In this document: positions 1-64,000 of the stretch, piece after piece
Layout of the letters: the number at the start of each line of letters is the position of its first letter
How positions within the stretch are numbered: the first letter of the stretch is position 1
Assembly (NCBI RefSeq): GCF_004124325.1
Contig: NZ_QBDT01000001.1
Location: forward strand, 1,116,001-1,180,000
Source of the DNA: Streptomyces sp. L2
GTDB taxonomy: Bacteria > Actinomycetota > Actinomycetes > Streptomycetales > Streptomycetaceae
Direction: 5' to 3'
DNA: 64,000 nucleotides
Notes under the pieces: model-generated
Database searches by the model: none
What the model was told of the DNA's origin: nothing
Seen by the model: the letters and a program-made list of their open reading frames with translations, nothing else
Position numbers and translations under genes: made by a program

Positions 1-594
1 GACGACCTGCATGTGGCCGAACTCACCGGCGACGCCGTACTTGCCGCGCTTGACCTGGCCGTCCTCCAGGATGGCGCCGCCGATGCCGGTGCCGAGCGTG
101 ATCATGACCAGGTGGTCCTCGCCGCGGCCGGCGCCGAAGCGCCACTCCGCCCATGCGGCGGTGTTGGCGTCGTTGTCCACGAGGACCGGCACGGAGAGGC
201 GGCCGCTGAGCCGGTCGCGCAGGGGCTCGTTGCGCCAGGAGAGGTGGGGGGCGAACAGGACGCGGTTGCGGTCGGCGTCGACCCAGCCGGCGGCGCCGAT
301 GCCGACGGCGTGCACGTCGTGGCGGTCGGAGAGGTCCAGGACCAGTTCGACGATGGTGTCCTCGACGACCTGGGGGCTCTTGGACTTGTCCGGGGTCTCC
401 GCGCGGAGCCTCTCCAGGATGTTGCCGTCGGCGTCGACCACGCCTGCCATGACCTTGGTGCCGCCGATGTCGATGCCGACCGTCGGCACACGGGGGGCGG
501 TCAGGTGGGAGCGGCGTTCCCTGGTGCCGGCGGTGCGCAGGACCGGGGCTCGGCGGGAGCCTATGGGGGCGGTCAGGTCGCGGTAGGTGCTCAT
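1..594 (-). CDS. ROK-family sugar kinase (3' end cut by the window edge)
   Basis: This is probably a cytoplasmic ATP-dependent hexose kinase of the ROK family, glucokinase-like. Only the first 198 residues are present. Translation from the ATG at 594 gives the phosphate-binding loop GIDIGGTKVMAG near residues 40-51 and a second loop, ITLGTGIGGA, near 170-180. It ends at GEFGHMQVV, where the ROK metal-binding H begins; the Cys-rich zinc loop would lie outside the window. About 37 residues precede the loop, longer than a minimal glucokinase. The divergent or adjacent GntR gene suggests a sugar locus. The substrate is not visible. Confidence 0.85.
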   Translation of the reverse strand, partial: MSTYRDLTAPIGSRRAPVLRTAGTRERRSHLTAPRVPTVGIDIGGTKVMAGVVDADGNILERLRAETPDKSKSPQVVEDTIVELVLDLSDRHDVHAVGIGAAGWVDADRNRVLFAPHLSWRNEPLRDRLSGRLSVPVLVDNDANTAAWAEWRFGAGRGEDHLVMITLGTGIGGAILEDGQVKRGKYGVAGEFGHMQVV

Positions 595-670
595 CGTTGA
601 CCGATTGTGCCTCACGCTCGCGCTGGGCGTCGGACGGTGCGTATTCCGGTGCGGGTGCGTTGTGGTTGTT

Positions 671-700
671 CGCGCAGTCCCCCGCGCCCCTTCCGGGCGC
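671..700. repeat. Dispersed intergenic repeat, GCGCAGTTCCCCGCGCCCCT type
   Basis: A slightly diverged copy (cgcgcagtcccccgcgcccc, then ttccgggcgc) sits between the ROK kinase and the GntR gene. Related copies occur at 21494, 25452, 30943, 31056 and, degenerate, 62366. The closing GGGGCGC arm can pair with GCGCCCC, so it could act as a weak terminator stem. Confidence 0.6.
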
Positions 701-705
701 TGACG

Positions 706-1470
706 TTACGGGCGGACCAGGAGTTGGAATTCGAAGGCGTAGCGGGTGGGGCGGTAGGTGTGGTTGCCGTGTTCCACGGCGCGGCCGGTGTCGTCGAAGG
801 TGGTGCGCTGCATGGTGAGGAGGGGGGCGCCGTCGGGTTCGGCGAGGCGCTCGGCCTCGGCGGGGGTGGCGGCGCGGGCGCCGATGGACTGGCGGGCGCT
901 GTGCAGGGTGATGCCGGCCGAGCGCATCATCCGGTACAGGCCGGTGGTCTCCAGCTGGTGGGTGTCCAGGTCGAGGAGGGCGGGCGGCAGGTGGTTGGTC
1001 AGGTAGGCCATCGGCTCGCCGTGCGCGAGGCGCAGCCGTTCGACGCGGTGGACGTCGCTGCCCTCGGCGACGCCGAGCGCGGCGGCGATCTCCGCGGAGG
1101 CCGGTACGACCGTGTTGACCAGGACCTTGGTGGCGGGGCGCTGACCGGCCGCCTCCAGGTCGTCGTAGAGGCTGCTCAGCTCCAGGGGGCGTTTGACCTG
1201 GCTGTGCACGACCTGGGTGCCGACGCCCCGGCGGCGGACCAGGAGGCCCTTGTCGACGAGGGACTGGATGGCCTGGCGGACGGTCGGCCGGGACAGGCCG
1301 AGGCGCGCGGCCAGCTCGATCTCGTTGCCGAGGAGGCTGCCGGGGGTGAGGCTGCCGTGCTCGATGGCGGCCTCCAGCTGCTGGGAGAGCTGGAAGTACA
1401 GCGGGACCGGGGAACTGCGGTCCACACTGAGGTCGAGCGACACGGTCGGGTCCACATCTGGTTTCGGCAC
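706..1470 (-). CDS. GntR-family transcriptional regulator (HutC/UTRA type)
   Basis: A DNA-binding regulator of 254 residues. The N-terminal winged helix (about residues 15-85) contains ELAARLGLSRPTVRQAIQSL, a standard GntR recognition region. A UTRA ligand-binding domain follows (about 105-250), with EHGNHTYRPTRYAFEF close to the C terminus. The GTG at 1470 is chosen because the protein then starts just before the winged helix. An upstream extension in the same frame would run through the divergent promoter and over the next gene. It probably controls itself and the divergent dehydrogenase. The effector, perhaps a sugar or polyol phosphate, is unknown. Confidence 0.88.
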   Translation of the reverse strand: MPKPDVDPTVSLDLSVDRSSPVPLYFQLSQQLEAAIEHGSLTPGSLLGNEIELAARLGLSRPTVRQAIQSLVDKGLLVRRRGVGTQVVHSQVKRPLELSSLYDDLEAAGQRPATKVLVNTVVPASAEIAAALGVAEGSDVHRVERLRLAHGEPMAYLTNHLPPALLDLDTHQLETTGLYRMMRSAGITLHSARQSIGARAATPAEAERLAEPDGAPLLTMQRTTFDDTGRAVEHGNHTYRPTRYAFEFQLLVRP

Positions 1471-1572
1471 GGGCCGAGCGTAGCTCCGTGCACGGTTGAC
1501 GGGAAGTCGTGTAGTCCGATTGTCCGGACATACGCATTGACAGGGTGCGGTGTCGGCCCTCACTTTGTTTCC
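1471..1572. promoter_or_regulatory. Divergent promoter region with TGTCCGGACA palindrome
   Basis: This 102-bp gap separates the GntR gene from the divergent dehydrogenase. It holds the perfect 10-bp palindrome TGTCCGGACA at 1521-1530, followed by a TTGACA hexamer at about 1537. The palindrome is a plausible GntR operator, by position and symmetry only. Confidence 0.5.
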
Positions 1573-2601
1573 ATGCGCATCGGGGTCATCGGTACGGGCC
1601 GGATCGGCACCATCCATGCGAGAACGCTCAGCCGCCACCGCGAGGTCGGGTCGCTGATCCTCACGGACGCGGATCCGGCGCGGGCGCAGGCACTGGCCCA
1701 CCGGCTGGGCGAGACGGCGGCGCCCGGAGTGGACGAGATCTTCAAGTGGGGCGTGGACGCGGTGGTGATCACCACGGCGACGGCCGCCCACGCCGAACTG
1801 ATCGGTCGGGCAGCACGCTCGGGTCTGCCGGTGTTCTGCGAGAAGCCCATCGCCCTGGACCTGCCGGGGACGCTGCAGGCGCTCGCCGAGGTGGCCGCGG
1901 CCGGCACGGTGCTGCAGATGGGCTTCCAGCGGCGGTTCGACGCGGGCTACGCGGGCGCGCGGGAGGCGGTGCGCTCGGGACAGCTCGGCCGGCTGCACAC
2001 GGTGCGGGCGACGACCTGCGACCAGTCCCCTCCGCCCGCGGAGTGGCTGCCGCTGTCCGGCGGACTGTTCCGGGACACGCTGATCCACGACTTCGACGCG
2101 CTGCGCTGGGTGACGGGCCGCGAAATCGTCGAGGTACGCGCCACCGGGTCGGACGCGGGGCCCGCGATGTTCCGCGAGGCGGGGGACGTCGACACCGGGG
2201 CGGCCGTGCTGACGCTGGACGACGGCACGCTGGCCGTGGCCACTGCCGCCCGGCTGAACGGCGCCGGGTACGACGTGCGGATGGAGCTGGCCGGCGAGCG
2301 GGACACGGTGGTGGTGGGCCTGGACGACCGTACGCCGATCGCCTCCACCGAGCCGGGCGGCCCGCCGGCCGCGGACAAGCCGTGGACCGGGTTCCTGGAG
2401 CGGTTCGGGCCCGCGTACGAGGCCGAGCTGAACGCCTTCGTCGAGGTGCTGAACGGTGAGCGGTCCAACCCGTGCGGCGGCGGCGAGGCCCTGCGGGCGC
2501 TGCGGATCGCGGAGGCCTGCGAGCGGTCCCGCCGCGAGCGCAGACCGGTCCCCCTCGCGGAGATCGAGGGCGACGACGGACCGCAGGGGCAAGCGGACTG
2601 A
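1573..2601 (+). CDS. Gfo/Idh/MocA-family oxidoreductase (inositol 2-dehydrogenase-like)
   Basis: An NAD(P)-dependent dehydrogenase of 342 residues, probably oxidising a sugar or cyclitol. It begins RIGVIGTGRIGTIHA, the Rossmann nucleotide loop, and has the family hallmark CEKPIALD near residue 97, whose EKP lysine is catalytic. GFQRRFD near 120 and LIHDFDALRWVTG near 173 match the inositol dehydrogenase branch. The ATG at 1573 is the first start that leaves the Rossmann strand at the N terminus. The divergent GntR gene is its likely regulator. Whether the substrate is myo-inositol cannot be read from the sequence. Confidence 0.85.
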   Translation: MRIGVIGTGRIGTIHARTLSRHREVGSLILTDADPARAQALAHRLGETAAPGVDEIFKWGVDAVVITTATAAHAELIGRAARSGLPVFCEKPIALDLPGTLQALAEVAAAGTVLQMGFQRRFDAGYAGAREAVRSGQLGRLHTVRATTCDQSPPPAEWLPLSGGLFRDTLIHDFDALRWVTGREIVEVRATGSDAGPAMFREAGDVDTGAAVLTLDDGTLAVATAARLNGAGYDVRMELAGERDTVVVGLDDRTPIASTEPGGPPAADKPWTGFLERFGPAYEAELNAFVEVLNGERSNPCGGGEALRALRIAEACERSRRERRPVPLAEIEGDDGPQGQAD

Positions 2602-2620
2602 GGCGGCCGGCGCCGCGAGA

Positions 2621-2686
2621 CCGGCGCACGCATGAGCACCCGCGGCCGGGAGCCGGCGGCCGGCGGCCGGCGCACGCATGAGTGCC
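2621..2686 (+). repeat. Direct repeat CCGGCGCACGCATGAG (two copies)
   Basis: The 16-mer occurs at about 2622-2637 and again at about 2667-2682, in the gap between the dehydrogenase and the convergent P450. The two are separated by GGCCGGC-rich sequence. No gene is seen here. Confidence 0.5.
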
Positions 2687-2795
2687 CTCCGAGCCGGCGA
2701 CCCTCTGCCGCGGTTCACGGTTATCCCGCCGGAGGCCCCACGGCCGCCCTACGGCCGCTCTGCCGAAGGGTCTACGACAACCTCGGCCCCGCTGC

Positions 2796-3980
2796 CTACC
2801 ACCGCACCGGCAGCGTGCGTACCCCCCGTATGAGCGTGCCCGGTAGCCAGGGGCCCGGGGGGCCGTCCAGGGCGAGGTCAGGGGCCCTGGTCAGGAGGGC
2901 GGCGAGGGCGGTGCGGGCCTCCAGGCGGGCGAGCGGGGCGCCCAGGCAGTAGTGGATGCCGTGGCCGAAGGCGAGGTGGCCGCGGGTGTCGCGGCGGAGG
3001 TCGAAGCGGTCCGGTTCGGCGTAGCGGGCGGTGTCGCGCTGGGCGGCGGAGAGGCCGACGATCACCCACTCCCCCTCCGCTATCGCCCTGCCGCCGATCT
3101 CCAGCGGCTCGGCCGCGAAGCGGTACGTGGCGTTCTCCACCGGGCCCTCGTAGCGCAGGATTTCCTCGACGGCGCCGTCCAGGAGGCTCATGTCGGCGCG
3201 CAGCGCGGCCAGTTGATCGGGGTGCCGGAGGAGGGTCAGGACGCCGTTGCCGATCAGGTTGACGGTGGTCTCGTGGCCGGCGATCAGCAACAGGAAGGCC
3301 ATGCCGCGCAGTTCTTGCGGGGAGAGCCGGTCACCGTCCTCGGTGGTGGTGCGGACCAGGTCCGACAGCAGGTCGCCGGTGGGGCCGGCGCACCGCTTGT
3401 CCTCGATGAGCTCCGTGAGGTACTCGCTGAGGCGCACCGTGGCGTCGTACTCGCTCTCGGCGCTGCTCGGCGCGACCACCTCGGTGGAGATCTTCCGGAA
3501 TGCGGCGCGGTCCATCTCGGGGACGCCGAGCAGCTCGCAGATGACGGTGATCGGCAGCGGGTAGGCGAGGGACTCCATCAGGTCGGCCCGGCCGCGCGGC
3601 AGCATGTCGTCGAGCAGGCCGGCGGTGATCCGCTCGATCCGCGGGCGCAGTGCGGCCACCCGGCGCATCGTGAACGCGCGGGTGACCAGGGCGCGCAGGC
3701 GGGTGTGCTGGGGCGGGTCGGTGATCAGCATGTTCTTGCCGAGCAGGTCCTCGTCCAGCGGCATGGCGCCGGTCTTCGTACCGTCCTTGGACAGCCGGGT
3801 GTCGGCGAGAGCGGCGCGTGCCTCCTCGTATCCGACGACCAGCCACACCTCCTGGCCGCCTTCGGAGGCCGGCAGCCGGACGCGGTGGACGGGGCCGCGC
3901 TCGCGCAGCCGCGCGTACAGCGGATGCGGGTCGCGGCGGAAGGCTTCGCCGTACTCCTCCAGGTCGGTCACTCGCTCCAT
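2796..3980 (-). CDS. Cytochrome P450
   Basis: A soluble bacterial class I P450 monooxygenase of 394 residues, a normal length. All hallmarks are present: the I-helix oxygen motif LLIAGHETT, the K-helix EEILRYEGPV (E-x-x-R), and the heme loop AFGHGIHYCLGAPLAR with the axial thiolate at about Cys345. The substrate-recognition region DPPQHTRLRALVTRAFT is typical of the CYP105/107 class. No ferredoxin or ferredoxin reductase gene is adjacent, so it must borrow redox partners. No biosynthetic genes flank it, so the substrate is unknown. Confidence 0.93.
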   Translation of the reverse strand: MERVTDLEEYGEAFRRDPHPLYARLRERGPVHRVRLPASEGGQEVWLVVGYEEARAALADTRLSKDGTKTGAMPLDEDLLGKNMLITDPPQHTRLRALVTRAFTMRRVAALRPRIERITAGLLDDMLPRGRADLMESLAYPLPITVICELLGVPEMDRAAFRKISTEVVAPSSAESEYDATVRLSEYLTELIEDKRCAGPTGDLLSDLVRTTTEDGDRLSPQELRGMAFLLLIAGHETTVNLIGNGVLTLLRHPDQLAALRADMSLLDGAVEEILRYEGPVENATYRFAAEPLEIGGRAIAEGEWVIVGLSAAQRDTARYAEPDRFDLRRDTRGHLAFGHGIHYCLGAPLARLEARTALAALLTRAPDLALDGPPGPWLPGTLIRGVRTLPVRW

Positions 3981-4054
3981 GCGTTCCCCCTCACGCTGCC
4001 CGCGGGTCCCTCCCGCGGACCGCCTGCCGTTCCGGGAACGCCCGGGAGCGCCGG

Positions 4055-4744
4055 TTAGTGCCCGCCGTCCCCGCTCTCCTCCAGGAATCCCGCGTCGTAG
4101 GCCAACAGGGCCACCTGGACACGGTTGTTGAGGCCGAGTTTGGCCAGGATGCGGGAGACGTGGGTCTTGACGGTGGCGACGCTCATGAAAAGTTCGGCGG
4201 CGATCTGGGCGTTGGCGAGGCCGCGGCCGACGGCGACGGCGACCTCGCTCTCCCGGTCGTTGAGTTCGGCGAGCCGTTCACGCGCGCGTGCCCGGCGCGT
4301 GCCGGCGCCGGTGGTCTCGGCCGCGTGGCGCATCAGCTGGCGGGTGACGGCCGGCGACAGCACCGGCTCGCCGGCCGCGACGCGGCGCACGGCCTGGACG
4401 ATCTCGGCGGGCGGGGTGTCCTTGAGCACGAAGCCGGCGGCGCCCGCGCGCAGGGCCCGCAGCACCAGGTCGTCGGCGTGGAAGGTGGTCAGCACCACGA
4501 CCTGGGGCGCGTTCTCCCGTTCGCGCAGCCGCCGGGTGGCGGTCAGGCCGTCCACGGAGGGCATGCGGATGTCCATGAGGACGACGTCCGGCCGGGTCCG
4601 GTCGACCAGGGCGACGACCTCGCCGCCGTCGCCGGCCTCCCCGACGATCTCGATGTCATCGGCCCCGCCCATCATCAGGGCCAGCCCGGCCCGCACGAGC
4701 GGGTCGTCGTCGACGAGGAGGAGCCGGATCGCGGTCGCAGTCAT
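4055..4744 (-). CDS. NarL/LuxR-type two-component response regulator
   Basis: A transcription factor of 229 residues. The receiver domain (1-120) has the acidic pocket VDDDP and the phospho-acceptor Asp58 in VLMDIRMP, with the conserved Lys in FVLKDTPP. The LuxR-type helix-turn-helix (about 155-220) contains IAAELFMSVATVKTHVSRIL. The sensor kinase at 7421-8689 is the only matching histidine kinase nearby, but an ABC exporter, a TetR gene and a DUF6343 gene lie between them. The pair may therefore have been split by an insertion, or the ABC genes may be its targets. Confidence 0.92.
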   Translation of the reverse strand: MTATAIRLLLVDDDPLVRAGLALMMGGADDIEIVGEAGDGGEVVALVDRTRPDVVLMDIRMPSVDGLTATRRLRERENAPQVVVLTTFHADDLVLRALRAGAAGFVLKDTPPAEIVQAVRRVAAGEPVLSPAVTRQLMRHAAETTGAGTRRARARERLAELNDRESEVAVAVGRGLANAQIAAELFMSVATVKTHVSRILAKLGLNNRVQVALLAYDAGFLEESGDGGH

Positions 4745-4756
4745 GGGGCTACGTAA

Positions 4757-5632
4757 TCACGCGGACGGCGGGCGGTGCGGGGCCGGCCGGGCCGAGTGGG
4801 TCCGGTCGCGGGCCCGGTCGCGGGTCCGGTCGCGGGTTCGGTCGTGGGTTCGGTCGCGGGTTCGGATCCGGAAGATGACCAGTCCGATCGCGGTGAAGCC
4901 GGCCGCCCAGGCCAGCCCCAGGGCGAGGTGCCCCCACAGCGCGGTGTGCCCGAAGGCTCCGCCGACGGCGAACTGCATGGGCCCGAAGGACGGGAACCAC
5001 TGCAGGACGGGCTTGTTGGCGAGCGGGTTGCCCAGCGGGTTCTGCAGGAACGTGTCCATCAGACCGCCCATGATGATCAGGAAGAACCCCTCCAGATCCC
5101 GTTTGACCAGGACGCCGAGGAGGAGCCCGAGGGCGCCGTAGGTCAGGGCGATGACGGCGAAGCCGGTCAGTACGGCGAACCAGCCGGCCGCGCCCGGCCG
5201 CCAGAAGCCCAGCATGGCCAGCGCCGTGTAGAGCGCGATGGTGACGGCGACGGCGGCGACGGCGAGGGTCTTGGCGCCGATGAGCGTGGACTGCCGGTAC
5301 CCGGCGAAGACCAGGCGCCGGTCGAAGACGAGCGCCTTGCGTACCGCGTCGAAGACGACGAACCCGGCGATCATCGTGACCGAGTTGAGCCCGGCCGAGA
5401 TGAGGGTGAGGTGCCCGCCGTCCACGTGCAGCAGCCGACCGGTGGAGTACAGCTTGAAGTCCAGGGGCTTGGGCCCGGCCATGGCGTCCATCATCAGGTA
5501 CCAGGCGGGGACGAAGAGGACGAGCAGCAGCCCGGCGAGCCGGTTGCGGGTCTGGTCCCGCACGCAGAACCTGAGTGCGGTGGGGAACTGGCCGTAGGGG
5601 GACCGGAGTGGGAGGGCGTCAGGCGTCGGCAT
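4757..5632 (-). CDS. ABC transporter permease with Arg/Asp-repeat C terminus
   Basis: The membrane subunit of a two-gene ABC exporter, 291 residues with about six hydrophobic segments between residues 30 and 250. It starts at the ATG at 5632 and overlaps the end of the ATPase gene by 14 nt, so the two are probably translationally coupled. The last 35 residues are odd: a charged tail of repeating RTRDRT units, encoded by near-identical 12-bp repeats (about 4797-4862). The repeat is likely recent expansion by slippage. The tail should lie in the cytoplasm. The exported substrate is unknown. Confidence 0.85.
   Translation of the reverse strand: MPTPDALPLRSPYGQFPTALRFCVRDQTRNRLAGLLLVLFVPAWYLMMDAMAGPKPLDFKLYSTGRLLHVDGGHLTLISAGLNSVTMIAGFVVFDAVRKALVFDRRLVFAGYRQSTLIGAKTLAVAAVAVTIALYTALAMLGFWRPGAAGWFAVLTGFAVIALTYGALGLLLGVLVKRDLEGFFLIIMGGLMDTFLQNPLGNPLANKPVLQWFPSFGPMQFAVGGAFGHTALWGHLALGLAWAAGFTAIGLVIFRIRTRDRTHDRTRDRTRDRARDRTHSARPAPHRPPSA
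4797..4862 (-). repeat. 12-bp coding tandem repeat
   Basis: Five or more copies of a GGTCGCGGGTCC-like 12-mer lie inside the 3' end of the ABC permease gene and encode alternating Arg and Asp/Thr. The period is a multiple of three, so changes in copy number would leave the frame intact. Confidence 0.75.
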
Positions 5633-6278
5633 GGTGCTCCTTCCGTGCTGCCGCGCGCGGGGTGAGCCGGCCGTCGGCGAGGTCGGCCAGCAGGTCGAAG
5701 CGGTCCTGTTCGAAGACGAGATGGGTGATGACGACGACGGCCCTGCCGCGCGCCCGCAGGTCCTCGACGAGGTCCCAGAACCGCAGGTAGGTCTCCCAGT
5801 CGAAGCCCTGGTAGGGCTCGTCGAGGAGCAGCACGTCCGGGTCGTGGAGCAGGGCGAGGGTGAGGTTGAGTTTCTGCCGGGTGCCGCCCGACAGCTCGCC
5901 GGCCGCGGAGTCCAGGTACTGCTCGTAGCCGAGGAGGCGGACGAGTTCGCGCCCGCGCTCCAGGTCGGGGAGGCGGTGGGCGGCGGCGAAGTACCGCAGG
6001 TGCTGTTCGACGGTGAGGCTCGCGTTGACCACCGGGTACTGCGGGCAGTAGCCGAGGCCGCCGGAGAGCAGGACCTCACCGCGGTCCGCGGGCAGGGCGC
6101 CGGCGAGGATCTTGAGGAGGGTGGACTTGCCGGCGCCGTTCTCCCCCACGACACCGACGAGCTGTCCGGCGGCGACGGTGAGGTCGGCACCGCGCAGGAC
6201 GGCGTGCTTGCGATAGGACTTGTGCAGGTCGCGGGCCTGAAGTACGGCGGGCGGCGCGGTGGTCGAGCTGGGCTCCAT
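5619..6278 (-). CDS. ABC transporter ATP-binding protein
   Basis: The cytoplasmic ATPase of a drug- or lipid-type exporter, 219 residues. It shows Walker A GENGAGKST (about residue 44), the Q-loop YCPQY, the signature LSGGTRQKL, Walker B VLLLDEPYQGFD and the switch histidine in VITH. It lies 11 nt downstream of the TetR gene and overlaps the permease, so the three form one operon (tetR-ATPase-permease). The TetR protein would then be an autoregulatory repressor of the pump. Confidence 0.93.
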   Translation of the reverse strand: MEPSSTTAPPAVLQARDLHKSYRKHAVLRGADLTVAAGQLVGVVGENGAGKSTLLKILAGALPADRGEVLLSGGLGYCPQYPVVNASLTVEQHLRYFAAAHRLPDLERGRELVRLLGYEQYLDSAAGELSGGTRQKLNLTLALLHDPDVLLLDEPYQGFDWETYLRFWDLVEDLRARGRAVVVITHLVFEQDRFDLLADLADGRLTPRAAARKEHHADA

Positions 6279-6289
6279 ACGCGGTCTCC

Positions 6290-6934
6290 CTAGGGGGCTT
6301 CTCCTTGCGGTTCCTGTGGTGGCGCGTTCAGCCCGCCGGCGTAGACGGCGAGCAGTTCCGGGGCCCAGCGGGCCATGCCGGCGGCCGACAGCGGGTCGGT
6401 GCCGAGGACTTCCCGGAGCCGGTCGCGCAGCAGGAACAGGGCCAGGTCGTTGGCGAGCAGCAGTGCGGCACGCACCTCCGGGTCCCGGCCGGGCGAGGCC
6501 ATGCCGGCCGCCGCGAGGCCGTGCAGCGCGGTCTTGCTCAGCTCGAACAGCCGCTGGAACAGCTGCCGTCCGGCGTCCGTGTCGGACAGCAGGAGCCGGC
6601 GCAGGTAGCCGGGCAGCGGCGAGTCGTCCGGGAGGTGCCGGGCGAAGGCCTCGCTCAGCGAGCCGGCCGCCGCGTCCGGGGCGAGCAGGTCGGGTCCGCC
6701 CTCCCCGGTCATCTCGCCGAGCAGTCCCTCGAAGACGTCCAGCACGTACTGGTCGACGGCCTGCCGCAGCCCGTCCTTCGAGCCGAAGTGGTGCACGACC
6801 AGGGCGGGCGAGACACCGGCGGCGCCGGCGATCTGCCGCACGGTCACCGCGTCGGGGCCGCTCGCGGCGAAGAGCCGCAGTGCCTCGTCGCGGATGACCG
6901 CGCGGGTCGTCCGGTCGTCACGGTTTGAACGCAT
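6290..6934 (-). CDS. TetR-family transcriptional regulator
   Basis: A probable repressor of 214 residues. The N-terminal helix-turn-helix (about residues 10-55) contains VRQIAGAAGVSPALVVHHFG. A longer helical effector domain follows. It is the first gene of the three-gene operon with the ABC exporter, and most likely controls it in response to an exported compound. A DUF6343 gene diverges upstream. Confidence 0.9.
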   Translation of the reverse strand: MRSNRDDRTTRAVIRDEALRLFAASGPDAVTVRQIAGAAGVSPALVVHHFGSKDGLRQAVDQYVLDVFEGLLGEMTGEGGPDLLAPDAAAGSLSEAFARHLPDDSPLPGYLRRLLLSDTDAGRQLFQRLFELSKTALHGLAAAGMASPGRDPEVRAALLLANDLALFLLRDRLREVLGTDPLSAAGMARWAPELLAVYAGGLNAPPQEPQGEAP

Positions 6935-7025
6935 GTGCAGGATGTTAAACGCTTGTTCAGCTCTCTGTCCAGGCCCGTCCCGGGTGCGGGGACTCGCCGG
7001 GCGCGCCCGGGGTACTCGGCGGGGC

Positions 7026-7358
7026 GTGAAGCGAGCTGATCATGTGAACGGGACGAGCGGATCCGGGCACCGCCGGGCGCGGTCCGGCACCGAGCCGGTG
7101 GTGGCGCGCAGCGCGCTCGGCCTGCGGATGGCGCTGTCCGGCTTCTTCTTCCCGCTGTTCGCGGCGGCGTCCGCGGGCTTCGGGGTGTGGGCGTCCGGGT
7201 CGACACCGGAGGACCACCCGTCGGACGACTCGCTCTGGTGGGTCTGCGGCATCTGCGGGGTCCTGGCGCTGGTGGCGGCGGTCGACCTGGTGGTGCTGGC
7301 GCGGCGCAGGAAGCGCGAGAAGACCCGGCCGCGGCCCTACGCCTCGGACGTGCGGTAG
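7026..7358 (+). CDS. DUF6343 family small membrane protein
   Basis: A small streptomycete protein of 110 residues from a GTG at 7026; a GTG at 7044 is an alternative. The conserved stretch SGTEPVVARSALGLRMALSG is followed by two predicted membrane segments (about residues 40-62 and 73-93) and a basic tail. The function of DUF6343 is not known. The last ten codons and the stop form the first copy of an exact 34-bp tandem duplication. Confidence 0.7.
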   Translation: MKRADHVNGTSGSGHRRARSGTEPVVARSALGLRMALSGFFFPLFAAASAGFGVWASGSTPEDHPSDDSLWWVCGICGVLALVAAVDLVVLARRRKREKTRPRPYASDVR

Positions 7359-7392
7359 CCGGCCGCGGCCCTACGCCTCGGACGTGCGGTAG
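7325..7392 (+). repeat. Exact 34-bp tandem duplication over a stop codon
   Basis: Two identical 34-bp copies, 7325-7358 and 7359-7392, with the first 6 bases repeated again at 7393-7398. Copy one supplies the end of the DUF6343 reading frame including TAG. Copy two is untranslated. Perfect identity suggests a recent event. Confidence 0.9.
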
Positions 7393-7420
7393 CCGGCCGA
7401 CGGCCCCGTCCAAGCGGGCT

Positions 7421-8689
7421 TCAGCCGCCCCACGGCAGTGTGCCCCGCACCCGGAAGCCGCCGTCCGGTGTCGGTCCGTGGTCGAGCCGGCCGCCGGCCA
7501 GGGTGGCCCGTTCGGTGAGGCCGATCAGCCCCTGACCGGAGCCGGGGACGTGCGGTACGTCGGCCTCGGGAGCGGGGTTGGCGACCGTGATCGTCAGGGC
7601 GTCGCCGGGGGTGCCGGTGACGGTGAGGGCGACCTCGGTGCCGGGGGCGTGTTTGCGGGCGTTGGTCAGGGCCTCCTGGGCGATGCGGTAGGCCGTGCGT
7701 CCGAGGGAGGCGGGGACCGCCCCGGGGTCGGGCACGCGCAGGTCAAGGGTCACCTTCATGCCCGCATCCCGGCACTCGGCGACCAGCCCGTCCAGCCCGG
7801 CCAGCGTCGGCTGCGGGCGGCCGCCGGCCGCGTCGTCGGACTCGCCGGCCCGGAGGACGCCGATGATCTCCCGCAGGTCCTGGAGCGCCTCGTGGGCGCT
7901 CTCCCGGATGACGCCGGCCGCCCGGGCGATCTCCTCGCGGGGCGCGTCCGGACGGAACTCCAGGGCGCCCGCGTGCACGCTCAGCAGGGTGAGCCGGTGG
8001 GCGAGGACGTCGTGCATCTCACGGGCGATGTCCTCGCGGGCCAGCCGCTGCGCCTGCTCCGCCCGCAGCCGCGCCTCCGTCTCGGCACGCCGGGCCCGGT
8101 CGCGGAGGCTGAGCATGAGCTGCCGCTTGGAGCGTACGAACATGCCCCAGCCGACGACGGACACGGTCAGCAGCAGGGCGAACGCGACCGCGCCCGCGTA
8201 CGACAGGTCCGGTTCTGGACGCAGCCAGTAGAACAGCGGCACGAGGAGCAGCTGGGCGCCGGCGATCCAGCCGACGTACCTCAGCGGCCGGTGCACGGCG
8301 ACGGTGAACAGGGCGACCAGGCAGACACCGCCCGCGGTGTCGGAGGCGAAGCCGACCGGGATCATCGCGACGGCGAGTCCGACGGGCCAGCGGCGGCGCA
8401 GCCAGACGGCCTGGCAGGACAGCGCGCCCAGGGTCAGGTCGAGGACCACCAGGGGGCCGGGCAGGCCGGGCGTGTCGAGGACGGACTGGACGGACACCGC
8501 GAACAGCGCCCAGACCAGCAGGTAGCAGCACACGTCGACGATCCAGTCGCGGGCGGTGCGCCGGGGGCGGCGGCCGGCCGTGCCGGTGCCGGGTCCGGCG
8601 TCGAGTTCGTGCAGGACGGCGGACGGGAACATCCAGCGCCGGACGGGCTCGGCGTAGCCCGTGGCCTGCTGCGGCGTGTCACCTCTCAC
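7421..8689 (-). CDS. Two-component sensor histidine kinase (HisKA_3/NarX type)
   Basis: A membrane sensor kinase of 422 residues. Five or six hydrophobic segments fill about residues 50-185. A dimerisation helix carries the phospho-acceptor His226 in AREMHDVLAHRL, and an HATPase domain (about 325-420) shows EALTNARKHAPG (N box) and SGQGLIGLTERA (G box). Very little lies outside the membrane, so it probably senses a membrane signal. Its natural partner is the NarL-type regulator at 4055-4744. Confidence 0.92.
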   Translation of the reverse strand: MRGDTPQQATGYAEPVRRWMFPSAVLHELDAGPGTGTAGRRPRRTARDWIVDVCCYLLVWALFAVSVQSVLDTPGLPGPLVVLDLTLGALSCQAVWLRRRWPVGLAVAMIPVGFASDTAGGVCLVALFTVAVHRPLRYVGWIAGAQLLLVPLFYWLRPEPDLSYAGAVAFALLLTVSVVGWGMFVRSKRQLMLSLRDRARRAETEARLRAEQAQRLAREDIAREMHDVLAHRLTLLSVHAGALEFRPDAPREEIARAAGVIRESAHEALQDLREIIGVLRAGESDDAAGGRPQPTLAGLDGLVAECRDAGMKVTLDLRVPDPGAVPASLGRTAYRIAQEALTNARKHAPGTEVALTVTGTPGDALTITVANPAPEADVPHVPGSGQGLIGLTERATLAGGRLDHGPTPDGGFRVRGTLPWGG

Positions 8690-8864
8690 AGCCGACCAAT
8701 CTAGGGACCAAAACGGTGTCCGGCTGCTCAGGGCGCGTCATCGTCGACCAAAGTCGGTCCGCGAGGGACTTTCGATGGTCCCGTATCGGCGAAGGCCGTA
8801 CCGGCGCGGGACACGACCCGCCCCGCGGCCGGGGGTGGGGGGAGGCCGCGGGGCGGGGGCCGGC

Positions 8865-9260
8865 TCAGCAGCCGAAGTCGATGCGGGCGAACGTGTCGTA
8901 GTGGTCGGCGGTGTAGTAGTCCTCCTGGTGTTCCTCACCGGTGACGACGCGCCGGGCGCCGCGCGTGGGCGAGCCCGGGGTGATCACCGTGTACTCGTGG
9001 TAGTAGCCGGACGACTGCGACGGCAGGACGCCCTCCCGGTTCTGGAAGACGGTCCCGTCCTGGGAGTAGGGGAAGGGGCCGCCCCGGTCGATGAGGTCCA
9101 GGGTGTCGTGGGCCTGCGTGGGCAGGACGCCATAGCAGACGCTGCCGACGGACGCGGCCGCGGCGTCCGCGGCCGGGGCGGTGACGGCGCCGCCGACGAG
9201 GAGGGCGGACAGCAGCGCGGCCGAGGCGCCGGCGCGGGTGATGTGTGGGGGGAATCTCAT
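8865..9260 (-). CDS. Secreted guanyl-specific ribonuclease, RNase Sa/barnase superfamily
   Basis: A secreted endoribonuclease of 131 residues with a signal peptide ending near residue 34 (ADAAAA). The mature part closely follows streptomycete RNase Sa: GPFPYSQDGTVFQNRE, then YYHEYTVITPG. Numbering with an offset of 35 puts the known catalytic residues at Glu89, Arg104 and His120, and the disulfide at Cys42 and Cys131, so all key residues are present. Such enzymes cleave RNA after guanosine. A barstar-type inhibitor gene lies 4.1 kb away inside the neighbouring insertion element. Whether it inhibits this enzyme is untested. Confidence 0.95.
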   Translation of the reverse strand: MRFPPHITRAGASAALLSALLVGGAVTAPAADAAAASVGSVCYGVLPTQAHDTLDLIDRGGPFPYSQDGTVFQNREGVLPSQSSGYYHEYTVITPGSPTRGARRVVTGEEHQEDYYTADHYDTFARIDFGC

Positions 9261-9340
9261 GACCTCATGATGACGCGCGTAGACGTGGGCACGTCAATGA
9301 GAGGTGTGAAGAGCTTCCTGGCAAGTCCCGTGAAGCTTCC

Positions 9341-9404
9341 GCGACTTCACCCGCCATCTCGGCGACTTCACCCGCCGTTTCCGCGACTTCACCCGCCGCT
9401 TAAG
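9341..9404. repeat. Three copies of a 21-bp tandem repeat
   Basis: Units beginning GCGACTTCACCCGCC start at 9341, 9362 and 9383, with small differences at the unit ends. They lie between the RNase gene promoter and the stop codon of the broken transporter gene. Confidence 0.8.
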
Positions 9405-9588
9405 CGACCCACCCCGCCGTCCGGCGTCCCCACGCGGTTCCCGCCAGCACCAGCGCCCCGCCCGCGAGACCCGTCGCGCCGAGCCGGTCGCCGCCGAGGG
9501 CGAGTCCGGCCGCGGCGGCCCACAGGGGCTCGGTGCCGAGCAGCAGGCCGACCCGGGACGGCGAGGTCCGGCGGACCGCCCACATCTG
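9400..9588 (-). pseudogene. C-terminal fragment of a DMT/EamA-family transporter
   Basis: These 62 codons plus stop encode QMWAVRRTSPSRVGLLLGTE and the last two membrane helices of an EamA-type drug/metabolite transporter, ending in TAA at 9400. The fragment has no start of its own. It is the missing tail of the N-terminal fragment at 14261-14986. Joined in frame they give a 304-residue protein, the usual family length. The insertion between them separated the two parts. Confidence 0.85.
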
Positions 9589-9656
9589 CTGTGTTAACTG
9601 CACCTTGTTTGGCTCGTTGGACGGGGCGATGCACTTCCTCTCCCAAGGAGCCTCAC

Positions 9657-10859
9657 TTGCCCCAGGATCTTCACGGCGAGTTGATCGAAGGACGAGCCGA
9701 TGTACCCCGCATCGGCTCAGTGATCGAACTCCCCACCGTCCATCCGCCGTACGGCGTCGTTGATGCATCCGGCGAGGTGGTCGAGCCGGTGATGTCATAC
9801 CTGCGGGAGCTTGCTCTCGATGACAACCGCCCTCTGACCAGCCGCAGTTATGCCTACGACCTGCTTCGCTGGTTCCGGGTGCTGTGGCTTCTCGAAGTGG
9901 CATGGGACCGGGCCACCCAGGCCGAGGCTTCCGCGATGGTCGGCTGGCTACGCGTTGCGGCCAATCCTCAACGCCGCCGGAGCAATCCGGCCACGCCCCC
10001 ACCGGGTTCGGTGAACCCTCGGACGGGCAAGCAGTACCTCAGGGCTGGATACGCGCCGTCCACCATCAACCACGCGCTCACCGTGGTCAGCAGTTTCTAC
10101 GCGTTCCACCGGCACTACAACCGTGGCCCGCTGGTCAACCCGGTTCCGGGGTCGCTGGCCCGCAGGAGGGCTCTGGCCCATGGCAACCCGATGGAGCCGG
10201 TCCCGGCGTTCCGCCGCGCCCGACTGCGGCAGCGGGTTCCGCAGACCGATCCGCGGGCGATTCCCGATGCGATGTGGGACGAGTTCTTCGAGGCCATGAC
10301 ACATGACCGGGACCGGGCTGCCGTCCTGCTCTACGTCTCCAGCGGCTCTCGGGCCAGTGAGCTGCTGGGAGTGACGCCGGGAGACATCGACTGGCCGCGG
10401 CAGACGATCTACGTGGTGTCCAAGGGGATGACGGAACGCGAGCCTGTGCCAGCCAGTCCGCAGGCGCTGGCCGTGCTCGCCGCCTACCTGGACGAGGTGG
10501 GCCTGCCGCCCGACCACGAGCCGGTGCTGCGGACCCGCCGGGGCCCGGACAAGCCGCTGAGCTACTGGGCGATGCGCCGCATCGTCCAGCGCGCCAACGA
10601 CAAGCTCTCCACCAACTGGACTCTCCACGACCTGCGTCACACGGCCGCGAAGCGCATGGCCAACGACCCCAGCCTCACTCTCGCCGAGGTACGGGCGATC
10701 ATGCGGCACTCCGACCTGGCCACCACCGGCCGCTACCTCAACTCTCGGGTCGAGGACCTCTTCGATGCCCTGCAGCAGCACTACAACCGGCCCCGTGTCG
10801 AGCGGAGCTTCGCGCCCGGCTACGACCCCGACGACTTCAAGGCGGTGTTCGGTGGTTAA
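9657..10859 (+). CDS. Tyrosine recombinase 1 of the element (TnpA-like)
   Basis: A site-specific recombinase of 400 residues. It probably starts at TTG 9657, because a perfect AAGGAG (9645-9650) sits 6 nt upstream and no ATG or GTG fits. An N-terminal SAM-like core-binding domain covers about 40-180 and the catalytic domain about 200-375. The catalytic set is visible: Arg232 in SSGSRASELLG, Lys256 in VSKG, His324 and Arg327 in LHDLRHTA, His351 in MRHS, and the nucleophile Tyr360 in TTGRYL. Its stop overlaps the start of the second recombinase, so the two are co-translated. Confidence 0.92.
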   Translation: MPQDLHGELIEGRADVPRIGSVIELPTVHPPYGVVDASGEVVEPVMSYLRELALDDNRPLTSRSYAYDLLRWFRVLWLLEVAWDRATQAEASAMVGWLRVAANPQRRRSNPATPPPGSVNPRTGKQYLRAGYAPSTINHALTVVSSFYAFHRHYNRGPLVNPVPGSLARRRALAHGNPMEPVPAFRRARLRQRVPQTDPRAIPDAMWDEFFEAMTHDRDRAAVLLYVSSGSRASELLGVTPGDIDWPRQTIYVVSKGMTEREPVPASPQALAVLAAYLDEVGLPPDHEPVLRTRRGPDKPLSYWAMRRIVQRANDKLSTNWTLHDLRHTAAKRMANDPSLTLAEVRAIMRHSDLATTGRYLNSRVEDLFDALQQHYNRPRVERSFAPGYDPDDFKAVFGG

Positions 10860-13329
10860 CCGAGGAACCCTCTCCGACACCTACACCAGCCGCAACCGAC
10901 GCACCATCGTGCGCGAGGCCGAGGCTCCGCATCCGACCCGGTTCGCCAGCGCCCACCTCAAAGCCGCCCCGGCACCCAGGCCCGAGAACCCGCCGGCCCC
11001 GCTCGGCGACCTGTCCAAGGCCCCGATCAACGAGCTCTGCCGGCTCTCCTCAGAGACCTTGAACGGCAGAACCCGCTCCCTGGGCGAGAAGCGCCGACGC
11101 GGCATCCGCCTACTCTTCGGCCACTTGGAGACGCTGCCCGGCACCACTTGGCAGGAACGCTGGGAAGCCAGCGGCTTCAACGACGAACAGACCCCCTCGG
11201 TCAACATCCTCGGGCGCCCTGACGGCCGCGACCGCAGCGACCTGATCTCGGCCGTGAAGTGGGCGTTCTGCGCCCGCGTGATCCAGCCCTCATTGTCCGG
11301 CTTCCGTGCGAACAAGTTCGTCGAGTACGGAGAAGCCTTCCGTGAGCTGCAGAACGACCCCCAACTTGATGCCTACTTCGCCGCTGTGGATGCCGAGCCC
11401 CGGCTCGACCCCCGGCACCGTATCCGGGCCAAGTTCGACCTGACCTGCGCGTTGACGACACAGGGCATCGCCATAGAGCACCTGACGCCATCGGCCCTGC
11501 TGCACTACTCGCTGGAGAACCGCCGCCTCGGGTTGACCTACGGGGCGAACAACACGACCAACAAGAAGACGCGGTTCGCGGCTCTTGGGACGTGGGAGAT
11601 CCTCCACAAGATGGGCCACTTCCCGCCAGGGACTGCTCCGACTCTGCGGACGTTCATCTACAACGGTCAGTACACCGTCGAGGAGCTTGTCGACCGCTAC
11701 GGCATCCAGCACCAGGGCGTCCGGCAGCTGTTGATCGACTACCTCACCCGTCGACGGGCGGACACCGACTACATCACCGCGGATGGGCTGGCCCGCAACC
11801 TGGCCGGGCTCTTCTGGGCCAAGATCGAGGAGATCAATCCCGACCAGGCGGACCTCGCACTCAGCCAGCACGTCTACGACCAGTGGCGGGCCGACCTGCA
11901 GTACTGGACCAGAGACAAGACGAAGATCCGCAAGGACGTGGCGTCCATCCTCCTCGCGGTCCGCGGGCTCTACGTCGACCTGCACAGCTGGGCCGTCGAG
12001 GAGCCCGAGCGGTGGGGCCCGTGGGTGGCCCCGTGCCCGATCCTGCCCCGGGACTTCACCGGGTTCGGCAAGCGCCGCCGTGAGATCAACCGGCGCATGG
12101 CCGACCGCACCCGGACCCGTCAGCCCCTCCTGCCCGTCCTGGTCCAGCACCTTGAGGCACGGCACGAGCGGCTTGCCGGCCTGCTCGACGCCGGCAGCCA
12201 GGTCCCTCTGGGAGACGAGTTCGTGCACGCCGGACGGCACTACCGGCGCTCTCACTCCAGAGAAGACCAACGCCGGGCCAAGGTCGGTCTGAGCCTGACC
12301 GTCCGGGTCGTCGACACCGCCACCAGCGAGCTCGTCAACGTGTCACTCGCCGAGGATGCGGCCTTCTGGGAGTGGGCCGCGGTCGAGGTGCTTCGGCACA
12401 GCGGTATCAGGATCGAGGAGCTCAGCGAACTCACCCACCTGAGCATCCGCCAGTATCAGCGTCCCAACGGGGAGGTGATCGCCCTCCTGGTCGTCGCCCC
12501 GTCCAAGAGCGAGCGCGAGCGCGTCATCCCCATGTCAGCCGACCTCTTCCACTCCGTCGCCCAGGTCGTCCGCCGCCACACCCGCGACGGACTGGCCATC
12601 CCGCTCGTCTCCCGCTACGACAGTCACGAAAAGACCTGGTCAGAACCGATGCCGTTCCTCTTCCAACGGCAGAACGGCACCGTCCGCGGCGTCCTCGCCC
12701 CCGGCACCGTCCTCAACATGCTCGCCCGCACCTGCGAAGAGATCGGCCGCACCAACGAGGCTTTCGCCGGAACGAAGTTCACGCCCCACGACTTCCGCAG
12801 ACTCTTCGCGACCGAAATCGTCAACGGGGGGCTGCCCATCCACATTGGTGCCGCCCTGCTCGGACACCTGAATCTCCAGACAACTCAGGGTTACGTCGCC
12901 GTCTTCGCCGAGGACATCGTCCGCCACTACCAGGAGTTCCTCAACCATCGCCGGTCCCTGCGGTCGCAGGGCGAGTACAGCGAGGTGACTCCGGAGGAGT
13001 GGGCTGAGTTCGAGGATCACTTCGACAAGCGCAAGGTCGAGCTGGGCAACTGTGCTCGCCCCTACGGCACCCCCTGCCAGCACGAACACGCCTGCATCCG
13101 CTGCCCGATGCTCCAGGTCAATCCCAAGATGCTGTCCCGACTCACGGAGCTCGAAAAGGATCTTCTTGCCCGCCGGAAACGTGCCGAGGAAGAGCAGTGG
13201 CTGGGCGAGATCGACGGCATCGACATGACGCTGACGTTCCTGCGCGCCAAGCAAGCTGAAGCAGCCCGCCTCACGCGCAGGCCAGCCGTCGACCTCGGCC
13301 TGCCCCGACCCCGTTCCGAAGGAGACTGA
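10852..13329 (+). CDS. Tyrosine recombinase 2 of the element (TnpB-like, long)
   Basis: A large recombinase-like protein of 825 residues from GTG 10852, overlapping the first recombinase by 8 nt. The first 500 residues have no domain I recognise. The C-terminal catalytic domain has Arg520 (HSGIRIEEL), Lys in APSKSERE, His646 and Arg649 (PHDFRRLFA), His672 (LLGHLN) and the nucleophile Tyr681 (TQGYVAVF). After it, a Cys/His cluster (C734, C742, H744, H746, C748, C751) looks like a zinc site. Length, order and the Cys-rich tail recall TnpB of Tn554. All catalytic residues are intact, so it may be active. Confidence 0.88.
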   Translation: MVNRGTLSDTYTSRNRRTIVREAEAPHPTRFASAHLKAAPAPRPENPPAPLGDLSKAPINELCRLSSETLNGRTRSLGEKRRRGIRLLFGHLETLPGTTWQERWEASGFNDEQTPSVNILGRPDGRDRSDLISAVKWAFCARVIQPSLSGFRANKFVEYGEAFRELQNDPQLDAYFAAVDAEPRLDPRHRIRAKFDLTCALTTQGIAIEHLTPSALLHYSLENRRLGLTYGANNTTNKKTRFAALGTWEILHKMGHFPPGTAPTLRTFIYNGQYTVEELVDRYGIQHQGVRQLLIDYLTRRRADTDYITADGLARNLAGLFWAKIEEINPDQADLALSQHVYDQWRADLQYWTRDKTKIRKDVASILLAVRGLYVDLHSWAVEEPERWGPWVAPCPILPRDFTGFGKRRREINRRMADRTRTRQPLLPVLVQHLEARHERLAGLLDAGSQVPLGDEFVHAGRHYRRSHSREDQRRAKVGLSLTVRVVDTATSELVNVSLAEDAAFWEWAAVEVLRHSGIRIEELSELTHLSIRQYQRPNGEVIALLVVAPSKSERERVIPMSADLFHSVAQVVRRHTRDGLAIPLVSRYDSHEKTWSEPMPFLFQRQNGTVRGVLAPGTVLNMLARTCEEIGRTNEAFAGTKFTPHDFRRLFATEIVNGGLPIHIGAALLGHLNLQTTQGYVAVFAEDIVRHYQEFLNHRRSLRSQGEYSEVTPEEWAEFEDHFDKRKVELGNCARPYGTPCQHEHACIRCPMLQVNPKMLSRLTELEKDLLARRKRAEEEQWLGEIDGIDMTLTFLRAKQAEAARLTRRPAVDLGLPRPRSEGD

Positions 13330-13347
13330 AACTCCCCATCACGCGTG

Positions 13348-13373
13348 GTGACTGGCCTTCCAAGGCCACCAGT
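13348..13373. terminator. Hairpin between convergent recombinase and barstar genes
   Basis: TGGCCTTCCAAGGCCA (13353-13368) is a perfect 7-bp stem with a CC turn, placed between two converging genes. It could end transcription in both directions. Confidence 0.6.
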
Positions 13374-13388
13374 TGAAGCGACAAGCAA

Positions 13389-14219
13389 TCACTGCAGGAT
13401 GACTTGAATGCCCTGCTCCTGGAAGATCTCCAGGAGCAGGTCGAACAGCGTTGCCTCGCCTTCGCCGGTGGCCCTGTTTTCCGCCAGCCGTGCCCTGGCC
13501 ACGGCCGAGTGCTGCCACTGCAGGGTGAACGGTGAGGTGGCCCCCCAGCCGCCTCTCAAGCAGTCGACGAGAGCATCAAGATTCCATCCGAAGTATCCGC
13601 CGGGTCCATTGATGGCTTCACCGAGCGCGCAGTAGAAGCTGTCCACATCGACGCAGTGTCGGCCGTCCAGGGTGAACACCTGACCTGCGGGAGCGTCGAG
13701 CTTCCCGCGACGCTGGTACTCCCGCGACCAGAGCGCGACCGACAACCAGGAGTGCCTATCCACGGGATCGAGAACATGCCACATGCCCGTACGGTTCAGG
13801 TGCCCCGTGCGGATCAGGTCCCACATCTCCCCTGCTCCAGGCAGGGCTTCATCACACCAGAGAGTCACCGTGACGTCTAGGAAGCCGGCTCCGCGGACGG
13901 CGGGCCGGACGTCAACGACAGTGACGTCGTTAACGAAGTAGGACCCCATGGTGGCGCCCTCGGCGTCGAGGATGTCGATCCAGGCATTCCCCGCCAGGGC
14001 GCGACGACTGCCGACGCGATCCAGGCTCTTCAGCAGGCCGCCCTGCGGGACGCATCCCACGAGGCGCACTCGACGTGCTCCCTCTTCCTCACGAAGAGGC
14101 GTGAACAACCCCTCGGCCTCGTGAGAAAAGCCCCAGAAGTCGGCGTCGTCCTCGTCTGGGGTCAGAGCGTACTTCTGCCCCTCGCTGCCCCGGCCTGGTG
14201 CTCGCATCACTCTCACCAT
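13389..14219 (-). CDS. Barstar-domain protein (RNase inhibitor-like), cargo of the element
   Basis: A protein of 276 residues from ATG 14219, or 272 from ATG 14207. The last 96 residues (about 181-276) match the barstar fold: VFTLDGRHCVDVDSFYCALG, then YFGWNLDALVDCLRGGWG, ending GIQVILQ. The LDALxDCL helix keeps the Asp equivalent to barstar Asp39, which contacts the barnase active site, and an acidic residue sits in the late helix (LLLEIFQE). The first 180 residues are an extension of unknown function with several Trp and Asp residues. It may neutralise a barnase-superfamily RNase. One such gene lies just outside the element. Confidence 0.85.
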   Translation of the reverse strand: MVRVMRAPGRGSEGQKYALTPDEDDADFWGFSHEAEGLFTPLREEEGARRVRLVGCVPQGGLLKSLDRVGSRRALAGNAWIDILDAEGATMGSYFVNDVTVVDVRPAVRGAGFLDVTVTLWCDEALPGAGEMWDLIRTGHLNRTGMWHVLDPVDRHSWLSVALWSREYQRRGKLDAPAGQVFTLDGRHCVDVDSFYCALGEAINGPGGYFGWNLDALVDCLRGGWGATSPFTLQWQHSAVARARLAENRATGEGEATLFDLLLEIFQEQGIQVILQ

Positions 14220-14260
14220 GAGAGCGCTGATCCTACTCGTGAGGGTGAAGTGCAGAGAAG

Positions 14261-14986
14261 CACGAAGAACGCGAACAGCGTGCACAGCGCGGCCAGGAAC
14301 AGCAGTCCGGCCCACTCCCCCGCGCCGAAGCCGGCCGCCGTCGCCCACGGCGAGGTTCCCCAGCCGGCCGACAGGGCCGCGAAGACGGCGACGGCGGTGC
14401 CGAGCTGCACCGTGGTGAGCGGCAGCGCGCCCGCACCCCGCACGGACCGCAGCCGGGACATCGTGAGGACGTGCAGGGTGCGGGCGAGTGCGGCGAGCAG
14501 CATGAGGAGGTCGCCGGGGCCGGGGCGGGTGAAGCCGCCGTTCTGGGTGAGCAGGGCCACGCCGAGCACCGACAGGGCGGCCGCGCCGAGGAAGGCCGGG
14601 GTGGGCCGGGCCCGGGTGACCGCGGACTCGGCGAGCGGGGTGAAGATCATGGTGAGGCTGATGATCAGGCCCGCGTTGGTCGCCGAGGTGTGCACCACCC
14701 CGTAGGTCTCCAGCAGGAAGATACCGCTGAGGATCAGCCCGAGCAGGGCCGCGCCGCGCCACTGCGCCGCCGTCAGCGCGCGCAGGGCCCGGTGCCCGGC
14801 GACGGCGAGGACGGGCAGGACGAGCGCGAAGCGCAGCACCAGGACGGCGAGCACCGTGCGGGTGGTGGTGATGTCCTTCGCGGCGAGATAGCTGGCGCCC
14901 CAGCACACGGCGACGAGCAGGAGGGACAGGTCGGTGTGCCAGGCACGCGCGGGCCTGAGCGTGCCGGGTACGGCGATCGACGTCAT
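14261..14986 (-). pseudogene. N-terminal fragment of a DMT/EamA-family transporter
   Basis: This fragment has 242 codons from ATG 14986 and about eight predicted membrane helices (SLLLVAVCWGASYLAAKD onward). It reads up to LCTLFAFFV, where the insertion element interrupts it. The frame then runs into element sequence and stops at 14213. The 62-residue C-terminal remainder lies at 9400-9588. The truncated product lacks the last two helices and is unlikely to work. Confidence 0.88.
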
Positions 14987-15076
14987 GGGGGCGGCTCTCC
15001 GGGTCTGCGTGCGGGGTGCGCAGACGTCGGCGGCTCGCGCGGGGACGATCACCGTACCCGTGGCGGTGATCTCCGG

Positions 15077-15703
15077 CTAGGCGTTTTCGGGGAGGTCGTA
15101 GGAGCCGTACTCGGGGGCGCCCGCCAGGTCGTACGACTGGATGGAGATGCCGGAGCGGGTGATACGGCCGCCGGTGTGGCGGAAGCGGGTGGGGAGCGCG
15201 CCGTCCGTGAACAGGCGGCGGCCGGCGCCGAGGACGACGGGGAACGTCGCCAGGTGCAGGGTGTCGAGGAGCCGCAGGTCGACCAGGGAGCGGACCAGGG
15301 CGCCGCTGCCGTGGACCTGGAGTTCGCCGTCGGTGCGCTCCTTGAGGGCGGCGACCTCCTTGGCGAGGTCGCCGCCGACCACGGTGGTGCCGGACCACTC
15401 GGGCGCGGTCAGAGTGGAGGAGACGACGTACTTCGGCAGCGCGTTGAGCTTGGCGGCGATCGGGTCGGCCGGGTCGGTCATCCTCGGCCAGTAGGAGGCG
15501 AAGATGTCGTACGTGCGGCGGCCGAGGAGGAAGGCGCCCACCTGGCCGAAGACCTCGGTGACGAAGGCGCCGAAGTCCTCGTCGCCGTAGGTGAAGCTCC
15601 AGCCGCCCTGGTCGAAGCCGCCGCTGGTGTCCTCCTGGGGGCCGCCGGGCGCCTGGTAGACGCCGTCGAGGGTGACGAAGATGGTGGAGACGAGCTTGCC
15701 CAT
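15077..15703 (-). CDS. Dihydrofolate reductase family protein (RibD C-terminal domain)
   Basis: A cytoplasmic protein of 208 residues with a DHFR-like Rossmann fold as in the RibD C-terminal domain. It begins KLVSTIFVTLDGVYQAPGGP and shows FLLGRRTYDIFASYWP and ELQVHGSGALVRSLVD, the usual nucleotide-binding motifs. Members reduce small heterocycles or have no known substrate. It stands alone, and I see no riboflavin genes nearby. Confidence 0.87.
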   Translation of the reverse strand: MGKLVSTIFVTLDGVYQAPGGPQEDTSGGFDQGGWSFTYGDEDFGAFVTEVFGQVGAFLLGRRTYDIFASYWPRMTDPADPIAAKLNALPKYVVSSTLTAPEWSGTTVVGGDLAKEVAALKERTDGELQVHGSGALVRSLVDLRLLDTLHLATFPVVLGAGRRLFTDGALPTRFRHTGGRITRSGISIQSYDLAGAPEYGSYDLPENA

Positions 15704-15777
15704 GGCGGGTGCCTTCTTCCGGGTGCGGGGTCCGTTGTCATCAGCTCAGACCCCGCCCGGCCCCGCAACTCATCGGT

Positions 15778-16596
15778 TCAGCCGGCGTTGGTGGAGAACA
15801 GTCCTCCGGTCGGGCCCTGCTTGTCGCCGCCCTGGGCCTTTTTCAGCGCGTTCGCGAGGCTCTCGATGGTGAGGGACTGCAGGATGACCCGGCCGTTGCC
15901 CTCCAGGGTGGCCAGGGACAGGCCCTCGCCGCCGAACACGGCGTTCATGAGGCCCTGGCGGTTGAGGCCGCCGACGCGCTGGACGCCGTACTGGATGCCC
16001 TCCTCGAAGGCGACGACACAGCCGGTGTCGACCTCGATGCGGCCGCCGAAGTCGGCCGGGTTCAGGTCGATGAAGTTGCCGGCGCCGGCGATGATCACGG
16101 TGCCGCGGCCGGTGAACTTCTCCAGGACGAAGCCCTCGCCGCCGCTCATGCCGGTGCGGCCGCCCTGGAAGGCGATGCCGAAGTCGACGGTGGACTCGGC
16201 GGCCACGAAGGCGTCCTTCTCGGCGAACCACGCGCGCGTGCCGTCGAGTTCCAGGGCGCGCATCTCCCCGGGGAGCACACCGGCGAAGCCGACGGTGCCC
16301 TCGCCGCCCTGGGCGCTGAAGTACTGGAAGGCGAGCGACTCGCCGGCGAGCATGCGCTGGCCGGCCTGCATGGCGGTGCCCATCGCCTGGCGGAGCATGC
16401 CGCCCATGCCGCCGCCCGGGCCGGAGCCGCCCTGCTGCCGGCCGCCGCCCGACGGGCCGGACAGCCGGGTCTCCATGGTCACGTTCGTGGTCTTGAACAG
16501 GAACTTCCCGGCCTCGCAGTAGACGGTCTGGCCGGGGTACAGGTTGACGACCGCCATCTGCATGGCGTTGCCGACGATCTCTTGCTGAAGGGTCAC
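15778..16596 (-). CDS. AIM24/TIGR00266 family protein
   Basis: A protein of 272 residues with the double-stranded beta-helix of the AIM24 family. A Gly-rich, low-complexity stretch (GPGGGMGGMLRQAMG, about residues 60-80) precedes the main fold. No catalytic residues are known for the family, and its bacterial role is unclear. It begins at ATG 16596 (MTLQQEIVGN); MQMAVVN is a shorter alternative. The divergent gene is a short-chain dehydrogenase. Confidence 0.85.
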   Translation of the reverse strand: MTLQQEIVGNAMQMAVVNLYPGQTVYCEAGKFLFKTTNVTMETRLSGPSGGGRQQGGSGPGGGMGGMLRQAMGTAMQAGQRMLAGESLAFQYFSAQGGEGTVGFAGVLPGEMRALELDGTRAWFAEKDAFVAAESTVDFGIAFQGGRTGMSGGEGFVLEKFTGRGTVIIAGAGNFIDLNPADFGGRIEVDTGCVVAFEEGIQYGVQRVGGLNRQGLMNAVFGGEGLSLATLEGNGRVILQSLTIESLANALKKAQGGDKQGPTGGLFSTNAG

Positions 16597-16698
16597 GCGG
16601 GAAGAACGCCGGAGGTGGAGTCAAGAGTTCCGCTCACCCCGAGATCGGTGTCCGTCCGCCGCCAGCACTCCGGGTCCCGGCCCGCTGGGATGGACGGC

Positions 16699-17451
16699 AT
16701 GACAACGACTAGAGGATCTCTCTACGGCAGGACGGCCCTGGTCACCGGCGGCAGCCGGGGCATCGGAGCGGCCACGGCGCTGCGGCTCGCGCGCGCGGGC
16801 GCCGACGTGGCGGTGACCTACGTGAACGGCAAGGAGGCGGCCGAGGACGTCGTACGGGCCGTGGAGGCGCTGGGGCGCCGTGCGGTGGCCCTGCGCGCGG
16901 ACGCGGCCGACCCGGTGGCGGCGGCGGACGCGGTGGGGCGTACGGCGGAGGCGCTCGGCGGCCTCGACGTGCTCGTCAACAACGCGGGCATCGGTGTGCT
17001 GGGCCCGCTGGACACGCTGAGCGTGGCGGACGTCGACCGGGTGCTCGCCGTGAACGTGCGCGGGGTGTTCCTGGCCTCGCAGGCGGCGGCCGCGCACATG
17101 CCGTCCGGTGGCCGCATCGTCACGGTCGGCACGTGCATGACGCAGCGGGTGCCCGGGCCCGGCGGGACCCTGTACGCCATGAGCAAGGCGGCCCTGGTCG
17201 GCCTGACCAGGGCGCTCGCGCGGGAGCTGGGCGGGCGCGGCATCACGGCGAACATCGTCCACCCGGGCCCGACGGACACGGACATGAACCCGGCGGACGG
17301 CCCCTACGCCGCCGGGCAGGCCGGGATGACGGCGCTGGGCCGGTTCGGGACGGCCGACGAGGTGGCCGCCACCGTCACCCACCTGGCCGGCCCGGACGCG
17401 GCCTACGTCACCGGCGCGGAGTTCGCCGTCGACGGCGGGCACGCGGCCTGA
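16699..17451 (+). CDS. Short-chain dehydrogenase/reductase (SDR, 3-oxoacyl-ACP reductase-like)
   Basis: An NAD(P)H-dependent oxidoreductase of 250 residues. It has the cofactor loop TGGSRGIGAA (about residue 17), the structural NNAG motif, and a catalytic Tyr and Lys in YAMSKAAL. The catalytic Ser position reads TVGTCMTQR, with Thr where Ser is usual. ATG 16699 is preferred because GGGA lies 8 nt upstream; ATG 16690 is an alternative. It has no operon partner and its substrate is unknown. Confidence 0.88.
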   Translation: MTTTRGSLYGRTALVTGGSRGIGAATALRLARAGADVAVTYVNGKEAAEDVVRAVEALGRRAVALRADAADPVAAADAVGRTAEALGGLDVLVNNAGIGVLGPLDTLSVADVDRVLAVNVRGVFLASQAAAAHMPSGGRIVTVGTCMTQRVPGPGGTLYAMSKAALVGLTRALARELGGRGITANIVHPGPTDTDMNPADGPYAAGQAGMTALGRFGTADEVAATVTHLAGPDAAYVTGAEFAVDGGHAA

Positions 17452-17842
17452 GGCCGCGACCCGCGCGCGCGTGGCCCCTCACCGCGGTTCGGGTGAGGGT
17501 CCGTGCGGCCGGCGAAGGGAACGTGGCCGGTGAGAGGCCGCCTGCCAGGTGAGGAGCCGTGTGGTCGGTGACCGGTGGCCGTGTGCCCGGTGACCGGTGG
17601 CCGGTGGCCGTGTGACCGGCTGCCGGTGACCGGTGGCCGGTGGCCGTGTGACCGGCTGCCGTGTGATCGGTGACCGGTGGCCGTGTGGTCGGTGACCGGT
17701 GGCCGGTGGCCGTGTGGTCGGGACCGGTGGCCGGTGGCCGTGTGGTCGGGACCGGTGGCCGTGTGGCCCGTGGCGGGGTGTGTGGCTGGGGTGGGGCGCG
17801 CCAGTGCTGTCCAGGCCGGTGCGCCCCACGGCTGGGGGCCCG
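17452..17842. repeat. Gene-less stretch with a degenerate GACCGGTGGCCGTGTG tandem array
   Basis: Between the SDR and the convergent allantoicase gene, about 17555-17770 is filled with irregular tandem copies of GACCGGTGGCCGTGTG-like units, many with an extra GGCCGGT. ACCGGT and GGCCGGTGGCC make it rich in short palindromes, so it may fold into several stems and end both transcripts. No credible gene is seen in it. Confidence 0.8.
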
Positions 17843-18958
17843 TCAGCCGCCGAGTTCCTGGTGGCGGGCCGTGAGGGCGGTGGCGCCCTGTTCCGTCAGG
17901 GAGCCGAACAGGCGGAGGCGGGAGATGCCGCCGTCGGGGTAGATGTCCACGCGCGCGTGGGTGCCGACGGCCGGGGCCGGGAGGACGAAGCGGTGGTTGG
18001 TGTCGGGCTGGAGGCGGGTGCGCGGGAGGACCTCGCGCCACTCGCCGCTCTCGCCGTCCTTCACCGACACCGACGCCCAGCCCGCGCTGTTGCCCTTGAG
18101 GTAGGCCGTGTCGATCTCGACCGCGCGGATCTCGGACTGGGCGGGCAGCCGGTAGCGGATCCAGTCGTTGCCCTGGTCGCGGCGGCGGCGCGTCTCCCAG
18201 CCGTCGTCCATCTTGCGGGAGCGGCCCGGCTGGATGGTGTTGGTGGCCGGCGAGTAGAAGAGGTTGGAGGCGTCCTCGACCTGGCCGCCGTTCTCCAGTG
18301 CGACCACGTCGAAGGCGCCGAGGACGCTCAGCCACTTCGGGTCCGGGACGACCTCGCCGTACACGCGCAGGCGGGCGATGCCGCCGTCGGGGTGCTGGTT
18401 GACGCGCAGGTGGGTGAAGCGCTGCTCGACGGAGACGGCGAAGCCGTTGGCGGCGTGGCCGCCGACGGCGGTGCGCGGGACGAGGGTCGTCCACTTGACG
18501 TCGTCGCCGAGCAGTTCCTCCGGGGACGGCGAGCCGGGTACGGACGTGGCCTCGACGGACACGGCCTGCGGGTAGTTGCCCCGGAAGTGGGCCGTGTCGA
18601 CGACGATCCCGCGGATCACGCCGGGCGCCCCGAGCCGGACCAGCGCCCAGTCGTGGTCCTCGGCGGTCGGCCACGGGTGCTCGGCGGACACACCGCGCCG
18701 GCGGCGGGTCTCCCAGCCGTCCATGATCTTGCCCTTGTGCCCGAAGTGCTCGGGGTCGAACTCGGCGCGCTCGGGCACCAGCAGGTTCTCCCGCTGGGCG
18801 AAGAACTCGTCGTTGGCGGCGATGACACCGGCGCCGAGCTGCCGGTCGGCGAGGTTGGCGTACTGGGTGAAGGGGAAGTCGGCGGTGCGGTAGTCCGCGT
18901 ACGGGTCACCGCCTCCGTAGGGGTTCGCGTCGCCGGTGAAGCTGGGTATCGCCGTCAC
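17843..18958 (-). CDS. alc: Allantoicase
   Basis: This enzyme hydrolyses allantoate to ureidoglycolate and urea, the step after allantoinase in purine breakdown. It has 371 residues and two tandem jelly-roll repeats (about 1-185 and 190-345), seen as the duplicated motifs KIMDGWETRRRR and KMDDGWETRRRR, and HPDGGIARLRVYG and YPDGGISRLRLFG. GTG 18958 is chosen because it gives the conserved N terminus TAIPSFTGDANPY; AAGGAA lies upstream. It follows allantoinase in the same direction with a 52-nt gap, so they are probably one operon. Confidence 0.95.
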   Translation of the reverse strand: MTAIPSFTGDANPYGGGDPYADYRTADFPFTQYANLADRQLGAGVIAANDEFFAQRENLLVPERAEFDPEHFGHKGKIMDGWETRRRRGVSAEHPWPTAEDHDWALVRLGAPGVIRGIVVDTAHFRGNYPQAVSVEATSVPGSPSPEELLGDDVKWTTLVPRTAVGGHAANGFAVSVEQRFTHLRVNQHPDGGIARLRVYGEVVPDPKWLSVLGAFDVVALENGGQVEDASNLFYSPATNTIQPGRSRKMDDGWETRRRRDQGNDWIRYRLPAQSEIRAVEIDTAYLKGNSAGWASVSVKDGESGEWREVLPRTRLQPDTNHRFVLPAPAVGTHARVDIYPDGGISRLRLFGSLTEQGATALTARHQELGG

Positions 18959-19010
18959 GGTGATCAGGGATTCCTTTCTGCACGTCGGTCGGCCGGGTGG
19001 CCTCGGTGGC

Positions 19011-20351
19011 TTACTGGGGGCGGGTGAGCAGCGTGCCCTTCGGCTCGGTGAACTCGCCGTCGGCGACGATGCGCTCGCCGCGCAGCCAGGTGGACTTGAC
19101 GACGCCGTGCAGGGTCTTGCCGGCGTATGCGGTGACGCGGTTGCGGTGCTGGAGGCCGGCCGGGTCGACGGTGAACGTCTCGTCGGGGGCGAGCACGGCG
19201 AAGTCGGCGTCGTGGCCGGGCGCGATGGCGCCCTTCGTGGCGCCAAGACCGGCGAGGTCCGCGGTCCGCGCGGACATCCAGCGGACGACGTCCTCCAGGG
19301 TGTGACCGCGCCTGCGGGCCTCGGTCCATACGGCGGAGAGGCTGAGCTGGAGGCCGGAGATGCCGCCCCATGCGGTGGCGAAGTCGTCGGTCTTCAGGTC
19401 GGTGGTTGAGGGCGAGTGGTCGGTGACGACGCAGTCGATGGTGCCGTCGTTGAGCGCCTGCCAGAGCAGGTCCTGGTTGGCGGCCTCGCGGATCGGCGGG
19501 CAGCACTTGAACTCGCTCGCGCCGTCGGGGACTTCCTCGGCGGTCAGGGTGAGGTAGTGCGGGCAGGTCTCGGCGGTGACCCGGACGCCCTCGGCGCGGG
19601 CGGCGGCGATCATCGGCAGCGCGTCGCTGGAGGACAGGTGCAGGATGTGCACGCGGGCGTCGAACCGGCGGGCCTGCGCGATGAGCGCGGCGATCGCGGT
19701 GTCCTCGGCGTCGCGCGGGCGGGAGGCGAGGAAGTCGGCGTACTTGGGGCCGCCGTGCTGCGGGGCGGCGGCGAGGTGGTGCGGGTCCTCGGCGTGCACG
19801 ATGAGCAGGCCGCCGAAGCCGGCGATCTCGGCCATGGACCGGGCGAGGTGCTCCTGGTCCAGGTGCGGGAACTCGTCCACGCCGGACGGGGACAGGAAGC
19901 ACTTGAAGCCGAAGACCCCGGCGTCGTGCAACGGGCGCAGGTCCTTGACGTTGTCGGGCAGGGCGCCGCCCCAGAAGCCGACGTCGATGTGCGCCTTGTC
20001 GGCGGCGACCGCGCGCTTCACGTCCAGGTGGTCGACCGTGGTGGTCGGCGGGAGGGAGTTCAGCGGCATGTCGACCAGGGTGGTGATGCCGCCGGCCGCC
20101 GCGGCGCGCGTGGCGGTCCAGAAGCCCTCCCACTCGGTGCGGCCGGGGTCGTTGACGTGGACGTGGGTGTCGACGAGGCCGGGCAGCAGCACGTGGTCGC
20201 CGAAGTCCTCCAGCCGGGCCGTGGCCGGCACCTCGGCGTCGTGCGGCAGTACGGCCGTGATCTTCCCGGAAGCGACGGTGACCGTGGCGGCCCGCGTCCC
20301 TTCCGGAGTGATGACCCGCGTCGAGCGCAGCACCAGTTCAGCGTCGGACAC
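19011..20351 (-). CDS. allB: Allantoinase
   Basis: This enzyme opens the hydantoin ring of allantoin to give allantoate. It is a 446-residue metal amidohydrolase. Metal ligands are visible: His63 and His65 (VDTHVHVND), the carboxylated Lys150 ([10 protein letters not shown]), His186 (IVHAED), His238 (ILHLSSSD) and Asp311 (VTDHSPS). GTG 20351 is favoured over ATG 20369, since AAAGGGG lies 6 nt upstream and the product then starts at the usual [10 protein letters not shown]. The gene is divergent from allR. A TCAAC-N5-GTTGA repeat sits 76 bp upstream of the start. Confidence 0.96.
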
Positions 20352-20426
20352 CCGAACCCCTTTCTCCACCGCCGTTGCCGCCCGGAAAACGCCTTGATAT
20401 GCGGATGTAGATCCACGTAACGGACT

Positions 20427-20441
20427 TCAACGTTCTGTTGA
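20427..20441. promoter_or_regulatory. TCAAC-N5-GTTGA inverted repeat upstream of allB
   Basis: TCAACGTTCTGTTGA is a perfect 5+5+5 inverted repeat, extended to 7-bp arms (CTTCAAC/GTTGAAG, 20425-20443). The same 15-bp pattern lies upstream of the uraD operon and of the catalase gene, and imperfectly upstream of malate synthase. Confidence 0.65.
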
Positions 20442-20519
20442 AGGAGTCTTCACTCCCGCTCGCCCGCCGTCAAGGGGCGCACTTCCGAGCAGGGAGCGGC
20501 GACCGCCAACTCTGGACGT

Positions 20520-20555
20520 TTCCACAAGGCGGAATTAGAATTCCGGTACGCAGAA
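20520..20555. promoter_or_regulatory. Paired IclR-type boxes upstream of allR (probable AllR operator)
   Basis: TTCCACAAGGCGGAA (20520-20534) and TTCCGGTACGCAGAA (20541-20555) are 15-bp near-palindromes whose starts are 21 bp apart. The same pair and spacing recur upstream of malate synthase, hyi and gcl. The pair lies about 80 bp upstream of the allR start, so autoregulation is likely. The 12-bp palindrome ACGTAGCTACGT follows at 20555-20566. Confidence 0.7.
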
Positions 20556-20635
20556 CGTAGCTACGTACAATCAGGGAGTCAACCGACTGCCGGGTAGGCT
20601 TCTGCCCTCCCCGCCAGTCCCGAAAGGAACGTGCC

Positions 20636-21430
20636 GTGCCGACGTCCAGCGCCAGCACCACCGACTCCGCCAAGACCTCCGCCGGCGGCGGGGTCCAGTC
20701 CCTGGAGCGCGCCTTCGACCTGCTTGAGCGGATGGCGGACGCGGGGGGCGAGGTCGGCCTGAGCGAGCTGTCCGCGTCCAGCGGGCTGCCCCTGCCGACC
20801 ATCCACCGGCTGATGCGCACCCTGGTCGCCTGCGGCTACGTGCGCCAGCAGCCCAACCGCCGGTACGCGCTCGGGCCCCGGCTGATCCGGCTCGGCGAGT
20901 CGGCCTCCCGGCTGCTCGGCACCTGGGCCCGGCCCTACCTGGCCCGGCTCGTCGAGGAGACCGGCGAGACCGCCAACATGGCGCTGCTGGACGGTGACGA
21001 GATCGTCTACGTGGCGCAGGTGCCGTCGAAGCACTCGATGCGGATGTTCACCGAGGTGGGCCGGCGGGTGCTGCCGCACTCGACGGGCGTCGGCAAGGCG
21101 CTGCTCGCGAGCACGCCGGACGACGAGGTGCGGGCGCTGCTCGCCCGCACGGGGATGCCGGCGGCGACGGACAAGACGATCACCACCGCGGAGGGGTTCC
21201 TGGCGGCGCTGGAGGAGGTACGGCAGGCCGGGTACGCCGTCGACGACAACGAGCAGGAGATCGGGGTGCGGTGCCTCGCGGTGTCCGTGCCGGAGTCTCC
21301 GACGGCGGCGGCGATCTCGATCTCCGGGCCGGCGGGGCGGGTCACCGAGGCGGCGACGGAGAAGATCGTGCCGTTGCTGCATGAGGTTGCGCTGGAGCTG
21401 TCTCAGGCGTTGGCGAGTTCGGGGGCCTGA
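20636..21430 (+). CDS. allR: IclR-family regulator of allantoin/glyoxylate genes (AllR)
   Basis: A repressor of 264 residues. The winged helix-turn-helix (about 18-80) contains LSELSASSGLPLPTIHRLMR. The IclR effector domain (about 90-255) has STGVGKALLAS and AISISGPAGRV. In S. coelicolor the orthologous gene next to allantoinase is known to repress allantoin-pathway and glyoxylate genes. Here the neighbourhood and the paired boxes at four promoters support the same role. GTG 20636 follows AAAGGA by 7 nt. Allantoin-derived compounds such as glyoxylate are the expected effectors, which is inference. Confidence 0.92.
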   Translation: MPTSSASTTDSAKTSAGGGVQSLERAFDLLERMADAGGEVGLSELSASSGLPLPTIHRLMRTLVACGYVRQQPNRRYALGPRLIRLGESASRLLGTWARPYLARLVEETGETANMALLDGDEIVYVAQVPSKHSMRMFTEVGRRVLPHSTGVGKALLASTPDDEVRALLARTGMPAATDKTITTAEGFLAALEEVRQAGYAVDDNEQEIGVRCLAVSVPESPTAAAISISGPAGRVTEAATEKIVPLLHEVALELSQALASSGA

Positions 21431-21493
21431 TCGGTTTGGGGCGCCTGAGGGGGTGGGGGCTGCTGCGCGTGGGCGAGTGCGTAGTGGCTTGTC

Positions 21494-21513
21494 GCGCAGT
21501 TCCCCGCGCCCCT
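21494..21513. repeat. Dispersed repeat GCGCAGTTCCCCGCGCCCCT
   Basis: An exact copy of the core lies between allR and the convergent DUF5955 gene. It lacks the GGGGCGC closing arm found in the copies at 25452, 30943 and 31056. Confidence 0.75.
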
Positions 21514-21538
21514 AGGTGGATCTCCGCGGCCCCTGTCT

Positions 21539-21862
21539 TCAAGAACTCGAAGTTCTCGGGGGCTCGCCGAAGAGGTCTACCGCTTGTTTGACGTCCGAGA
21601 GGCCTCGGGCGAGGGCGCTCACTGAGCCGATGGCGCCTGCCACCAGTAACAGGGAGCCGCGGAGGCGGGGGATCTCGGGGGTGCCGCCGGCGGCCATCGC
21701 CGCCAGGGCGGCCAGTTCGTCCTCGGCTATCGCGCGGTCGGGGAAGTCGGAACGTATCGCGGCGAGTTCGCGCCGCAGCCGGGACACCGCGGTCCGCAGT
21801 TCCGCCACGCGTGGGTCCTCGTCGCTGCCGGTCACTGGCCTCTGTCCCAAGCTCCGCAACAC
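21539..21862 (-). CDS. DUF5955 family protein
   Basis: A small streptomycete protein of 107 residues if it starts at GTG 21862, where GGGAGG lies just upstream. An in-frame extension to 21994 adds a basic, unconserved-looking N terminus and overlaps the divergent gene. The conserved part runs DEDPRVAELRTAVSRLRREL, then GTPEIPRLRGSLLLVAGAIG. The first segment looks like a coiled coil and the second like one membrane-associated helix. Its function is unknown. Confidence 0.7.
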   Translation of the reverse strand: MLRSLGQRPVTGSDEDPRVAELRTAVSRLRRELAAIRSDFPDRAIAEDELAALAAMAAGGTPEIPRLRGSLLLVAGAIGSVSALARGLSDVKQAVDLFGEPPRTSSS

Positions 21863-21992
21863 AGCCCTCCCCCTGACACTCCGTCGTGCGCGGGTCAGTA
21901 AACGCCACGGCGTCCGGGAGCGCCACAGCGCGGACCGAAATTCAGCCCATCGAAGCCGTCTGCCGTGAGCGCGGGTCCGGTATGCAGGACGC

Positions 21993-22601
21993 ATGACGGA
22001 TCACCGGGACGGACACGGGGAGATCGCCGGGCTGCTGCTCGCCGCCGGCGGGGGACGACGGCTCGGCGGGCGGCCGAAAGCGCTGCTGGAGCACCGGGGG
22101 CGGCTCCTGGTGGAGCACTCCGTCGACGTGCTGCGGGCGGCAGGGTGCGGGACGGTGCACGTCGTGCTGGGCGCGCGGGCGGCGGAGGTCCGGGAGCGGG
22201 CCGCACTGGGCGGCTGCGTGCTCGTCGACAACCCCGCGTGGGCGAGCGGCATGGGGTCCTCCCTGCGCGCGGGTCTCGAATCCCTCGCCGGTACGGGCGT
22301 ACGCGCGGCCCTCGTGAGCCTGGTCGACCAGCCGGGCATCGGGCCGGCGGCGGTGTCCCGGGTACTCGGGGCGTACGAGAACGACTCCTCGCTCGTCTCG
22401 GCCGCCTACGACGGCGTGCGCGGTCATCCCGTACTCCTCGGCGCGGCCCACTGGGCGGGCGTCGCGGCGACGGCGGCCGGTGACCGCGGGGCGCGCGCCT
22501 ACCTGCGGGAGCACGCGGCGGCGGTCAGGCTCGTGGAGTGCGCCGACGTGGCCGAGCCCTACGACATCGACACCGAGGCCGATCTGGGCCACCTTGAGTG
22601 A
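21993..22601 (+). CDS. MocA-like nucleotidyltransferase (molybdopterin cofactor type)
   Basis: A nucleotidyltransferase of 202 residues. It has the NTP-binding loop LLAAGGGRRLGGRPKALL near residue 15, the metal site SLVDQPG near 108, and GHPVLL near 148. These fit MocA/MobA-like enzymes, which attach CMP or GMP to molybdopterin. Xanthine dehydrogenase of the purine pathway uses such a cofactor, so its place here makes sense, though no dehydrogenase gene is in the window. The exact nucleotide used cannot be told. Confidence 0.85.
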   Translation: MTDHRDGHGEIAGLLLAAGGGRRLGGRPKALLEHRGRLLVEHSVDVLRAAGCGTVHVVLGARAAEVRERAALGGCVLVDNPAWASGMGSSLRAGLESLAGTGVRAALVSLVDQPGIGPAAVSRVLGAYENDSSLVSAAYDGVRGHPVLLGAAHWAGVAATAAGDRGARAYLREHAAAVRLVECADVAEPYDIDTEADLGHLE

Positions 22602-22650
22602 ACGGGGTGGCACCCAGCGCCACCTTTCCTCGACTCAGAGAATCTCGATA

Positions 22651-22703
22651 TCAACAAACCATTGAAGTTCCACGATGAGGAAACTACTATCCACTGTTCA
22701 GAA
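22651..22703. promoter_or_regulatory. Composite operator upstream of malate synthase
   Basis: Three repeats lie in a row: TCAACAAACCATTGA (22651-22665, one mismatch to TCAAC-N5-GTTGA), TTCCACGATGAGGAA (22668-22682) and ATCCACTGTTCAGAA (22689-22703). The last two have the 21-bp offset seen at allR, hyi and gcl. This promoter carries both motif types. Confidence 0.65.
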
Positions 22704-22785
22704 GCGCCCGCCCGCACAGCCGGCGCTGTTCGCCCTATTCGTGCCACCTGGCACCCGGTGCCACCGCTGAAGGAAGTGACAGCTC

Positions 22786-24411
22786 ATGTCCGCACCAGCG
22801 CCGTCCCCGCTGGCCATCGTCGACGCCGAGCCCCTGCCCCGCCAGGACGAGGTCCTCACCGACGCGGCGCTCGCCTTCGTGGCGGAGCTGCACCAGCGGT
22901 TCACCCCGCGCCGTGACGAACTCCTCGCCCGCCGGGCCGAGCGACGCGCCGAGATCGCCCGCACCTCCACGCTCGACTTCCTGCCCGAGACGGCCGCCGT
23001 GCGCGCCGACGACTCCTGGCGGGTCGCCCCGGCCCCCGCCGCGCTGAACGACCGGCGCGTCGAGATCACCGGCCCCACCGACCGCAAGATGACCATCAAC
23101 GCCCTGAACTCCGGGGCGAAGGTCTGGCTCGCCGACTTCGAGGACGCCTCGGCGCCCACCTGGGAGAACGTCGTCCTCGGCCAGCTCAACCTGATCGGCG
23201 CCTACACCCGCACCCTCGACTTCACCGACGAGCGCACCGGCAAGTCGTACGCCCTGCGGCCGGCCGAGGAGCTGGCGACGGTCGTCATGCGCCCGCGCGG
23301 CTGGCACCTCACCGAGCGCCACCTCGTCGACGCCGACGGCACGCCGGTCCCCGGCGCCCTCGTCGACTTCGGCCTGTACTTCTTCCACAACGCCCAGCGG
23401 CTGCTGGACCTCGGCAAGGGACCGTACTTCTACCTGCCGAAGACCGAGTCGCACCTCGAAGCGCGCCTGTGGAACGACGTGTTCGTCTTCGCGCAGGACT
23501 ACGTCGGCATCCCGCAGGGCACCGTCCGGGCCACCGTCCTCATCGAGACGATCACCGCGGCGTACGAGATGGAGGAGATCCTCTACGAACTCCGCGACCA
23601 CGCCTCCGGGTTGAACGCCGGCCGCTGGGACTACCTGTTCTCCATCGTGAAGAACTTCCGTGACGGCGGCCCGAAGTTCGTCCTGCCGGACCGCAACGCG
23701 GTCACCATGACGGCCCCGTTCATGCGCGCGTACACCGAACTCCTCGTCCGCACCTGCCACAAGCGCGGTGCGCACGCGATCGGCGGCATGGCGGCCTTCA
23801 TCCCGTCCCGCAGGGACGCCGAGGTCAACAAGGTGGCCTTCGAGAAGGTCCGCGCCGACAAGGACCGCGAGGCCGGCGACGGCTTCGACGGCTCCTGGGT
23901 CGCCCACCCGGACCTGGTCCCGATCGCCATGGAGTCCTTCGACGAGGTCCTCGGCGACAGGCCGAACCAGAAGGACCGGCTGCGCGAGGACGTGCACGTC
24001 GAGGCAGGTGACCTGATCGCGATCGACTCGCTGGAGGCGAAGCCGACGTACGCGGGCCTGGTCAACGCCGTGCAGGTCGGCATCCGGTACATCGAGGCGT
24101 GGCTGCGGGGGCTCGGCGCGGTCGCCATCTTCAACCTGATGGAGGACGCGGCCACCGCCGAGATCTCCCGCTCCCAGATCTGGCAGTGGATCAACGCGGG
24201 CGTGGAGTTCGAGAACGGCGAGGAGGCCACTCCGGAGCTGGCCCGCAAGGTCGCCGCCGAGGAACTGTCCAACATCCGCGAGGAGATCGGCGAGGAGGCC
24301 TTCGCGGCCGGCCACTGGCAGGAGGCACACGACCTGCTGCTGACGGTGTCCCTCGACGAGGACTACGCCGACTTCCTCACCCTGCCGGCGTACGAGCAGC
24401 TCAGGGGCTGA
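22786..24411 (+). CDS. aceB: Malate synthase (isoform A)
   Basis: This enzyme condenses glyoxylate with acetyl-CoA to malate. Its 541 residues match the A isoform. It shows the signature [17 protein letters not shown] (about 450), the substrate region [19 protein letters not shown] (about 250), and [10 protein letters not shown]. No isocitrate lyase gene is adjacent. With the allantoin genes and the shared operator boxes, its role here is to use glyoxylate from ureides rather than the glyoxylate shunt alone. It stands alone and ends at a strong hairpin. Confidence 0.97.
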
Positions 24412-24432
24412 CGACCGGCGAGGAGTTCGGCG

Positions 24433-24465
24433 AGCGGCCCCGGGAACGTGTTCCCCGGGGCCGCT
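24433..24465. terminator. Terminator hairpin after malate synthase
   Basis: AGCGGCCCCGGGAA pairs with TTCCCCGGGGCCGCT across a CGTG loop, with one bulged base. It lies 22 bp after the malate synthase stop and just before the convergent HipA-like gene. Confidence 0.8.
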
Positions 24466-24474
24466 CGGCCGTCT

Positions 24475-25389
24475 TCACCCCAGGTGGGTCGACCAGTCCT
24501 GCTCGGCGGCAGGCCTGCCGTGCAGGTCGGGGACGTGTCTGAGCCAGTCCGGACGGCCCTGCTGGGTCCTGGCGGTGCGTTCGGCGTCCTCGGTGGCGAG
24601 TTCGTCCCGGCCGGGGAAATCGGTGGGCAGCCACTCGGGGGAGCGCTCCAGGCGGGCGAGGAGATAGGCGACGTAGGCGTCCCGTACGTCGTCGGGCGTG
24701 GCGAAGCCCGCGTCCTCGGCCAGCCAGGCGTCGGGCACCTCGGCGAGGATCCCGCGCAGCAGCTCCTCGGTGACGCGGGGCGCGAGTTCGGCGTCGGCGG
24801 CCCGTACGTCGGGGCCGCAGGGGCCGAGCGCGTGGTGCCGGAAGTCGTAGCGGCGGCCCGGGGCGGTGGTGTCCCAGCGGTGGTGGAAGACCAGGGCGGC
24901 GCCGTGGTCGATGAGCCACAGACGGGGCCGCGCGATGCCGGACGTCGGCCAGACCATGAGGTTGGAGCTGTGGACCGTACGGTCCACGTTGACGGTCAGC
25001 GCGTCCAGCCAGACGATCCGGCCGGCCTCCAGCGGGTCGACGGTGACGTGCCGGGCGACCTCGGGGGTGAAGTCCCGGGCGCCCGGCAGGAAGTCCATGC
25101 CAAGGTTGAGGCCCGCACTGGCGCCGTGCAGATCGCGCACCTCCTGGTGGGGCTCCGCGGCGGCGATGGCCGGGTCGAAGTGCACGAGCACCAGTTCGGG
25201 GAAGCGGAGGCCGAGGGCACGGGCCAGCTCACCGACGATGATCTCGGCGACCAGCGCCTTGTGGCCCTGCGCCGAGCCGGTGAACTTCACGACGTAGGTG
25301 CCGAGATCGTCGGCCTCGACGACAGCGGGGACGGAGCCGCCGGATCGCAGCGGGGTTACGTATCGGACAGCGGTTACGTCGCGTAGCAC
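24475..25389 (-). CDS. HipA-like kinase family protein
   Basis: A protein of 304 residues related to the catalytic half of HipA-type protein kinases. Visible pieces are TYVVKFTGSAQGHKALVAEI (nucleotide-binding Lys), VWLDALTVNVDRTVHSSNLM (the catalytic loop, Asp and Asn) and PRLWLIDHGAALVFHH (metal-binding Asp). No HipB-like antitoxin gene is next to it, so a toxin role is unlikely. Targets of this stand-alone group are unknown. Confidence 0.83.
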   Translation of the reverse strand: MLRDVTAVRYVTPLRSGGSVPAVVEADDLGTYVVKFTGSAQGHKALVAEIIVGELARALGLRFPELVLVHFDPAIAAAEPHQEVRDLHGASAGLNLGMDFLPGARDFTPEVARHVTVDPLEAGRIVWLDALTVNVDRTVHSSNLMVWPTSGIARPRLWLIDHGAALVFHHRWDTTAPGRRYDFRHHALGPCGPDVRAADAELAPRVTEELLRGILAEVPDAWLAEDAGFATPDDVRDAYVAYLLARLERSPEWLPTDFPGRDELATEDAERTARTQQGRPDWLRHVPDLHGRPAAEQDWSTHLG

Positions 25390-25451
25390 GGGTTCAGGGT
25401 ATGCGGTGTGCGCGGTGTGGCGGCCGGTTCCACAGTGCCGGTGCGTTGGGG

Positions 25452-25490
25452 CTGGTCGCGCAGTTCCCCGCGCCCCTTTCGGGGCGCTCC
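25452..25490. repeat. Dispersed repeat with CGCCCC/GGGGCG stem
   Basis: A full copy of the GCGCAGTTCCCCGCGCCCCT family closes with TTTC and GGGGCG (25471-25486 stem). It lies 12 bp beyond the end of the siderophore synthetase gene and may terminate it. Confidence 0.75.
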
Positions 25491-25501
25491 AGGGCCCGGT
25501 G

Positions 25502-27001
25502 TCAGATGGGCCGAAGGGGGTTGGGCAGAGGCTGGTACCGGGCCGCCGCGCCGTCGGCGCCGGTCCAGCGGAGGAGGAGGTTCGTTTTGGTGGGGAGGAT
25601 GGGGGTGGTGAGGAGGGTGGGGGTCTCGGGGAGGGGGTGGCGGGAGAGTTCGGCGCGGGCGGCGGGCCAGGGGTCGAACCCGGGGTGGTGTTCGGTGAGG
25701 GCGGCGGCGATCTCGGTGAGGTGGTTGACGACCAGGCAGTACACCAGCCGCTCCCAGCCGGCCTCGCGGGACACGTCGGAGAGGAGCTTGGCGCCCTCGG
25801 CGTCCCGGAACAGGGCCTGGAGCGGGGTGCCGTCGGCGTCGACGGCGACGAGCGTGTTCTGCAGGTGCGCTTCGAGGACGACCCCGTGCTCGGCGAAGGC
25901 CGTCAGCGCCGGTGGGACGACCTGGCGCAGATAGGCCCGCCACCAGGCCGCCGGGTCGGCCGCGGTGGCGAGGGGGCTGCCGTCGAAGCCCTCGGCGAGG
26001 CCCGCCGCGAGCAGCGGGGTGGCGCCGGGCAGCAGGTGGCCGCGCAGGCCGTCGCGGACCAGGACGGCGAGTTCCTCGAAGGCGAAGGCGGCGGTGCGGT
26101 AGCCGCGGTCGCTCAGCCAGGCCGCCGGGCCGGGGAGCTCCGTGAAGGCACCGGTCACCGCGCTGTCGGTACGGCGCAGCCGGAGCAGGTCGTGCCGCCA
26201 CAGCCGGCGGATGTCGTTGGTGATCCGCACGTCGAGGCTGAACTTGAGGAACAGGTCCCGCCCGGGCTCGTACAGGGTCCGGACCGCCGCCGTGGGCCAG
26301 AAGTGGTCCGGGATCACGCCCAGCCGGAGCAGGCGGCCGTCGGCGAAGGCGGGGGTGAGGTCGCGGGCGGCGAGGTCGAGCTGCCAGGGGTGGGCCGGGA
26401 GCAGCCGGTAGCCGGGCGGGGCGGCGCCGAGGGCGTCCAGGGCAGCGGTGTCGCCCTCCTCGGCCACCTGGTCCTCGCGGACGCCGAGCAGCACCAGCGG
26501 GAAACGGGCGTGCGCCTCGGGCGCGTACGGCAGCCAGGCCGCCGCCGGACCGCCGCCGCGCGCCTTGGGGGCCGGATGGCAGGGGTGCCCGGTGATCAGG
26601 GCCTGCTCGGAGCGAAGGTACGGGTCCGTGGGCGGCGTCGCCCGCTCGCGCGCGGTGAGCAGGGCGGCCACGGCGTCCCGGCTGTCGATCATCTCCGCGG
26701 GCAGGTCGCCGCCGGCGAGCCCGGTGTGCCGGCGCAGTTCCTCGGCGACGAGTTTGACCAGTTCGGTGTGGCCGATCCGGTGCCAGGTTCCGGACGCGTA
26801 CAGCTCGGGTTCGGCGGGTCGCCGGCCGTCGCGCACCCGAAGCAGGCGGCCGGTGGGCAGCCGGTGGACACCCCGGGTCCCGGTGCCTGGGAGCGGTTCG
26901 GCCACTTCCCGCAGGAGGCAGTTGAGCAGCGGCGCGGTCGCGTACGCGTCGGCACGCCGGCCGACGGCGTCGGTGGGGGATGTCAGGTCCACGCGATCCA
27001 T
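25502..27001 (-). CDS. IucA/IucC-family NIS siderophore synthetase
   Basis: An ATP-dependent enzyme of 499 residues that joins a carboxylate such as citrate to an amine or hydroxamate. It shows the ATP motif region GHPCHPAPKARGG (about 148), LLPAHPWQLDL, FLKFSLDVRITNDIRR (about 255), and the C-terminal FhuF-like part with LEAHLQNTL. It is divergent from a second synthetase of the same family, so the two probably make one siderophore by sequential condensations. No decarboxylase, hydroxylase, transport or receptor gene adjoins them. The product is unknown. Confidence 0.93.
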   Translation of the reverse strand: MDRVDLTSPTDAVGRRADAYATAPLLNCLLREVAEPLPGTGTRGVHRLPTGRLLRVRDGRRPAEPELYASGTWHRIGHTELVKLVAEELRRHTGLAGGDLPAEMIDSRDAVAALLTARERATPPTDPYLRSEQALITGHPCHPAPKARGGGPAAAWLPYAPEAHARFPLVLLGVREDQVAEEGDTAALDALGAAPPGYRLLPAHPWQLDLAARDLTPAFADGRLLRLGVIPDHFWPTAAVRTLYEPGRDLFLKFSLDVRITNDIRRLWRHDLLRLRRTDSAVTGAFTELPGPAAWLSDRGYRTAAFAFEELAVLVRDGLRGHLLPGATPLLAAGLAEGFDGSPLATAADPAAWWRAYLRQVVPPALTAFAEHGVVLEAHLQNTLVAVDADGTPLQALFRDAEGAKLLSDVSREAGWERLVYCLVVNHLTEIAAALTEHHPGFDPWPAARAELSRHPLPETPTLLTTPILPTKTNLLLRWTGADGAAARYQPLPNPLRPI

Positions 27002-27282
27002 TCGTTCTCGTCCGGTCGGGGTCTCGTCCGATGTCGGGTCTCGTCCGGCCGCTGTCGTCCGGTCGTTCTGGCCCGGCCGTTCTGGCCCGGCCGTTCTCTC
27101 GTCCGACGTTCTGGTCCGGCCGCTCTCGACCAGTCGTCCTACCGATCGTGTTACCGGGCCCGATCGCGGCGAGCCGTTCGTACGAGGATCCTTTCGTACG
27201 CGGGTCGAGTCCGGTCACGATCAGTATGGCGGTCGTCGCCCGACCATGGTGCCCCGAGCCGCCCGTCCCCAAGGAGCCGACC
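27002..27282. promoter_or_regulatory. Divergent promoter region of the siderophore synthetases
   Basis: This 281-bp gap contains imperfect CGTTCTGGCCCGGC repeats (about 27066-27110) and the near-palindrome CGTACGAGGATCC...CGTACG (27179-27200). I searched for the streptomycete iron box (TTAGGTTAGGCTNNCCTAA type) by eye and saw none. The operator of these genes is therefore open. Confidence 0.45.
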
Positions 27283-28797
27283 GTGTCCCGTTCCGCCACC
27301 GCCGAGGCGTCGCTCGCCGAGGAGCTGGCCGCCGTCCGGCCCGCCCTGCTGCCCCGGTACCGCCAGGCGCTGCCCGGTGCCCGCGCGGCCGTGCTGAGCC
27401 GGCTGTGGCGGGCGCTCGCGCATGAGCCGCTGCCCTGGATCGACCGCAGGACGCGGGGCGCGCACAGCCTCGCCCTGCGGCTCGCCGACGGCCGGGTGCT
27501 GCACGGGCCGCCGGCGGATCCGTACGCGACCACGGCGTACGCCCCCGCCGTCCGGCTCGGCCGGGAGCGCTACGACGATCCGGTGCGCCTGATGACGGAC
27601 CTCGCCGTGCCGCACGCGACGGGTTTCGCGGCCGAACTCGCCCACAGTGTCGCCTCGCTGGCGCTCTCGCGGGCCGGGGCGCATCACCCGAAGGAGTGGC
27701 CCGCGCGGGACTGGGAGTGGGAGCGGCGGGTGACCGACGGCCACCCGTTCCACCCCAACTGCCGTTCCCGGCCCGGCTTCTCGGTGGCCGAGCAGCTGGC
27801 GTACGGCCCGGAGCACGGCCCGCTGGTGGAGCTGGGCACGGTCGCGGTGCCGGCCGCGCGATGTCTGGTGTCGGGGGTATGGCCGGAGGAACTCCGGGAC
27901 GGTGAGCGGCTGTTGATTCCGGTGCATCCGTGGCAGGCGGCGCACGTACTCAAACGGTCGTACGACCTGTGGCGCGCCGCGCGGCCGCTGATGTCGCTGC
28001 GCACGCTCGCCCTGCCCGGCGGTCCGCACGTGAAGACCGCGCTGAGTGCCCGGCTGACCTCCTCGGTGCGGGACATCTCCGCGTACTCGATCGAGGCGGC
28101 GGCGATCCTGTCGTCGTTCGCGACGGAACTGGCGGCGCGCACGGACGGGCTGCTGCACGTGACGCGGACGCTCGGCGCCGTCACCGACGGCTCCCCCGAC
28201 CTCGCGGCGCTGCTGCGGGAGTCACCCGAGGTGTACGCGGGCCCGGGCGAGCGGATGGTGCCGGTGGCCGCGCTTCCCGGCACCGGCCTGCCCGGCTCCG
28301 CCGGCTGGCTGACCGCGTTCACCCGGCTGGCGCTCACGGTGGGCCTGCGGCTGCTGGAACTCGGGGTGGCCCTGGAGGCGCACGGCCAGAACCTGCTGGT
28401 GGTCCTGGCGGCGGACGGCACTCCGCTGCGGCTGGTGTACCGGGACCTCGCCGACATCCGGATCAGTCCGGCCCGGCTGGTCCGGCACGGCATCACCCCG
28501 CCCGCGCTGACCGGCCGGCTGGTCACGGACGACGAACAGGCCCTGCGCCGCAAGCTGTTCGGTTCGCTGGTGGCGGGAGCGCTCGCGGCGACGGCAGGTT
28601 CGGGCCCGGCGCTGGGGGCCGCGGTGGCGGCCGCCGTACCGGACGTTCCGCGCACGCCGGACCTGAACGAGCTGCGCCAATCACCCATCCCGACCAAGGC
28701 GTTGACGCTGATGCGGCTCTCCCCGGAGACCCCCGGGGACCAGTGGGCGGCGCTGCCGAACCCGCTCGTTTTGGAGCCCGGCGCCCTGGATCAATAG
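27283..28797 (+). CDS. IucA/IucC-family NIS siderophore synthetase (second)
   Basis: A protein of 504 residues from GTG 27283, which follows AAGGAG by 6 nt. Key regions are GHPFHPNCRSRPGFS (about 149), LIPVHPWQAAHVL, HVKTALSARLTSSVRDIS (about 250) and LEAHGQNLLVVL. Together with the divergent synthetase it should assemble a hydroxamate- or citrate-type siderophore. The two proteins share motifs but not close similarity, so this is not a recent duplication. Two bulk functions, amine supply and export, must be encoded elsewhere. Confidence 0.93.
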   Translation: MSRSATAEASLAEELAAVRPALLPRYRQALPGARAAVLSRLWRALAHEPLPWIDRRTRGAHSLALRLADGRVLHGPPADPYATTAYAPAVRLGRERYDDPVRLMTDLAVPHATGFAAELAHSVASLALSRAGAHHPKEWPARDWEWERRVTDGHPFHPNCRSRPGFSVAEQLAYGPEHGPLVELGTVAVPAARCLVSGVWPEELRDGERLLIPVHPWQAAHVLKRSYDLWRAARPLMSLRTLALPGGPHVKTALSARLTSSVRDISAYSIEAAAILSSFATELAARTDGLLHVTRTLGAVTDGSPDLAALLRESPEVYAGPGERMVPVAALPGTGLPGSAGWLTAFTRLALTVGLRLLELGVALEAHGQNLLVVLAADGTPLRLVYRDLADIRISPARLVRHGITPPALTGRLVTDDEQALRRKLFGSLVAGALAATAGSGPALGAAVAAAVPDVPRTPDLNELRQSPIPTKALTLMRLSPETPGDQWAALPNPLVLEPGALDQ

Positions 28798-28806
28798 GAT
28801 CCGCCG

Positions 28807-30069
28807 ATGATCAGAAGACAACGGCTGGCGGCGGGCGTCTGTGCCCTGCTCGCCGCCCTGGCGGCCGGGATCTCCTTCCCCGGCCAGGCGGTCGCCGACG
28901 AGACGGACAAACCCGCGCCCAAGGTCGAACTCGTGCTGGACGTCAGCGGTTCGATGCGCGCCCGGGACATCGACGGCGAGAGCCGGATGGCGGCGGCCAA
29001 GCAGGCGTTCGACGAGGTGCTCGACGCGACGCCCGAGGAGGTCCAGCTCGGCATCCGCACGCTCGGCGCCAACTACCGGGGCAACGACCGCAAGGAGGGC
29101 TGCAAGGACACCGCGCGGCTGTACCCGGTCGGCCCGCTGGACCGGACCGAGGCGAAGACGGCCGTGGCCACGCTGACCCCGACCGGCTGGACGCCGATCG
29201 GTCCGGCGCTGCTGAAGGCCGCGGACGACCTGAACGGTGGCGACGGCACCCGCCGGATCGTCCTGATCAGCGACGGCGAGGACACCTGCCAGCCGCTGGA
29301 CCCCTGTGAGGTGGCCCGCGAGATAGCCGCCAAGGGCATCGGGCTGACCATCGACACCCTCGGCCTGGTGCCGGACGCGAAGACCCGCGACCAGCTGAGC
29401 TGCATCGCGGACGCGACCGGCGGCACGTACACGGACGTACGGCACAAGGAGGAACTCAGCGACCGCGTCGGTCAGTTGGTGGACCGGGCGGCCGATCCCG
29501 TCGTGACGCCGGTGGCCACCGAGGGCGCGGCGCAGTGCGCGAAGGCACCGGCCCTGAAGTCCGGGCTCTACACGGACCACGTGGGGTTCGGGCAGCAGCG
29601 CTGGTACAAGGTGGACGTCGACGCCGGCCAGGAGCTGCGCGCCGGGGTCAGCGTGGCGGCCGACCGGACCGTGAACCCCGACTACGGGCTGCTGCTGCGG
29701 GCGGTGACCGTGCACGGCCGGGAGATCGTGCGCGGTGAGGCCGCCGGCAACGGCCGTACGGACATGATCTCCACGGGTCTTCGCTACCCGAGGCCCGAGA
29801 GCGACGACGACAACGCCCCCGCCGAGACCGTGTGCCTGCAGGTCACCCAGTCCTTCTCGGCCGCGCCGGGCGTGAAGACCACGCCCGGGATGCCGCTGGA
29901 GCTGACCGTCGACGTCGTCGGCGGGCCGCACCGGGCGAGCGACGTGGCCGCCTTCGGGCTCGGGCGCGGCTGGTGGCTGCTGGGCGCGCTGGTGCTCACG
30001 GGCTTCGTCGCCGGTCTGCTGTGGGGCTGGCTGTCACGCTGGCGGGTCGCGGTCTGGAGGACGAACTGA
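28807..30069 (+). CDS. Secreted, membrane-anchored von Willebrand factor A protein
   Basis: A protein of 420 residues with a signal peptide (about 1-30), a vWA domain (about 38-220), a further extracellular part, and one C-terminal membrane helix (WWLLGALVLTGFVAGLLWGW) with a short basic tail. The metal site is complete: DVSGSM, a threonine in PTGWTPIG, and SDGED. Several Cys residues suggest disulfides. Its stop overlaps the next gene's start (TGATG), so the two proteins are made together and probably act together at the cell surface. The ligand is unknown. Confidence 0.9.
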   Translation: MIRRQRLAAGVCALLAALAAGISFPGQAVADETDKPAPKVELVLDVSGSMRARDIDGESRMAAAKQAFDEVLDATPEEVQLGIRTLGANYRGNDRKEGCKDTARLYPVGPLDRTEAKTAVATLTPTGWTPIGPALLKAADDLNGGDGTRRIVLISDGEDTCQPLDPCEVAREIAAKGIGLTIDTLGLVPDAKTRDQLSCIADATGGTYTDVRHKEELSDRVGQLVDRAADPVVTPVATEGAAQCAKAPALKSGLYTDHVGFGQQRWYKVDVDAGQELRAGVSVAADRTVNPDYGLLLRAVTVHGREIVRGEAAGNGRTDMISTGLRYPRPESDDDNAPAETVCLQVTQSFSAAPGVKTTPGMPLELTVDVVGGPHRASDVAAFGLGRGWWLLGALVLTGFVAGLLWGWLSRWRVAVWRTN

Positions 30070-30857
30070 TGCGAACGACACGTAAGCTGGGCGCCGTGGT
30101 CGGTGCGCTGCTGGCGCTCGGGCTCGCGGCCGGACCGGCCGCCGCCGGCCCCTCGCCCTCCCCGAGCGCGTCGGACGACGGCAAGGCTCCCACCCAGGCG
30201 GGCACGTCCTTCCGTACGGCGACGGAGATCGAGCAGGGGCAGGACGCGACGGCCTCCGGGTCGGCGGGCGACTACCTGTACTGGTCGTTCCCGGCGGACG
30301 CGGGACAGCGGCCCACCGTCAGGGCGACGGTCAAGCTGCCGGACTCGCACGGGGCGCAGAGCTGGCAGATCGACGTGTACGACGGTCTGCGGCGCCGGCA
30401 GTCCTGCCAGTACGGGTCGGCCACGCGCACCGCGGAACAGGGCACGTCGACCGTCGAGTTGGCGTGTGCACTGCGGACGGTGCGGGCCTGGTCGGAGCCG
30501 TGGGCCAACGACCCGCTGCCGGGGACGTACTACATCCGGCTGACCGCGGTCGAGCTGGGCTCGGCGGACCTCGGCAAGCCGGTCAGCGCGCAGGTCCGGG
30601 TCGACTCCAAGGACATCGGCGGGGCGGCGGCGGTCGACGGCTCGCTGGCGAAGCCGCTGGTGCCGGGGATCGCGGTCGCGTCCGGGACTGACTCCGACGC
30701 CGCGGTGCTGTCGAGCACCGCGCCGAAGGACGGCTGGTCCTCGGGGTGGTGGTCCGACCGGTGGGTGTGGACTGCCGTCGGCGGGGCGCTGGCGGCTCTC
30801 GCCGGAGTCGGCGGCTACGCCCTGACCCGCGGCACGGGCCGGCGACCGGCACCGTGA
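30069..30857 (+). CDS. Secreted membrane-anchored protein, partner of the vWA protein
   Basis: A protein of 262 residues coupled to the vWA gene by a TGATG overlap, with GGAGG just upstream. It has a signal peptide (about 1-28), a Pro/Ser linker, an extracellular beta-rich domain with two Cys (about residues 117 and 137), and one C-terminal membrane helix (TAVGGALAALAGVGGYALT) followed by RGTGRRPAP. I do not recognise a named family. The topology mirrors its neighbour, which suggests a surface complex. Confidence 0.82.
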   Translation: MRTTRKLGAVVGALLALGLAAGPAAAGPSPSPSASDDGKAPTQAGTSFRTATEIEQGQDATASGSAGDYLYWSFPADAGQRPTVRATVKLPDSHGAQSWQIDVYDGLRRRQSCQYGSATRTAEQGTSTVELACALRTVRAWSEPWANDPLPGTYYIRLTAVELGSADLGKPVSAQVRVDSKDIGGAAAVDGSLAKPLVPGIAVASGTDSDAAVLSSTAPKDGWSSGWWSDRWVWTAVGGALAALAGVGGYALTRGTGRRPAP

Positions 30858-30861
30858 GGCG

Positions 30862-30883
30862 AAGGCCCGCTTCGGCGGGCCTT
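30862..30883. terminator. Terminator after the vWA operon
   Basis: AAGGCCCGC-TTCG-GCGGGCCTT is a perfect 9-bp stem with a stable tetraloop, followed by a pyrimidine run (CCTTCTTTCCC). Confidence 0.9.
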
Positions 30884-30942
30884 CCTTCTTTCCCACCCAC
30901 CCACCCGACTCGCAGAACCGAGAGGCTGAGCAAGGGCCGGAA

Positions 30943-31131
30943 CTGGACGCGCCCCGAAGGGGCGCGGGGAACTGCGCGACCAGCCACATGCGGCCCGCAG
31001 CCGAAGTCCGGCCCGGGGACGGGCATCCTCACGGTCAGTCGACAACTCACAGGACCTGGACGCGCCCCCAAGGGGCGCGGGGAACTGCGCGACCAGCCAC
31101 GCCCGGCCCGCAGCCGAAGTCCGGCCCGGGA
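30943..31131. repeat. Two near-identical ~76-bp copies of the dispersed repeat
   Basis: Copies at about 30943-31018 and 31056-31131 share CTGGACGCGCC, an AAGGGGCGC stem, GGGGAACTGCGCGACCAGCC and GCAGCCGAAGTCCGGCCCGG. They are in the opposite orientation to the copies at 671, 21494 and 25452. Nothing else is seen between the vWA operon and the HxlR gene. Confidence 0.85.
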
Positions 31132-31151
31132 GTGTCCCCCCGTGCGGGGCC

Positions 31152-31778
31152 TCAGTCCTGGCGCAGGGACTTGGCCAAGGGGCCGTCGCCGCTCACCCTC
31201 ACCGCGCCGGAGGCGACCGCGGACCGGAGGGTCAGTTCACCCCTGGCCAGCGCCTCGCAGAGACCCGCGTCGAGACTCACACGCGCGTCCGGCTCGGCAG
31301 GAGCCGGACCCTCGCCGTAGACCGGCCCGGTGTCCGCGCCGGCGCGCACGTGGAACACCCCCTCCTCCAGCTCGACTTCGACCACCCCCTCCCCCTCCAG
31401 CGCCCGCAGCAGCGGCAGCGCGAACCAGTGGGCGCGGACCGCGTCGGTCGGGCGCCGGGTGCCCAGTTCGGCCTCGCCCCACCGTCCCAGCGCCTGCAGC
31501 ACGGGGAGCAACTCCCTCCCCCGATCGCTGAGTTCGTAGACGTAGGCCGCGCCGGGCGGCGGCAGCCGGTGGCGGGTGGCCAGACCGTCCCGCTCCATGT
31601 CCTTCAGCCGCGAGGCGAGCACGTCGGTGCTGACACCCGGAAGGTCCGCGTGCAGGTCGGTGTACCGGCGGGGCCCGCCCAGCAGTTCACGGACGATCAG
31701 CAGCGTCCAGCGGTCGCCGACGAGGTCGAGCGCGCGGGCGGCGGAACAGTACTGGTCGTAGCTGCGACGTGGTGACAT
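31152..31778 (-). CDS. HxlR-family regulator with C-terminal SCP2-like domain
   Basis: A DNA-binding protein of 208 residues. The HxlR winged helix (about 8-100) opens YDQYCSAARALDLVGDRWTL and contains RRYTDLHADLPGVSTDVLA. A C-terminal domain (about 110-208) resembles SCP2/sterol carrier folds, which often bind lipids. ATG 31778 is preferred to the TTG at 31796. It is divergent from the aminotransferase gene, and the gap carries two matching inverted repeats, so it probably represses itself and that gene. Confidence 0.87.
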   Translation of the reverse strand: MSPRRSYDQYCSAARALDLVGDRWTLLIVRELLGGPRRYTDLHADLPGVSTDVLASRLKDMERDGLATRHRLPPPGAAYVYELSDRGRELLPVLQALGRWGEAELGTRRPTDAVRAHWFALPLLRALEGEGVVEVELEEGVFHVRAGADTGPVYGEGPAPAEPDARVSLDAGLCEALARGELTLRSAVASGAVRVSGDGPLAKSLRQD

Positions 31779-31799
31779 GCGACGCAGTCTAGACAAGTT

Positions 31800-31835
31800 G
31801 TTGGACTTTCCAAGCCGCTACTTGGTAAAACCAAG
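31800..31835. promoter_or_regulatory. Two CTTGG-N5-CCAAG boxes in a divergent promoter
   Basis: GTTGGACTTTCCAAG (31800-31814) and CTTGGTAAAACCAAG (31821-31835) are 15-bp inverted repeats with starts 21 bp apart. They lie between the HxlR gene and the aminotransferase gene and are likely HxlR operators. Confidence 0.65.
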
Positions 31836-31859
31836 CAACACCAGTTTCCGGAGGGGCGC

Positions 31860-33071
31860 ATGGAGTTCCGGCAGTCGAACAAGCTCAGCGAGGTCTGCTA
31901 CGAGATCCGCGGCCCGGTGATCGAGCACGCCAACGCGCTGGAGGAGGCGGGGCACAGCGTGCTGCGCCTGAACACCGGCAACCCCGCGGCCTTCGGCTTC
32001 GAGGCGCCGGAGGAGATCCTCCAGGACATGATCCGGATGCTCCCCCAGGCGCACGGCTACACGGACTCACGCGGCGTCCTCTCCGCCCGCCGCGCCGTCG
32101 CCCAGCGCTACCAGACGCTCGGCCTGGAGGTGGACGTCGACGACGTATTCCTCGGCAACGGCGTCTCCGAGCTGGTCTCCATGGCCGTACAGGCACTGGT
32201 CGAGGACGGCGACGAAATCCTCATCCCCGCCCCGGACTTCCCCCTGTGGACGGCCGTGACGACCCTCGCCGGCGGCAAGGCCGTGCACTACCTCTGCGAC
32301 GAACAGGCCGAGTGGTACCCGGACCTGGACGACATGGCCGCGAAGATCACGGACCGCACGAAGGCCGTCGTGATCATCAACCCGAACAACCCGACCGGCG
32401 CCGTCTACCCCAAGGAGATCCTGGAGGGCATCCTCGACCTCGCCCGGCGGCACGGCCTGATGGTCTTCGCCGACGAGATCTACGACCAGATCCTCTACGA
32501 CGACGCCGTACACCACTCGACGGCCGCGCTCGCCCCCGACCTGGTCGTCCTCACCTTCTGCGGCCTCTCCAAGACCTACCGGGTGGCCGGCTTCCGGTCC
32601 GGCTGGCTGGTGGTGACCGGCCCGAAGCAGCACGCCCGGGACTACCTGGAGGGCCTCACCATGCTGGCCTCCATGCGGCTGTGCGCCAACGCGCCCGCGC
32701 AGTACGCCATCCAGGCCGCGCTCGGCGGACGCCAGTCCGTGCGCGAACTGACCGCGCCGGGCGGCAGGCTGTACGAGCAGCGCAACGTGGCCTGGGAGAA
32801 GCTGAACGAGATCCCGGGCGTGTCCTGCGTGAAGCCGAAGGGCGCGCTGTACGCCTTCCCGCGCATCGACCCGAAGGTGCACCCGATCCACGACGACGAG
32901 AAGTTCGTGCTGGACCTCCTGCTCCGCGAGAAGATCCAGGTGGTGCAGGGAACCGGCTTCAACTGGCCCTCCCCCGACCACTTCCGCGTCCTCACCCTGC
33001 CCCACGCGGACGACCTGGAGGCGGCGATCGGCCGCATCGGCCGGTTCCTCGGCGGGTACCGGCAGCGATAG
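31860..33071 (+). CDS. Pyridoxal-phosphate aminotransferase (AlaA-like, class I/II)
   Basis: A fold-type I transaminase of 403 residues, probably glutamate-pyruvate type. It starts FRQSNKLSEVCYEIRGPV as AlaA does. Cofactor residues are visible: NPNNPTG, FADEIYDQILYDD, the Schiff-base Lys in FCGLSKTYRVAGFRSGW (about 239), and the substrate-binding Arg in HFRVLTLP. It stands alone, behind the HxlR boxes. Alanine as the product is inference from family likeness. Confidence 0.93.
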   Translation: MEFRQSNKLSEVCYEIRGPVIEHANALEEAGHSVLRLNTGNPAAFGFEAPEEILQDMIRMLPQAHGYTDSRGVLSARRAVAQRYQTLGLEVDVDDVFLGNGVSELVSMAVQALVEDGDEILIPAPDFPLWTAVTTLAGGKAVHYLCDEQAEWYPDLDDMAAKITDRTKAVVIINPNNPTGAVYPKEILEGILDLARRHGLMVFADEIYDQILYDDAVHHSTAALAPDLVVLTFCGLSKTYRVAGFRSGWLVVTGPKQHARDYLEGLTMLASMRLCANAPAQYAIQAALGGRQSVRELTAPGGRLYEQRNVAWEKLNEIPGVSCVKPKGALYAFPRIDPKVHPIHDDEKFVLDLLLREKIQVVQGTGFNWPSPDHFRVLTLPHADDLEAAIGRIGRFLGGYRQR

Positions 33072-33144
33072 CCGCCGGGCGCGCGGCCGGCCACCCTGTG
33101 CGAAGATCGCCTGGTGCTTGACTGCGAGCGGGAAGGGCGCTGAC

Positions 33145-33744
33145 GTGGGTGACCTGTTTCTCGTCCGGCACGGCGAGACCGAGTGGTCGCGCTCCGGACG
33201 GCACACCGGGAGCACCGACGTGCCCCTCACCGACCACGGGCGGGAGCAGGCCCGGGGGCTGGCGCCGCTGATCCGGTCCCTCCCGCTGGGCGCCGCGTAC
33301 GTCAGCCCGCTGCGGCGCGCGCGGGAGACCGCGGAACTGATCGGCGTCCCGGACGCGAAGGTCGACGCCGACCTGCGCGAATGGGACTACGGCGGCTACG
33401 AGGGCGTCACCACCGCCGAGATCCAGCGGGAGCGGCCCGCCTGGTTTCTGTTCACGGACGGGGTCGCGCCGGGCCCGCCGGACCACCCCGGGGAGACGCC
33501 CGAGCAGGTCGGGGAGCGCGCCGACCGGGTCCTGGCCGGGATCGAGACGGCCCTGGCGGGCGCCGAGAAGGGCGTCCTGCTCGTCGCTCACGGGCACTTC
33601 CTCCGCGTCCTCACCGCCCGCCGCCTCGGCCTGCCCGCCCGGGACGGCGCCCTCTTCCAGCTGGAGACGGGCACCCTCTGCCGGCTCGGCACGGAACACG
33701 GACGCCCGGTGGTGGCGGGCTGGAACATCCGCCCGGCCGACTGA
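33145..33744 (+). CDS. Histidine phosphatase family protein
   Basis: A phosphomonoesterase of the phosphoglycerate-mutase superfamily, 199 residues from GTG 33145. The catalytic motif is LVRHGETEWS, with the nucleophile His at about 9. SPLRRARETAEL supplies the second Arg, and the second His sits in VAHGHFLRVL. The short length without the mutase insertion suggests a phosphatase. The substrate is unknown. Confidence 0.92.
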   Translation: MGDLFLVRHGETEWSRSGRHTGSTDVPLTDHGREQARGLAPLIRSLPLGAAYVSPLRRARETAELIGVPDAKVDADLREWDYGGYEGVTTAEIQRERPAWFLFTDGVAPGPPDHPGETPEQVGERADRVLAGIETALAGAEKGVLLVAHGHFLRVLTARRLGLPARDGALFQLETGTLCRLGTEHGRPVVAGWNIRPAD

Positions 33745-33851
33745 GCGCTGCCCCGCGGGACGGCGGACGGCGTTGTCACACCCCGGTCGTACGCTTCGGG
33801 TGGGTCGTCCTTCGGGCGGCCGGGCCGAGCAGGTGCCGGAGGGAGCATGCC

Positions 33852-34484
33852 GTGGGCCGACCGACGAGTGCCGCGCAGCGGCGGGTGATCGACGCCGCGG
33901 ATCCGGTGACCGGCCGGCTGCGGGCCACGCCCGCCCAGCTGGCGGCGCTGGTGAAGCGGGGCCTCGCCTTCCGGCATCCGAGACCGCCGCACGACCACTT
34001 CCTTACCCCGGCGGGTCATCGCATACGGGCGGCGGAGCCCGAGGCGGACACTCCACAGGAGGCCGCCACACCGGACGCCGGGGTCTTCACGGCCCGGGTC
34101 GGCGGCGAGGAGGACGCCCCGGAGCCGGGGCCGGCCCGGCAGCGCGAGGTGCACAGCGCCTGGCAGGGGCTGCTGGAGATGCGCCGGATGACGAACCCCG
34201 ACGGCTCCGTGGACCGGCCGTGCGGCTGGGAACGGGCGCACCTGGTGCGGTCGGCCGCGCTGGCCCTGGAGGCGGCCGGGCACCGGCCGGCGGGTGCCGG
34301 CGGCGCCGGCGGCTACCGGGTGCGGGCGACCCCGCAGCCCGAGGCGGTCGCCGTGTACGGGCCGGACGAGGAGACGCTGCGGGCGTGCGCGACCACGCTG
34401 GAGCGGGCCGGCTGGCAGGCCGGCGTCTGCACGGAACCGCGCACGGCGGTCCGCTACCTGCTGGCCTCGCCGCGCCGCGCGTGA
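33852..34484 (+). CDS. Conserved hypothetical protein
   Basis: A 210-residue protein from GTG 33852, with GGAGGGAG upstream. I know no named domain for it. The first part (RPTSAAQRRVIDAADPVTGR) looks like a short helical, possibly DNA-binding, segment and ends in a PPHDHFLTPAGHRIR motif. A variable acidic linker follows. The C-terminal half (about 95-205) is a compact alpha/beta region with a Gly/Ala-rich loop and AVAVYGPDEETLRACATTLE. It is soluble, with no signal peptide. Confidence 0.7.
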   Translation: MGRPTSAAQRRVIDAADPVTGRLRATPAQLAALVKRGLAFRHPRPPHDHFLTPAGHRIRAAEPEADTPQEAATPDAGVFTARVGGEEDAPEPGPARQREVHSAWQGLLEMRRMTNPDGSVDRPCGWERAHLVRSAALALEAAGHRPAGAGGAGGYRVRATPQPEAVAVYGPDEETLRACATTLERAGWQAGVCTEPRTAVRYLLASPRRA

Positions 34485-34535
34485 GGCGCGCCAAGTGTGG
34501 AGTACGGCGGGCGCGGCCGGCGTGTCAGGATCGGT

Positions 34536-34570
34536 TGATCAGAACTTCATGATCAGAACATCGTGATCAG
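34536..34570. repeat. 14-bp tandem repeat TGATCAGAACWTCR
   Basis: TGATCAGAACTTCA, TGATCAGAACATCG and a third TGATCAG start at 34536, 34550 and 34564. They lie 27-61 bp upstream of the thioesterase start and may be an operator array. TGATCA itself is a palindrome. Confidence 0.7.
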
Positions 34571-34596
34571 TGCGTCCACGAACCGAAGGGGAAGTC

Positions 34597-35019
34597 GTGA
34601 GCGAGCCGTTTTCCGTCCGCGTGACCGTCCGCGGGTACGAGACCGATGTGCAGGGCCACCTCAACCAGGCGGTGTACCTGAACTACGCGGAGCACGCCCG
34701 CTGGTCATTGCTGCAGGCGGCCGGGATCAGCCAGGCGCGGCTGATCGGGCAGGGCGTGGGCCCGGTGGCGCTGGAGACGACGATCCGCTACCGGCGTGAA
34801 CTGCTCGCGGGCGAGGAGGTCGATGTGACCTGCGCGTTCGAGTGGGGCGGCGGCAAGACGTTCCGCATGGTGCAGAGCGTCCGCAAGGCCGACGGTACGG
34901 TCGCGGCGGAGATCACCGCGGTGGGCGGGATCCTGGACCTCACGACCCGCAGGCTGGTCGACGATCCGTCGGCCGTGTTCAAGGAACTGGCCACCGACCC
35001 GGCCCTGTTCGGCCTGTGA
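34597..35019 (+). CDS. Acyl-CoA thioesterase (hotdog fold, 4HBT family)
   Basis: A thioesterase of 140 residues from GTG 34597, with AAGGGGA upstream. The active-site region ETDVQGHLNQAVYLNYAEHARW matches 4-hydroxybenzoyl-CoA thioesterase-like proteins, with the catalytic Asp in TDVQGHLN. The rest is a typical hotdog, for example GPVALETTIRYRRELLAGEE. It hydrolyses an acyl-CoA that cannot be named. An array of 14-bp repeats precedes it. Confidence 0.9.
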   Translation: MSEPFSVRVTVRGYETDVQGHLNQAVYLNYAEHARWSLLQAAGISQARLIGQGVGPVALETTIRYRRELLAGEEVDVTCAFEWGGGKTFRMVQSVRKADGTVAAEITAVGGILDLTTRRLVDDPSAVFKELATDPALFGL

Positions 35020-35095
35020 CGACAGGGCCCGGGGGTACGGCGGCGTACGTGCCGTACCCCCGGGCCGCCGGCCGCCCCGCGCGGGGGCGGACGGG

Positions 35096-36502
35096 TCAGT
35101 GCGCGGGAGCCAGTTCCTCGCCCGACTCCATGGGGTGGGCGACCTCCTCGGTCTGCTTGCCGCGCCCCAGGTGGTTGAAGAGCACGTTCAGCACGACCGC
35201 GGTGACGCAGCCGGTGGAGATCCCGGAGTCGAGGACGATCTTCGCGGTGTCGGGGAAGGCCTGGTAGAACTCTGGCGCCGTGATGGGGATGATGCCCACG
35301 GCGAGGGAGACGGCCACGATCATGATGTTGTCGTCCTTGTGCAGACCGGCCCGGACCAGGGTCTGGATGCCGCTCGCGGCGACCGAGCCGAACAGGACGA
35401 CGCCGGCGCCGCCGAGGACCGGCCGGGGCACGACGGCGATCAGTGAGGCGGCCATCGGGCACAGGCCCATGAGGACCAGGAAGCCGCCGCCGAAGGCGAC
35501 GACGAAGCGGCTGCGGATCCGGGTCATGGCGACCAGGCCGATGTTCTGCGCGAAGGCGCTGCACATGAACCCGTTGAACAGGGGGCTCAGGGCCGAGCCG
35601 AGGGTGTCGGCGCGCAGGCCGGCCGCGATGGTCCGCTCGTCCGAGGGGCGTTCGACGACCTCGCCGAGGGCCAGCATGTCGGCGGTGGACTCGGTCATCG
35701 AGACGACCATCACCACGCACATCGACAGGATCGCGGCGATGTGGAACTGCGGGGCGCCGAAGTGGAACGGGGTGGGGAAGCCGACCACGTCGGCGTGGGT
35801 GACGGCGTCGAAGTCGACGGCGCCGAACGGTATCGCCAGCACGGTGCCGGCGATCATGCCGAGCAGGACGGCGATCTGCTTGACGAAGCCCCGGGTGAAC
35901 CGGCGCAGCAGCAGCACGATCACCAGGGTGGCGGCGGCGAGGCCGAGATAGGTTCCGGAGCCGTAGTCGTGGGCCGCGGGGTTCGGTCCCTGGGCCCAGC
36001 CGAAGGCGACCGGGAGCAGGGAGACGCCGATCAGGGTGATGACCGTACCGGTGACGACGGGCGGGAAGAAGCGGATCGCCTTGCAGAAGACGGGGGCGGC
36101 GAGGAAGCCGAGGAGGCCGGCCACGATGACCGCGCCGAAGATCATCGGCAGGGCGTCGGACTTGTCCTTGGCGGAGGCGACGATCGCCGTCATGGGGGCG
36201 ACGCCGGCGAAGGTGACGCCGTTGACGAAGGGCAGGCGGGCGCCGATCTTCCAGATGCCGAGGGTCTGCAGGAAGGTGGCGAGTCCGGCGGTGAACAGGC
36301 AGGCGCCGGTGAGGAAGGTGAGGTCGGTGGCGGACAGGCCTACGGCCGCGCCGACGATCAGGGGTGGGGCGACGACTCCCGCGTACATGGCGGCCACGTG
36401 CTGCAGGCCGCTGGTCGCCATCTTCAGGGCGGGGAGTTTCTCGTCCACGGGATGGATCCCTTGGGGGTGGACGGGTGTCTCGTCGACGGGGCTGGCGGAC
36501 AC
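35096..36502 (-). CDS. NCS2-family purine permease (xanthine/urate type)
   Basis: A membrane symporter of 468 residues with about 12-14 helices. It has GLQHVAAMYAGVVAPPLIVG at the N terminus and the NCS2 signature QNIGLVAMTRIRSRFVV (about 305). ESTADMLALGEV, with its transport-site Glu, and FNGFMCSAFAQN are also typical. It should import xanthine, urate or uracil with protons. Its place directly downstream of the urate and 8-oxoguanine genes argues for a purine substrate. It lies in its own unit after a strong hairpin. Confidence 0.92.
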   Translation of the reverse strand: MSASPVDETPVHPQGIHPVDEKLPALKMATSGLQHVAAMYAGVVAPPLIVGAAVGLSATDLTFLTGACLFTAGLATFLQTLGIWKIGARLPFVNGVTFAGVAPMTAIVASAKDKSDALPMIFGAVIVAGLLGFLAAPVFCKAIRFFPPVVTGTVITLIGVSLLPVAFGWAQGPNPAAHDYGSGTYLGLAAATLVIVLLLRRFTRGFVKQIAVLLGMIAGTVLAIPFGAVDFDAVTHADVVGFPTPFHFGAPQFHIAAILSMCVVMVVSMTESTADMLALGEVVERPSDERTIAAGLRADTLGSALSPLFNGFMCSAFAQNIGLVAMTRIRSRFVVAFGGGFLVLMGLCPMAASLIAVVPRPVLGGAGVVLFGSVAASGIQTLVRAGLHKDDNIMIVAVSLAVGIIPITAPEFYQAFPDTAKIVLDSGISTGCVTAVVLNVLFNHLGRGKQTEEVAHPMESGEELAPAH

Positions 36503-36635
36503 GGCGGTTCCTCCGGTCGGTTAAACACGTCGGCTCTGACGCGGGTTTCATGGAGGTGGTGCGTGCGGTCGTGCGGGACCGGGTGGCACACGGCGGCTCG
36601 GGGAAGCCGGCGGGGGCCGGGGAACGGAGACCGTT

Positions 36636-36665
36636 CCGGGACGCGCGCTCGCACGCGCGTCCCGG
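36636..36665. terminator. Terminator between deaminase and permease genes
   Basis: CCGGGACGCGCG and CGCGCGTCCCGG form a perfect 12-bp stem over a 6-nt loop. A shorter GGACCC/GGGTCC hairpin follows at 36678-36694. It ends the deaminase transcript, or separates it from the permease. Confidence 0.8.
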
Positions 36666-36743
36666 AGACGGCCGCCGTGGACCCCGCTCGGGTCCACGGC
36701 TGCCGACCGGGAGCCGTCCCTCCCGGCCGGAGTCAGCGGCGGC

Positions 36744-38123
36744 TCAGGCCTGGTGCGCGATGCGCGCCAGGCGCTGGGCCTCGGCCCGCGTGGAGCGGGC
36801 GATGGCATCCTCGTCGACGGTCAGCAGTCGTCCGTTCTCGACGATCTGCCGGCCGCCCACGAAGGAGGCGGTGACGGGGGCGGCCGCGCCGAACACCAGC
36901 GCGGTCACCGGGTCGGCGATGGACGCGTGGGCGAGCGTGTCCAGCTTCCACAGCACGAGGTCGGCGAGCTTGCCCGGCTCCAGCGAGCCGGTGTCGGCCG
37001 CCCGGCCGAGCACCCGGGCGCCGCCGTAGGTGCCGAGCCGCAGTGCCTGCCGGGCGTTCAGCGCGGCCTCGCGGTGGGCGCCGAGCCGGTTGATCAGCAG
37101 GGCGTTGCGCAGTTCGGTGTGGAGTTCACCGGACTCGTTGGAGGCGGTGCCGTCGACGCCGAGGCCGACCGGTACGCCGGCCTTCAGCAGGTCGGGGACG
37201 CGGGCGATGCCGGCGGCGAGGCGGGCGTTGGACGAGGGGCAGTGCGCGACGCCGGTGCCGGTGCGGGCGAAGGCCGCGATGTCGGAGTCGTTCATGTGGA
37301 CGCAGTGCGCCATCCACACGTCCTCGCCGAGCCAGCCGGTGGACTCAAGGTAGTCGGTCGGGCCCATGCCGAACTGCTCGTGGCAGAACTTCTCCTCCTC
37401 CACCGTCTCCGAACCGTGGGTGTGCAGCCGTACGCCCAGGCGGCGGGCGAGTTCGGCGCCCTGCCGGAGCAGTTCGGTGCTGACCGAGAACGGCGAGCAG
37501 GGGGCGACGGCGACCTGGGTCATCGCGTCGGCGGAGGCGTCGTGGTGCCGCTTCACGGTGGCCTCGGTGCCGGCCAGGGCGTCGTCGAGGCTCTCCACGG
37601 CGAAGTCCGGCGGCAGTCCGCCGTCCGACTCACCGCGGTCCATGGAACCGCGGGCGAGGGTGAAGCGGACGCCCATCTCACTGGCGGCGCGGATGATCGC
37701 GCCGGAGAGGTCTCCGCAGCCCCGGGGGAAGACGTAGTGGTGGTCCATGGCGGTGGTGACACCGCCGCGGGCCATCATGGCGAGCGATCCCTGGGCCGCC
37801 GCGTACACCATCTGCTCGTCGACGCGGGCCCAGGTCGGGTACAGCGCGACGAGCCAGTCGAACAGGTTGTGGTCGGTGGCCAGTCCCCGCGTGATCCACT
37901 GGTAGAAGTGGTGGTGGGTGTTGACCAGGCCGGGGGTCACGAGGTGACCGGTGGCGTCGATGCGGCGTACGACGTCGTCCAGGCCCTCGGGGGCCCTGCC
38001 CGCTCCGACCGCCTCGATGCGGTTGCCGGCGATGACGACGTGACCGGAGGCGTGTTCGGTGTCGTCGGCGTCGACCGTCGCGATCGAGCAGTTCTCGATG
38101 ACGATGCGCTGGGCTGCTGCCAT
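36744..38123 (-). CDS. 8-oxoguanine deaminase (amidohydrolase)
   Basis: A cytosolic amidohydrolase of 459 residues. Metal and active-site residues are visible: VNTHHHFYQW (about 68), TAMDHHYVFP, RLHTHGSET (His), MAHCVHM (His) and GLGVDGTASNE (Asp). This combination fits 8-oxoguanine deaminases, which give urate and so feed the urate oxidase operon just upstream. Guanine deaminase or another aminohydrolase activity cannot be excluded. A terminator separates it from the uricase gene, so it has its own promoter. Confidence 0.87.
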   Translation of the reverse strand: MAAAQRIVIENCSIATVDADDTEHASGHVVIAGNRIEAVGAGRAPEGLDDVVRRIDATGHLVTPGLVNTHHHFYQWITRGLATDHNLFDWLVALYPTWARVDEQMVYAAAQGSLAMMARGGVTTAMDHHYVFPRGCGDLSGAIIRAASEMGVRFTLARGSMDRGESDGGLPPDFAVESLDDALAGTEATVKRHHDASADAMTQVAVAPCSPFSVSTELLRQGAELARRLGVRLHTHGSETVEEEKFCHEQFGMGPTDYLESTGWLGEDVWMAHCVHMNDSDIAAFARTGTGVAHCPSSNARLAAGIARVPDLLKAGVPVGLGVDGTASNESGELHTELRNALLINRLGAHREAALNARQALRLGTYGGARVLGRAADTGSLEPGKLADLVLWKLDTLAHASIADPVTALVFGAAAPVTASFVGGRQIVENGRLLTVDEDAIARSTRAEAQRLARIAHQA

Positions 38124-38188
38124 GGTTCGTCCTTTTCGCTCGGTGGACTCAAGGGGGAGGGCACGCAGGACCTCACGAGTCTTGAGTA

Positions 38189-38221
38189 CCGCGGCCGGGG
38201 AGCTGGGCTCACCGGCCGCGG
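38189..38221. terminator. Terminator after urate oxidase
   Basis: CCGCGGCCGG (38189-38198) pairs perfectly with CCGGCCGCGG (38212-38221) over a 13-nt loop, directly downstream of the urate oxidase stop on the minus strand. An ACTCAAG/CTTGAGT pair lies beyond it. Confidence 0.8.
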
Positions 38222-38240
38222 GTGCCGAGAGCGGTGAGGC

Positions 38241-39176
38241 TCAGAGGTTGGTCATGTCGACCGGGATGAGCTGCTCGGCGCCGTCCCGCAGGATGGTGGC
38301 CTCGATCAGGCCGTAGGGGCGGTCGGCGGCGTAGTACACGGCGCCGTCCTTGGCCTCGTTGTCGATCCCGAAGGGCGACAGGTCCGAGCGGAAGTGGTGC
38401 TTGTTGGGCATCGAGAAGCGGATCTCGTCGACCTCGTCACGGGAGTTCAGCACCCGCACACCCATCTCGAAGAGGGTCTGCTGGAGCGAGTACGAGTAGG
38501 TCTCGGCGAACGCCTGCAGCGCGTGCTTGCGCACACCGTTGTAGGAACGGTCCCAGTCCGGGGCGTGGGAGTCGACGCCGTCCCAGTTGTGCCGCCACCA
38601 GGTGGAGACGGTGGTGGCGAGGATGCGGTCGTGGTCCTCCTGGAGGGTGGTGTACTTGTCCTTCAGGAAGCCGAAGAACTCGGAGTTGGTCGAGTTCAGG
38701 ACGGTCAGGTCCTTGAAGCCGGAGAGCACCTGGATGCCGTGGCCGTCGTAGGTGACCTCGGCGACGCGGGTCTCCTGGCCCTGGCGGACGAAGGAGTGGG
38801 CGATCTCGTCCGAGCCGACGAAGCGGGCGCCGGACTGCGAGGTCTCGATCCGCGTCCAGGTGTATTCCTCGATGCGGATGCGGGCCCGGTGGATGGGCTC
38901 GGTGTCGTCCACGAAGTGGCGGGCGAGCGCGACGCCGAAGTCCTCGGAGCTCTGGATGCCGTGCTCCTTGGCGAAGGCGAACACGGTGTTCTTCGTGGTG
39001 TCGGTCGGCAGGACGTTGGCGTTGGAACCGCTGCGGTGGACCTCCTCCATGTCGCCGGACAGCGCGACGGAGACGTTCAGGTCCTTGATGTGGTGCGTGT
39101 CGCCGTCACGCACGATCTTGACGACGCGGTTCTCGGCCTTGCCGTACTGGTTCTGTCCCAGGACGAAACGGGTCAT
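38241..39176 (-). CDS. uox: Urate oxidase (uricase)
   Basis: A cofactor-free oxidase that turns urate and oxygen into 5-hydroxyisourate and hydrogen peroxide. It has 311 residues with two T-fold repeats. Visible are LGQNQYGKAENRVVKI, including the catalytic Lys, NVLPTDTTKNTVF with the catalytic Thr, and LTVLNSTNSEF(F/W)GFL. Bacterial uricases act as homotetramers in the cytosol. It is the last gene of the operon uraD-uraH-uox, 8 nt after uraH, so product and next enzymes are made together. The peroxide is presumably removed by the catalase at 43439. Confidence 0.97.
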   Translation of the reverse strand: MTRFVLGQNQYGKAENRVVKIVRDGDTHHIKDLNVSVALSGDMEEVHRSGSNANVLPTDTTKNTVFAFAKEHGIQSSEDFGVALARHFVDDTEPIHRARIRIEEYTWTRIETSQSGARFVGSDEIAHSFVRQGQETRVAEVTYDGHGIQVLSGFKDLTVLNSTNSEFFGFLKDKYTTLQEDHDRILATTVSTWWRHNWDGVDSHAPDWDRSYNGVRKHALQAFAETYSYSLQQTLFEMGVRVLNSRDEVDEIRFSMPNKHHFRSDLSPFGIDNEAKDGAVYYAADRPYGLIEATILRDGAEQLIPVDMTNL

Positions 39177-39184
39177 GGTGTCGG

Positions 39185-39586
39185 TCAGCTCCCTCGGTAA
39201 ACGGAGTAGCCGAACGGGTTGAGCAGCAGCGGAACGTGGTAGTGCTCGCCGGGTACCACCGCGAAGGCGATGGTCACCTCGGGGAAGAACACCGGCCGGC
39301 CGTTCTCGCTGTCCCGGAGCGCGGGGGCGTCCTGCTGGGCCGCGGCTTGTTTCTTTGCGAAGTACGTCTCGGTGTCGAACTCGATCCGTACGTGTGTGGT
39401 GCCCTCCGGCAGTGCCGGCAGGTCCTTGCACCGGCCGTCGGCGTCGGTCGCGGAGCCGCCGAGCGCCTGCCAGCCGGCGCTCTGCCCGCTGCGGGCGGAG
39501 AGCTGGATGGCGACGCCCTCGGCGGGGCGGCCGACGGAGGTGTCCAGGATGTGGGTGGACACGGAGGCGGTGGTGCTGGTGCTCAT
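39185..39586 (-). CDS. uraH: 5-Hydroxyisourate hydrolase (transthyretin-like)
   Basis: This enzyme hydrolyses 5-hydroxyisourate to OHCU. It has 133 residues, typical for HIU hydrolases. The three catalytic motifs are present: STHILDTSVGRPA, with the active-site His, the internal Arg and His of HYHVPLLLNPFGYSVYRGS, and the C-terminal tetrapeptide YRGS. It sits between uraD (4 nt) and urate oxidase (8 nt). Confidence 0.97.
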   Translation of the reverse strand: MSTSTTASVSTHILDTSVGRPAEGVAIQLSARSGQSAGWQALGGSATDADGRCKDLPALPEGTTHVRIEFDTETYFAKKQAAAQQDAPALRDSENGRPVFFPEVTIAFAVVPGEHYHVPLLLNPFGYSVYRGS

Positions 39587-39590
39587 GGTG

Positions 39591-40103
39591 TCAGGCGTCC
39601 TCTTCGACGAGTCGGGCCAGGCGGATACGGTTGATCCTGCCCAGCTCGGTGCGGACCGTCTCCCGCTCCTGCTCGGGCGAGTTGCCGATCCGCTCCTTCA
39701 CCGCGTCGCGCATCTGCTCGCCGGTCCGGCCGGTGGCGCAGATGAGGAAGACATGGCCGAACTTCTCCTGGTAGGCCAGGTTGAGTTCGAGCATCTCCGC
39801 CTTGAGGTCCGCGGAGGCGCCCGCCATCCCGGCCTGCTCGCGGGAGGAGGTCGGGTCGCCGGGCTTGGGGCGGCCGATCGGCGGGTGGCCGGCCATCGCT
39901 TCCTCGAGGTCCGCGGTGGTCAGCTCGGCCATGGCGGCGTCGCTGGCGGCGTACAGGTCCTCGACGGTGGCGTACGGCCGCTCGGCGAGCAGCCGCCGGG
40001 CCCACTCGGTGGAGGCGCACGCCTCGTGGAGGGCGGCGCGTGCCGCGTGGTCCTCCAGGGTGTTGAACCGGGCCAGGCCCGGGGGCGTGGAAATCGACGT
40101 CAC
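39591..40103 (-). CDS. uraD: OHCU decarboxylase
   Basis: This enzyme decarboxylates 2-oxo-4-hydroxy-4-carboxy-5-ureidoimidazoline to S-allantoin. It has 170 helical residues. The active-site segment is MAGHPPIGRPKPG (catalytic His-Pro), and the substrate-binding region is YQEKFGHVFLICATGRTGEQ. It is the first gene of uraD-uraH-uox. The TCAAC-N5-GTTGA repeat lies 75 bp upstream of its start. Confidence 0.96.
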   Translation of the reverse strand: MTSISTPPGLARFNTLEDHAARAALHEACASTEWARRLLAERPYATVEDLYAASDAAMAELTTADLEEAMAGHPPIGRPKPGDPTSSREQAGMAGASADLKAEMLELNLAYQEKFGHVFLICATGRTGEQMRDAVKERIGNSPEQERETVRTELGRINRIRLARLVEEDA

Positions 40104-40177
40104 GGGAGCCTCCGTGGCCGCGATGGGCCTTCGTGCTGAACGGGCTGCGGATAGCTAACGCCCTCGGAAACACCACG

Positions 40178-40192
40178 TCAACACTTTGTTGA
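40178..40192. promoter_or_regulatory. TCAAC-N5-GTTGA inverted repeat upstream of the uraD operon
   Basis: TCAACACTTTGTTGA, a perfect 5+5+5 inverted repeat, matches the repeats at allB and at the catalase gene. Confidence 0.65.
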
Positions 40193-40646
40193 AAATTCCC
40201 CCGCTACCACCGGCCGGTCTCAGCAGCCGGACGGACGCCGCGCCAGGAGCGGGGAATGCGGCCCTGCCCGGGCGGGGCCGGGGCGGAACCGGGGCCGAGG
40301 CGGGTCCGGGGCGAGGCAGGGGGCAAGGGCCGGGCCGGGGCCGGGGCCGGGCAGGGACGGACCAGGGCAGGGGCCGGACCAGGGCAGGGGCCGGACCAGG
40401 GCAGGGGCCGGACCAGGGCAGGGGCAGGGCCGGGGCAGGGGCAGGGCCGGGGCAGGGGCAGGGCCGGGGTGGCAGGGCAGGGGCAGGGCCGGGGCCCGGG
40501 ACCAGGGCCGGGACCAGAGCAGGGAGGGGCCGGGGCCAGGGCAGGGCAGGGGCCGGGCCGGGGCCGGGACCAGAGCAGGGGCCGGGACCAGGGCAGGGGC
40601 CGGGACCAGGGCAGGGGCCGGGACCAGGGCAGGGCCGGGGCCGGTC
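40193..40646 (+). repeat. Gene-less G-rich tandem array
   Basis: Nearly all of 40254-40640 consists of GGGGC, CAGGG and GACCAGGGCAGGGGCCG units of 16-18 bp, strongly purine-rich on the + strand. Runs of three to five G recur every few bases, so several G-quadruplexes are possible. It lies between the uraD promoter and the stop of the HTH gene. Reading frames through it are low-complexity and not credible genes. Confidence 0.9.
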
Positions 40647-41009
40647 TCAGGCCTCCTTCTCGCGGTTCAGGTAGTTGTAGACCGTGAAGCGGCTGACGCC
40701 CAGGGCGCCGGCGACGGTTTCGACGCCGTGCCGTACGGAGAAGGCGCCGCGCGCCTCCAGTATCCGTACGACCTCCTGCTTGGCCTTGCGGTCCAGGTCG
40801 GCCAGTGGCCGGCCCTGCCGGCGCTCCATGGCGGCCAGGATGTGGTCGAGGGAGTCCGCGAGCTGGGGCAGGCGTACGGCGACGACGTCGCTGCCCGCCC
40901 AGGCGAGGACGACGTCCTCGGGGCCGGCCTCGTCGGGCGGGAGGAACTCCCCGCCCATGGCGTCGACCAGCGGCTTCACGGCCGTGATGAACGGCTCCTC
41001 CCCGTTCAC
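40647..41009 (-). CDS. Helix-turn-helix regulator with DauR/YheO-type C terminus
   Basis: A 120-residue protein from GTG 41009. The C-terminal half (about 72-118) is a DNA-binding helix-turn-helix: KQEVVRILEARGAFSVRHGV, then VAGALGVSRFTVYNYLNR. It resembles the HTH of DauR/YheO regulators. The first 65 residues are an acidic domain I do not recognise. Its start overlaps the upstream stop (GTGA), so it is co-translated with the 85-residue gene. Its place between uraD and hyi makes it a candidate regulator of urate genes, perhaps through the TCAAC-N5-GTTGA sites. Confidence 0.83.
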   Translation of the reverse strand: MNGEEPFITAVKPLVDAMGGEFLPPDEAGPEDVVLAWAGSDVVAVRLPQLADSLDHILAAMERRQGRPLADLDRKAKQEVVRILEARGAFSVRHGVETVAGALGVSRFTVYNYLNREKEA

Positions 41010-41263
41010 CGGTCGCCCTCCCCGACCACGTTGACCTGGAGCGAGATCCGGGTGGCGCCGGCCTCCAGGGACTCGCGCAGCAGCGCGTCCACGGCGGTGA
41101 GCACGCGGTCCGCGCCGCCCTCCGCCGTGTTCCCGAACGGGCCGACGTCCACCGCGTCCAGCTCGGCCGCCTCGATCACCCGGCGGGCCGCCAGGGCGTG
41201 GGCCGGGGCCTCGTCCAGGTCGAAGGGTTCGGTCGTGAACTCCACTCTCAATCGCACGCGCAC
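41006..41263 (-). CDS. MTH1187/YqgV-like thiamine-binding superfamily protein (DUF77)
   Basis: An 85-residue protein from GTG 41263; a few nearby GTG codons are possible. The pattern VDVGPFGNTAEGGADRVLTA, then EAGATRISLQVNVV, matches small ferredoxin-like DUF77 proteins, some of which bind thiamine-type ligands. It overlaps the HTH gene by 4 nt. It is divergent from hyi, so the TTCC boxes between them may act in both directions. Its role in the pathway is unknown. Carboligase, a few genes on, uses thiamine diphosphate. Confidence 0.72.
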   Translation of the reverse strand: MRVRLRVEFTTEPFDLDEAPAHALAARRVIEAAELDAVDVGPFGNTAEGGADRVLTAVDALLRESLEAGATRISLQVNVVGEGDR

Positions 41264-41362
41264 AACCTAACGCGCGGCACCGATTTTCGGGCAGCCCCGC
41301 GGGCCACACCCCCCGGCCCGGGGCGGACCCCTCTTGACAAGCGGCGACACCCGACGGCAATC

Positions 41363-41398
41363 TTCCATTACGCAGAAACAAACTTCCGGATTACGGAA
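41363..41398. promoter_or_regulatory. Paired IclR-type boxes upstream of hyi
   Basis: TTCCATTACGCAGAA (41363-41377) and the perfect repeat TTCCGGATTACGGAA (41384-41398) start 21 bp apart. A TTGACA hexamer lies upstream at about 41334, so a bound repressor would cover the promoter. Confidence 0.75.
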
Positions 41399-41428
41399 AA
41401 CGAACCTACGGAAGGGAGCGCGACCCGA

Positions 41429-42268
41429 ATGGGATTTGCAGACCAGCGCTTCAACGTCAACCTGTCGATCCTCTTCACGGAACTCCCGCTCCTGGAGCGC
41501 CCCGCGGCCGCCGCCGCGGCGGGCTTCACGGCGGTCGAGCTGTGGTGGCCCTGGGTCGACTCCCCCACCCCCGAGCAGTCCGAGCTCGACGCCCTGAAGA
41601 AGGCGATCGAGGACGCGGGCGTCCAGCTCACCGGGCTGAACTTCTACGCCGGGCAGCTGCCGGGCCCCGACCGCGGTGCCCTGTCGATCCCCGGTGAGGA
41701 GTCGGAGAGGTTCCGCGCCAACATCGACGTGGCCGCGGACTTCGCCCGATCCCTCGGCTGCACGGCGCTCAACGCGCTCTACGGCAACCGCGTCGACGGC
41801 GTGGACCCGGCCGAGCAGGACGCGCTCGCCCTGGAGAACCTGGCTCTCGCGGCCCGGGCCGCCGACCGGATCGGCGCGATCCTCCTGATCGAGGCGCTGA
41901 ACCAGCCCGAGTCGCCCAAGTGCCCGATCGTGAGCGCCCCCAAGGCCGTCGAGATCGTGGACAAGGTCAACGCGGCGACCGGCCTCGGGAACGCGAAGTT
42001 CCTGATGGACCTGTACCACCTGTCGATGAACGGCGAGGACGTCCCGTCGGTCATCGAACAGTACGCGGCGAAGACCGGGCACGTGCAGATCGCCGACAAC
42101 CCGGGCCGCGGCGCCCCCGGCACGGGCTCGCTCCCGCTGGAGGAGCTGCTCGGCCGGCTGAAGAAGGCCGGATACGACGGCTGGGTCGGCCTGGAGTACA
42201 AGGCCGGCGACCGCCCGAGCGCCGAGGCCTTCGACTGGCTCCCGCGCGAGGCCCGCGCCGCGCGCTGA
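41429..42268 (+). CDS. hyi: Hydroxypyruvate isomerase
   Basis: This enzyme interconverts hydroxypyruvate and tartronate semialdehyde in the glycerate pathway. It has 279 residues, a TIM-barrel of the AP-endonuclease-2/isomerase family. It starts NVNLSILFTELPLLERP and shows AVELWWPW, LIEALNQPESPKCPIV and KFLMDLYHLSMNGED with metal-binding residues, then HVQIADNPGRGAPGTG. It is followed by the tartronate semialdehyde reductase gene (50 nt), clearly the same unit. Paired IclR-type boxes precede it. Confidence 0.95.
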   Translation: MGFADQRFNVNLSILFTELPLLERPAAAAAAGFTAVELWWPWVDSPTPEQSELDALKKAIEDAGVQLTGLNFYAGQLPGPDRGALSIPGEESERFRANIDVAADFARSLGCTALNALYGNRVDGVDPAEQDALALENLALAARAADRIGAILLIEALNQPESPKCPIVSAPKAVEIVDKVNAATGLGNAKFLMDLYHLSMNGEDVPSVIEQYAAKTGHVQIADNPGRGAPGTGSLPLEELLGRLKKAGYDGWVGLEYKAGDRPSAEAFDWLPREARAAR

Positions 42269-42318
42269 ACACCCCTGACGTCGCAAGGCAGTACAGCAGT
42301 AGAGAGGTACCCCCAATC

Positions 42319-43233
42319 ATGAGCAACCTTACGAATTCCTCCCACCCGACCCGCCCGGCGATTGCGTGGATCGGCCTCGGCATCATGGGCTCCCCCATGT
42401 CCGAGAACCTGATCAAGGCCGGCTACCAGGTCACCGGCTTCACCCTGGAGCAGGACAAGCTGGACCGCCTGGCCGCCGCCGGCGGTACGGCCGCCGCCTC
42501 CATCGCCGAGGCCGTGCGCGACGCCGACGTGGTCATCACCATGGTGCCCGCCTCCCCGCACGTCGAGGCCATCTCCTACGGCCCCGAGGGCATCCTGGAG
42601 AACGCCAAGCGCGGCGCGCTGCTGATCGACATGTCCTCGATCACCCCGCAGACCTCCGTCGACCTCGCGAAGGCCGCGAAGGACAAGGGCATCCGCGTGC
42701 TGGACGCCCCCGTGTCCGGTGGCGAGGCCGGCGCGATCGAGGCCGTGCTGTCGATCATGGTCGGTGGCGACCGGGCCGACTTCGACCTGGCCAAGCCGAT
42801 CTTCGACGCGCTGGGCAAGACCATCGTGCTGTGCGGCCCGCACGGCTCCGGCCAGACCGTGAAGGCGGCCAACCAGCTGATCGTCGCCGTGAACATCCAG
42901 GCGTGCGCCGAGGCCGTGGTCTTCCTGGAGAAGTCGGGCGTGGACCTGCAGGCCGCGCTGGACGTCCTCAACGGCGGCCTCGCGGGCTCGACCGTGCTGA
43001 CGCGCAAGAAGGACAACTTCCTCAACCGCGACTTCAAGCCGGGTTTCCGCATCGACCTGCACCACAAGGACATGGGCATCGTCACCGACGCCGCCCGCAA
43101 CGTGGGTGCCGCCCTGCCGGTCGGCGCCGTGGTCGCCCAGCTGGTCGCCTCCCTGCGCGCGCAGGGTGACGGCGGCCTGGACCACTCGGCGCTGCTGCGT
43201 GCCGTGGAGCGCCTCTCCGGCGCCCAGCTCTGA
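42319..43233 (+). CDS. glxR: 2-Hydroxy-3-oxopropionate (tartronate semialdehyde) reductase
   Basis: This enzyme reduces tartronate semialdehyde to D-glycerate with NAD(P)H. It has 304 residues in the beta-hydroxyacid dehydrogenase family. It shows the cofactor loop WIGLGIMGSPMSENLIKAGY, the substrate site DAPVSGGEAGA, and the catalytic Lys in GSGQTVKAANQLIV. It completes the chain gcl, hyi, reductase for glyoxylate. It is co-transcribed with hyi and followed by the separately controlled catalase gene. Confidence 0.95.
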   Translation: MSNLTNSSHPTRPAIAWIGLGIMGSPMSENLIKAGYQVTGFTLEQDKLDRLAAAGGTAAASIAEAVRDADVVITMVPASPHVEAISYGPEGILENAKRGALLIDMSSITPQTSVDLAKAAKDKGIRVLDAPVSGGEAGAIEAVLSIMVGGDRADFDLAKPIFDALGKTIVLCGPHGSGQTVKAANQLIVAVNIQACAEAVVFLEKSGVDLQAALDVLNGGLAGSTVLTRKKDNFLNRDFKPGFRIDLHHKDMGIVTDAARNVGAALPVGAVVAQLVASLRAQGDGGLDHSALLRAVERLSGAQL

Positions 43234-43319
43234 GGCACCGGCCTCCTGAACTTCCGGGCGGCGCCGGCGCTGACACCTGTCCTGTCGCGCCCAGGCGCCG
43301 GCGCCGCCCGGAATCAACT

Positions 43320-43399
43320 TCAACAAATTGTTGACGTCTCGATCGCCCCACTTCTAGGCTCACTTTCTCAGCTCCACCAAGCGGAAACAGTTTTCCGCT
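43320..43399. promoter_or_regulatory. Catalase promoter: TCAAC-N5-GTTGA box and AGCGGAAA hairpin
   Basis: TCAACAAATTGTTGA (43320-43334) is a perfect copy of the urate-pathway repeat. At 43380-43399, AGCGGAAA and TTTCCGCT pair over CAGT, about 40 bp upstream of the start. It could be an operator or a leader stem. Confidence 0.6.
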
Positions 43400-43438
43400 G
43401 AATCTCGCACGCAAGTGCCCCCGCACGGAAGGTCCACG

Positions 43439-44902
43439 ATGTCGAAGCGCGTGCTCACGACAGAGTCCGGCGCCCCGGTCGCCGACAACCAGAACTCCGC
43501 CTCCGCCGGCGCCGGCGGTCCGCTCCTCCTCCAGGACCAGCACCTCCTGGAGAAGCTGGCGCGCTTCAACCGCGAGCGCATCCCGGAGCGCGTGGTGCAC
43601 GCCCGTGGCTCCGGCGCGTACGGCCACTTCGAGGTGACGGACGACGTCAGCGGCTTCACGCACGCCGACTTCCTGAGCACCGTGGGCAAGCGCACCGAGG
43701 TGTTCGCGCGCTTCTCCACCGTGGCGGACAACCTCGGCGGCGCGGACGCGGTGCGCGACCCGCGCGGCTTCGCGCTGAAGTTCTACACCGAGGAGGGCAA
43801 CTACGACCTCGTCGGCAACAACACGCCGGTCTTCTTCATCAAGGACCCGCTGAAGTTCCCCGACTTCATCCACTCGCAGAAGCGCGACCCGTTCACCGGC
43901 AAGACCGAGCAGGACAACGTCTGGGACTTCTGGGCCAACTCCCCCGAGGCCACGCACCAGGTGACCTGGGTGATGGGTGACCGCGGCATCCCGGCGTCGT
44001 ACCGCCACATGGACGGTTTCGGCTCCCACACCTACCAGTGGACGAACGCCAAGGGCGAGGCCTTCTTCGTCAAGTACCACTTCAAGACGAACCAGGGCAT
44101 CCGCTGCCTGAACGGCGACGAGGCCGCCGAGCTGGCCGGCAAGGACCCCAACTCGCACCAGACGGACCTGCTCCAGGCCATCGAGCGCGGTGTGTTCCCG
44201 TCGTGGACGCTGTACGTCCAGCTGATGCCGGCGGAGCAGGCGGCGGACTACCGCTTCAACCCGTTCGACGTGACGAAGGTGTGGCCGCACAAGGACTACC
44301 CGCTCCAGCGGGTGGGCCGCCTGGTGCTGGACCGCAACCCGGACAACGTGTTCGCCGAGGTCGAGCAGGCCGCGTTCTCCCCGAACAACTTCGTGCCGGG
44401 CATCGGCCCGTCGCCGGACAAGATGCTCCAGGGCCGGATGTTCGCCTACGCCGACGCCCACCGCTACCGCCTGGGCGTCAACCACACCCAGCTCGCGGTG
44501 AACGCCCCGAAGGCCGTTCCGGGCGGCGCCAGCAACTACGGGCGTGACGGCTACATGGCGTCCAACTCCCAGGGCCGGCACGCCAAGAACTACGAGCCGA
44601 ACTCCTACGACGGCCCCGTCGAGACGGGCCGCCCGCTGTCGGCGCCGATCGCGGTGCACGGTCACTCCGGCACCCACGAGGCCCCGCTGCACACCAAGGA
44701 CGACCACTTCTTCCAGGCCGGAGAGCTGTACCGGGTGATGTCCGAGGAGGAGCGGTCGCGTCTGGTCGCGACCATCGCCGGCGGCCTCTCGCAGGTCTCC
44801 CGCAACGACGTCGTCGAGAAGAACCTGGCCCACTTCCACGCCGCCGACCCCGAGTACGGCAAGCGCGTGGAGGAAGCGGTCCGCGCGCTGCGCGAGGACT
44901 GA
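43439..44902 (+). CDS. Monofunctional heme catalase (clade of small-subunit catalases)
   Basis: This enzyme breaks hydrogen peroxide into water and oxygen. Its 487 residues are the small-subunit size. The catalytic His54 lies in [16 protein letters not shown], an Asn in GNNTPVFF, and the proximal heme ligand is Tyr337 in [14 protein letters not shown]. It is preceded by GGAAGG and ATG 43439. Its place in the glyoxylate/urate block, and the same upstream repeat as uraD, suggest its job is to clear peroxide made by urate oxidase. Confidence 0.96.
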
Positions 44903-45368
44903 GCACCCCCGGGCTGCGTCCGGGACCCGGCGGGGAGGCCGGGGACCGGACGCGTACGACCCGCCGCCGACCGATCCGGATGAGGGGTGATCGAGCGGTA
45001 CGGCGGGCAGGGCGAGGACCGCGGTGGCCCGCGAGCCAGTGCGGTGGTCAAGGACCGGGGACCCTTCCCGACGTGAGGGAAGGACCCCCGGCTCCGTCGC
45101 GGACCACCGCGGTCCCAGCCCCTGCCTCCTGAGAGGCACCGAGAACGCCGTCCGGCGGCGCGAACGACCTGTCGCGCCCAGCCTCGCGCCGTCGGACGGC
45201 CACCACCCTCCCTCCCCCACCCTCACACCGAAGCGCCCCCGCCCAGGGGGCGCTTCGTCGTGTCCGCCCCCGGAAAAGCCCCGGCCCGGGGGGTGCGCGT
45301 CCGGCGTGCGCGTCCCGGCGTGCGCGTCCCGGCGTGCGCGTCCGCCGCTTCCGCAGGACGCTGGGGAC
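44903..45368. other. Gene-less stretch with a nested inverted repeat
   Basis: GGACCGCGGTGG (45016-45027) and CCACCGCGGTCC (45103-45114) are perfect outer arms. Inside, CCGGGGACCCTTCCC pairs with GGGAAGGACCCCCGG (45055-45091). The whole could fold into a stem of about 100 nt after the catalase gene and may terminate it. From 45115 to 45368 I see only GC-rich sequence with CGGCGTGCGCGTC repeats at about 45300-45345. Confidence 0.65.
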
Positions 45369-45665
45369 ATGGGCGACACGACCCCGCACCCGCACCTGAC
45401 GCCGTACCCGCACATCGTGGTCCACCCGCCGGCCCGGGACGGCTCGCGCCGGGTCACCGAGGGCGGGGTGACCCTGGGGCTCGCCTCGCACCTGGACGAC
45501 GTCGTGGACCTCCTCCGCGGGGTCGGCCTGGACCGTGTGGAGGTCGAGGAGAGCGACCTCATCGACTGGCGGGGCGGTGGCGCGGACGACTGGCCGGACC
45601 TGACAGACCTGCCGAACCCATCGGACCGGCCCGCCCCGCCGGACCACCGGCCGCAGGGACCCTGA
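45369..45665 (+). CDS. Small hypothetical protein
   Basis: A 98-residue frame from ATG 45369. It begins with a His/Pro-rich stretch (TPHPHLTPYPHIVVHPPA) and has a middle part, GVTLGLASHLDDVVDLLRGV, that looks like a real folded segment. It ends in a Pro/Asp-rich tail. There is no signal peptide or membrane helix. The gene is flanked by a good bidirectional terminator. I do not know the family, and its coding status is likely but not certain. Confidence 0.55.
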   Translation: MGDTTPHPHLTPYPHIVVHPPARDGSRRVTEGGVTLGLASHLDDVVDLLRGVGLDRVEVEESDLIDWRGGGADDWPDLTDLPNPSDRPAPPDHRPQGP

Positions 45666-45685
45666 GCGGCCGCGGACAGCACGAA

Positions 45686-45719
45686 AGGGGCGGCCCGTCC
45701 GTGTGGACGGGCCGCCCCT
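45686..45719. terminator. Bidirectional terminator between hypothetical gene and gcl
   Basis: AGGGGCGGCCCGTCC and GGACGGGCCGCCCCT form a perfect 15-bp stem over GTGT, between two convergent genes. Confidence 0.92.
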
Positions 45720-45753
45720 GCGGCGTACCGGCGTCAGGCCGGTGAGACCTTCG

Positions 45754-47541
<1,788 letters not shown>

Positions 47542-47628
47542 CGAGTACTCCTGCTTCGGCTGTCCGGATGCGTACTCCCGTCGCGCCCCGCGGTGAGCAC
47601 AGTCTCCGTTGCTGCGGATGATTCCAAA

Positions 47629-47664
47629 TTCCGCGATACGGAATTTAACTTCTACTATCTGGAA
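47629..47664. promoter_or_regulatory. Paired IclR-type boxes upstream of gcl
   Basis: TTCCGCGATACGGAA (47629-47643) is a perfect inverted repeat, extended to ATTCCG/CGGAAT. TTCTACTATCTGGAA (47650-47664) is the weaker partner at the 21-bp offset. Confidence 0.75.
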
Positions 47665-48309
47665 GCAATGTATTCGGGCAGGAGAAGAGTCGTCAAGAGC
47701 GGCCGAAACCAGGACGCGCGGCGCGCACACAAGAAGGGGGAGAAGAGGCAGCCGGGGCAGCCGCGCCACGGAGAGCCCGGCGCGGGGCGCACAGGGGATC
47801 GACGGAGCCGCGCGGCGGACGAGGGGGCCGTGCCGCGGTCGCCACGCGACCCGGCCCACCCTCCCCCGCGCCACTCCGTCATGGCGGGGACTGCGACGTG
47901 GCCTGCGATGTGAACCGCGGACTGCGATTAGGAAACTTTCCTAACAGAGCAAAGTAAGGAGGTCACGGCGGGCCGTCAAGGCCGCGGACGGGATCCGTCC
48001 ATACCGTTGACAGCGCCTCGCGCCGGGGCGTACCAATGCCAGCGGCGGCCTGGCGCGGACGTTCCGAACCCGACGCGCTCACCGCATCCACGGCTCCACG
48101 GATGCCCGGTGCCCCGGCCGCGTGCGGTCGTATGCCGTGTCACCGAGCACGTGCCGCCGCACGGCGCCGATCACGGTCCGCCGTGCAGCCGTACGTGCCG
48201 CACCTCCAGCCTGTTGCGCGCACCTGACCACTGCGTGCCGCAAGTCGCCCAGGCGTTGCTCACCTCTGTTGCCCGAGGGCCTTCTACGCCCCTCTCCAAG
48301 GAGATCAGC
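47665..48309 (+). promoter_or_regulatory. Upstream region of the chitosanase fusion gene with TTAGGAAA-C-TTTCCTAA palindrome
   Basis: No gene is seen in this 645-bp stretch. A perfect 17-bp palindrome lies at 47928-47944. It resembles the operator known upstream of Streptomyces GH46 chitosanase genes (bound by the ROK-family repressor CsnR), from memory. GGACGG-GAT-CCGTCC (47986-48000) follows. A promoter-like TTGACA (48007-48012) and TACCAAT (48031-48037) with an 18-bp spacer come next. The untranslated leader to 48310 would be about 265 nt, unusually long. Confidence 0.6.
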
Positions 48310-50400
48310 ATGACGCCTTCCCGCTCCCGGCTCCGCTCCCGGCCAGGGCGGCGTGCCGCCCTGGCGGCCGGCACCAGCATGGCGCTGACCGTGCTCGGCC
48401 TGACCGCGGCGGCCGGCGCGTCCCCGGCCGCCGCCGACCCGGCGCCCGGCGCCGCCTCCGTGACGGCCGGCGGCATCCCCCGCCTCGACCACGTGGTGGT
48501 CGTGATGGAGGAGAACAAGTACTACGAGGACGTCATGGACTCCTCGTCCGCCCCCTACATCAACTCCCTTGCCAAGCAGGGAGCTTCGTTCAAGGACTTC
48601 CACGGCATCACCCACCCGAGCCAGGGCAACTACGTGGCGCTGTTCTCGGGTTCCACCCACGGCATCGCCGACGACGACTGCCCGCACGACTTCTCCTCCG
48701 ACAACCTCGGCAACCAGCTCCTCACCCACGGCGGTTCGTTCACCGGCTACTCGGAGGACCTGCCGGCCGACGGCTCGAAGGACTGCGGCGACGACGGCGA
48801 CAGCGGCTACGCGCGCAAGCACAACGGCTGGGTCGACTTCAAGAACGTCCCGGCCTCGTCCAACCTGCGCATGGACCGCTTCCCGTCGGACTACGCCAAG
48901 CTGCCCGACGTCGCGTTCGTGACCCCGAACCTCGACGACGACATGCACGACGGCACCGTGCGCGAGGGCGACGACTGGCTGCGCGACCACCTCGACGGCT
49001 ACGTCCAGTGGGCGAAGACGCACAACAGCGCGCTCGTCGTCACCTGGGACGAGGACGACAGCGACGACGACGTCAACCACATCCCCACGGTGATCGTCGG
49101 CGCCCACGTCAAGCAGGGCTACACCTCCACCAAGCGCGGCGACCTGTACTCGCTGCTGCGGACGCTGGAGGACATGCACGGGCTGCCGGCGCTGGGCTCG
49201 GCGGCCGACCGCGACCCGCTCACCGACGTCTGGGACACCGGCGGCACCACCCCGCCGCCCACGGACGGCACCAACCTGGCGGCGAACCGGCCGACGAAGA
49301 CCTCCTCCACCGAGAGCAGCGGCCTCACCGGCGCCAAGGCGGTCGACGGCGACTCCGGTACCCGGTGGGCCAGCAAGGAGGGCTCCGACCCGCAGTGGAT
49401 CTCGGTCGACCTGGGCGCCGACACCGACATCAGCCGGGTCAAGCTGAGCTGGGAGGCCGCCTTCGGCAAGGCCTACAGGATCCAGACCTCGCAGGACGGC
49501 TCCACCTGGTCGACGGTGTACTCCACGACCAGCGGTAACGGCGGCACCGACGACCTGACGGTGCACGGGCACGGCCGCTACGTGCGCATGTACGGCACGC
49601 AGCGCGGCACGTCGTACGGCTACTCGCTCTACGAGTTTCAGGTGTACGGCACCGGCGGCACCACCACACCGCCGCCGCCCACCTCCGGGGGCGACCTGAA
49701 CGACCCCGCCAAGAAGGAGATCGCGATGGAGCTGGTCTCCAGTGCGGAGAACTCCTCGCTGGACTGGAAGGCGCAGTACACGTACATCGAGGACATCGGC
49801 GACGGCCGCGGCTACACGGCGGGCATCATCGGGTTCTGCTCCGGCACCGGTGACATGCTCGACCTCGTCGAGCACTACACCGACCTGGAGCCCGGCAACG
49901 TCCTGGCCAAGTACCTGCCCGCGCTCAGGGACGTCAACGGCAGCGACTCCCACGCGGGGCTCGGCTCGGCCTTCGTCAGCGACTGGCACAAGGCCGCCGG
50001 CGACAGCGTCTTCCGCAAGGCCCAGGACGACGAGCGCGACCGGGTGTACTTCGACCCGGCGGTCGAGCAGGCCAAGGCCGACGGCGTGCAGACACTGGGG
50101 CAGTTCATCTACTACGACGCGATCGTGATGCACGGCCCCGGCGACGACGACACCAGTTTCGGCGGGATCCGCGCGCGGGCCATGCGGAACGCGAAGACCC
50201 CGGCCCAGGGTGGTGACGAGGTGACGTACCTCAACGCCTTCCTGGACGCCCGCAAGTGGGCCATGGAGCAGGAGGAGGCGCACAGCGACACCAGCAGGGT
50301 CGACACCGAGCAGCGCGTGTTCCTGGACGACGGAAACCTCCAGCTGAACCCGCCGCTGCGCTGGAAGGTCTACGGCGACCCGTACGAGATCGACGGCTGA
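48310..50400 (+). CDS. Secreted phosphoesterase - F5/8C (CBM32-like) - GH46 chitosanase fusion
   Basis: A secreted protein of 696 residues from ATG 48310, with AAGGAG 6 nt upstream. A signal peptide (about 1-43) is followed by an alkaline phosphatase/phosphoesterase-like domain (57-305: HVVVVMEENKYYEDV, THPSQGNYVALFSG, VVTWDEDDSDDDVNHIPT). A Thr/Pro linker leads to an F5/8 type C carbohydrate-binding domain (322-447: AVDGDSGTRWASKEGSDPQW). A second linker leads to a GH46 chitosanase (462-696). The GH46 catalytic acids align as Glu480 (SSAENSSLDW) and Asp498 (DIGDGRGY). It should cut chitosan and perhaps release phosphate. I know of GH46 enzymes mainly as single-domain proteins. Confidence 0.92.
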   Translation: MTPSRSRLRSRPGRRAALAAGTSMALTVLGLTAAAGASPAAADPAPGAASVTAGGIPRLDHVVVVMEENKYYEDVMDSSSAPYINSLAKQGASFKDFHGITHPSQGNYVALFSGSTHGIADDDCPHDFSSDNLGNQLLTHGGSFTGYSEDLPADGSKDCGDDGDSGYARKHNGWVDFKNVPASSNLRMDRFPSDYAKLPDVAFVTPNLDDDMHDGTVREGDDWLRDHLDGYVQWAKTHNSALVVTWDEDDSDDDVNHIPTVIVGAHVKQGYTSTKRGDLYSLLRTLEDMHGLPALGSAADRDPLTDVWDTGGTTPPPTDGTNLAANRPTKTSSTESSGLTGAKAVDGDSGTRWASKEGSDPQWISVDLGADTDISRVKLSWEAAFGKAYRIQTSQDGSTWSTVYSTTSGNGGTDDLTVHGHGRYVRMYGTQRGTSYGYSLYEFQVYGTGGTTTPPPPTSGGDLNDPAKKEIAMELVSSAENSSLDWKAQYTYIEDIGDGRGYTAGIIGFCSGTGDMLDLVEHYTDLEPGNVLAKYLPALRDVNGSDSHAGLGSAFVSDWHKAAGDSVFRKAQDDERDRVYFDPAVEQAKADGVQTLGQFIYYDAIVMHGPGDDDTSFGGIRARAMRNAKTPAQGGDEVTYLNAFLDARKWAMEQEEAHSDTSRVDTEQRVFLDDGNLQLNPPLRWKVYGDPYEIDG

Positions 50401-50403
50401 CGG

Positions 50404-51699
50404 ATGTACATATCGTCCAGCCGGGCGGCGACCCCCGTGTCGCCGCCCGGCGCCGGGAAGAGGGGCGTCGCCCCCACCGTGCTCGCGCTCGGCTCGGTCA
50501 GCCTGGTCACCGACATCTCCTCGGAGATGGTGACCGCGGTGCTGCCGATGTACGTGATGTTCACGCTCGGCCTGAGCCCGCTGCAGTTCGGCGCGCTGAA
50601 CGGCATGTACGTCGGTGTGACCGCCCTGGTCCGGGTGGCCGGGGGCCAGCTGGCCGACCGCACCCTGCGCCGCAAACTGGTCGCGGGCGCCGGCTACGCC
50701 CTGTCCGCGGTGTGCAAACTGGGCCTGCTCGCGGCCGGTTCGTCGGTGCCGGTGCTCGGCGCGGTGATCGCCGCCGACCGCACCGGCAAGGGGCTGCGCA
50801 CCGGGCCCCGGGACGCGCTGATCTCGCTGAGCAGCACGCCCGCCACGCTGGGCCGCTCCTTCGGGGTGCACCGGGCGATGGACACCACGGGCGCGTTCCT
50901 CGGCCCGCTGGTGGCGTTCGGCCTGCTGCTGCTCACCCCCGGCCGCTACGACACCGTGTTCGTGACGAGTTTCCTCGTCGCCGCCGTCGGCGTGGTGATG
51001 CTCGGCCTGCTGGTCCGGGAGCGGCCGGCCAAGGAGGAACGGCGCGATCCGGGATCGGCGGGCCTGCGGGACGTGCTCGGGCTGCTGCGCCGGCCCGCCT
51101 ATCTGCGGGTGGGTCTCGCGGCGGTCGTGCTCGGCGCGGTGGTGCTCGGCGACTCGTTCGTCTATCTGCTGCTCCAGCAACGGCTCGGCGTGCCCGAGGA
51201 GTTGTTCCCGCTGCTGCCGCTCGGCACGGCCGGCGCCTATCTGCTGCTCGCGGTACCGCTCGGCCGGCTCGCCGACCGGTTCGGGCGGCTGCGGGTCTAC
51301 GCCGCCGGGCACCTGGCCCTGCTCGCCGCCTGCCTGCTGCTGCTCGCCCCGGCGGCCCGGCTGCCGCTCGTGGCCGCCGTCCTCGCCCTGCACGGGGTGT
51401 TCTACGCGGCGACGGACGGGGTGCTGATGGCGGCCGTCGGCCCGCTCGTACCGCCCCGGCTGCGGGCCGGCGGGCTGTCCCTGATCCAGACCGCGCAGTC
51501 GGCGTCCGCGCTGGCGTCCTCGGTGCTGTTCGGCGCCTGCTGGACCCTGTGGGGCCTGACCACCGCGCTGGCGCTGGCCGTGACGGCGCTGGCCGTGGCC
51601 CTGGCCCTCGCGGTGTGGATCCTGCCCTGGAAGCACGAGCCCGCGCCGGACCAGCCCGCCCCTGTCCCCCACCGCACCGACGAGGAGCACGCCGTATGA
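50404..51699 (+). CDS. MFS transporter
   Basis: A membrane transporter of 431 residues with about 12 helices. The first loop motif appears as GGQLADRTLRRKLV (usual G-x-x-x-D-R-x-x-R-R), and a related ADRFGRLRVYA occurs in the second half. SLVTDISSEMVTAVLPMYV resembles the YqgE/YnfM-type efflux group. It starts 3 nt after the chitosanase fusion stop, and its own stop overlaps the next start (ATGA). The three genes may be one operon, linking export or uptake to chitosan breakdown. That link is inference. Confidence 0.88.
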   Translation: MYISSSRAATPVSPPGAGKRGVAPTVLALGSVSLVTDISSEMVTAVLPMYVMFTLGLSPLQFGALNGMYVGVTALVRVAGGQLADRTLRRKLVAGAGYALSAVCKLGLLAAGSSVPVLGAVIAADRTGKGLRTGPRDALISLSSTPATLGRSFGVHRAMDTTGAFLGPLVAFGLLLLTPGRYDTVFVTSFLVAAVGVVMLGLLVRERPAKEERRDPGSAGLRDVLGLLRRPAYLRVGLAAVVLGAVVLGDSFVYLLLQQRLGVPEELFPLLPLGTAGAYLLLAVPLGRLADRFGRLRVYAAGHLALLAACLLLLAPAARLPLVAAVLALHGVFYAATDGVLMAAVGPLVPPRLRAGGLSLIQTAQSASALASSVLFGACWTLWGLTTALALAVTALAVALALAVWILPWKHEPAPDQPAPVPHRTDEEHAV

Positions 51700-52682
51700 C
51701 CGCCCGGACCCGTCTGGTGTCCCTGCTGGCCGCCGTCCTGGTGGCGGCCATCCTCGCCACCGGGTACGTGTGGCACGCCCGCGAGAGCGACGACGCGGCG
51801 CCCGGCGGCCGGATCCGGCTGGACTCGGCCGGCCGGCTGCTGTTCCGCAACACCGCGCCCGGCGCCGGGTTCGGCCGGATCGCCACCGTGCCGGCCGGCC
51901 ACCCCGGCGCCGCCCGCACCCTCGGCCGGCTGCGCTGCGACCGGGTGTACGCCGCCCACGGCACCGGTGTCTGCCTGCAGCGCACCGGGCCGGTCCCCGG
52001 CACCGAGGTCACCGCGCTCGACCCGGACCTGCGCACGCTGCGCCGGCTGCGCACCGGGGGCTTCCCCAACCGGGCCCGGGTCTCCGCCGACGGGCGGATG
52101 CTGTCCTGGACGATGTTCGTGCGCGGCGACTCCTATCTCCGCGACGACTTCTCCACCCGCACCGGCGTCCTGGACACCCGCACCGGCCGGGCGGTGCCGA
52201 ACATCGAGGGCATCCCGCTGACCCTGGAGGGCCGGCCGTACCACGCGGCCGACGTCAACTACTGGGGCGTCACCTTCGCGTCCGACGACAGCACGTTCTA
52301 CGCCACCGTCCGCACCGGGGGCCGTACGTACCTGGTCAAGGGCGACTACAAGAAGTGGACCGCGCACACCGTGCGGCGGAACGTGGAGTGCCCGTCGCTG
52401 TCGCCGGACGGCACGCGGCTGGTGTTCAAGAAGCGGGTGAGCGCCAGCGCGCAGCGCCCGTGGCGGCTGTACGTGCTGGACCTGGCCACGATGCGGGAGA
52501 CCCCGCTGGCGGAGCCGCGCAGCGTGGACGACCAGGCGGCCTGGCTGGACGGCCGTACGGTGATGTACGGCCTGCCCCGGCACGGCGGCGGCTGGGACGT
52601 GTGGTCCGTCCCCGCCGACGGCTCCGGAAGGCCGCGCCTGCTCGTCCACGACGCGAGTTCCCCCGCGCTGCTCACCCGCTGA
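51696..52682 (+). CDS. Membrane-anchored TolB-like beta-propeller protein
   Basis: A protein of 328 residues coupled to the MFS gene by an ATGA overlap. One N-terminal membrane helix (LLAAVLVAAILATGYVW) is followed by an extracytoplasmic domain with WD40/TolB-like repeats, such as SADGRMLSWTMFV, CPSLSPDGTRLVFKKRV and DQAAWLDGRTVMYG. Such propellers usually bind partners rather than act as enzymes. It may cooperate with the transporter. Confidence 0.82.
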   Translation: MTARTRLVSLLAAVLVAAILATGYVWHARESDDAAPGGRIRLDSAGRLLFRNTAPGAGFGRIATVPAGHPGAARTLGRLRCDRVYAAHGTGVCLQRTGPVPGTEVTALDPDLRTLRRLRTGGFPNRARVSADGRMLSWTMFVRGDSYLRDDFSTRTGVLDTRTGRAVPNIEGIPLTLEGRPYHAADVNYWGVTFASDDSTFYATVRTGGRTYLVKGDYKKWTAHTVRRNVECPSLSPDGTRLVFKKRVSASAQRPWRLYVLDLATMRETPLAEPRSVDDQAAWLDGRTVMYGLPRHGGGWDVWSVPADGSGRPRLLVHDASSPALLTR

Positions 52683-52699
52683 CCGGCGCCGGCGCCCCG

Positions 52700-54325
52700 T
52701 CAGCCGCCGTAGGTCTGGCGCAGTTCGACCTTGCGGACCTTCCCGGACACCGTCATCGGGAAGGACTCCAGCACCTGGAGCCGGCTCGGCACCTTGTAGT
52801 GGGCGAGCCGGCCCGCGCAGTAGGCGCGCAGCTCCTCCAGGGTGAGCGGGTCGGCGGGGTCGAGCGGGATGACGCAGGCGAGAACCTCCTCGCCGTACGT
52901 CTCGTGCGGCACACCGACCACCTGGACGTCGCGGATCTTGGGGTGGCCGTAGAGGAACTCCTCGATCTCGCGCGGGTAGATGTTCTCGCCGCCGCGGATG
53001 ATCATGTCCTTGATACGGCCGACGATCTCGACGTAGCCGTCCTCCCGCATGACCGCGAGGTCGCCGGTGTGCATCCAGCGGCCGGGGTCGATGGCCTCGG
53101 CGGTCTTGTCGGGCTCGTTCCAGTAGCCGAGCATCACGCTGGACCCGCGGGTGCACAACTCTCCGGCCGTGCCGCGCGGCCGGGTGACGCCGGTGGCCGG
53201 GTCGACGACCTTGACCTCCAGGTGGGGCAGGACGCGGCCGACGGTGCCGGTGCGGTGCTCCAGGTCGTCCTCGATGCGGGTCTGCAGGGAGACGGGTGAG
53301 GTCTCAGTCATGCCGTAGCAGATGGAGACCTCCTCCATGTGCATCTCGGCGACCACCCGCTTCATGACCTCCACCGGGCAGGGGGAGCCCGCCATGATGC
53401 CGGTGCGCAGCGAGGTGAGGTCGTAGGAGGCGAAGTCGGGGAGGTTCAGCTCGGCGATGAACATGGTCGGTACGCCGTACAGGGAGGTGCAGCGTTCCTG
53501 CTGGACGGCGTCCAGGGTGGCCTTCGGTTCGAAGGACGGGGCGGGGATGACCATGCAGGCGCCGTGCGAGGTGGCCGCGAGGTTGCCCATCACCATGCCG
53601 AAGCAGTGGTAGAAGGGCACCGGGATGCAGATCCGGTCCTGCTCGCTGTAGGCGACCAGCTCGCCCACGAAGAAGCCGTTGTTGAGGATGTTGTGGTGGG
53701 AGAGGGTGGCGCCCTTGGGGAAGCCGGTGGTGCCCGAGGTGTACTGGATGTTGATCGGGTCGTCGCAGGACAACTCGGCCTCGCGCGCCCGCAGTTCCTC
53801 GCGCCGGTCGTCCGTGCCGCGCGCGGTGAACTCGTCCCAGGACGGGTCGCCGATGTAGACGGTCTCCCGCAACCCGGGGCACCGGCCGCGCACTTCCTCG
53901 ACCATGGCGCGGTAGTCGCTGCTCTTGTGGCTGAGGGAGGCGAACAGCAGGGAGATCCCGGCCTGGTTCAGGACGTACTCGACCTCGTGGGTGCGGTAGG
54001 CCGGGTTGATGTTGACCATGATGGCGCCGACGCGGGCGGTGGCGTACTGGACGAGCACCCACTCGGCGCAGTTGACCGCCCAGATGCCGACCCGGTCGCC
54101 TTTGGCGACGCCGCTCGCGAGGAGCGCGTACGCGAGCCGGTCGACCTCGGCCGAGAAGGCGGTGTAGGTCCAGCGCCGGCCGGTGGGCACGTCGACCAGG
54201 GCCTCGCGGCCGGGCCAGGCGGCGACGGCCCGGTCCAGGTTGGCGCCGATGGTGTCGCCGAGCAGCGCGGTGCTGCCCGTGCCGTGCGTGTACGACAGCG
54301 GGGCCGTCGCCTGTTCCGAGGTCAC
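52700..54325 (-). CDS. Acyl-CoA synthetase (AMP-binding, FadD-like)
   Basis: An ATP-dependent fatty acyl-CoA ligase of 541 residues. The adenylate-forming motifs are A3 [20 protein letters not shown] (about 198), A5 YGMTETSP, A7 WMHTGDLA, A8 [16 protein letters not shown] and the C-terminal catalytic Lys in [14 protein letters not shown]. Its start overlaps the stop of the upstream synthetase by 4 nt (ATGA), so the two are translationally coupled. Medium- or long-chain acids are the likely substrates. Confidence 0.93.
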
Positions 54326-55995
54326 CGGAAGTCCTCCTCGCGGTATTCGTCGTCCGAGCCGGCGGCCGTGGCCTCGCGCAGCTCGATCCGGCGGATCTTG
54401 CCGGAGACGGTCTTGGGCAGCGCGCCGAACTCCAGCCGGCGGACGCGCTTGTAGGGGGCGAGCACCTCACGGGAGTGCTCGAAGATCGCCTTGGCGGTGC
54501 CGGGTCCGGGCTCCCAGCCCTCGGCGAGGACGACGTACGCCTTCGGCACGGCGAGCCGCAGCTCGTCCGGGGCCGGGACGACGGCGGCCTCGGCGACCGC
54601 CTCGTGCTCCAGCAGGGCGCTCTCCAGCTCGAACGGGCTGATCTTGTAGTCGGAGGCCTTGAAGACGTCGTCGCTGCGCCCGATGTAGGTCAGGTACCCC
54701 TCGTCGTCGCGGGAGGCGACGTCGCCCGTGCGGTAGTAGCCGCCCGCCATGGCCTCGGCGGTGCGGTCCGGGTCGCCGTGGTAGCCGGTCATCAGGCCGA
54801 CGGGCCGGTCGGAGAGGTCCAGGGCGATCTCGCCCTCGGTGGCGCCGGGCGCGCCGGACACCGGGTCGAGGAGTTCCACGGTGTAGCCGGGGCTGGGGCG
54901 GCCCATGGAGCCGGTCTTCAGCGGCTGGCCGGGGCTGTTGGCGACCTGTACGGCGGTCTCGGTCTGTCCGAAGCCGTCCCGGATGGTGATGCCCCAGCTG
55001 CGCCGGACCTGCTCGATGACCTCGGGGTTGAGCGGTTCGCCGGCGGCGACGACCTCGCGGGGCGGGGTGGCGAGCTGGGTCAGGTCGGCCTGGATGAGCA
55101 TCCGCCACACGGTCGGCGGGGCGCAGAAGGTGGTGACGCCGCAGCGGTCCATCTCGGCCATCAGGCGGGCGGCGTCGAAGCGCGTGTAGTTGTGGATGAA
55201 GACGGTCGCCTCCGCGTTCCACGGCGCGAACAGGTTGGACCAGGCGTGCTTGGCCCAGCCGGGCGAGGAGATGTTCAGGTGGACGTCGCCGGGCTTGAGG
55301 CCGATCCAGTACATGGTGGCCAGGTGGCCGATGGGGTAGGAGCTGTGGGTGTGCTCGACCAGCTTGGGGCGGGCGGTGGTGCCGGACGTGAAGTACAGCA
55401 TCAGCGGGTCGTCGGCGAGGGTCGGCCCGTCGGGCACGAACCCGGCGGGGGCCGTGTACGCGTCCTCGTACGGCTCCCAGCCCTCCGCCGGCAGTCCGCC
55501 GACGCTGATCCGCGTGTAGGCGCCGGGGACGTCGTCGAACTTGGGGGTGTCCTCGGCCCGTACGATCACGTGCTTCACCCGGCCGCGGTCCACCCGGTCG
55601 CGCAGGTCGGCCGGGCCCAGCAGCGGGGTCGCCGGGATGACGACCGCGCGCAGTTTCATCGCGGCCAGCGCGGTCTCCCACAGCTCGGCCTGGTTGCCGA
55701 GCATGACGAGGACGCGGTCCTCGGCGCCGACGCCCCGGGCGCGCAGCCAGTTCGCGACCCGGTCGGAGCGCTCGGACATCTCGGCGAAGGACAGCCGGAC
55801 CTCGGTGCCGTCCTCCTCGACGATGTGCAGGGCGGTCCGGTCGTTGCCGTCGGCGATCGCGTCGAACCAGTCCAGCGCCCAGTTGAAGTGCTCGGGCCGG
55901 GGCCAGCTGAAGCCCGCGCGGGCGGTGGCGTAGTCCTCGCGGTGCTCCAGCAGGAAGTCCCGCGCCGTGCGGAACTGCTCGGTCGCCGTCGTCAT
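54322..55995 (-). CDS. Acyl-CoA synthetase (AMP-binding, medium-chain type)
   Basis: A ligase of 557 residues from ATG 55995, with AGGAGG 8 nt upstream. Motifs are [20 protein letters not shown] (A3), [10 protein letters not shown] (A5), [20 protein letters not shown] (A7-A8), [18 protein letters not shown], and the catalytic Lys in [16 protein letters not shown]. The A8 version with [12 protein letters not shown] is typical of medium-chain or propionyl/acyl-CoA synthetases. Two coupled synthetases of different subtype suggest one uptake route for several acids. Confidence 0.92.
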
Positions 55996-56180
55996 CCGTC
56001 CTCCTCGTTCCTGGGCCGTGCGCCTGCGCGCACGCTCCGCCCGTCGCACGCCCCGGCTCACTCCCCTGTTCCGGACCATTGCCGGGCGGCTCTCTGGCAT
56101 CGTCTAATCCGTGATGCATGTCTCACTACCCCCGAACGGGGGTGTGGACCGCGCACGGGCCGCGTCGAAGGGGTGAACAG

Positions 56181-57035
56181 GTGACAGCAGACGGCGTGGC
56201 GGCGGTGGAGATACGGAGCGCGCTGGCCCGGCTGCGGCGCGGGACGGGTCTCCCGGTCGCCTTCGGCGGGCTGGTCGAGGCGGGCAGGCCGCAGATCCGC
56301 ATCAGCGAGCTGAGCGGCACGCACACCGCCTCGCTCAGCGCGCTCGCGGTGACCTCCGGCAACGGGCTGGGTGGCCGGGCGGTGGCGCTGGCCCGGCCGT
56401 GCGCGGTCACGGACTACGCCGGTTCCCGCCAGATCAGCCACGAGTACGACGCGCCGGTGGCCGCGGAGGGCATCCGCTCGGTGCTCGCGGTGCCGGTGGT
56501 GGTGCGGCGCCGGGTGCGCGGGGTGCTGTACGGCGCGCTCCGTGCGGCGCAGCCGCTGGGCGACCGCACGCTGGGCGCGGCGGTGGCGGCGGCGCGGGAC
56601 GTGGAGCAGGCGCTGGTGGTGCGGGACGAGGCGCGGGCGCTGGTGTCGGCGGCGGGTGCCGGGGCCGCCGGGGCGGTGCCGGAAGCACGGCCGGAGCCGG
56701 GGGCGGGGGCGGCCCGGGAGCAGGTGCGGGAGGCCCATGCTGCGCTGCGCGCCCTGGCCCCGCGGATCGCCGACCCCGAACTGCGGGCCGAACTCCTCGC
56801 GGCGTGCGGGCTGCTGGCCGAGGAGCGCCGGTCCGGCGGCGCGAGTCTGGCGCCGCGCGAGCTGGACGTGCTCTCCTGGGTGGCGGCGGGCGCCACCAAC
56901 GCGGGGGTGGCCGAACGGCTGGGACTGCGCCCGGAGACGGTGAAGGGCTATCTGCGCTCGGCGATGCGGAAGCTGGGCGCCCACACGCGAGGGGAGGCGG
57001 TGACGGCGGCCCGCCGGGCGGGGCTGCTGCCGTAG
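56181..57035 (+). CDS. GAF-domain LuxR-type regulator
   Basis: A regulator of 284 residues from GTG 56181, with GAAGGGG upstream. A GAF-like sensor domain fills about 10-155 (LPVAFGGLVEAGRPQIRIS, VTDYAGSRQISHEYDAPVAA, RSVLAVPVVVRRRVRGVLYG). A helical linker and a C-terminal LuxR HTH follow (about 225-284: LAPRELDVLSWVAAGATNAG, then RLGLRPETVKGYLRSAMRKL). It is divergent from the acyl-CoA synthetase pair and probably controls it. A ligand such as a fatty acid or CoA ester is only a guess. Confidence 0.9.
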   Translation: MTADGVAAVEIRSALARLRRGTGLPVAFGGLVEAGRPQIRISELSGTHTASLSALAVTSGNGLGGRAVALARPCAVTDYAGSRQISHEYDAPVAAEGIRSVLAVPVVVRRRVRGVLYGALRAAQPLGDRTLGAAVAAARDVEQALVVRDEARALVSAAGAGAAGAVPEARPEPGAGAAREQVREAHAALRALAPRIADPELRAELLAACGLLAEERRSGGASLAPRELDVLSWVAAGATNAGVAERLGLRPETVKGYLRSAMRKLGAHTRGEAVTAARRAGLLP

Positions 57036-57195
57036 TGCCCCGCGGCGGTAAGGAACCCTTCCGGTTGATGCGGGTAGCGCGCTGAATTCGACTTTCTTTG
57101 ACCGTTTGTTATTTCCCTCACCACGGCTTCCGTCCGGGTTTCCAGGATCGTTGCCTAGAATTTGGCCCGGACACGACACGAGGGGAGCGGTGACC

Positions 57196-60024
57196 GTGCG
57201 ACGGGACTTCCAGGAGCCTGCCCGATGCCGCCCCGACCTGCTCATCGGCCGCGACGAACTGTTCACCGGCGCCCGCGACCAGCTCGCCGCCGGCGGCAGC
57301 GTGCTGCTCCACGGCCCCGCCGGAATTGGGAAATCGACGGTCCTGCGGGCATTGGCCGAGGAATACGGCGCCACCGCCCGGACGGTGTTGCGCTGCTCGG
57401 CCACCGAGTCCGAATCGCACCTCCCCTTCCTCGCCCTCGCCGACCTCCTCGGCCTGGTCCTCGACGAGGTGAGCCCCGGGCTGCCCGCCGCCCAGCGCAC
57501 CGCCCTGGAGTCGGCGCTCACCGGCCGCGGCGAGTCCAGCCTCCAGCGCGACGGCCTCGCCCTGCGCCTCGCCGTGCTCTCCGCGCTCCGCGCGCTCGCC
57601 GCCGAGGGTCCCGTCCTGGTCGTCGCCGACGATCTGCAGTGGCTGGATCCGGCCAGCGCCGAACTGCTCGGCTTCGCCGCCCGCCGGCTCGGCGGCACCC
57701 CGGTGCAGCTGCTGTGCGCGACCCGGACGGTCAGCAAGGAGAGCCAGGAGTACGACCGCCACCTGCGTGCCTGCCCGCCGGACACCCTCTCCGTCCGCCT
57801 CGGCCCGCTCTCCCGCGCCCAGGTCGCCCAGCTCCTCGACCACCGCGGCCACGGCGGACTGCCCCGCTCCACGGTCCGCGACATCCACCGCACCAGCGGC
57901 GGCAACCCGCTGTTCGCCCTGGAGCTGGGCCGCGCCCTCGCCGACAGCCCCACCCCGCCCCGGCCGGGCGAGCCGCTGCCGGTGCCGACCTCGCTGCGCG
58001 CCCTGGTGCTCAGCCGGCTGGACATGCTGTCGGTGGAGGCCCGCCGCACCCTGCTGGTGGCCAGTGCCGGCGCCCGCCCCACCGCCGCCCTGCTGCACGC
58101 GGCCGGCCGGGGCAACGCCGAGGCCGAGTGCGCCCAGGCCGCCGAACTCGGGCTGCTGGCCCCCGAGGCGGAGGGCCAGGCCATCCGGTTCGCGCACCCG
58201 CTGATCTCCGCCGCGCTCTACGCCGAGACGCCCGCCCAGGAACGCCGGGCCGCGCACGCCGCCCTGTCCACGGCGGCCTTCGACCCCATCGAACGGGCCC
58301 GGCACCTGGCCCTCGCCACCACCGGCACCGACCCCGAGGTGGCCGCCCGGCTCGCCGAGGCCGCGGCCCTCGCCCGGGACCGGGGCGCACCCTCGGTCGC
58401 CGCCCAGCTGGGGCTGCTCGCCGCCCGGCACAGCCCGGCCGGCACCGCGCCCGGCCCGGAGGAGCGGCGGCTGCAGGCCGCCGAGGACGCGATCACCGCC
58501 GGCGAGGTCGACCTGGCCCGGGACATCGCCCGCGAGGTGCTGACCCGGACGACCGTGCCCGCCGAACGGGTGCGGGCCTGGATCATCGTCATCGACACCG
58601 CCGGACACACCATGGCCGAGGTCGACGCCGCCTTCCCGCAGGCCCTCGCCGACGCCGGCGACGACCCGCGGCTGCTCGCCCTGGTCCACTACCAGCTGGC
58701 CTGGCGGGCCCTGATCGTGCAGGGCGACTTCACCGAGGCCCGCGAGGCCGCCGCGCACGCCGCCGGACTGGCCGCGCGGGGCGCCGACCGGCGCACCGAA
58801 CTCCTCGCGCTCGCCTTCCAGGCCCAGACCGAGACCCTGATGGGCCATCCGGAGGCCCCGCAGACGATCCAGCGCGCCCTGAAGGAGCCCCAGGACCCGG
58901 GGGTGGCCTGCCACCACAACGGCGCGGTCAGCGCCCGGTTCCGCTGGCAGATCATGGGCGACCAGCTGTCCGAGGCCCGGGCGACGGTCACCGGGCTGCT
59001 GCGCGAGGTGCGCCGGCGCGGCTCGGTGGAGAGCGAGGTGCACTTCGTGCGCTGCCTCGCCGAGACCGAACTGCACGCCGGGCACTGCGGCCGCGCCCTG
59101 GAACTCGCCCACGAGGGGCTGCGCCTGGCCCGCGACTCCGGGATCGGCGAGACCGCCTCGGCGATGCTCACCTCGCTGGCCGAGGCCGCCGGCGGGGACG
59201 TGGACCGGGCCCTGGCCCTCGCCCGGGAGGCCGTCGAGCACGCCGGGCAGGACGGCGACCAGATGTACCTCTCCCGGGCCCTGGCCGCCCTCGGCCACGC
59301 CCAGTTGGTGGCCGGCGACCCGGCCGGCACCGTCCGCTCGCTGCGCCGGGTGCGCCGGCTGGAGCTGGACCTCGGCGTCACCGACCCGGCACGCGGCCGC
59401 TGGCACGCCGACCTGGCCGAGGCACTGGTCCGGGTGGGTGAACCCGACGAGGCGCAGGACGTCATCGACACGAGCCGCGAGCACGCGCTGCGGCTGGGCC
59501 GGGACAGCGTCCTCGGCGTCCTGGACCGGGCCGAGGGCCTGGTGCTGGCCGCCCGGGGCGAGAAGGAGGCCGCCGTGGAGCGGCTGACCTCCGCTCAGGA
59601 CCGGCTCGGCAAGCTCGGCTACGGCCTGGAGGAGGCGCGGGCCGCGTTCGCGCTGGCCCGGCTGCGCACCGGCCCCGCCGAGCCGAACGCGCGGCGCGCG
59701 GCGGCGTACGACGAGGCGACCCGGCTGTTCCGCCGCTGCCGGGCGCTGCCGTGGTTGCGCCAGGTGGACGAGGCACTCACCCCCCGGGAGCCGGATCCGG
59801 CGCTGCCGGCGCCGCAGGCCCCGGACGCCCTGGAGGGCCTGGCGTCGATGGAGCGTCAGGTCGCCTCGCTGGTCATGGAGGGCGCCACCAACCGGGAGAT
59901 CGCGGCCCGGCTGTTCGTCAGTGTGAAGACGGTGGAGGCCACGCTGACCCGCGTCTACCGCAAGCTGGGGATCCGGTCGCGGGTCGACATCGTCCGATTG
60001 GCGGCAGGTCGCCGCGCGGACTGA
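57196..60024 (+). CDS. LAL-type large ATP-binding LuxR regulator
   Basis: A very large transcription factor of 942 residues from GTG 57196, 8 nt after GGGGAG; GTG 57190 is an alternative. The AAA/NTPase domain has Walker A LHGPAGIGKSTV (about 45) and Walker B VLVVADDLQWLD (about 150). A long helical TPR-like middle follows. The C-terminal LuxR HTH (about 880-940) contains SLVMEGATNREIAARLFVSVKTVEA. LAL proteins activate pathway genes in Streptomyces. No operon partner is visible, and the target genes are unknown. Confidence 0.93.
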   Translation: MRRDFQEPARCRPDLLIGRDELFTGARDQLAAGGSVLLHGPAGIGKSTVLRALAEEYGATARTVLRCSATESESHLPFLALADLLGLVLDEVSPGLPAAQRTALESALTGRGESSLQRDGLALRLAVLSALRALAAEGPVLVVADDLQWLDPASAELLGFAARRLGGTPVQLLCATRTVSKESQEYDRHLRACPPDTLSVRLGPLSRAQVAQLLDHRGHGGLPRSTVRDIHRTSGGNPLFALELGRALADSPTPPRPGEPLPVPTSLRALVLSRLDMLSVEARRTLLVASAGARPTAALLHAAGRGNAEAECAQAAELGLLAPEAEGQAIRFAHPLISAALYAETPAQERRAAHAALSTAAFDPIERARHLALATTGTDPEVAARLAEAAALARDRGAPSVAAQLGLLAARHSPAGTAPGPEERRLQAAEDAITAGEVDLARDIAREVLTRTTVPAERVRAWIIVIDTAGHTMAEVDAAFPQALADAGDDPRLLALVHYQLAWRALIVQGDFTEAREAAAHAAGLAARGADRRTELLALAFQAQTETLMGHPEAPQTIQRALKEPQDPGVACHHNGAVSARFRWQIMGDQLSEARATVTGLLREVRRRGSVESEVHFVRCLAETELHAGHCGRALELAHEGLRLARDSGIGETASAMLTSLAEAAGGDVDRALALAREAVEHAGQDGDQMYLSRALAALGHAQLVAGDPAGTVRSLRRVRRLELDLGVTDPARGRWHADLAEALVRVGEPDEAQDVIDTSREHALRLGRDSVLGVLDRAEGLVLAARGEKEAAVERLTSAQDRLGKLGYGLEEARAAFALARLRTGPAEPNARRAAAYDEATRLFRRCRALPWLRQVDEALTPREPDPALPAPQAPDALEGLASMERQVASLVMEGATNREIAARLFVSVKTVEATLTRVYRKLGIRSRVDIVRLAAGRRAD

Positions 60025-60075
60025 GGCGGGTCCTTGTTGACTGGGCCGCAGACCGAGGGTTTTCCCTCCCCCGGC

Positions 60076-60110
60076 CCCCCTAGGGGGTTCCCTCATTGGG
60101 AGGCGGGAGT
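60076..60110. promoter_or_regulatory. Palindromic region upstream of the trypsin gene
   Basis: CCCCCTAGGGGG (60076-60087) is a perfect 12-bp palindrome between the LAL stop and the trypsin gene, and TCCCTCATTGGGA follows. It may end the LAL transcript or bind a regulator. Confidence 0.4.
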
Positions 60111-60222
60111 TCGGGTCCTAGCTTAATGAGCGTGCCGCTCGCCCGGGCACACGGGGGTCGGTCCCGCGACCCCCGTGCTCACCCCGTCGAGACCCCCACC
60201 GGCAACCCCCACGAGGAGACGC

Positions 60223-61014
60223 ATGTTCGGGACCAGACGTGCCAGACCACTCGCCGCGACACTGGTGGCGACGGCCGCCGCCGCGGCCACCGCGCTGATC
60301 GCCTCCCCCACGGCGACCGCCGCACCCCAGCCCATCGTGGGCGGTACGACCACCACGACCGCCGCGTACCCGTTCATGATGCAGATCACCGACGCCGCCG
60401 GTAACCAGTTCTGCGGCGGCACCCTGGTCGCCCCCACGAAGGTCGTCACCGCCGCGCACTGCATGGTCGGCGAGAGCCCGAACGGGGTCCGCGTGGTCGG
60501 CGGCCGCACCTACCTCAACGGCACCGACGGCACCGTCGCCAAGGTGAGCAGGATCTGGGTGAACCCGGACTACACCGACGCCACCAACGGCGACGACGTG
60601 GCCGTCATCACCCTGGCGTCGTCGATGCCGTACACGGCCGCGAAGTACGTGTCCTCCTCGGACACCGGGGTGTACGCGGCCGGCACCACCGCCCGGATCC
60701 TCGGGTGGGGCACCACCTCGGAGAACGGCGGCTCCTCCAACCAGCTGCGGACCGCGACCGTCCCGGTCGTGGCCGACGCCGGCTGCGGGAGCGCCTACGG
60801 TTCGGACTTCGTCCAGTCCGACATGGTTTGCGCCGGATACACGTCCGGCGGCGTAGACACCTGCCAGGGCGACAGCGGCGGTCCCCTGCTTGTCGGGGGC
60901 GTCCTGGCAGGGATCACTTCCTGGGGCGAGGGGTGCGCGGAGGCGGGCTACCCGGGTGTGTACACCCGGCTGGCCGCCTTCTCGGACCTGGTGACCGAGC
61001 AGGTCGGCTCGTAA
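60223..61014 (+). CDS. Secreted trypsin-like serine protease
   Basis: A chymotrypsin-fold protease of 263 residues from ATG 60223, with GAGGAG upstream. A signal peptide (about 1-36) and a very short pro-region end in APQPIVGG, the activation site with the new N terminus IVGG. The catalytic triad is His in TAAHC, Asp in NGDDVAVI and Ser in TCQGDSGGPLL. The Asp six residues before that Ser gives Arg/Lys preference, as in S. griseus trypsin. The Cys residues pair as in trypsins. Confidence 0.96.
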   Translation: MFGTRRARPLAATLVATAAAAATALIASPTATAAPQPIVGGTTTTTAAYPFMMQITDAAGNQFCGGTLVAPTKVVTAAHCMVGESPNGVRVVGGRTYLNGTDGTVAKVSRIWVNPDYTDATNGDDVAVITLASSMPYTAAKYVSSSDTGVYAAGTTARILGWGTTSENGGSSNQLRTATVPVVADAGCGSAYGSDFVQSDMVCAGYTSGGVDTCQGDSGGPLLVGGVLAGITSWGEGCAEAGYPGVYTRLAAFSDLVTEQVGS

Positions 61015-61057
61015 CCCGGAAGAAGGACACCTGAGCACCCCTCAGGTAGATGCCAGG

Positions 61058-61096
61058 GGGGCGTTGCGAGCCACCACGAGCGGCCCGCAACGCCTC
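61058..61096. terminator. Terminator between trypsin and tautomerase genes
   Basis: GGCGTTGCG (61060-61068) pairs with CGCAACGCC (61086-61094) over a 17-nt loop that can form further pairs. The flanking genes are convergent. Confidence 0.65.
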
Positions 61097-61152
61097 CCTA
61101 TCCATGTGCCGGCCCCTGCCCGGGCCCCGTCCCCCGTCCGGGGCCCGCGCTC

Positions 61153-61190
61153 GTGCGGCTACCGGTCGGCGGTGCGGCTACCGGTCGGTG
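61153..61190. repeat. 19-bp tandem duplication over a stop codon
   Basis: GTGCGGCTACCGGTCGGCG (61153-61171) and GTGCGGCTACCGGTCGGTG (61172-61190) differ by one base. The second copy holds the last codons and TAG of the tautomerase gene. The first lies just beyond it. Confidence 0.85.
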
Positions 61191-61360
61191 GTGAGCTTTC
61201 CGGCCACGCCCCAGCTGTCCGCGGGGACCTCGTGGATCCACACCTGCACGGACTCCGCGGGGACCGCGAGCGCGTCGACGAACGCGTCGGTGACCCGCTT
61301 GACCAGGTCCCGCTTCAGCTCGGTGTCACGGGGGCCCTGCTGGATGGTGACGATCGGCAT
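61178..61360 (-). CDS. 4-Oxalocrotonate tautomerase family protein
   Basis: A 60-residue tautomerase with Pro directly after the initiator Met (MPIVTIQQGPRD). Pro1 acts as the catalytic base in this family. The remaining pattern, ELKRDLVKRVTDAFVDALAV and VQVWIHEVPADSWGVAGK, fits 4-OT proteins that assemble as hexamers. A LysR gene lies immediately upstream on the same strand. The natural substrate is unknown. Confidence 0.9.
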   Translation of the reverse strand: MPIVTIQQGPRDTELKRDLVKRVTDAFVDALAVPAESVQVWIHEVPADSWGVAGKLTTDR

Positions 61361-61463
61361 GACTGCACTCCCTTGATCGGCCGTTGCCCGGCGCTCCTTC
61401 TCGGTGGGTCCAGTCCATCGCGGGACGCGTCCGGGACCAAGGGCCAGTCGGCGACCGCAGCGA

Positions 61464-62330
61464 TCAGCTTTCGTGATCGCCGCAGGCCGTCAGCAGGTCC
61501 TCCAGGTGCGGGGTGGGGTCGGTGGCGGAGACGGCGAGGCCGGTGGCGAGGGCCAGGCCGGGCGCGCGGAAGGGCACGTAGGCGACGCGCGGGGTGTGCA
61601 GCACGCGCGCGTGGGAGGCGTAGACGACCGTCCACAGGGGGCGGGCGCCGATGGTGGCCAGGGTGTTCTGCAGGGACCCGTTGACCGCCGCGGGCACGGG
61701 CTCGAACCCGGCGTCGTGGCAGGCGCCGACGACCAGGTCGACCAGGGCGGGGTTGTCGCGGCGGGCGGTCAGGGCGAGGGGCAGCCCGGCCAGGTCCGCC
61801 AGGTCGATCTCGGGCCGCGTGGCGAGCGGGTGCGTGGCGGGGACCGCGGCGACCAGCGGATCGGGCCACAGCGGCAGCACCCGGACGCCGGGCGGCGGCT
61901 CGGCCGCCCGGACGAACGCGGCGTCCAGTCCGCCGACGGCGACCCGGGCCAGCCGCTCGGACACCGGCAGGGAGACCAGGTCGACCGGCACGTCCGGCGC
62001 CCGTGCGGCGAAGGCGGCGAGCACCCGGTCCAAGTGGGCGCCGAGCCCGGTGCAGGTGCCGAGGCGCAGTCCGGCCGGCGCCGCCACGGCCGCCCTGGCC
62101 CGGTCGGCCGCCGCGAGCACCGCCCGCGCCTCGGGCAGCAGCCGCTCCCCCGCCCCGGTCAGCCGCACCCGGCGCGGCGAGCGGTCGAACAGCTCGGCAC
62201 CCAGCTCCCGCTCCAGCCGCTGTATCTGCTGACTGACCGCCGACTGCACGATATGCAGCCGCTCGGCCGCCCTCCCGAAGTGCAACTCCTCGGCGACGGC
62301 GACGAAGTAGCTGAGCTGCCGCAGTTCCAT
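61464..62330 (-). CDS. LysR-family transcriptional regulator
   Basis: A regulator of 288 residues. The N-terminal HTH (about 1-60) reads LRQLSYFVAVAEELHFGRAA and HIVQSAVSQQIQRLERELGA. The substrate-binding domain spans about 88-285. It lies 103 bp upstream of the tautomerase gene and may control it, and it is divergent from corA. Many LysR proteins act on the divergent promoter. Confidence 0.92.
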   Translation of the reverse strand: MELRQLSYFVAVAEELHFGRAAERLHIVQSAVSQQIQRLERELGAELFDRSPRRVRLTGAGERLLPEARAVLAAADRARAAVAAPAGLRLGTCTGLGAHLDRVLAAFAARAPDVPVDLVSLPVSERLARVAVGGLDAAFVRAAEPPPGVRVLPLWPDPLVAAVPATHPLATRPEIDLADLAGLPLALTARRDNPALVDLVVGACHDAGFEPVPAAVNGSLQNTLATIGARPLWTVVYASHARVLHTPRVAYVPFRAPGLALATGLAVSATDPTPHLEDLLTACGDHES

Positions 62331-62365
62331 GGGGCGACTGTAGACGCCCCTCCCCGACCAGGAGG

Positions 62366-62384
62366 GTGCGGGACTGCGCGACGA
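62366..62384. repeat. Degenerate dispersed-repeat remnant
   Basis: GTGCGGGACTGCGCGACGA matches the GCGGGGAACTGCGCGACCA core of the dispersed repeat with a few changes. It lies between the LysR and corA genes. Confidence 0.4.
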
Positions 62385-62490
62385 ACCCCGACCGGCCCGC
62401 GGCCGACGTACCGTCCCGCCCGGCGGTGCGGATGGCTATCCTCCTCATACCGGCCGCGATCACACCGCGGGCTCGACCGAGAGGCACCTC

Positions 62491-63492
62491 ATGCCCGAGC
62501 GTCCCACGGAAAGCGCCCCGGGCAACGCCAGAACCAACGGCGCCGACCCCGCCCTCCCCCGCCCACGGCGTCCCACCGAGTGGATCGAACTCAGCCGCCC
62601 CCCGGCTTCCGAACTGCATACCCTCGCTGAGGAGTTCGGCCTGCACCCCCTCGCCGTCGAGGACGCCATGGAGGCGCACCAGCGCCCCAAGCTGGAGCGC
62701 TACGGCGACACCCTCTTCGTCGTGCTGCGCGCGGCCCGCTATCTCGACGCGCCCGAGGAGGTCGCCTTCGCCGAGCTGCACGTCTTCGTCGGCCCCGACT
62801 TCCTCATCACGGTCCGGCACGGCTCCGCCCCGGACCTGTCCGCGGTCCGCCGCCGTATGGAGGACTCGCCCGAACTGCTGGCGCTCGGCCCGGAGGCGGT
62901 CCTGTACGCGATCCTCGACGCGGTCGTCGACGGGTACGCGCCGGTCGTCGCGGGCGTGCAGAACGACATCGACGAGATCGAGACGGAGGTCTTCCGCGGC
63001 GACCCCGAGGTCTCCCGCCGGATCTACGAACTGTCGCGGGAGACGGTCGAGTTCCAGCGGGCCACCCGCCCGCTGGTCGGCATGCTGCACGCGCTGATGG
63101 CCGGCTTCGCCAAGTACGAGACCCATGAGGAACTCCAGCGCTATCTGCGGGACGTCGCCGACCACGTCACGCACATCAGCGAGCGCGTCGACGGCTTCCG
63201 GCAGGCCCTCACCGAGATCCTCACCGTCAACGCGACCCTGGTCACCCAGCAGCAGAACGCGGAGATGCGGGCGCTCGCGGAGGCCGGGTTCGAGCAGAAC
63301 GAGGAGGTCAAGAAGATCTCCAGCTGGGCGGCGATCCTCTTCGCGCCCACGCTCGTCGGCACGATCTACGGCATGAACTTCCGGGACATGCCGGAGCTGA
63401 GCTGGAGTTTCGGATACCCCTTCGCGATCGGGCTGATGGGCGTCGTGTGCGGGACCCTGTACCTGATCTTCAAGCGGCGGGACTGGCTCTGA
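62491..63492 (+). CDS. corA: CorA-family magnesium/cobalt channel
   Basis: A pentameric divalent-cation channel subunit of 333 residues. A cytoplasmic N-terminal domain and a long helix end in two C-terminal membrane helices. The signature GMN is at residues 294-296 in YGMNFRDMPEL, and the protein ends in a basic KRRDWL tail, as in classic CorA. It is divergent from the LysR gene. Confidence 0.93.
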   Translation: MPERPTESAPGNARTNGADPALPRPRRPTEWIELSRPPASELHTLAEEFGLHPLAVEDAMEAHQRPKLERYGDTLFVVLRAARYLDAPEEVAFAELHVFVGPDFLITVRHGSAPDLSAVRRRMEDSPELLALGPEAVLYAILDAVVDGYAPVVAGVQNDIDEIETEVFRGDPEVSRRIYELSRETVEFQRATRPLVGMLHALMAGFAKYETHEELQRYLRDVADHVTHISERVDGFRQALTEILTVNATLVTQQQNAEMRALAEAGFEQNEEVKKISSWAAILFAPTLVGTIYGMNFRDMPELSWSFGYPFAIGLMGVVCGTLYLIFKRRDWL

Positions 63493-63510
63493 CCGTCCCC
63501 CTCGGCCCCG

Positions 63511-63600
63511 AGTGGTCTAGTCCACCCAGAACAGCCCTGTCCAGGTGCAGAGTCCGACCGGTTCCGGAATTGGTCTAGTCCCATCTTGGTCCAGACCATT
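63511..63600 (+). promoter_or_regulatory. Three DasR-like sites upstream of the chitinase gene
   Basis: AGTGGTCTAGTCCACC (63511-63526), ATTGGTCTAGTCCCAT (63569-63584) and CTTGGTCCAGACCATT (63585-63600) resemble the DasR element ACTGGTCTAGACCACT and the 12-bp direct repeats of Streptomyces chitinase promoters. The last two lie back to back. Repression by DasR in the absence of N-acetylglucosamine signals is the expected role. Confidence 0.8.
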
Positions 63601-63691
63601 GACCCGGCTCATGGATGACCGCTATTCCAGAAGCATCAACATCCCTCCGATGCCGGGCACTTGGCCACCCCCACCTCACACCTGGACTGAC

Positions 63692-64000
63692 ATGAGACTC
63701 ATGCGTTCCTTCCGTGCGACCCTCACCGCAGCCGCCACCGCGGCGGCCGCGGTGGGCCTCGCCGTCACGGGAACCGGCACCGCGCAGGCGGCGACGCCGC
63801 TGCCGAACCACGTCTTCGCCCCGTACTTCGAGGCCTGGACGGGCGAGAGCCCCGCCGCCCTGGCCGCGCAGTCCGGCGCCAAGCACCTGACGATGGCGTT
63901 CCTGCAGACCGCCTCCCAGGGCTCCTGCACGCCGTACTGGAACGGCGACACCGGTATGCCGGTCGCCTCCTCGACGTTCGGCTCCGACATCAGGACCATC
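63692..64000 (+). CDS. GH18 chitinase (5' end only; runs off the window)
   Basis: The first 103 residues are present. A signal peptide (about 1-34, cleaved near AQAA) is followed directly by the catalytic barrel start NHVFAPYFEAWTGESPAALA and KHLTMAFLQTASQGSC. These match the streptomycete GH18 chitinases that lack an N-terminal binding domain. The active-site DxxDxDxE lies beyond the window. ATG 63701 is a second possible start. Sites for DasR precede it. Confidence 0.88.
   Translation, partial: MRLMRSFRATLTAAATAAAAVGLAVTGTGTAQAATPLPNHVFAPYFEAWTGESPAALAAQSGAKHLTMAFLQTASQGSCTPYWNGDTGMPVASSTFGSDIRTI

Follow-up and report, generated by a model that had tools for sequence, protein, structure and literature searches.

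In Streptomyces sp. L2 (genome of 8.07 Mb in two contigs), a DMT/EamA-type transporter gene is split by a 4,672-bp block that holds two tyrosine recombinase genes and a barstar-family gene, and comparison with homologous loci gives good support for interpreting this block (9588–14259) as a mobile element. Taken as a whole, we consider it likely that an actinobacterial, TnpC-less relative of Tn554 entered the transporter gene, moves through the exchange proposed below and carries a barstar with the role suggested below. Two-recombinase elements of this kind are already on record: the parts of a 2012 study (PMC3414803) considered here describe actinobacterial Tn554-related transposons with one long and one short recombinase and, among them, a subclass without TnpC (Famint36/Famint41). 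What is new here are the ends, junctions, targets and cargo, so that a recognized but little-described class gains its boundaries, a junction rule, target genes and passenger genes. Such elements can now be found by a short DNA signature (the long recombinase has a match at E 1e-60 or better in 83 of the 392 genomes of the genus), it becomes testable whether a reaction of the Tn554 type can dispense with TnpC and use an unchanging overlap, and mobile elements are tied to the spread of solitary genes for predicted RNase inhibitors. The features are as follows, in coordinates of the window (that is, the whole 64-kb stretch of DNA analysed, 72% G+C):

9400..9587, minus strand: 3′ part of the split DMT/EamA transporter gene, approximately 62 codons
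9588..14259, plus strand (tnpA–tnpB direction): whole element, 4,672 bp, delimited against 13 uninterrupted transporter loci
9588..9593, plus strand: left hexamer GCTGTG, read as carried by the element, its first two bases common to the target
9594..9603, plus strand: left arm TTAACTGCAC, motif in 24 of 28 loci, diverged in three, absent from one
9657..10859, plus strand: TnpA-like short tyrosine recombinase, 400 aa
10852..13329, plus strand: TnpB-like long tyrosine recombinase, 825 aa, GTG start, overlapping tnpA
13389..14207, minus strand: cargo gene of the barstar family, 272 aa (PF01337, E 7.8e-16), convergent to tnpB
14250..14259, plus strand: right arm GTGCAGAGAA, a single copy of which follows tnpB in 26 of 32 loci
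14260..14265, plus strand: target hexamer GCACGA (host sequence), identical in 11 of 13 empty sites
14260..14986, minus strand: 5′ part of the same transporter gene (PF00892), approximately 242 codons

A preliminary description of this DNA had proposed that two halves of a DMT transporter flank an insert with two overlapping tyrosine recombinase genes and a barstar-domain gene, and all of these were recovered, the halves through the gene parts and the Pfam match (the 5′ part has an ATG at 14986 and a further in-frame GTG upstream at 15052). The element-free form to be sought among relatives was likewise found: in all 13 of the strongest DMT homologue loci (L031–L043, from a search of 61 genomes) the gene is continuous, and the alignments break at window positions 9588/9589 and 14260/14262. 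The insertion placed earlier at 9589–14260 thus stands, with its limits corrected to 9588–14259. The empty site reads CATCT-GCACGA-AGAA, with GTACGA in L038 and GGACGA in L042 as the two departures from the common hexamer and a difference just ahead of the hexamer in L039; the junctions of the window element read CATCT-GCTGTG-TTAACTGCAC on the left and GTGCAGAGAA-GCACGA-AGAA on the right. Relative to these 13 sites, no target base was lost and none duplicated around a 6-bp core, and the exact junction base is open to interpretation, GC being common to the element's left hexamer and the target. The two arms form inverted repeats with 8 of 10 positions matching; inverted ends, previously thought not to be clear, emerge on alignment of relatives as short and imperfect ones. 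In a circular form, these arms would face each other across a 6-bp spacer, which is the usual core-site anatomy of tyrosine recombinases. Approximately 0.3 kb from the element, at 8865–9260 on the minus strand, lies a barnase-type ribonuclease gene (PF00545) whose product has a signal peptide as judged by eye, and this gene also adjoins the empty DMT site in L032.

In Streptomyces sp. SM10 (L154), an element splits this transporter gene at the identical base and with the same hexamers, the two copies being identical at 4481 of 4670 positions (96.0%), whereas the flanking gene parts agree at only 131 of 159 (82.4%) and 630 of 785 (80.3%). On the basis of these alignments, the simplest reading is that near-identical elements reached two lineages at one site. 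Ordinary homologous recombination, rather than separate recombinase-mediated insertions, could also have brought the block to both strains: the shared base and hexamers accord with it, and a single ancestral insertion could have left much the same picture through later exchange, provided that the tracts ended near the junctions. However, flanking gene sequence is normally part of such tracts, and the fall in identity from 94–96% to 80–82% occurs at both junctions, which makes this route quite improbable. The window element is a single copy in its genome (one full-length match and otherwise three matches of 42–68 bases). In SM10, the tnpB frame is interrupted by a one-base length difference, so that this copy may be inactive; SM10 also has a second barstar copy (L170), 72% identical and likewise with the right-end motif upstream.

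The tnpA gene most likely starts at the TTG at 9657, behind AAGGAG. Among the loci with a long enough open frame, out of 43 examined, R232, K256, H324, R327, H351 and Y360 are invariant across all 29 TnpA rows, as are R520, H646, R649, H672 and Y681 across all 31 TnpB rows; from the motif, we take these residues to be catalytic. For the catalytic lysine of TnpB, no lysine passed a 97% conservation filter over the 31 rows. As a yardstick we used a fexA-bearing Tn554-family element on a staphylococcal plasmid (L234), in which a short recombinase, a long recombinase and a DUF6262 protein (that is, in the position of TnpC) follow one another between two JAB-domain fragments. The window TnpA matches its short recombinase with 21% identity over 335 aa (E 1e-18) and TnpB its long recombinase with 26% over 288 aa (E 2e-15), and TnpB has a Cys motif in common with this staphylococcal relative. 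A DUF6262 search of 25 element-bearing genomes, the window's included, gave no match inside the elements, in agreement with the earlier remark that no tnpC was seen. Outside the elements, matches occur in 15 of the 25 genomes (the window's own and 14 of the 24 others) and are absent from the other ten, suggesting that TnpC-type help in trans is possible in some hosts and not obviously in all.

Forty regions with long-recombinase matches were taken for comparison of the ends. The left motif upstream of tnpA has diverged in L144–L146 and is absent from L111, where the tnpA match begins only at residue 39 and the right end lies within 60 bp after the tnpB match. The six of 32 loci in which GTGCAGAGAA was not found downstream of tnpB are L114, L119, L120, L132, L145 and L146; from base composition, chance would give 0.00086 copies of this motif per kb over both strands. 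Both ends could be read in 24 elements of 4.2 to 12 kb (the window element, L154, L165 and L191 included), with a T ahead of the hexamer in 18 and a right hexamer that begins with G in 21. As read from these alignments, relatives that have these ends are inserted elsewhere, and the genes that they carry between tnpB and the right end are different ones. When the flanks of 20 elements were joined, many gave an open frame across the join. Five joined targets were scanned with Pfam: two uracil-DNA glycosylases (L118, L121), a NUDIX protein (L122) and a CobW GTPase (L130) gave matches that span the join and exceed the cut-off, and a transposase-like target (L144) gave one below it. Judged by the flanks, targets are common to L118, L121 and L134, to L119 and L120, to L112 and L148, and to L125, L127 and L128; the same base was hit in the window strain and SM10, and relatives of the element use several genes. 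In L115, a second tnpA match is broken at the insertion, which is apparently nested in the tnpA of another copy, and L136 looks similarly nested by eye.

The hexamer at the TnpA-distal end of the window element is the target's own, as established against empty sites for this element; for the other loci, a target hexamer at the far end would follow by inference. The hexamer on the TnpA side recurs among related elements whose targets differ (GGTGTG in L110, L112, L113, L116 and L135; GCTGTG in the window element and SM10; GCACAG in L121, L123, L126, L134, L165 and L191; GGTCTG in L124, L125, L127 and L128), and given this recurrence we read it as travelling with the element. We propose that the element would form a circle whose arms, GTGCAGAGAA and TTAACTGCAC, are bound by TnpA and TnpB and that strand exchange would take place across the 6-bp overlap, whereby the circle's hexamer would be kept at the TnpA end, the target's hexamer would move to the far end, and the left hexamer would be passed on through successive hops. 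Over positions 1–4, the left and right hexamers have the same base in 63 cells, more than after shuffling, with P values of 0.00045 (23 elements, L154 dropped) and 0.0037 (19 elements, L121, L134, L128 and L191 also dropped) that ignore the kinship of the elements and hence are optimistic; the excess is confined to positions 2 and 3, with none at 5–6. A need for homology in the overlap would explain this agreement, as would derivation of part of the left hexamer from the target. Where the left hexamer of the window element differs from those of its closest relatives, at the second base, it has the C of the target, so that the latter may apply here.

For the comparison with Tn554 we assume that its 'left' end is the TnpA side. 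With this orientation, the target hexamer of the window element lies at the end opposite to that published for Tn554-like elements, as the parts of PMC10214605 and PMC12486829 considered here place target bases at the left end of SEs and Tn554-like elements and, at the right, bases that come from the donor. The window element resembles Tn554 and its relatives from staphylococci and enterococci in the short-then-long gene order, homologous recombinases and gene-splitting insertion (by the L234 yardstick) and, as far as the same part of PMC10214605 covers it, in a 6-bp core without target duplication; it differs in having no TnpC/DUF6262 gene, in the reversed hexamer placement, in its cargo and, as far as its relatives show, in the use of several target genes. 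The lack of TnpC and the reversed position of the hexamer keep us from filing the window element as a strict member of Tn554; its mode of action is probably closely related. The early suspicion that its chemistry may differ from that of Tn554 is in line with this junction detail, and of the proposed Tn554-like element with barstar cargo, the recombinase homology, the barstar, the split transporter and the lack of tnpC have held, whereas the lack of clear inverted ends has not.

The element fits the TnpC-less Famint36/Famint41 class, as matched by its description, in its adjacent short and long recombinases (long ones of 611–828 aa there and 825 aa here), actinobacterial host and lack of TnpC, whereas ends, junctions, target genes, cargo and a barstar are not reported in the portion of PMC3414803 considered here. 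SE elements, in the portions of the SE literature considered, are alike in one ordinary and one large recombinase, a 6-bp footprint and a left hexamer that the circle is thought to retain; they differ in having four core genes (IntA, Tfp, IntB and Srap), against two recombinases and a barstar here, and in a target hexamer that ends at the IntA side rather than the far side. Assignment as an SE element was rejected, Tfp and Srap genes being absent between the ends, as was assignment as a RIT element, which needs three adjacent tyrosine recombinase genes where only two are present.

The C-terminal domain of the cargo protein matches barstar by Pfam, by PDB sequences and by fold, and resembles that of Barstar/Imm-Barstar proteins, from which the cargo protein differs in an extra beta-rich N-terminal domain of approximately 165 residues and in the lack of a neighbouring toxin gene within the element; the residue that we take to be W38 of barstar is not kept. 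Among the open-licence papers listed on barstar and transposons, none deals, by title and abstract start, with a barstar-carrying element of this kind. Cargo in relatives is varied, in place of the resistance genes of known Tn554-like elements: in a Pfam scan of nine cargo proteins from nine elements, four have a family (a methyltransferase in L113, NUDIX in L122, FolD in L134 and a hydrolase/phosphotransferase fusion in L135) and five have none (L112, L118, L123, L127 and L130), the fusion being the sole one that could bear on resistance. Two cargo proteins (starting MTSIEQ and MDVP) recur in L127–L130, where two were scanned without a Pfam family. In L122, a NUDIX gene is carried by an element inserted in a NUDIX gene, so that cargo may stand in for a broken target, as suggested for tgl in Tn552-II in the part of PMC12486829 considered here.

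Among 80 barstar loci in named genomes, the right-end motif lies 52 or 145–156 bp upstream of the gene in 11, five more have recombinase matches anywhere in the locus but not the motif, and 64 have neither; together with the window element, L117 and L126, the 11 make 14 element-borne loci (L137, L123 and L149 being counted once, as L161, L167 and L166). Seven of the 31 rows in a TnpB tree are labelled as having barstar cargo; they fall in two separate clades, with at least three changes of this label on well-supported branches, for which two gains and one loss are the simplest reading among possible mixes of gain and loss; barstar cargo was thus, by this tree, probably gained more than once. 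In L155–L187 (14 loci looked at), the same family occurs as solitary genes without a constant neighbour, suggesting other ways of spread.

As judged from its sequence, the barstar domain would inhibit a barnase-type RNase, and since no partner RNase travels with the gene, the cargo would most likely serve as a solitary immunity gene against the RNase toxins of competitors. It might instead be a chance passenger without a role for element or host, an idea that suits the varied cargo and the 64 loci pointing to other spread; we hold it to be somewhat unlikely, given the 14 element-borne loci, the presence of barstar in two recombinase clades and a protein kept at 64–92% identity over 27 homologues. 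Very unlikely, in our view, is that the gene is kept to counter the secreted RNase next door at 8865–9260. In this genome, PF00545 and PF01337 are each matched only twice, and of the two RNase genes one lies beside the element and the other has its own barstar directly after it. However, three RNase queries (E 1e-3) gave no match at the other 13 element-borne barstar loci, some on short contigs, and SM10, with the same insertion, is among these; the presence of the RNase gene beside the empty site of L032 means that it predates the insertion, and its apparent signal peptide likewise argues against this role. Extending solitary immunity to the group, TnpC-independent Tn554-like actinobacterial elements might move by a mirrored exchange in which the 6-bp overlap stays their own rather than being replaced with every hop. 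They might also shuttle solitary immunity genes, such as one for a barstar protein that has a beta-barrel N-terminal domain resembling injection-tube (Hcp-type) proteins and would protect recipients from RNase toxins delivered by neighbours; this generalization is speculative and, in our estimate, unlikely to hold. The second barnase-type RNase gene of the Streptomyces sp. L2 genome, at G000:C1:6633844-6634403 (L150, L152), forms an ordinary-looking pair with the other barstar gene of that genome.
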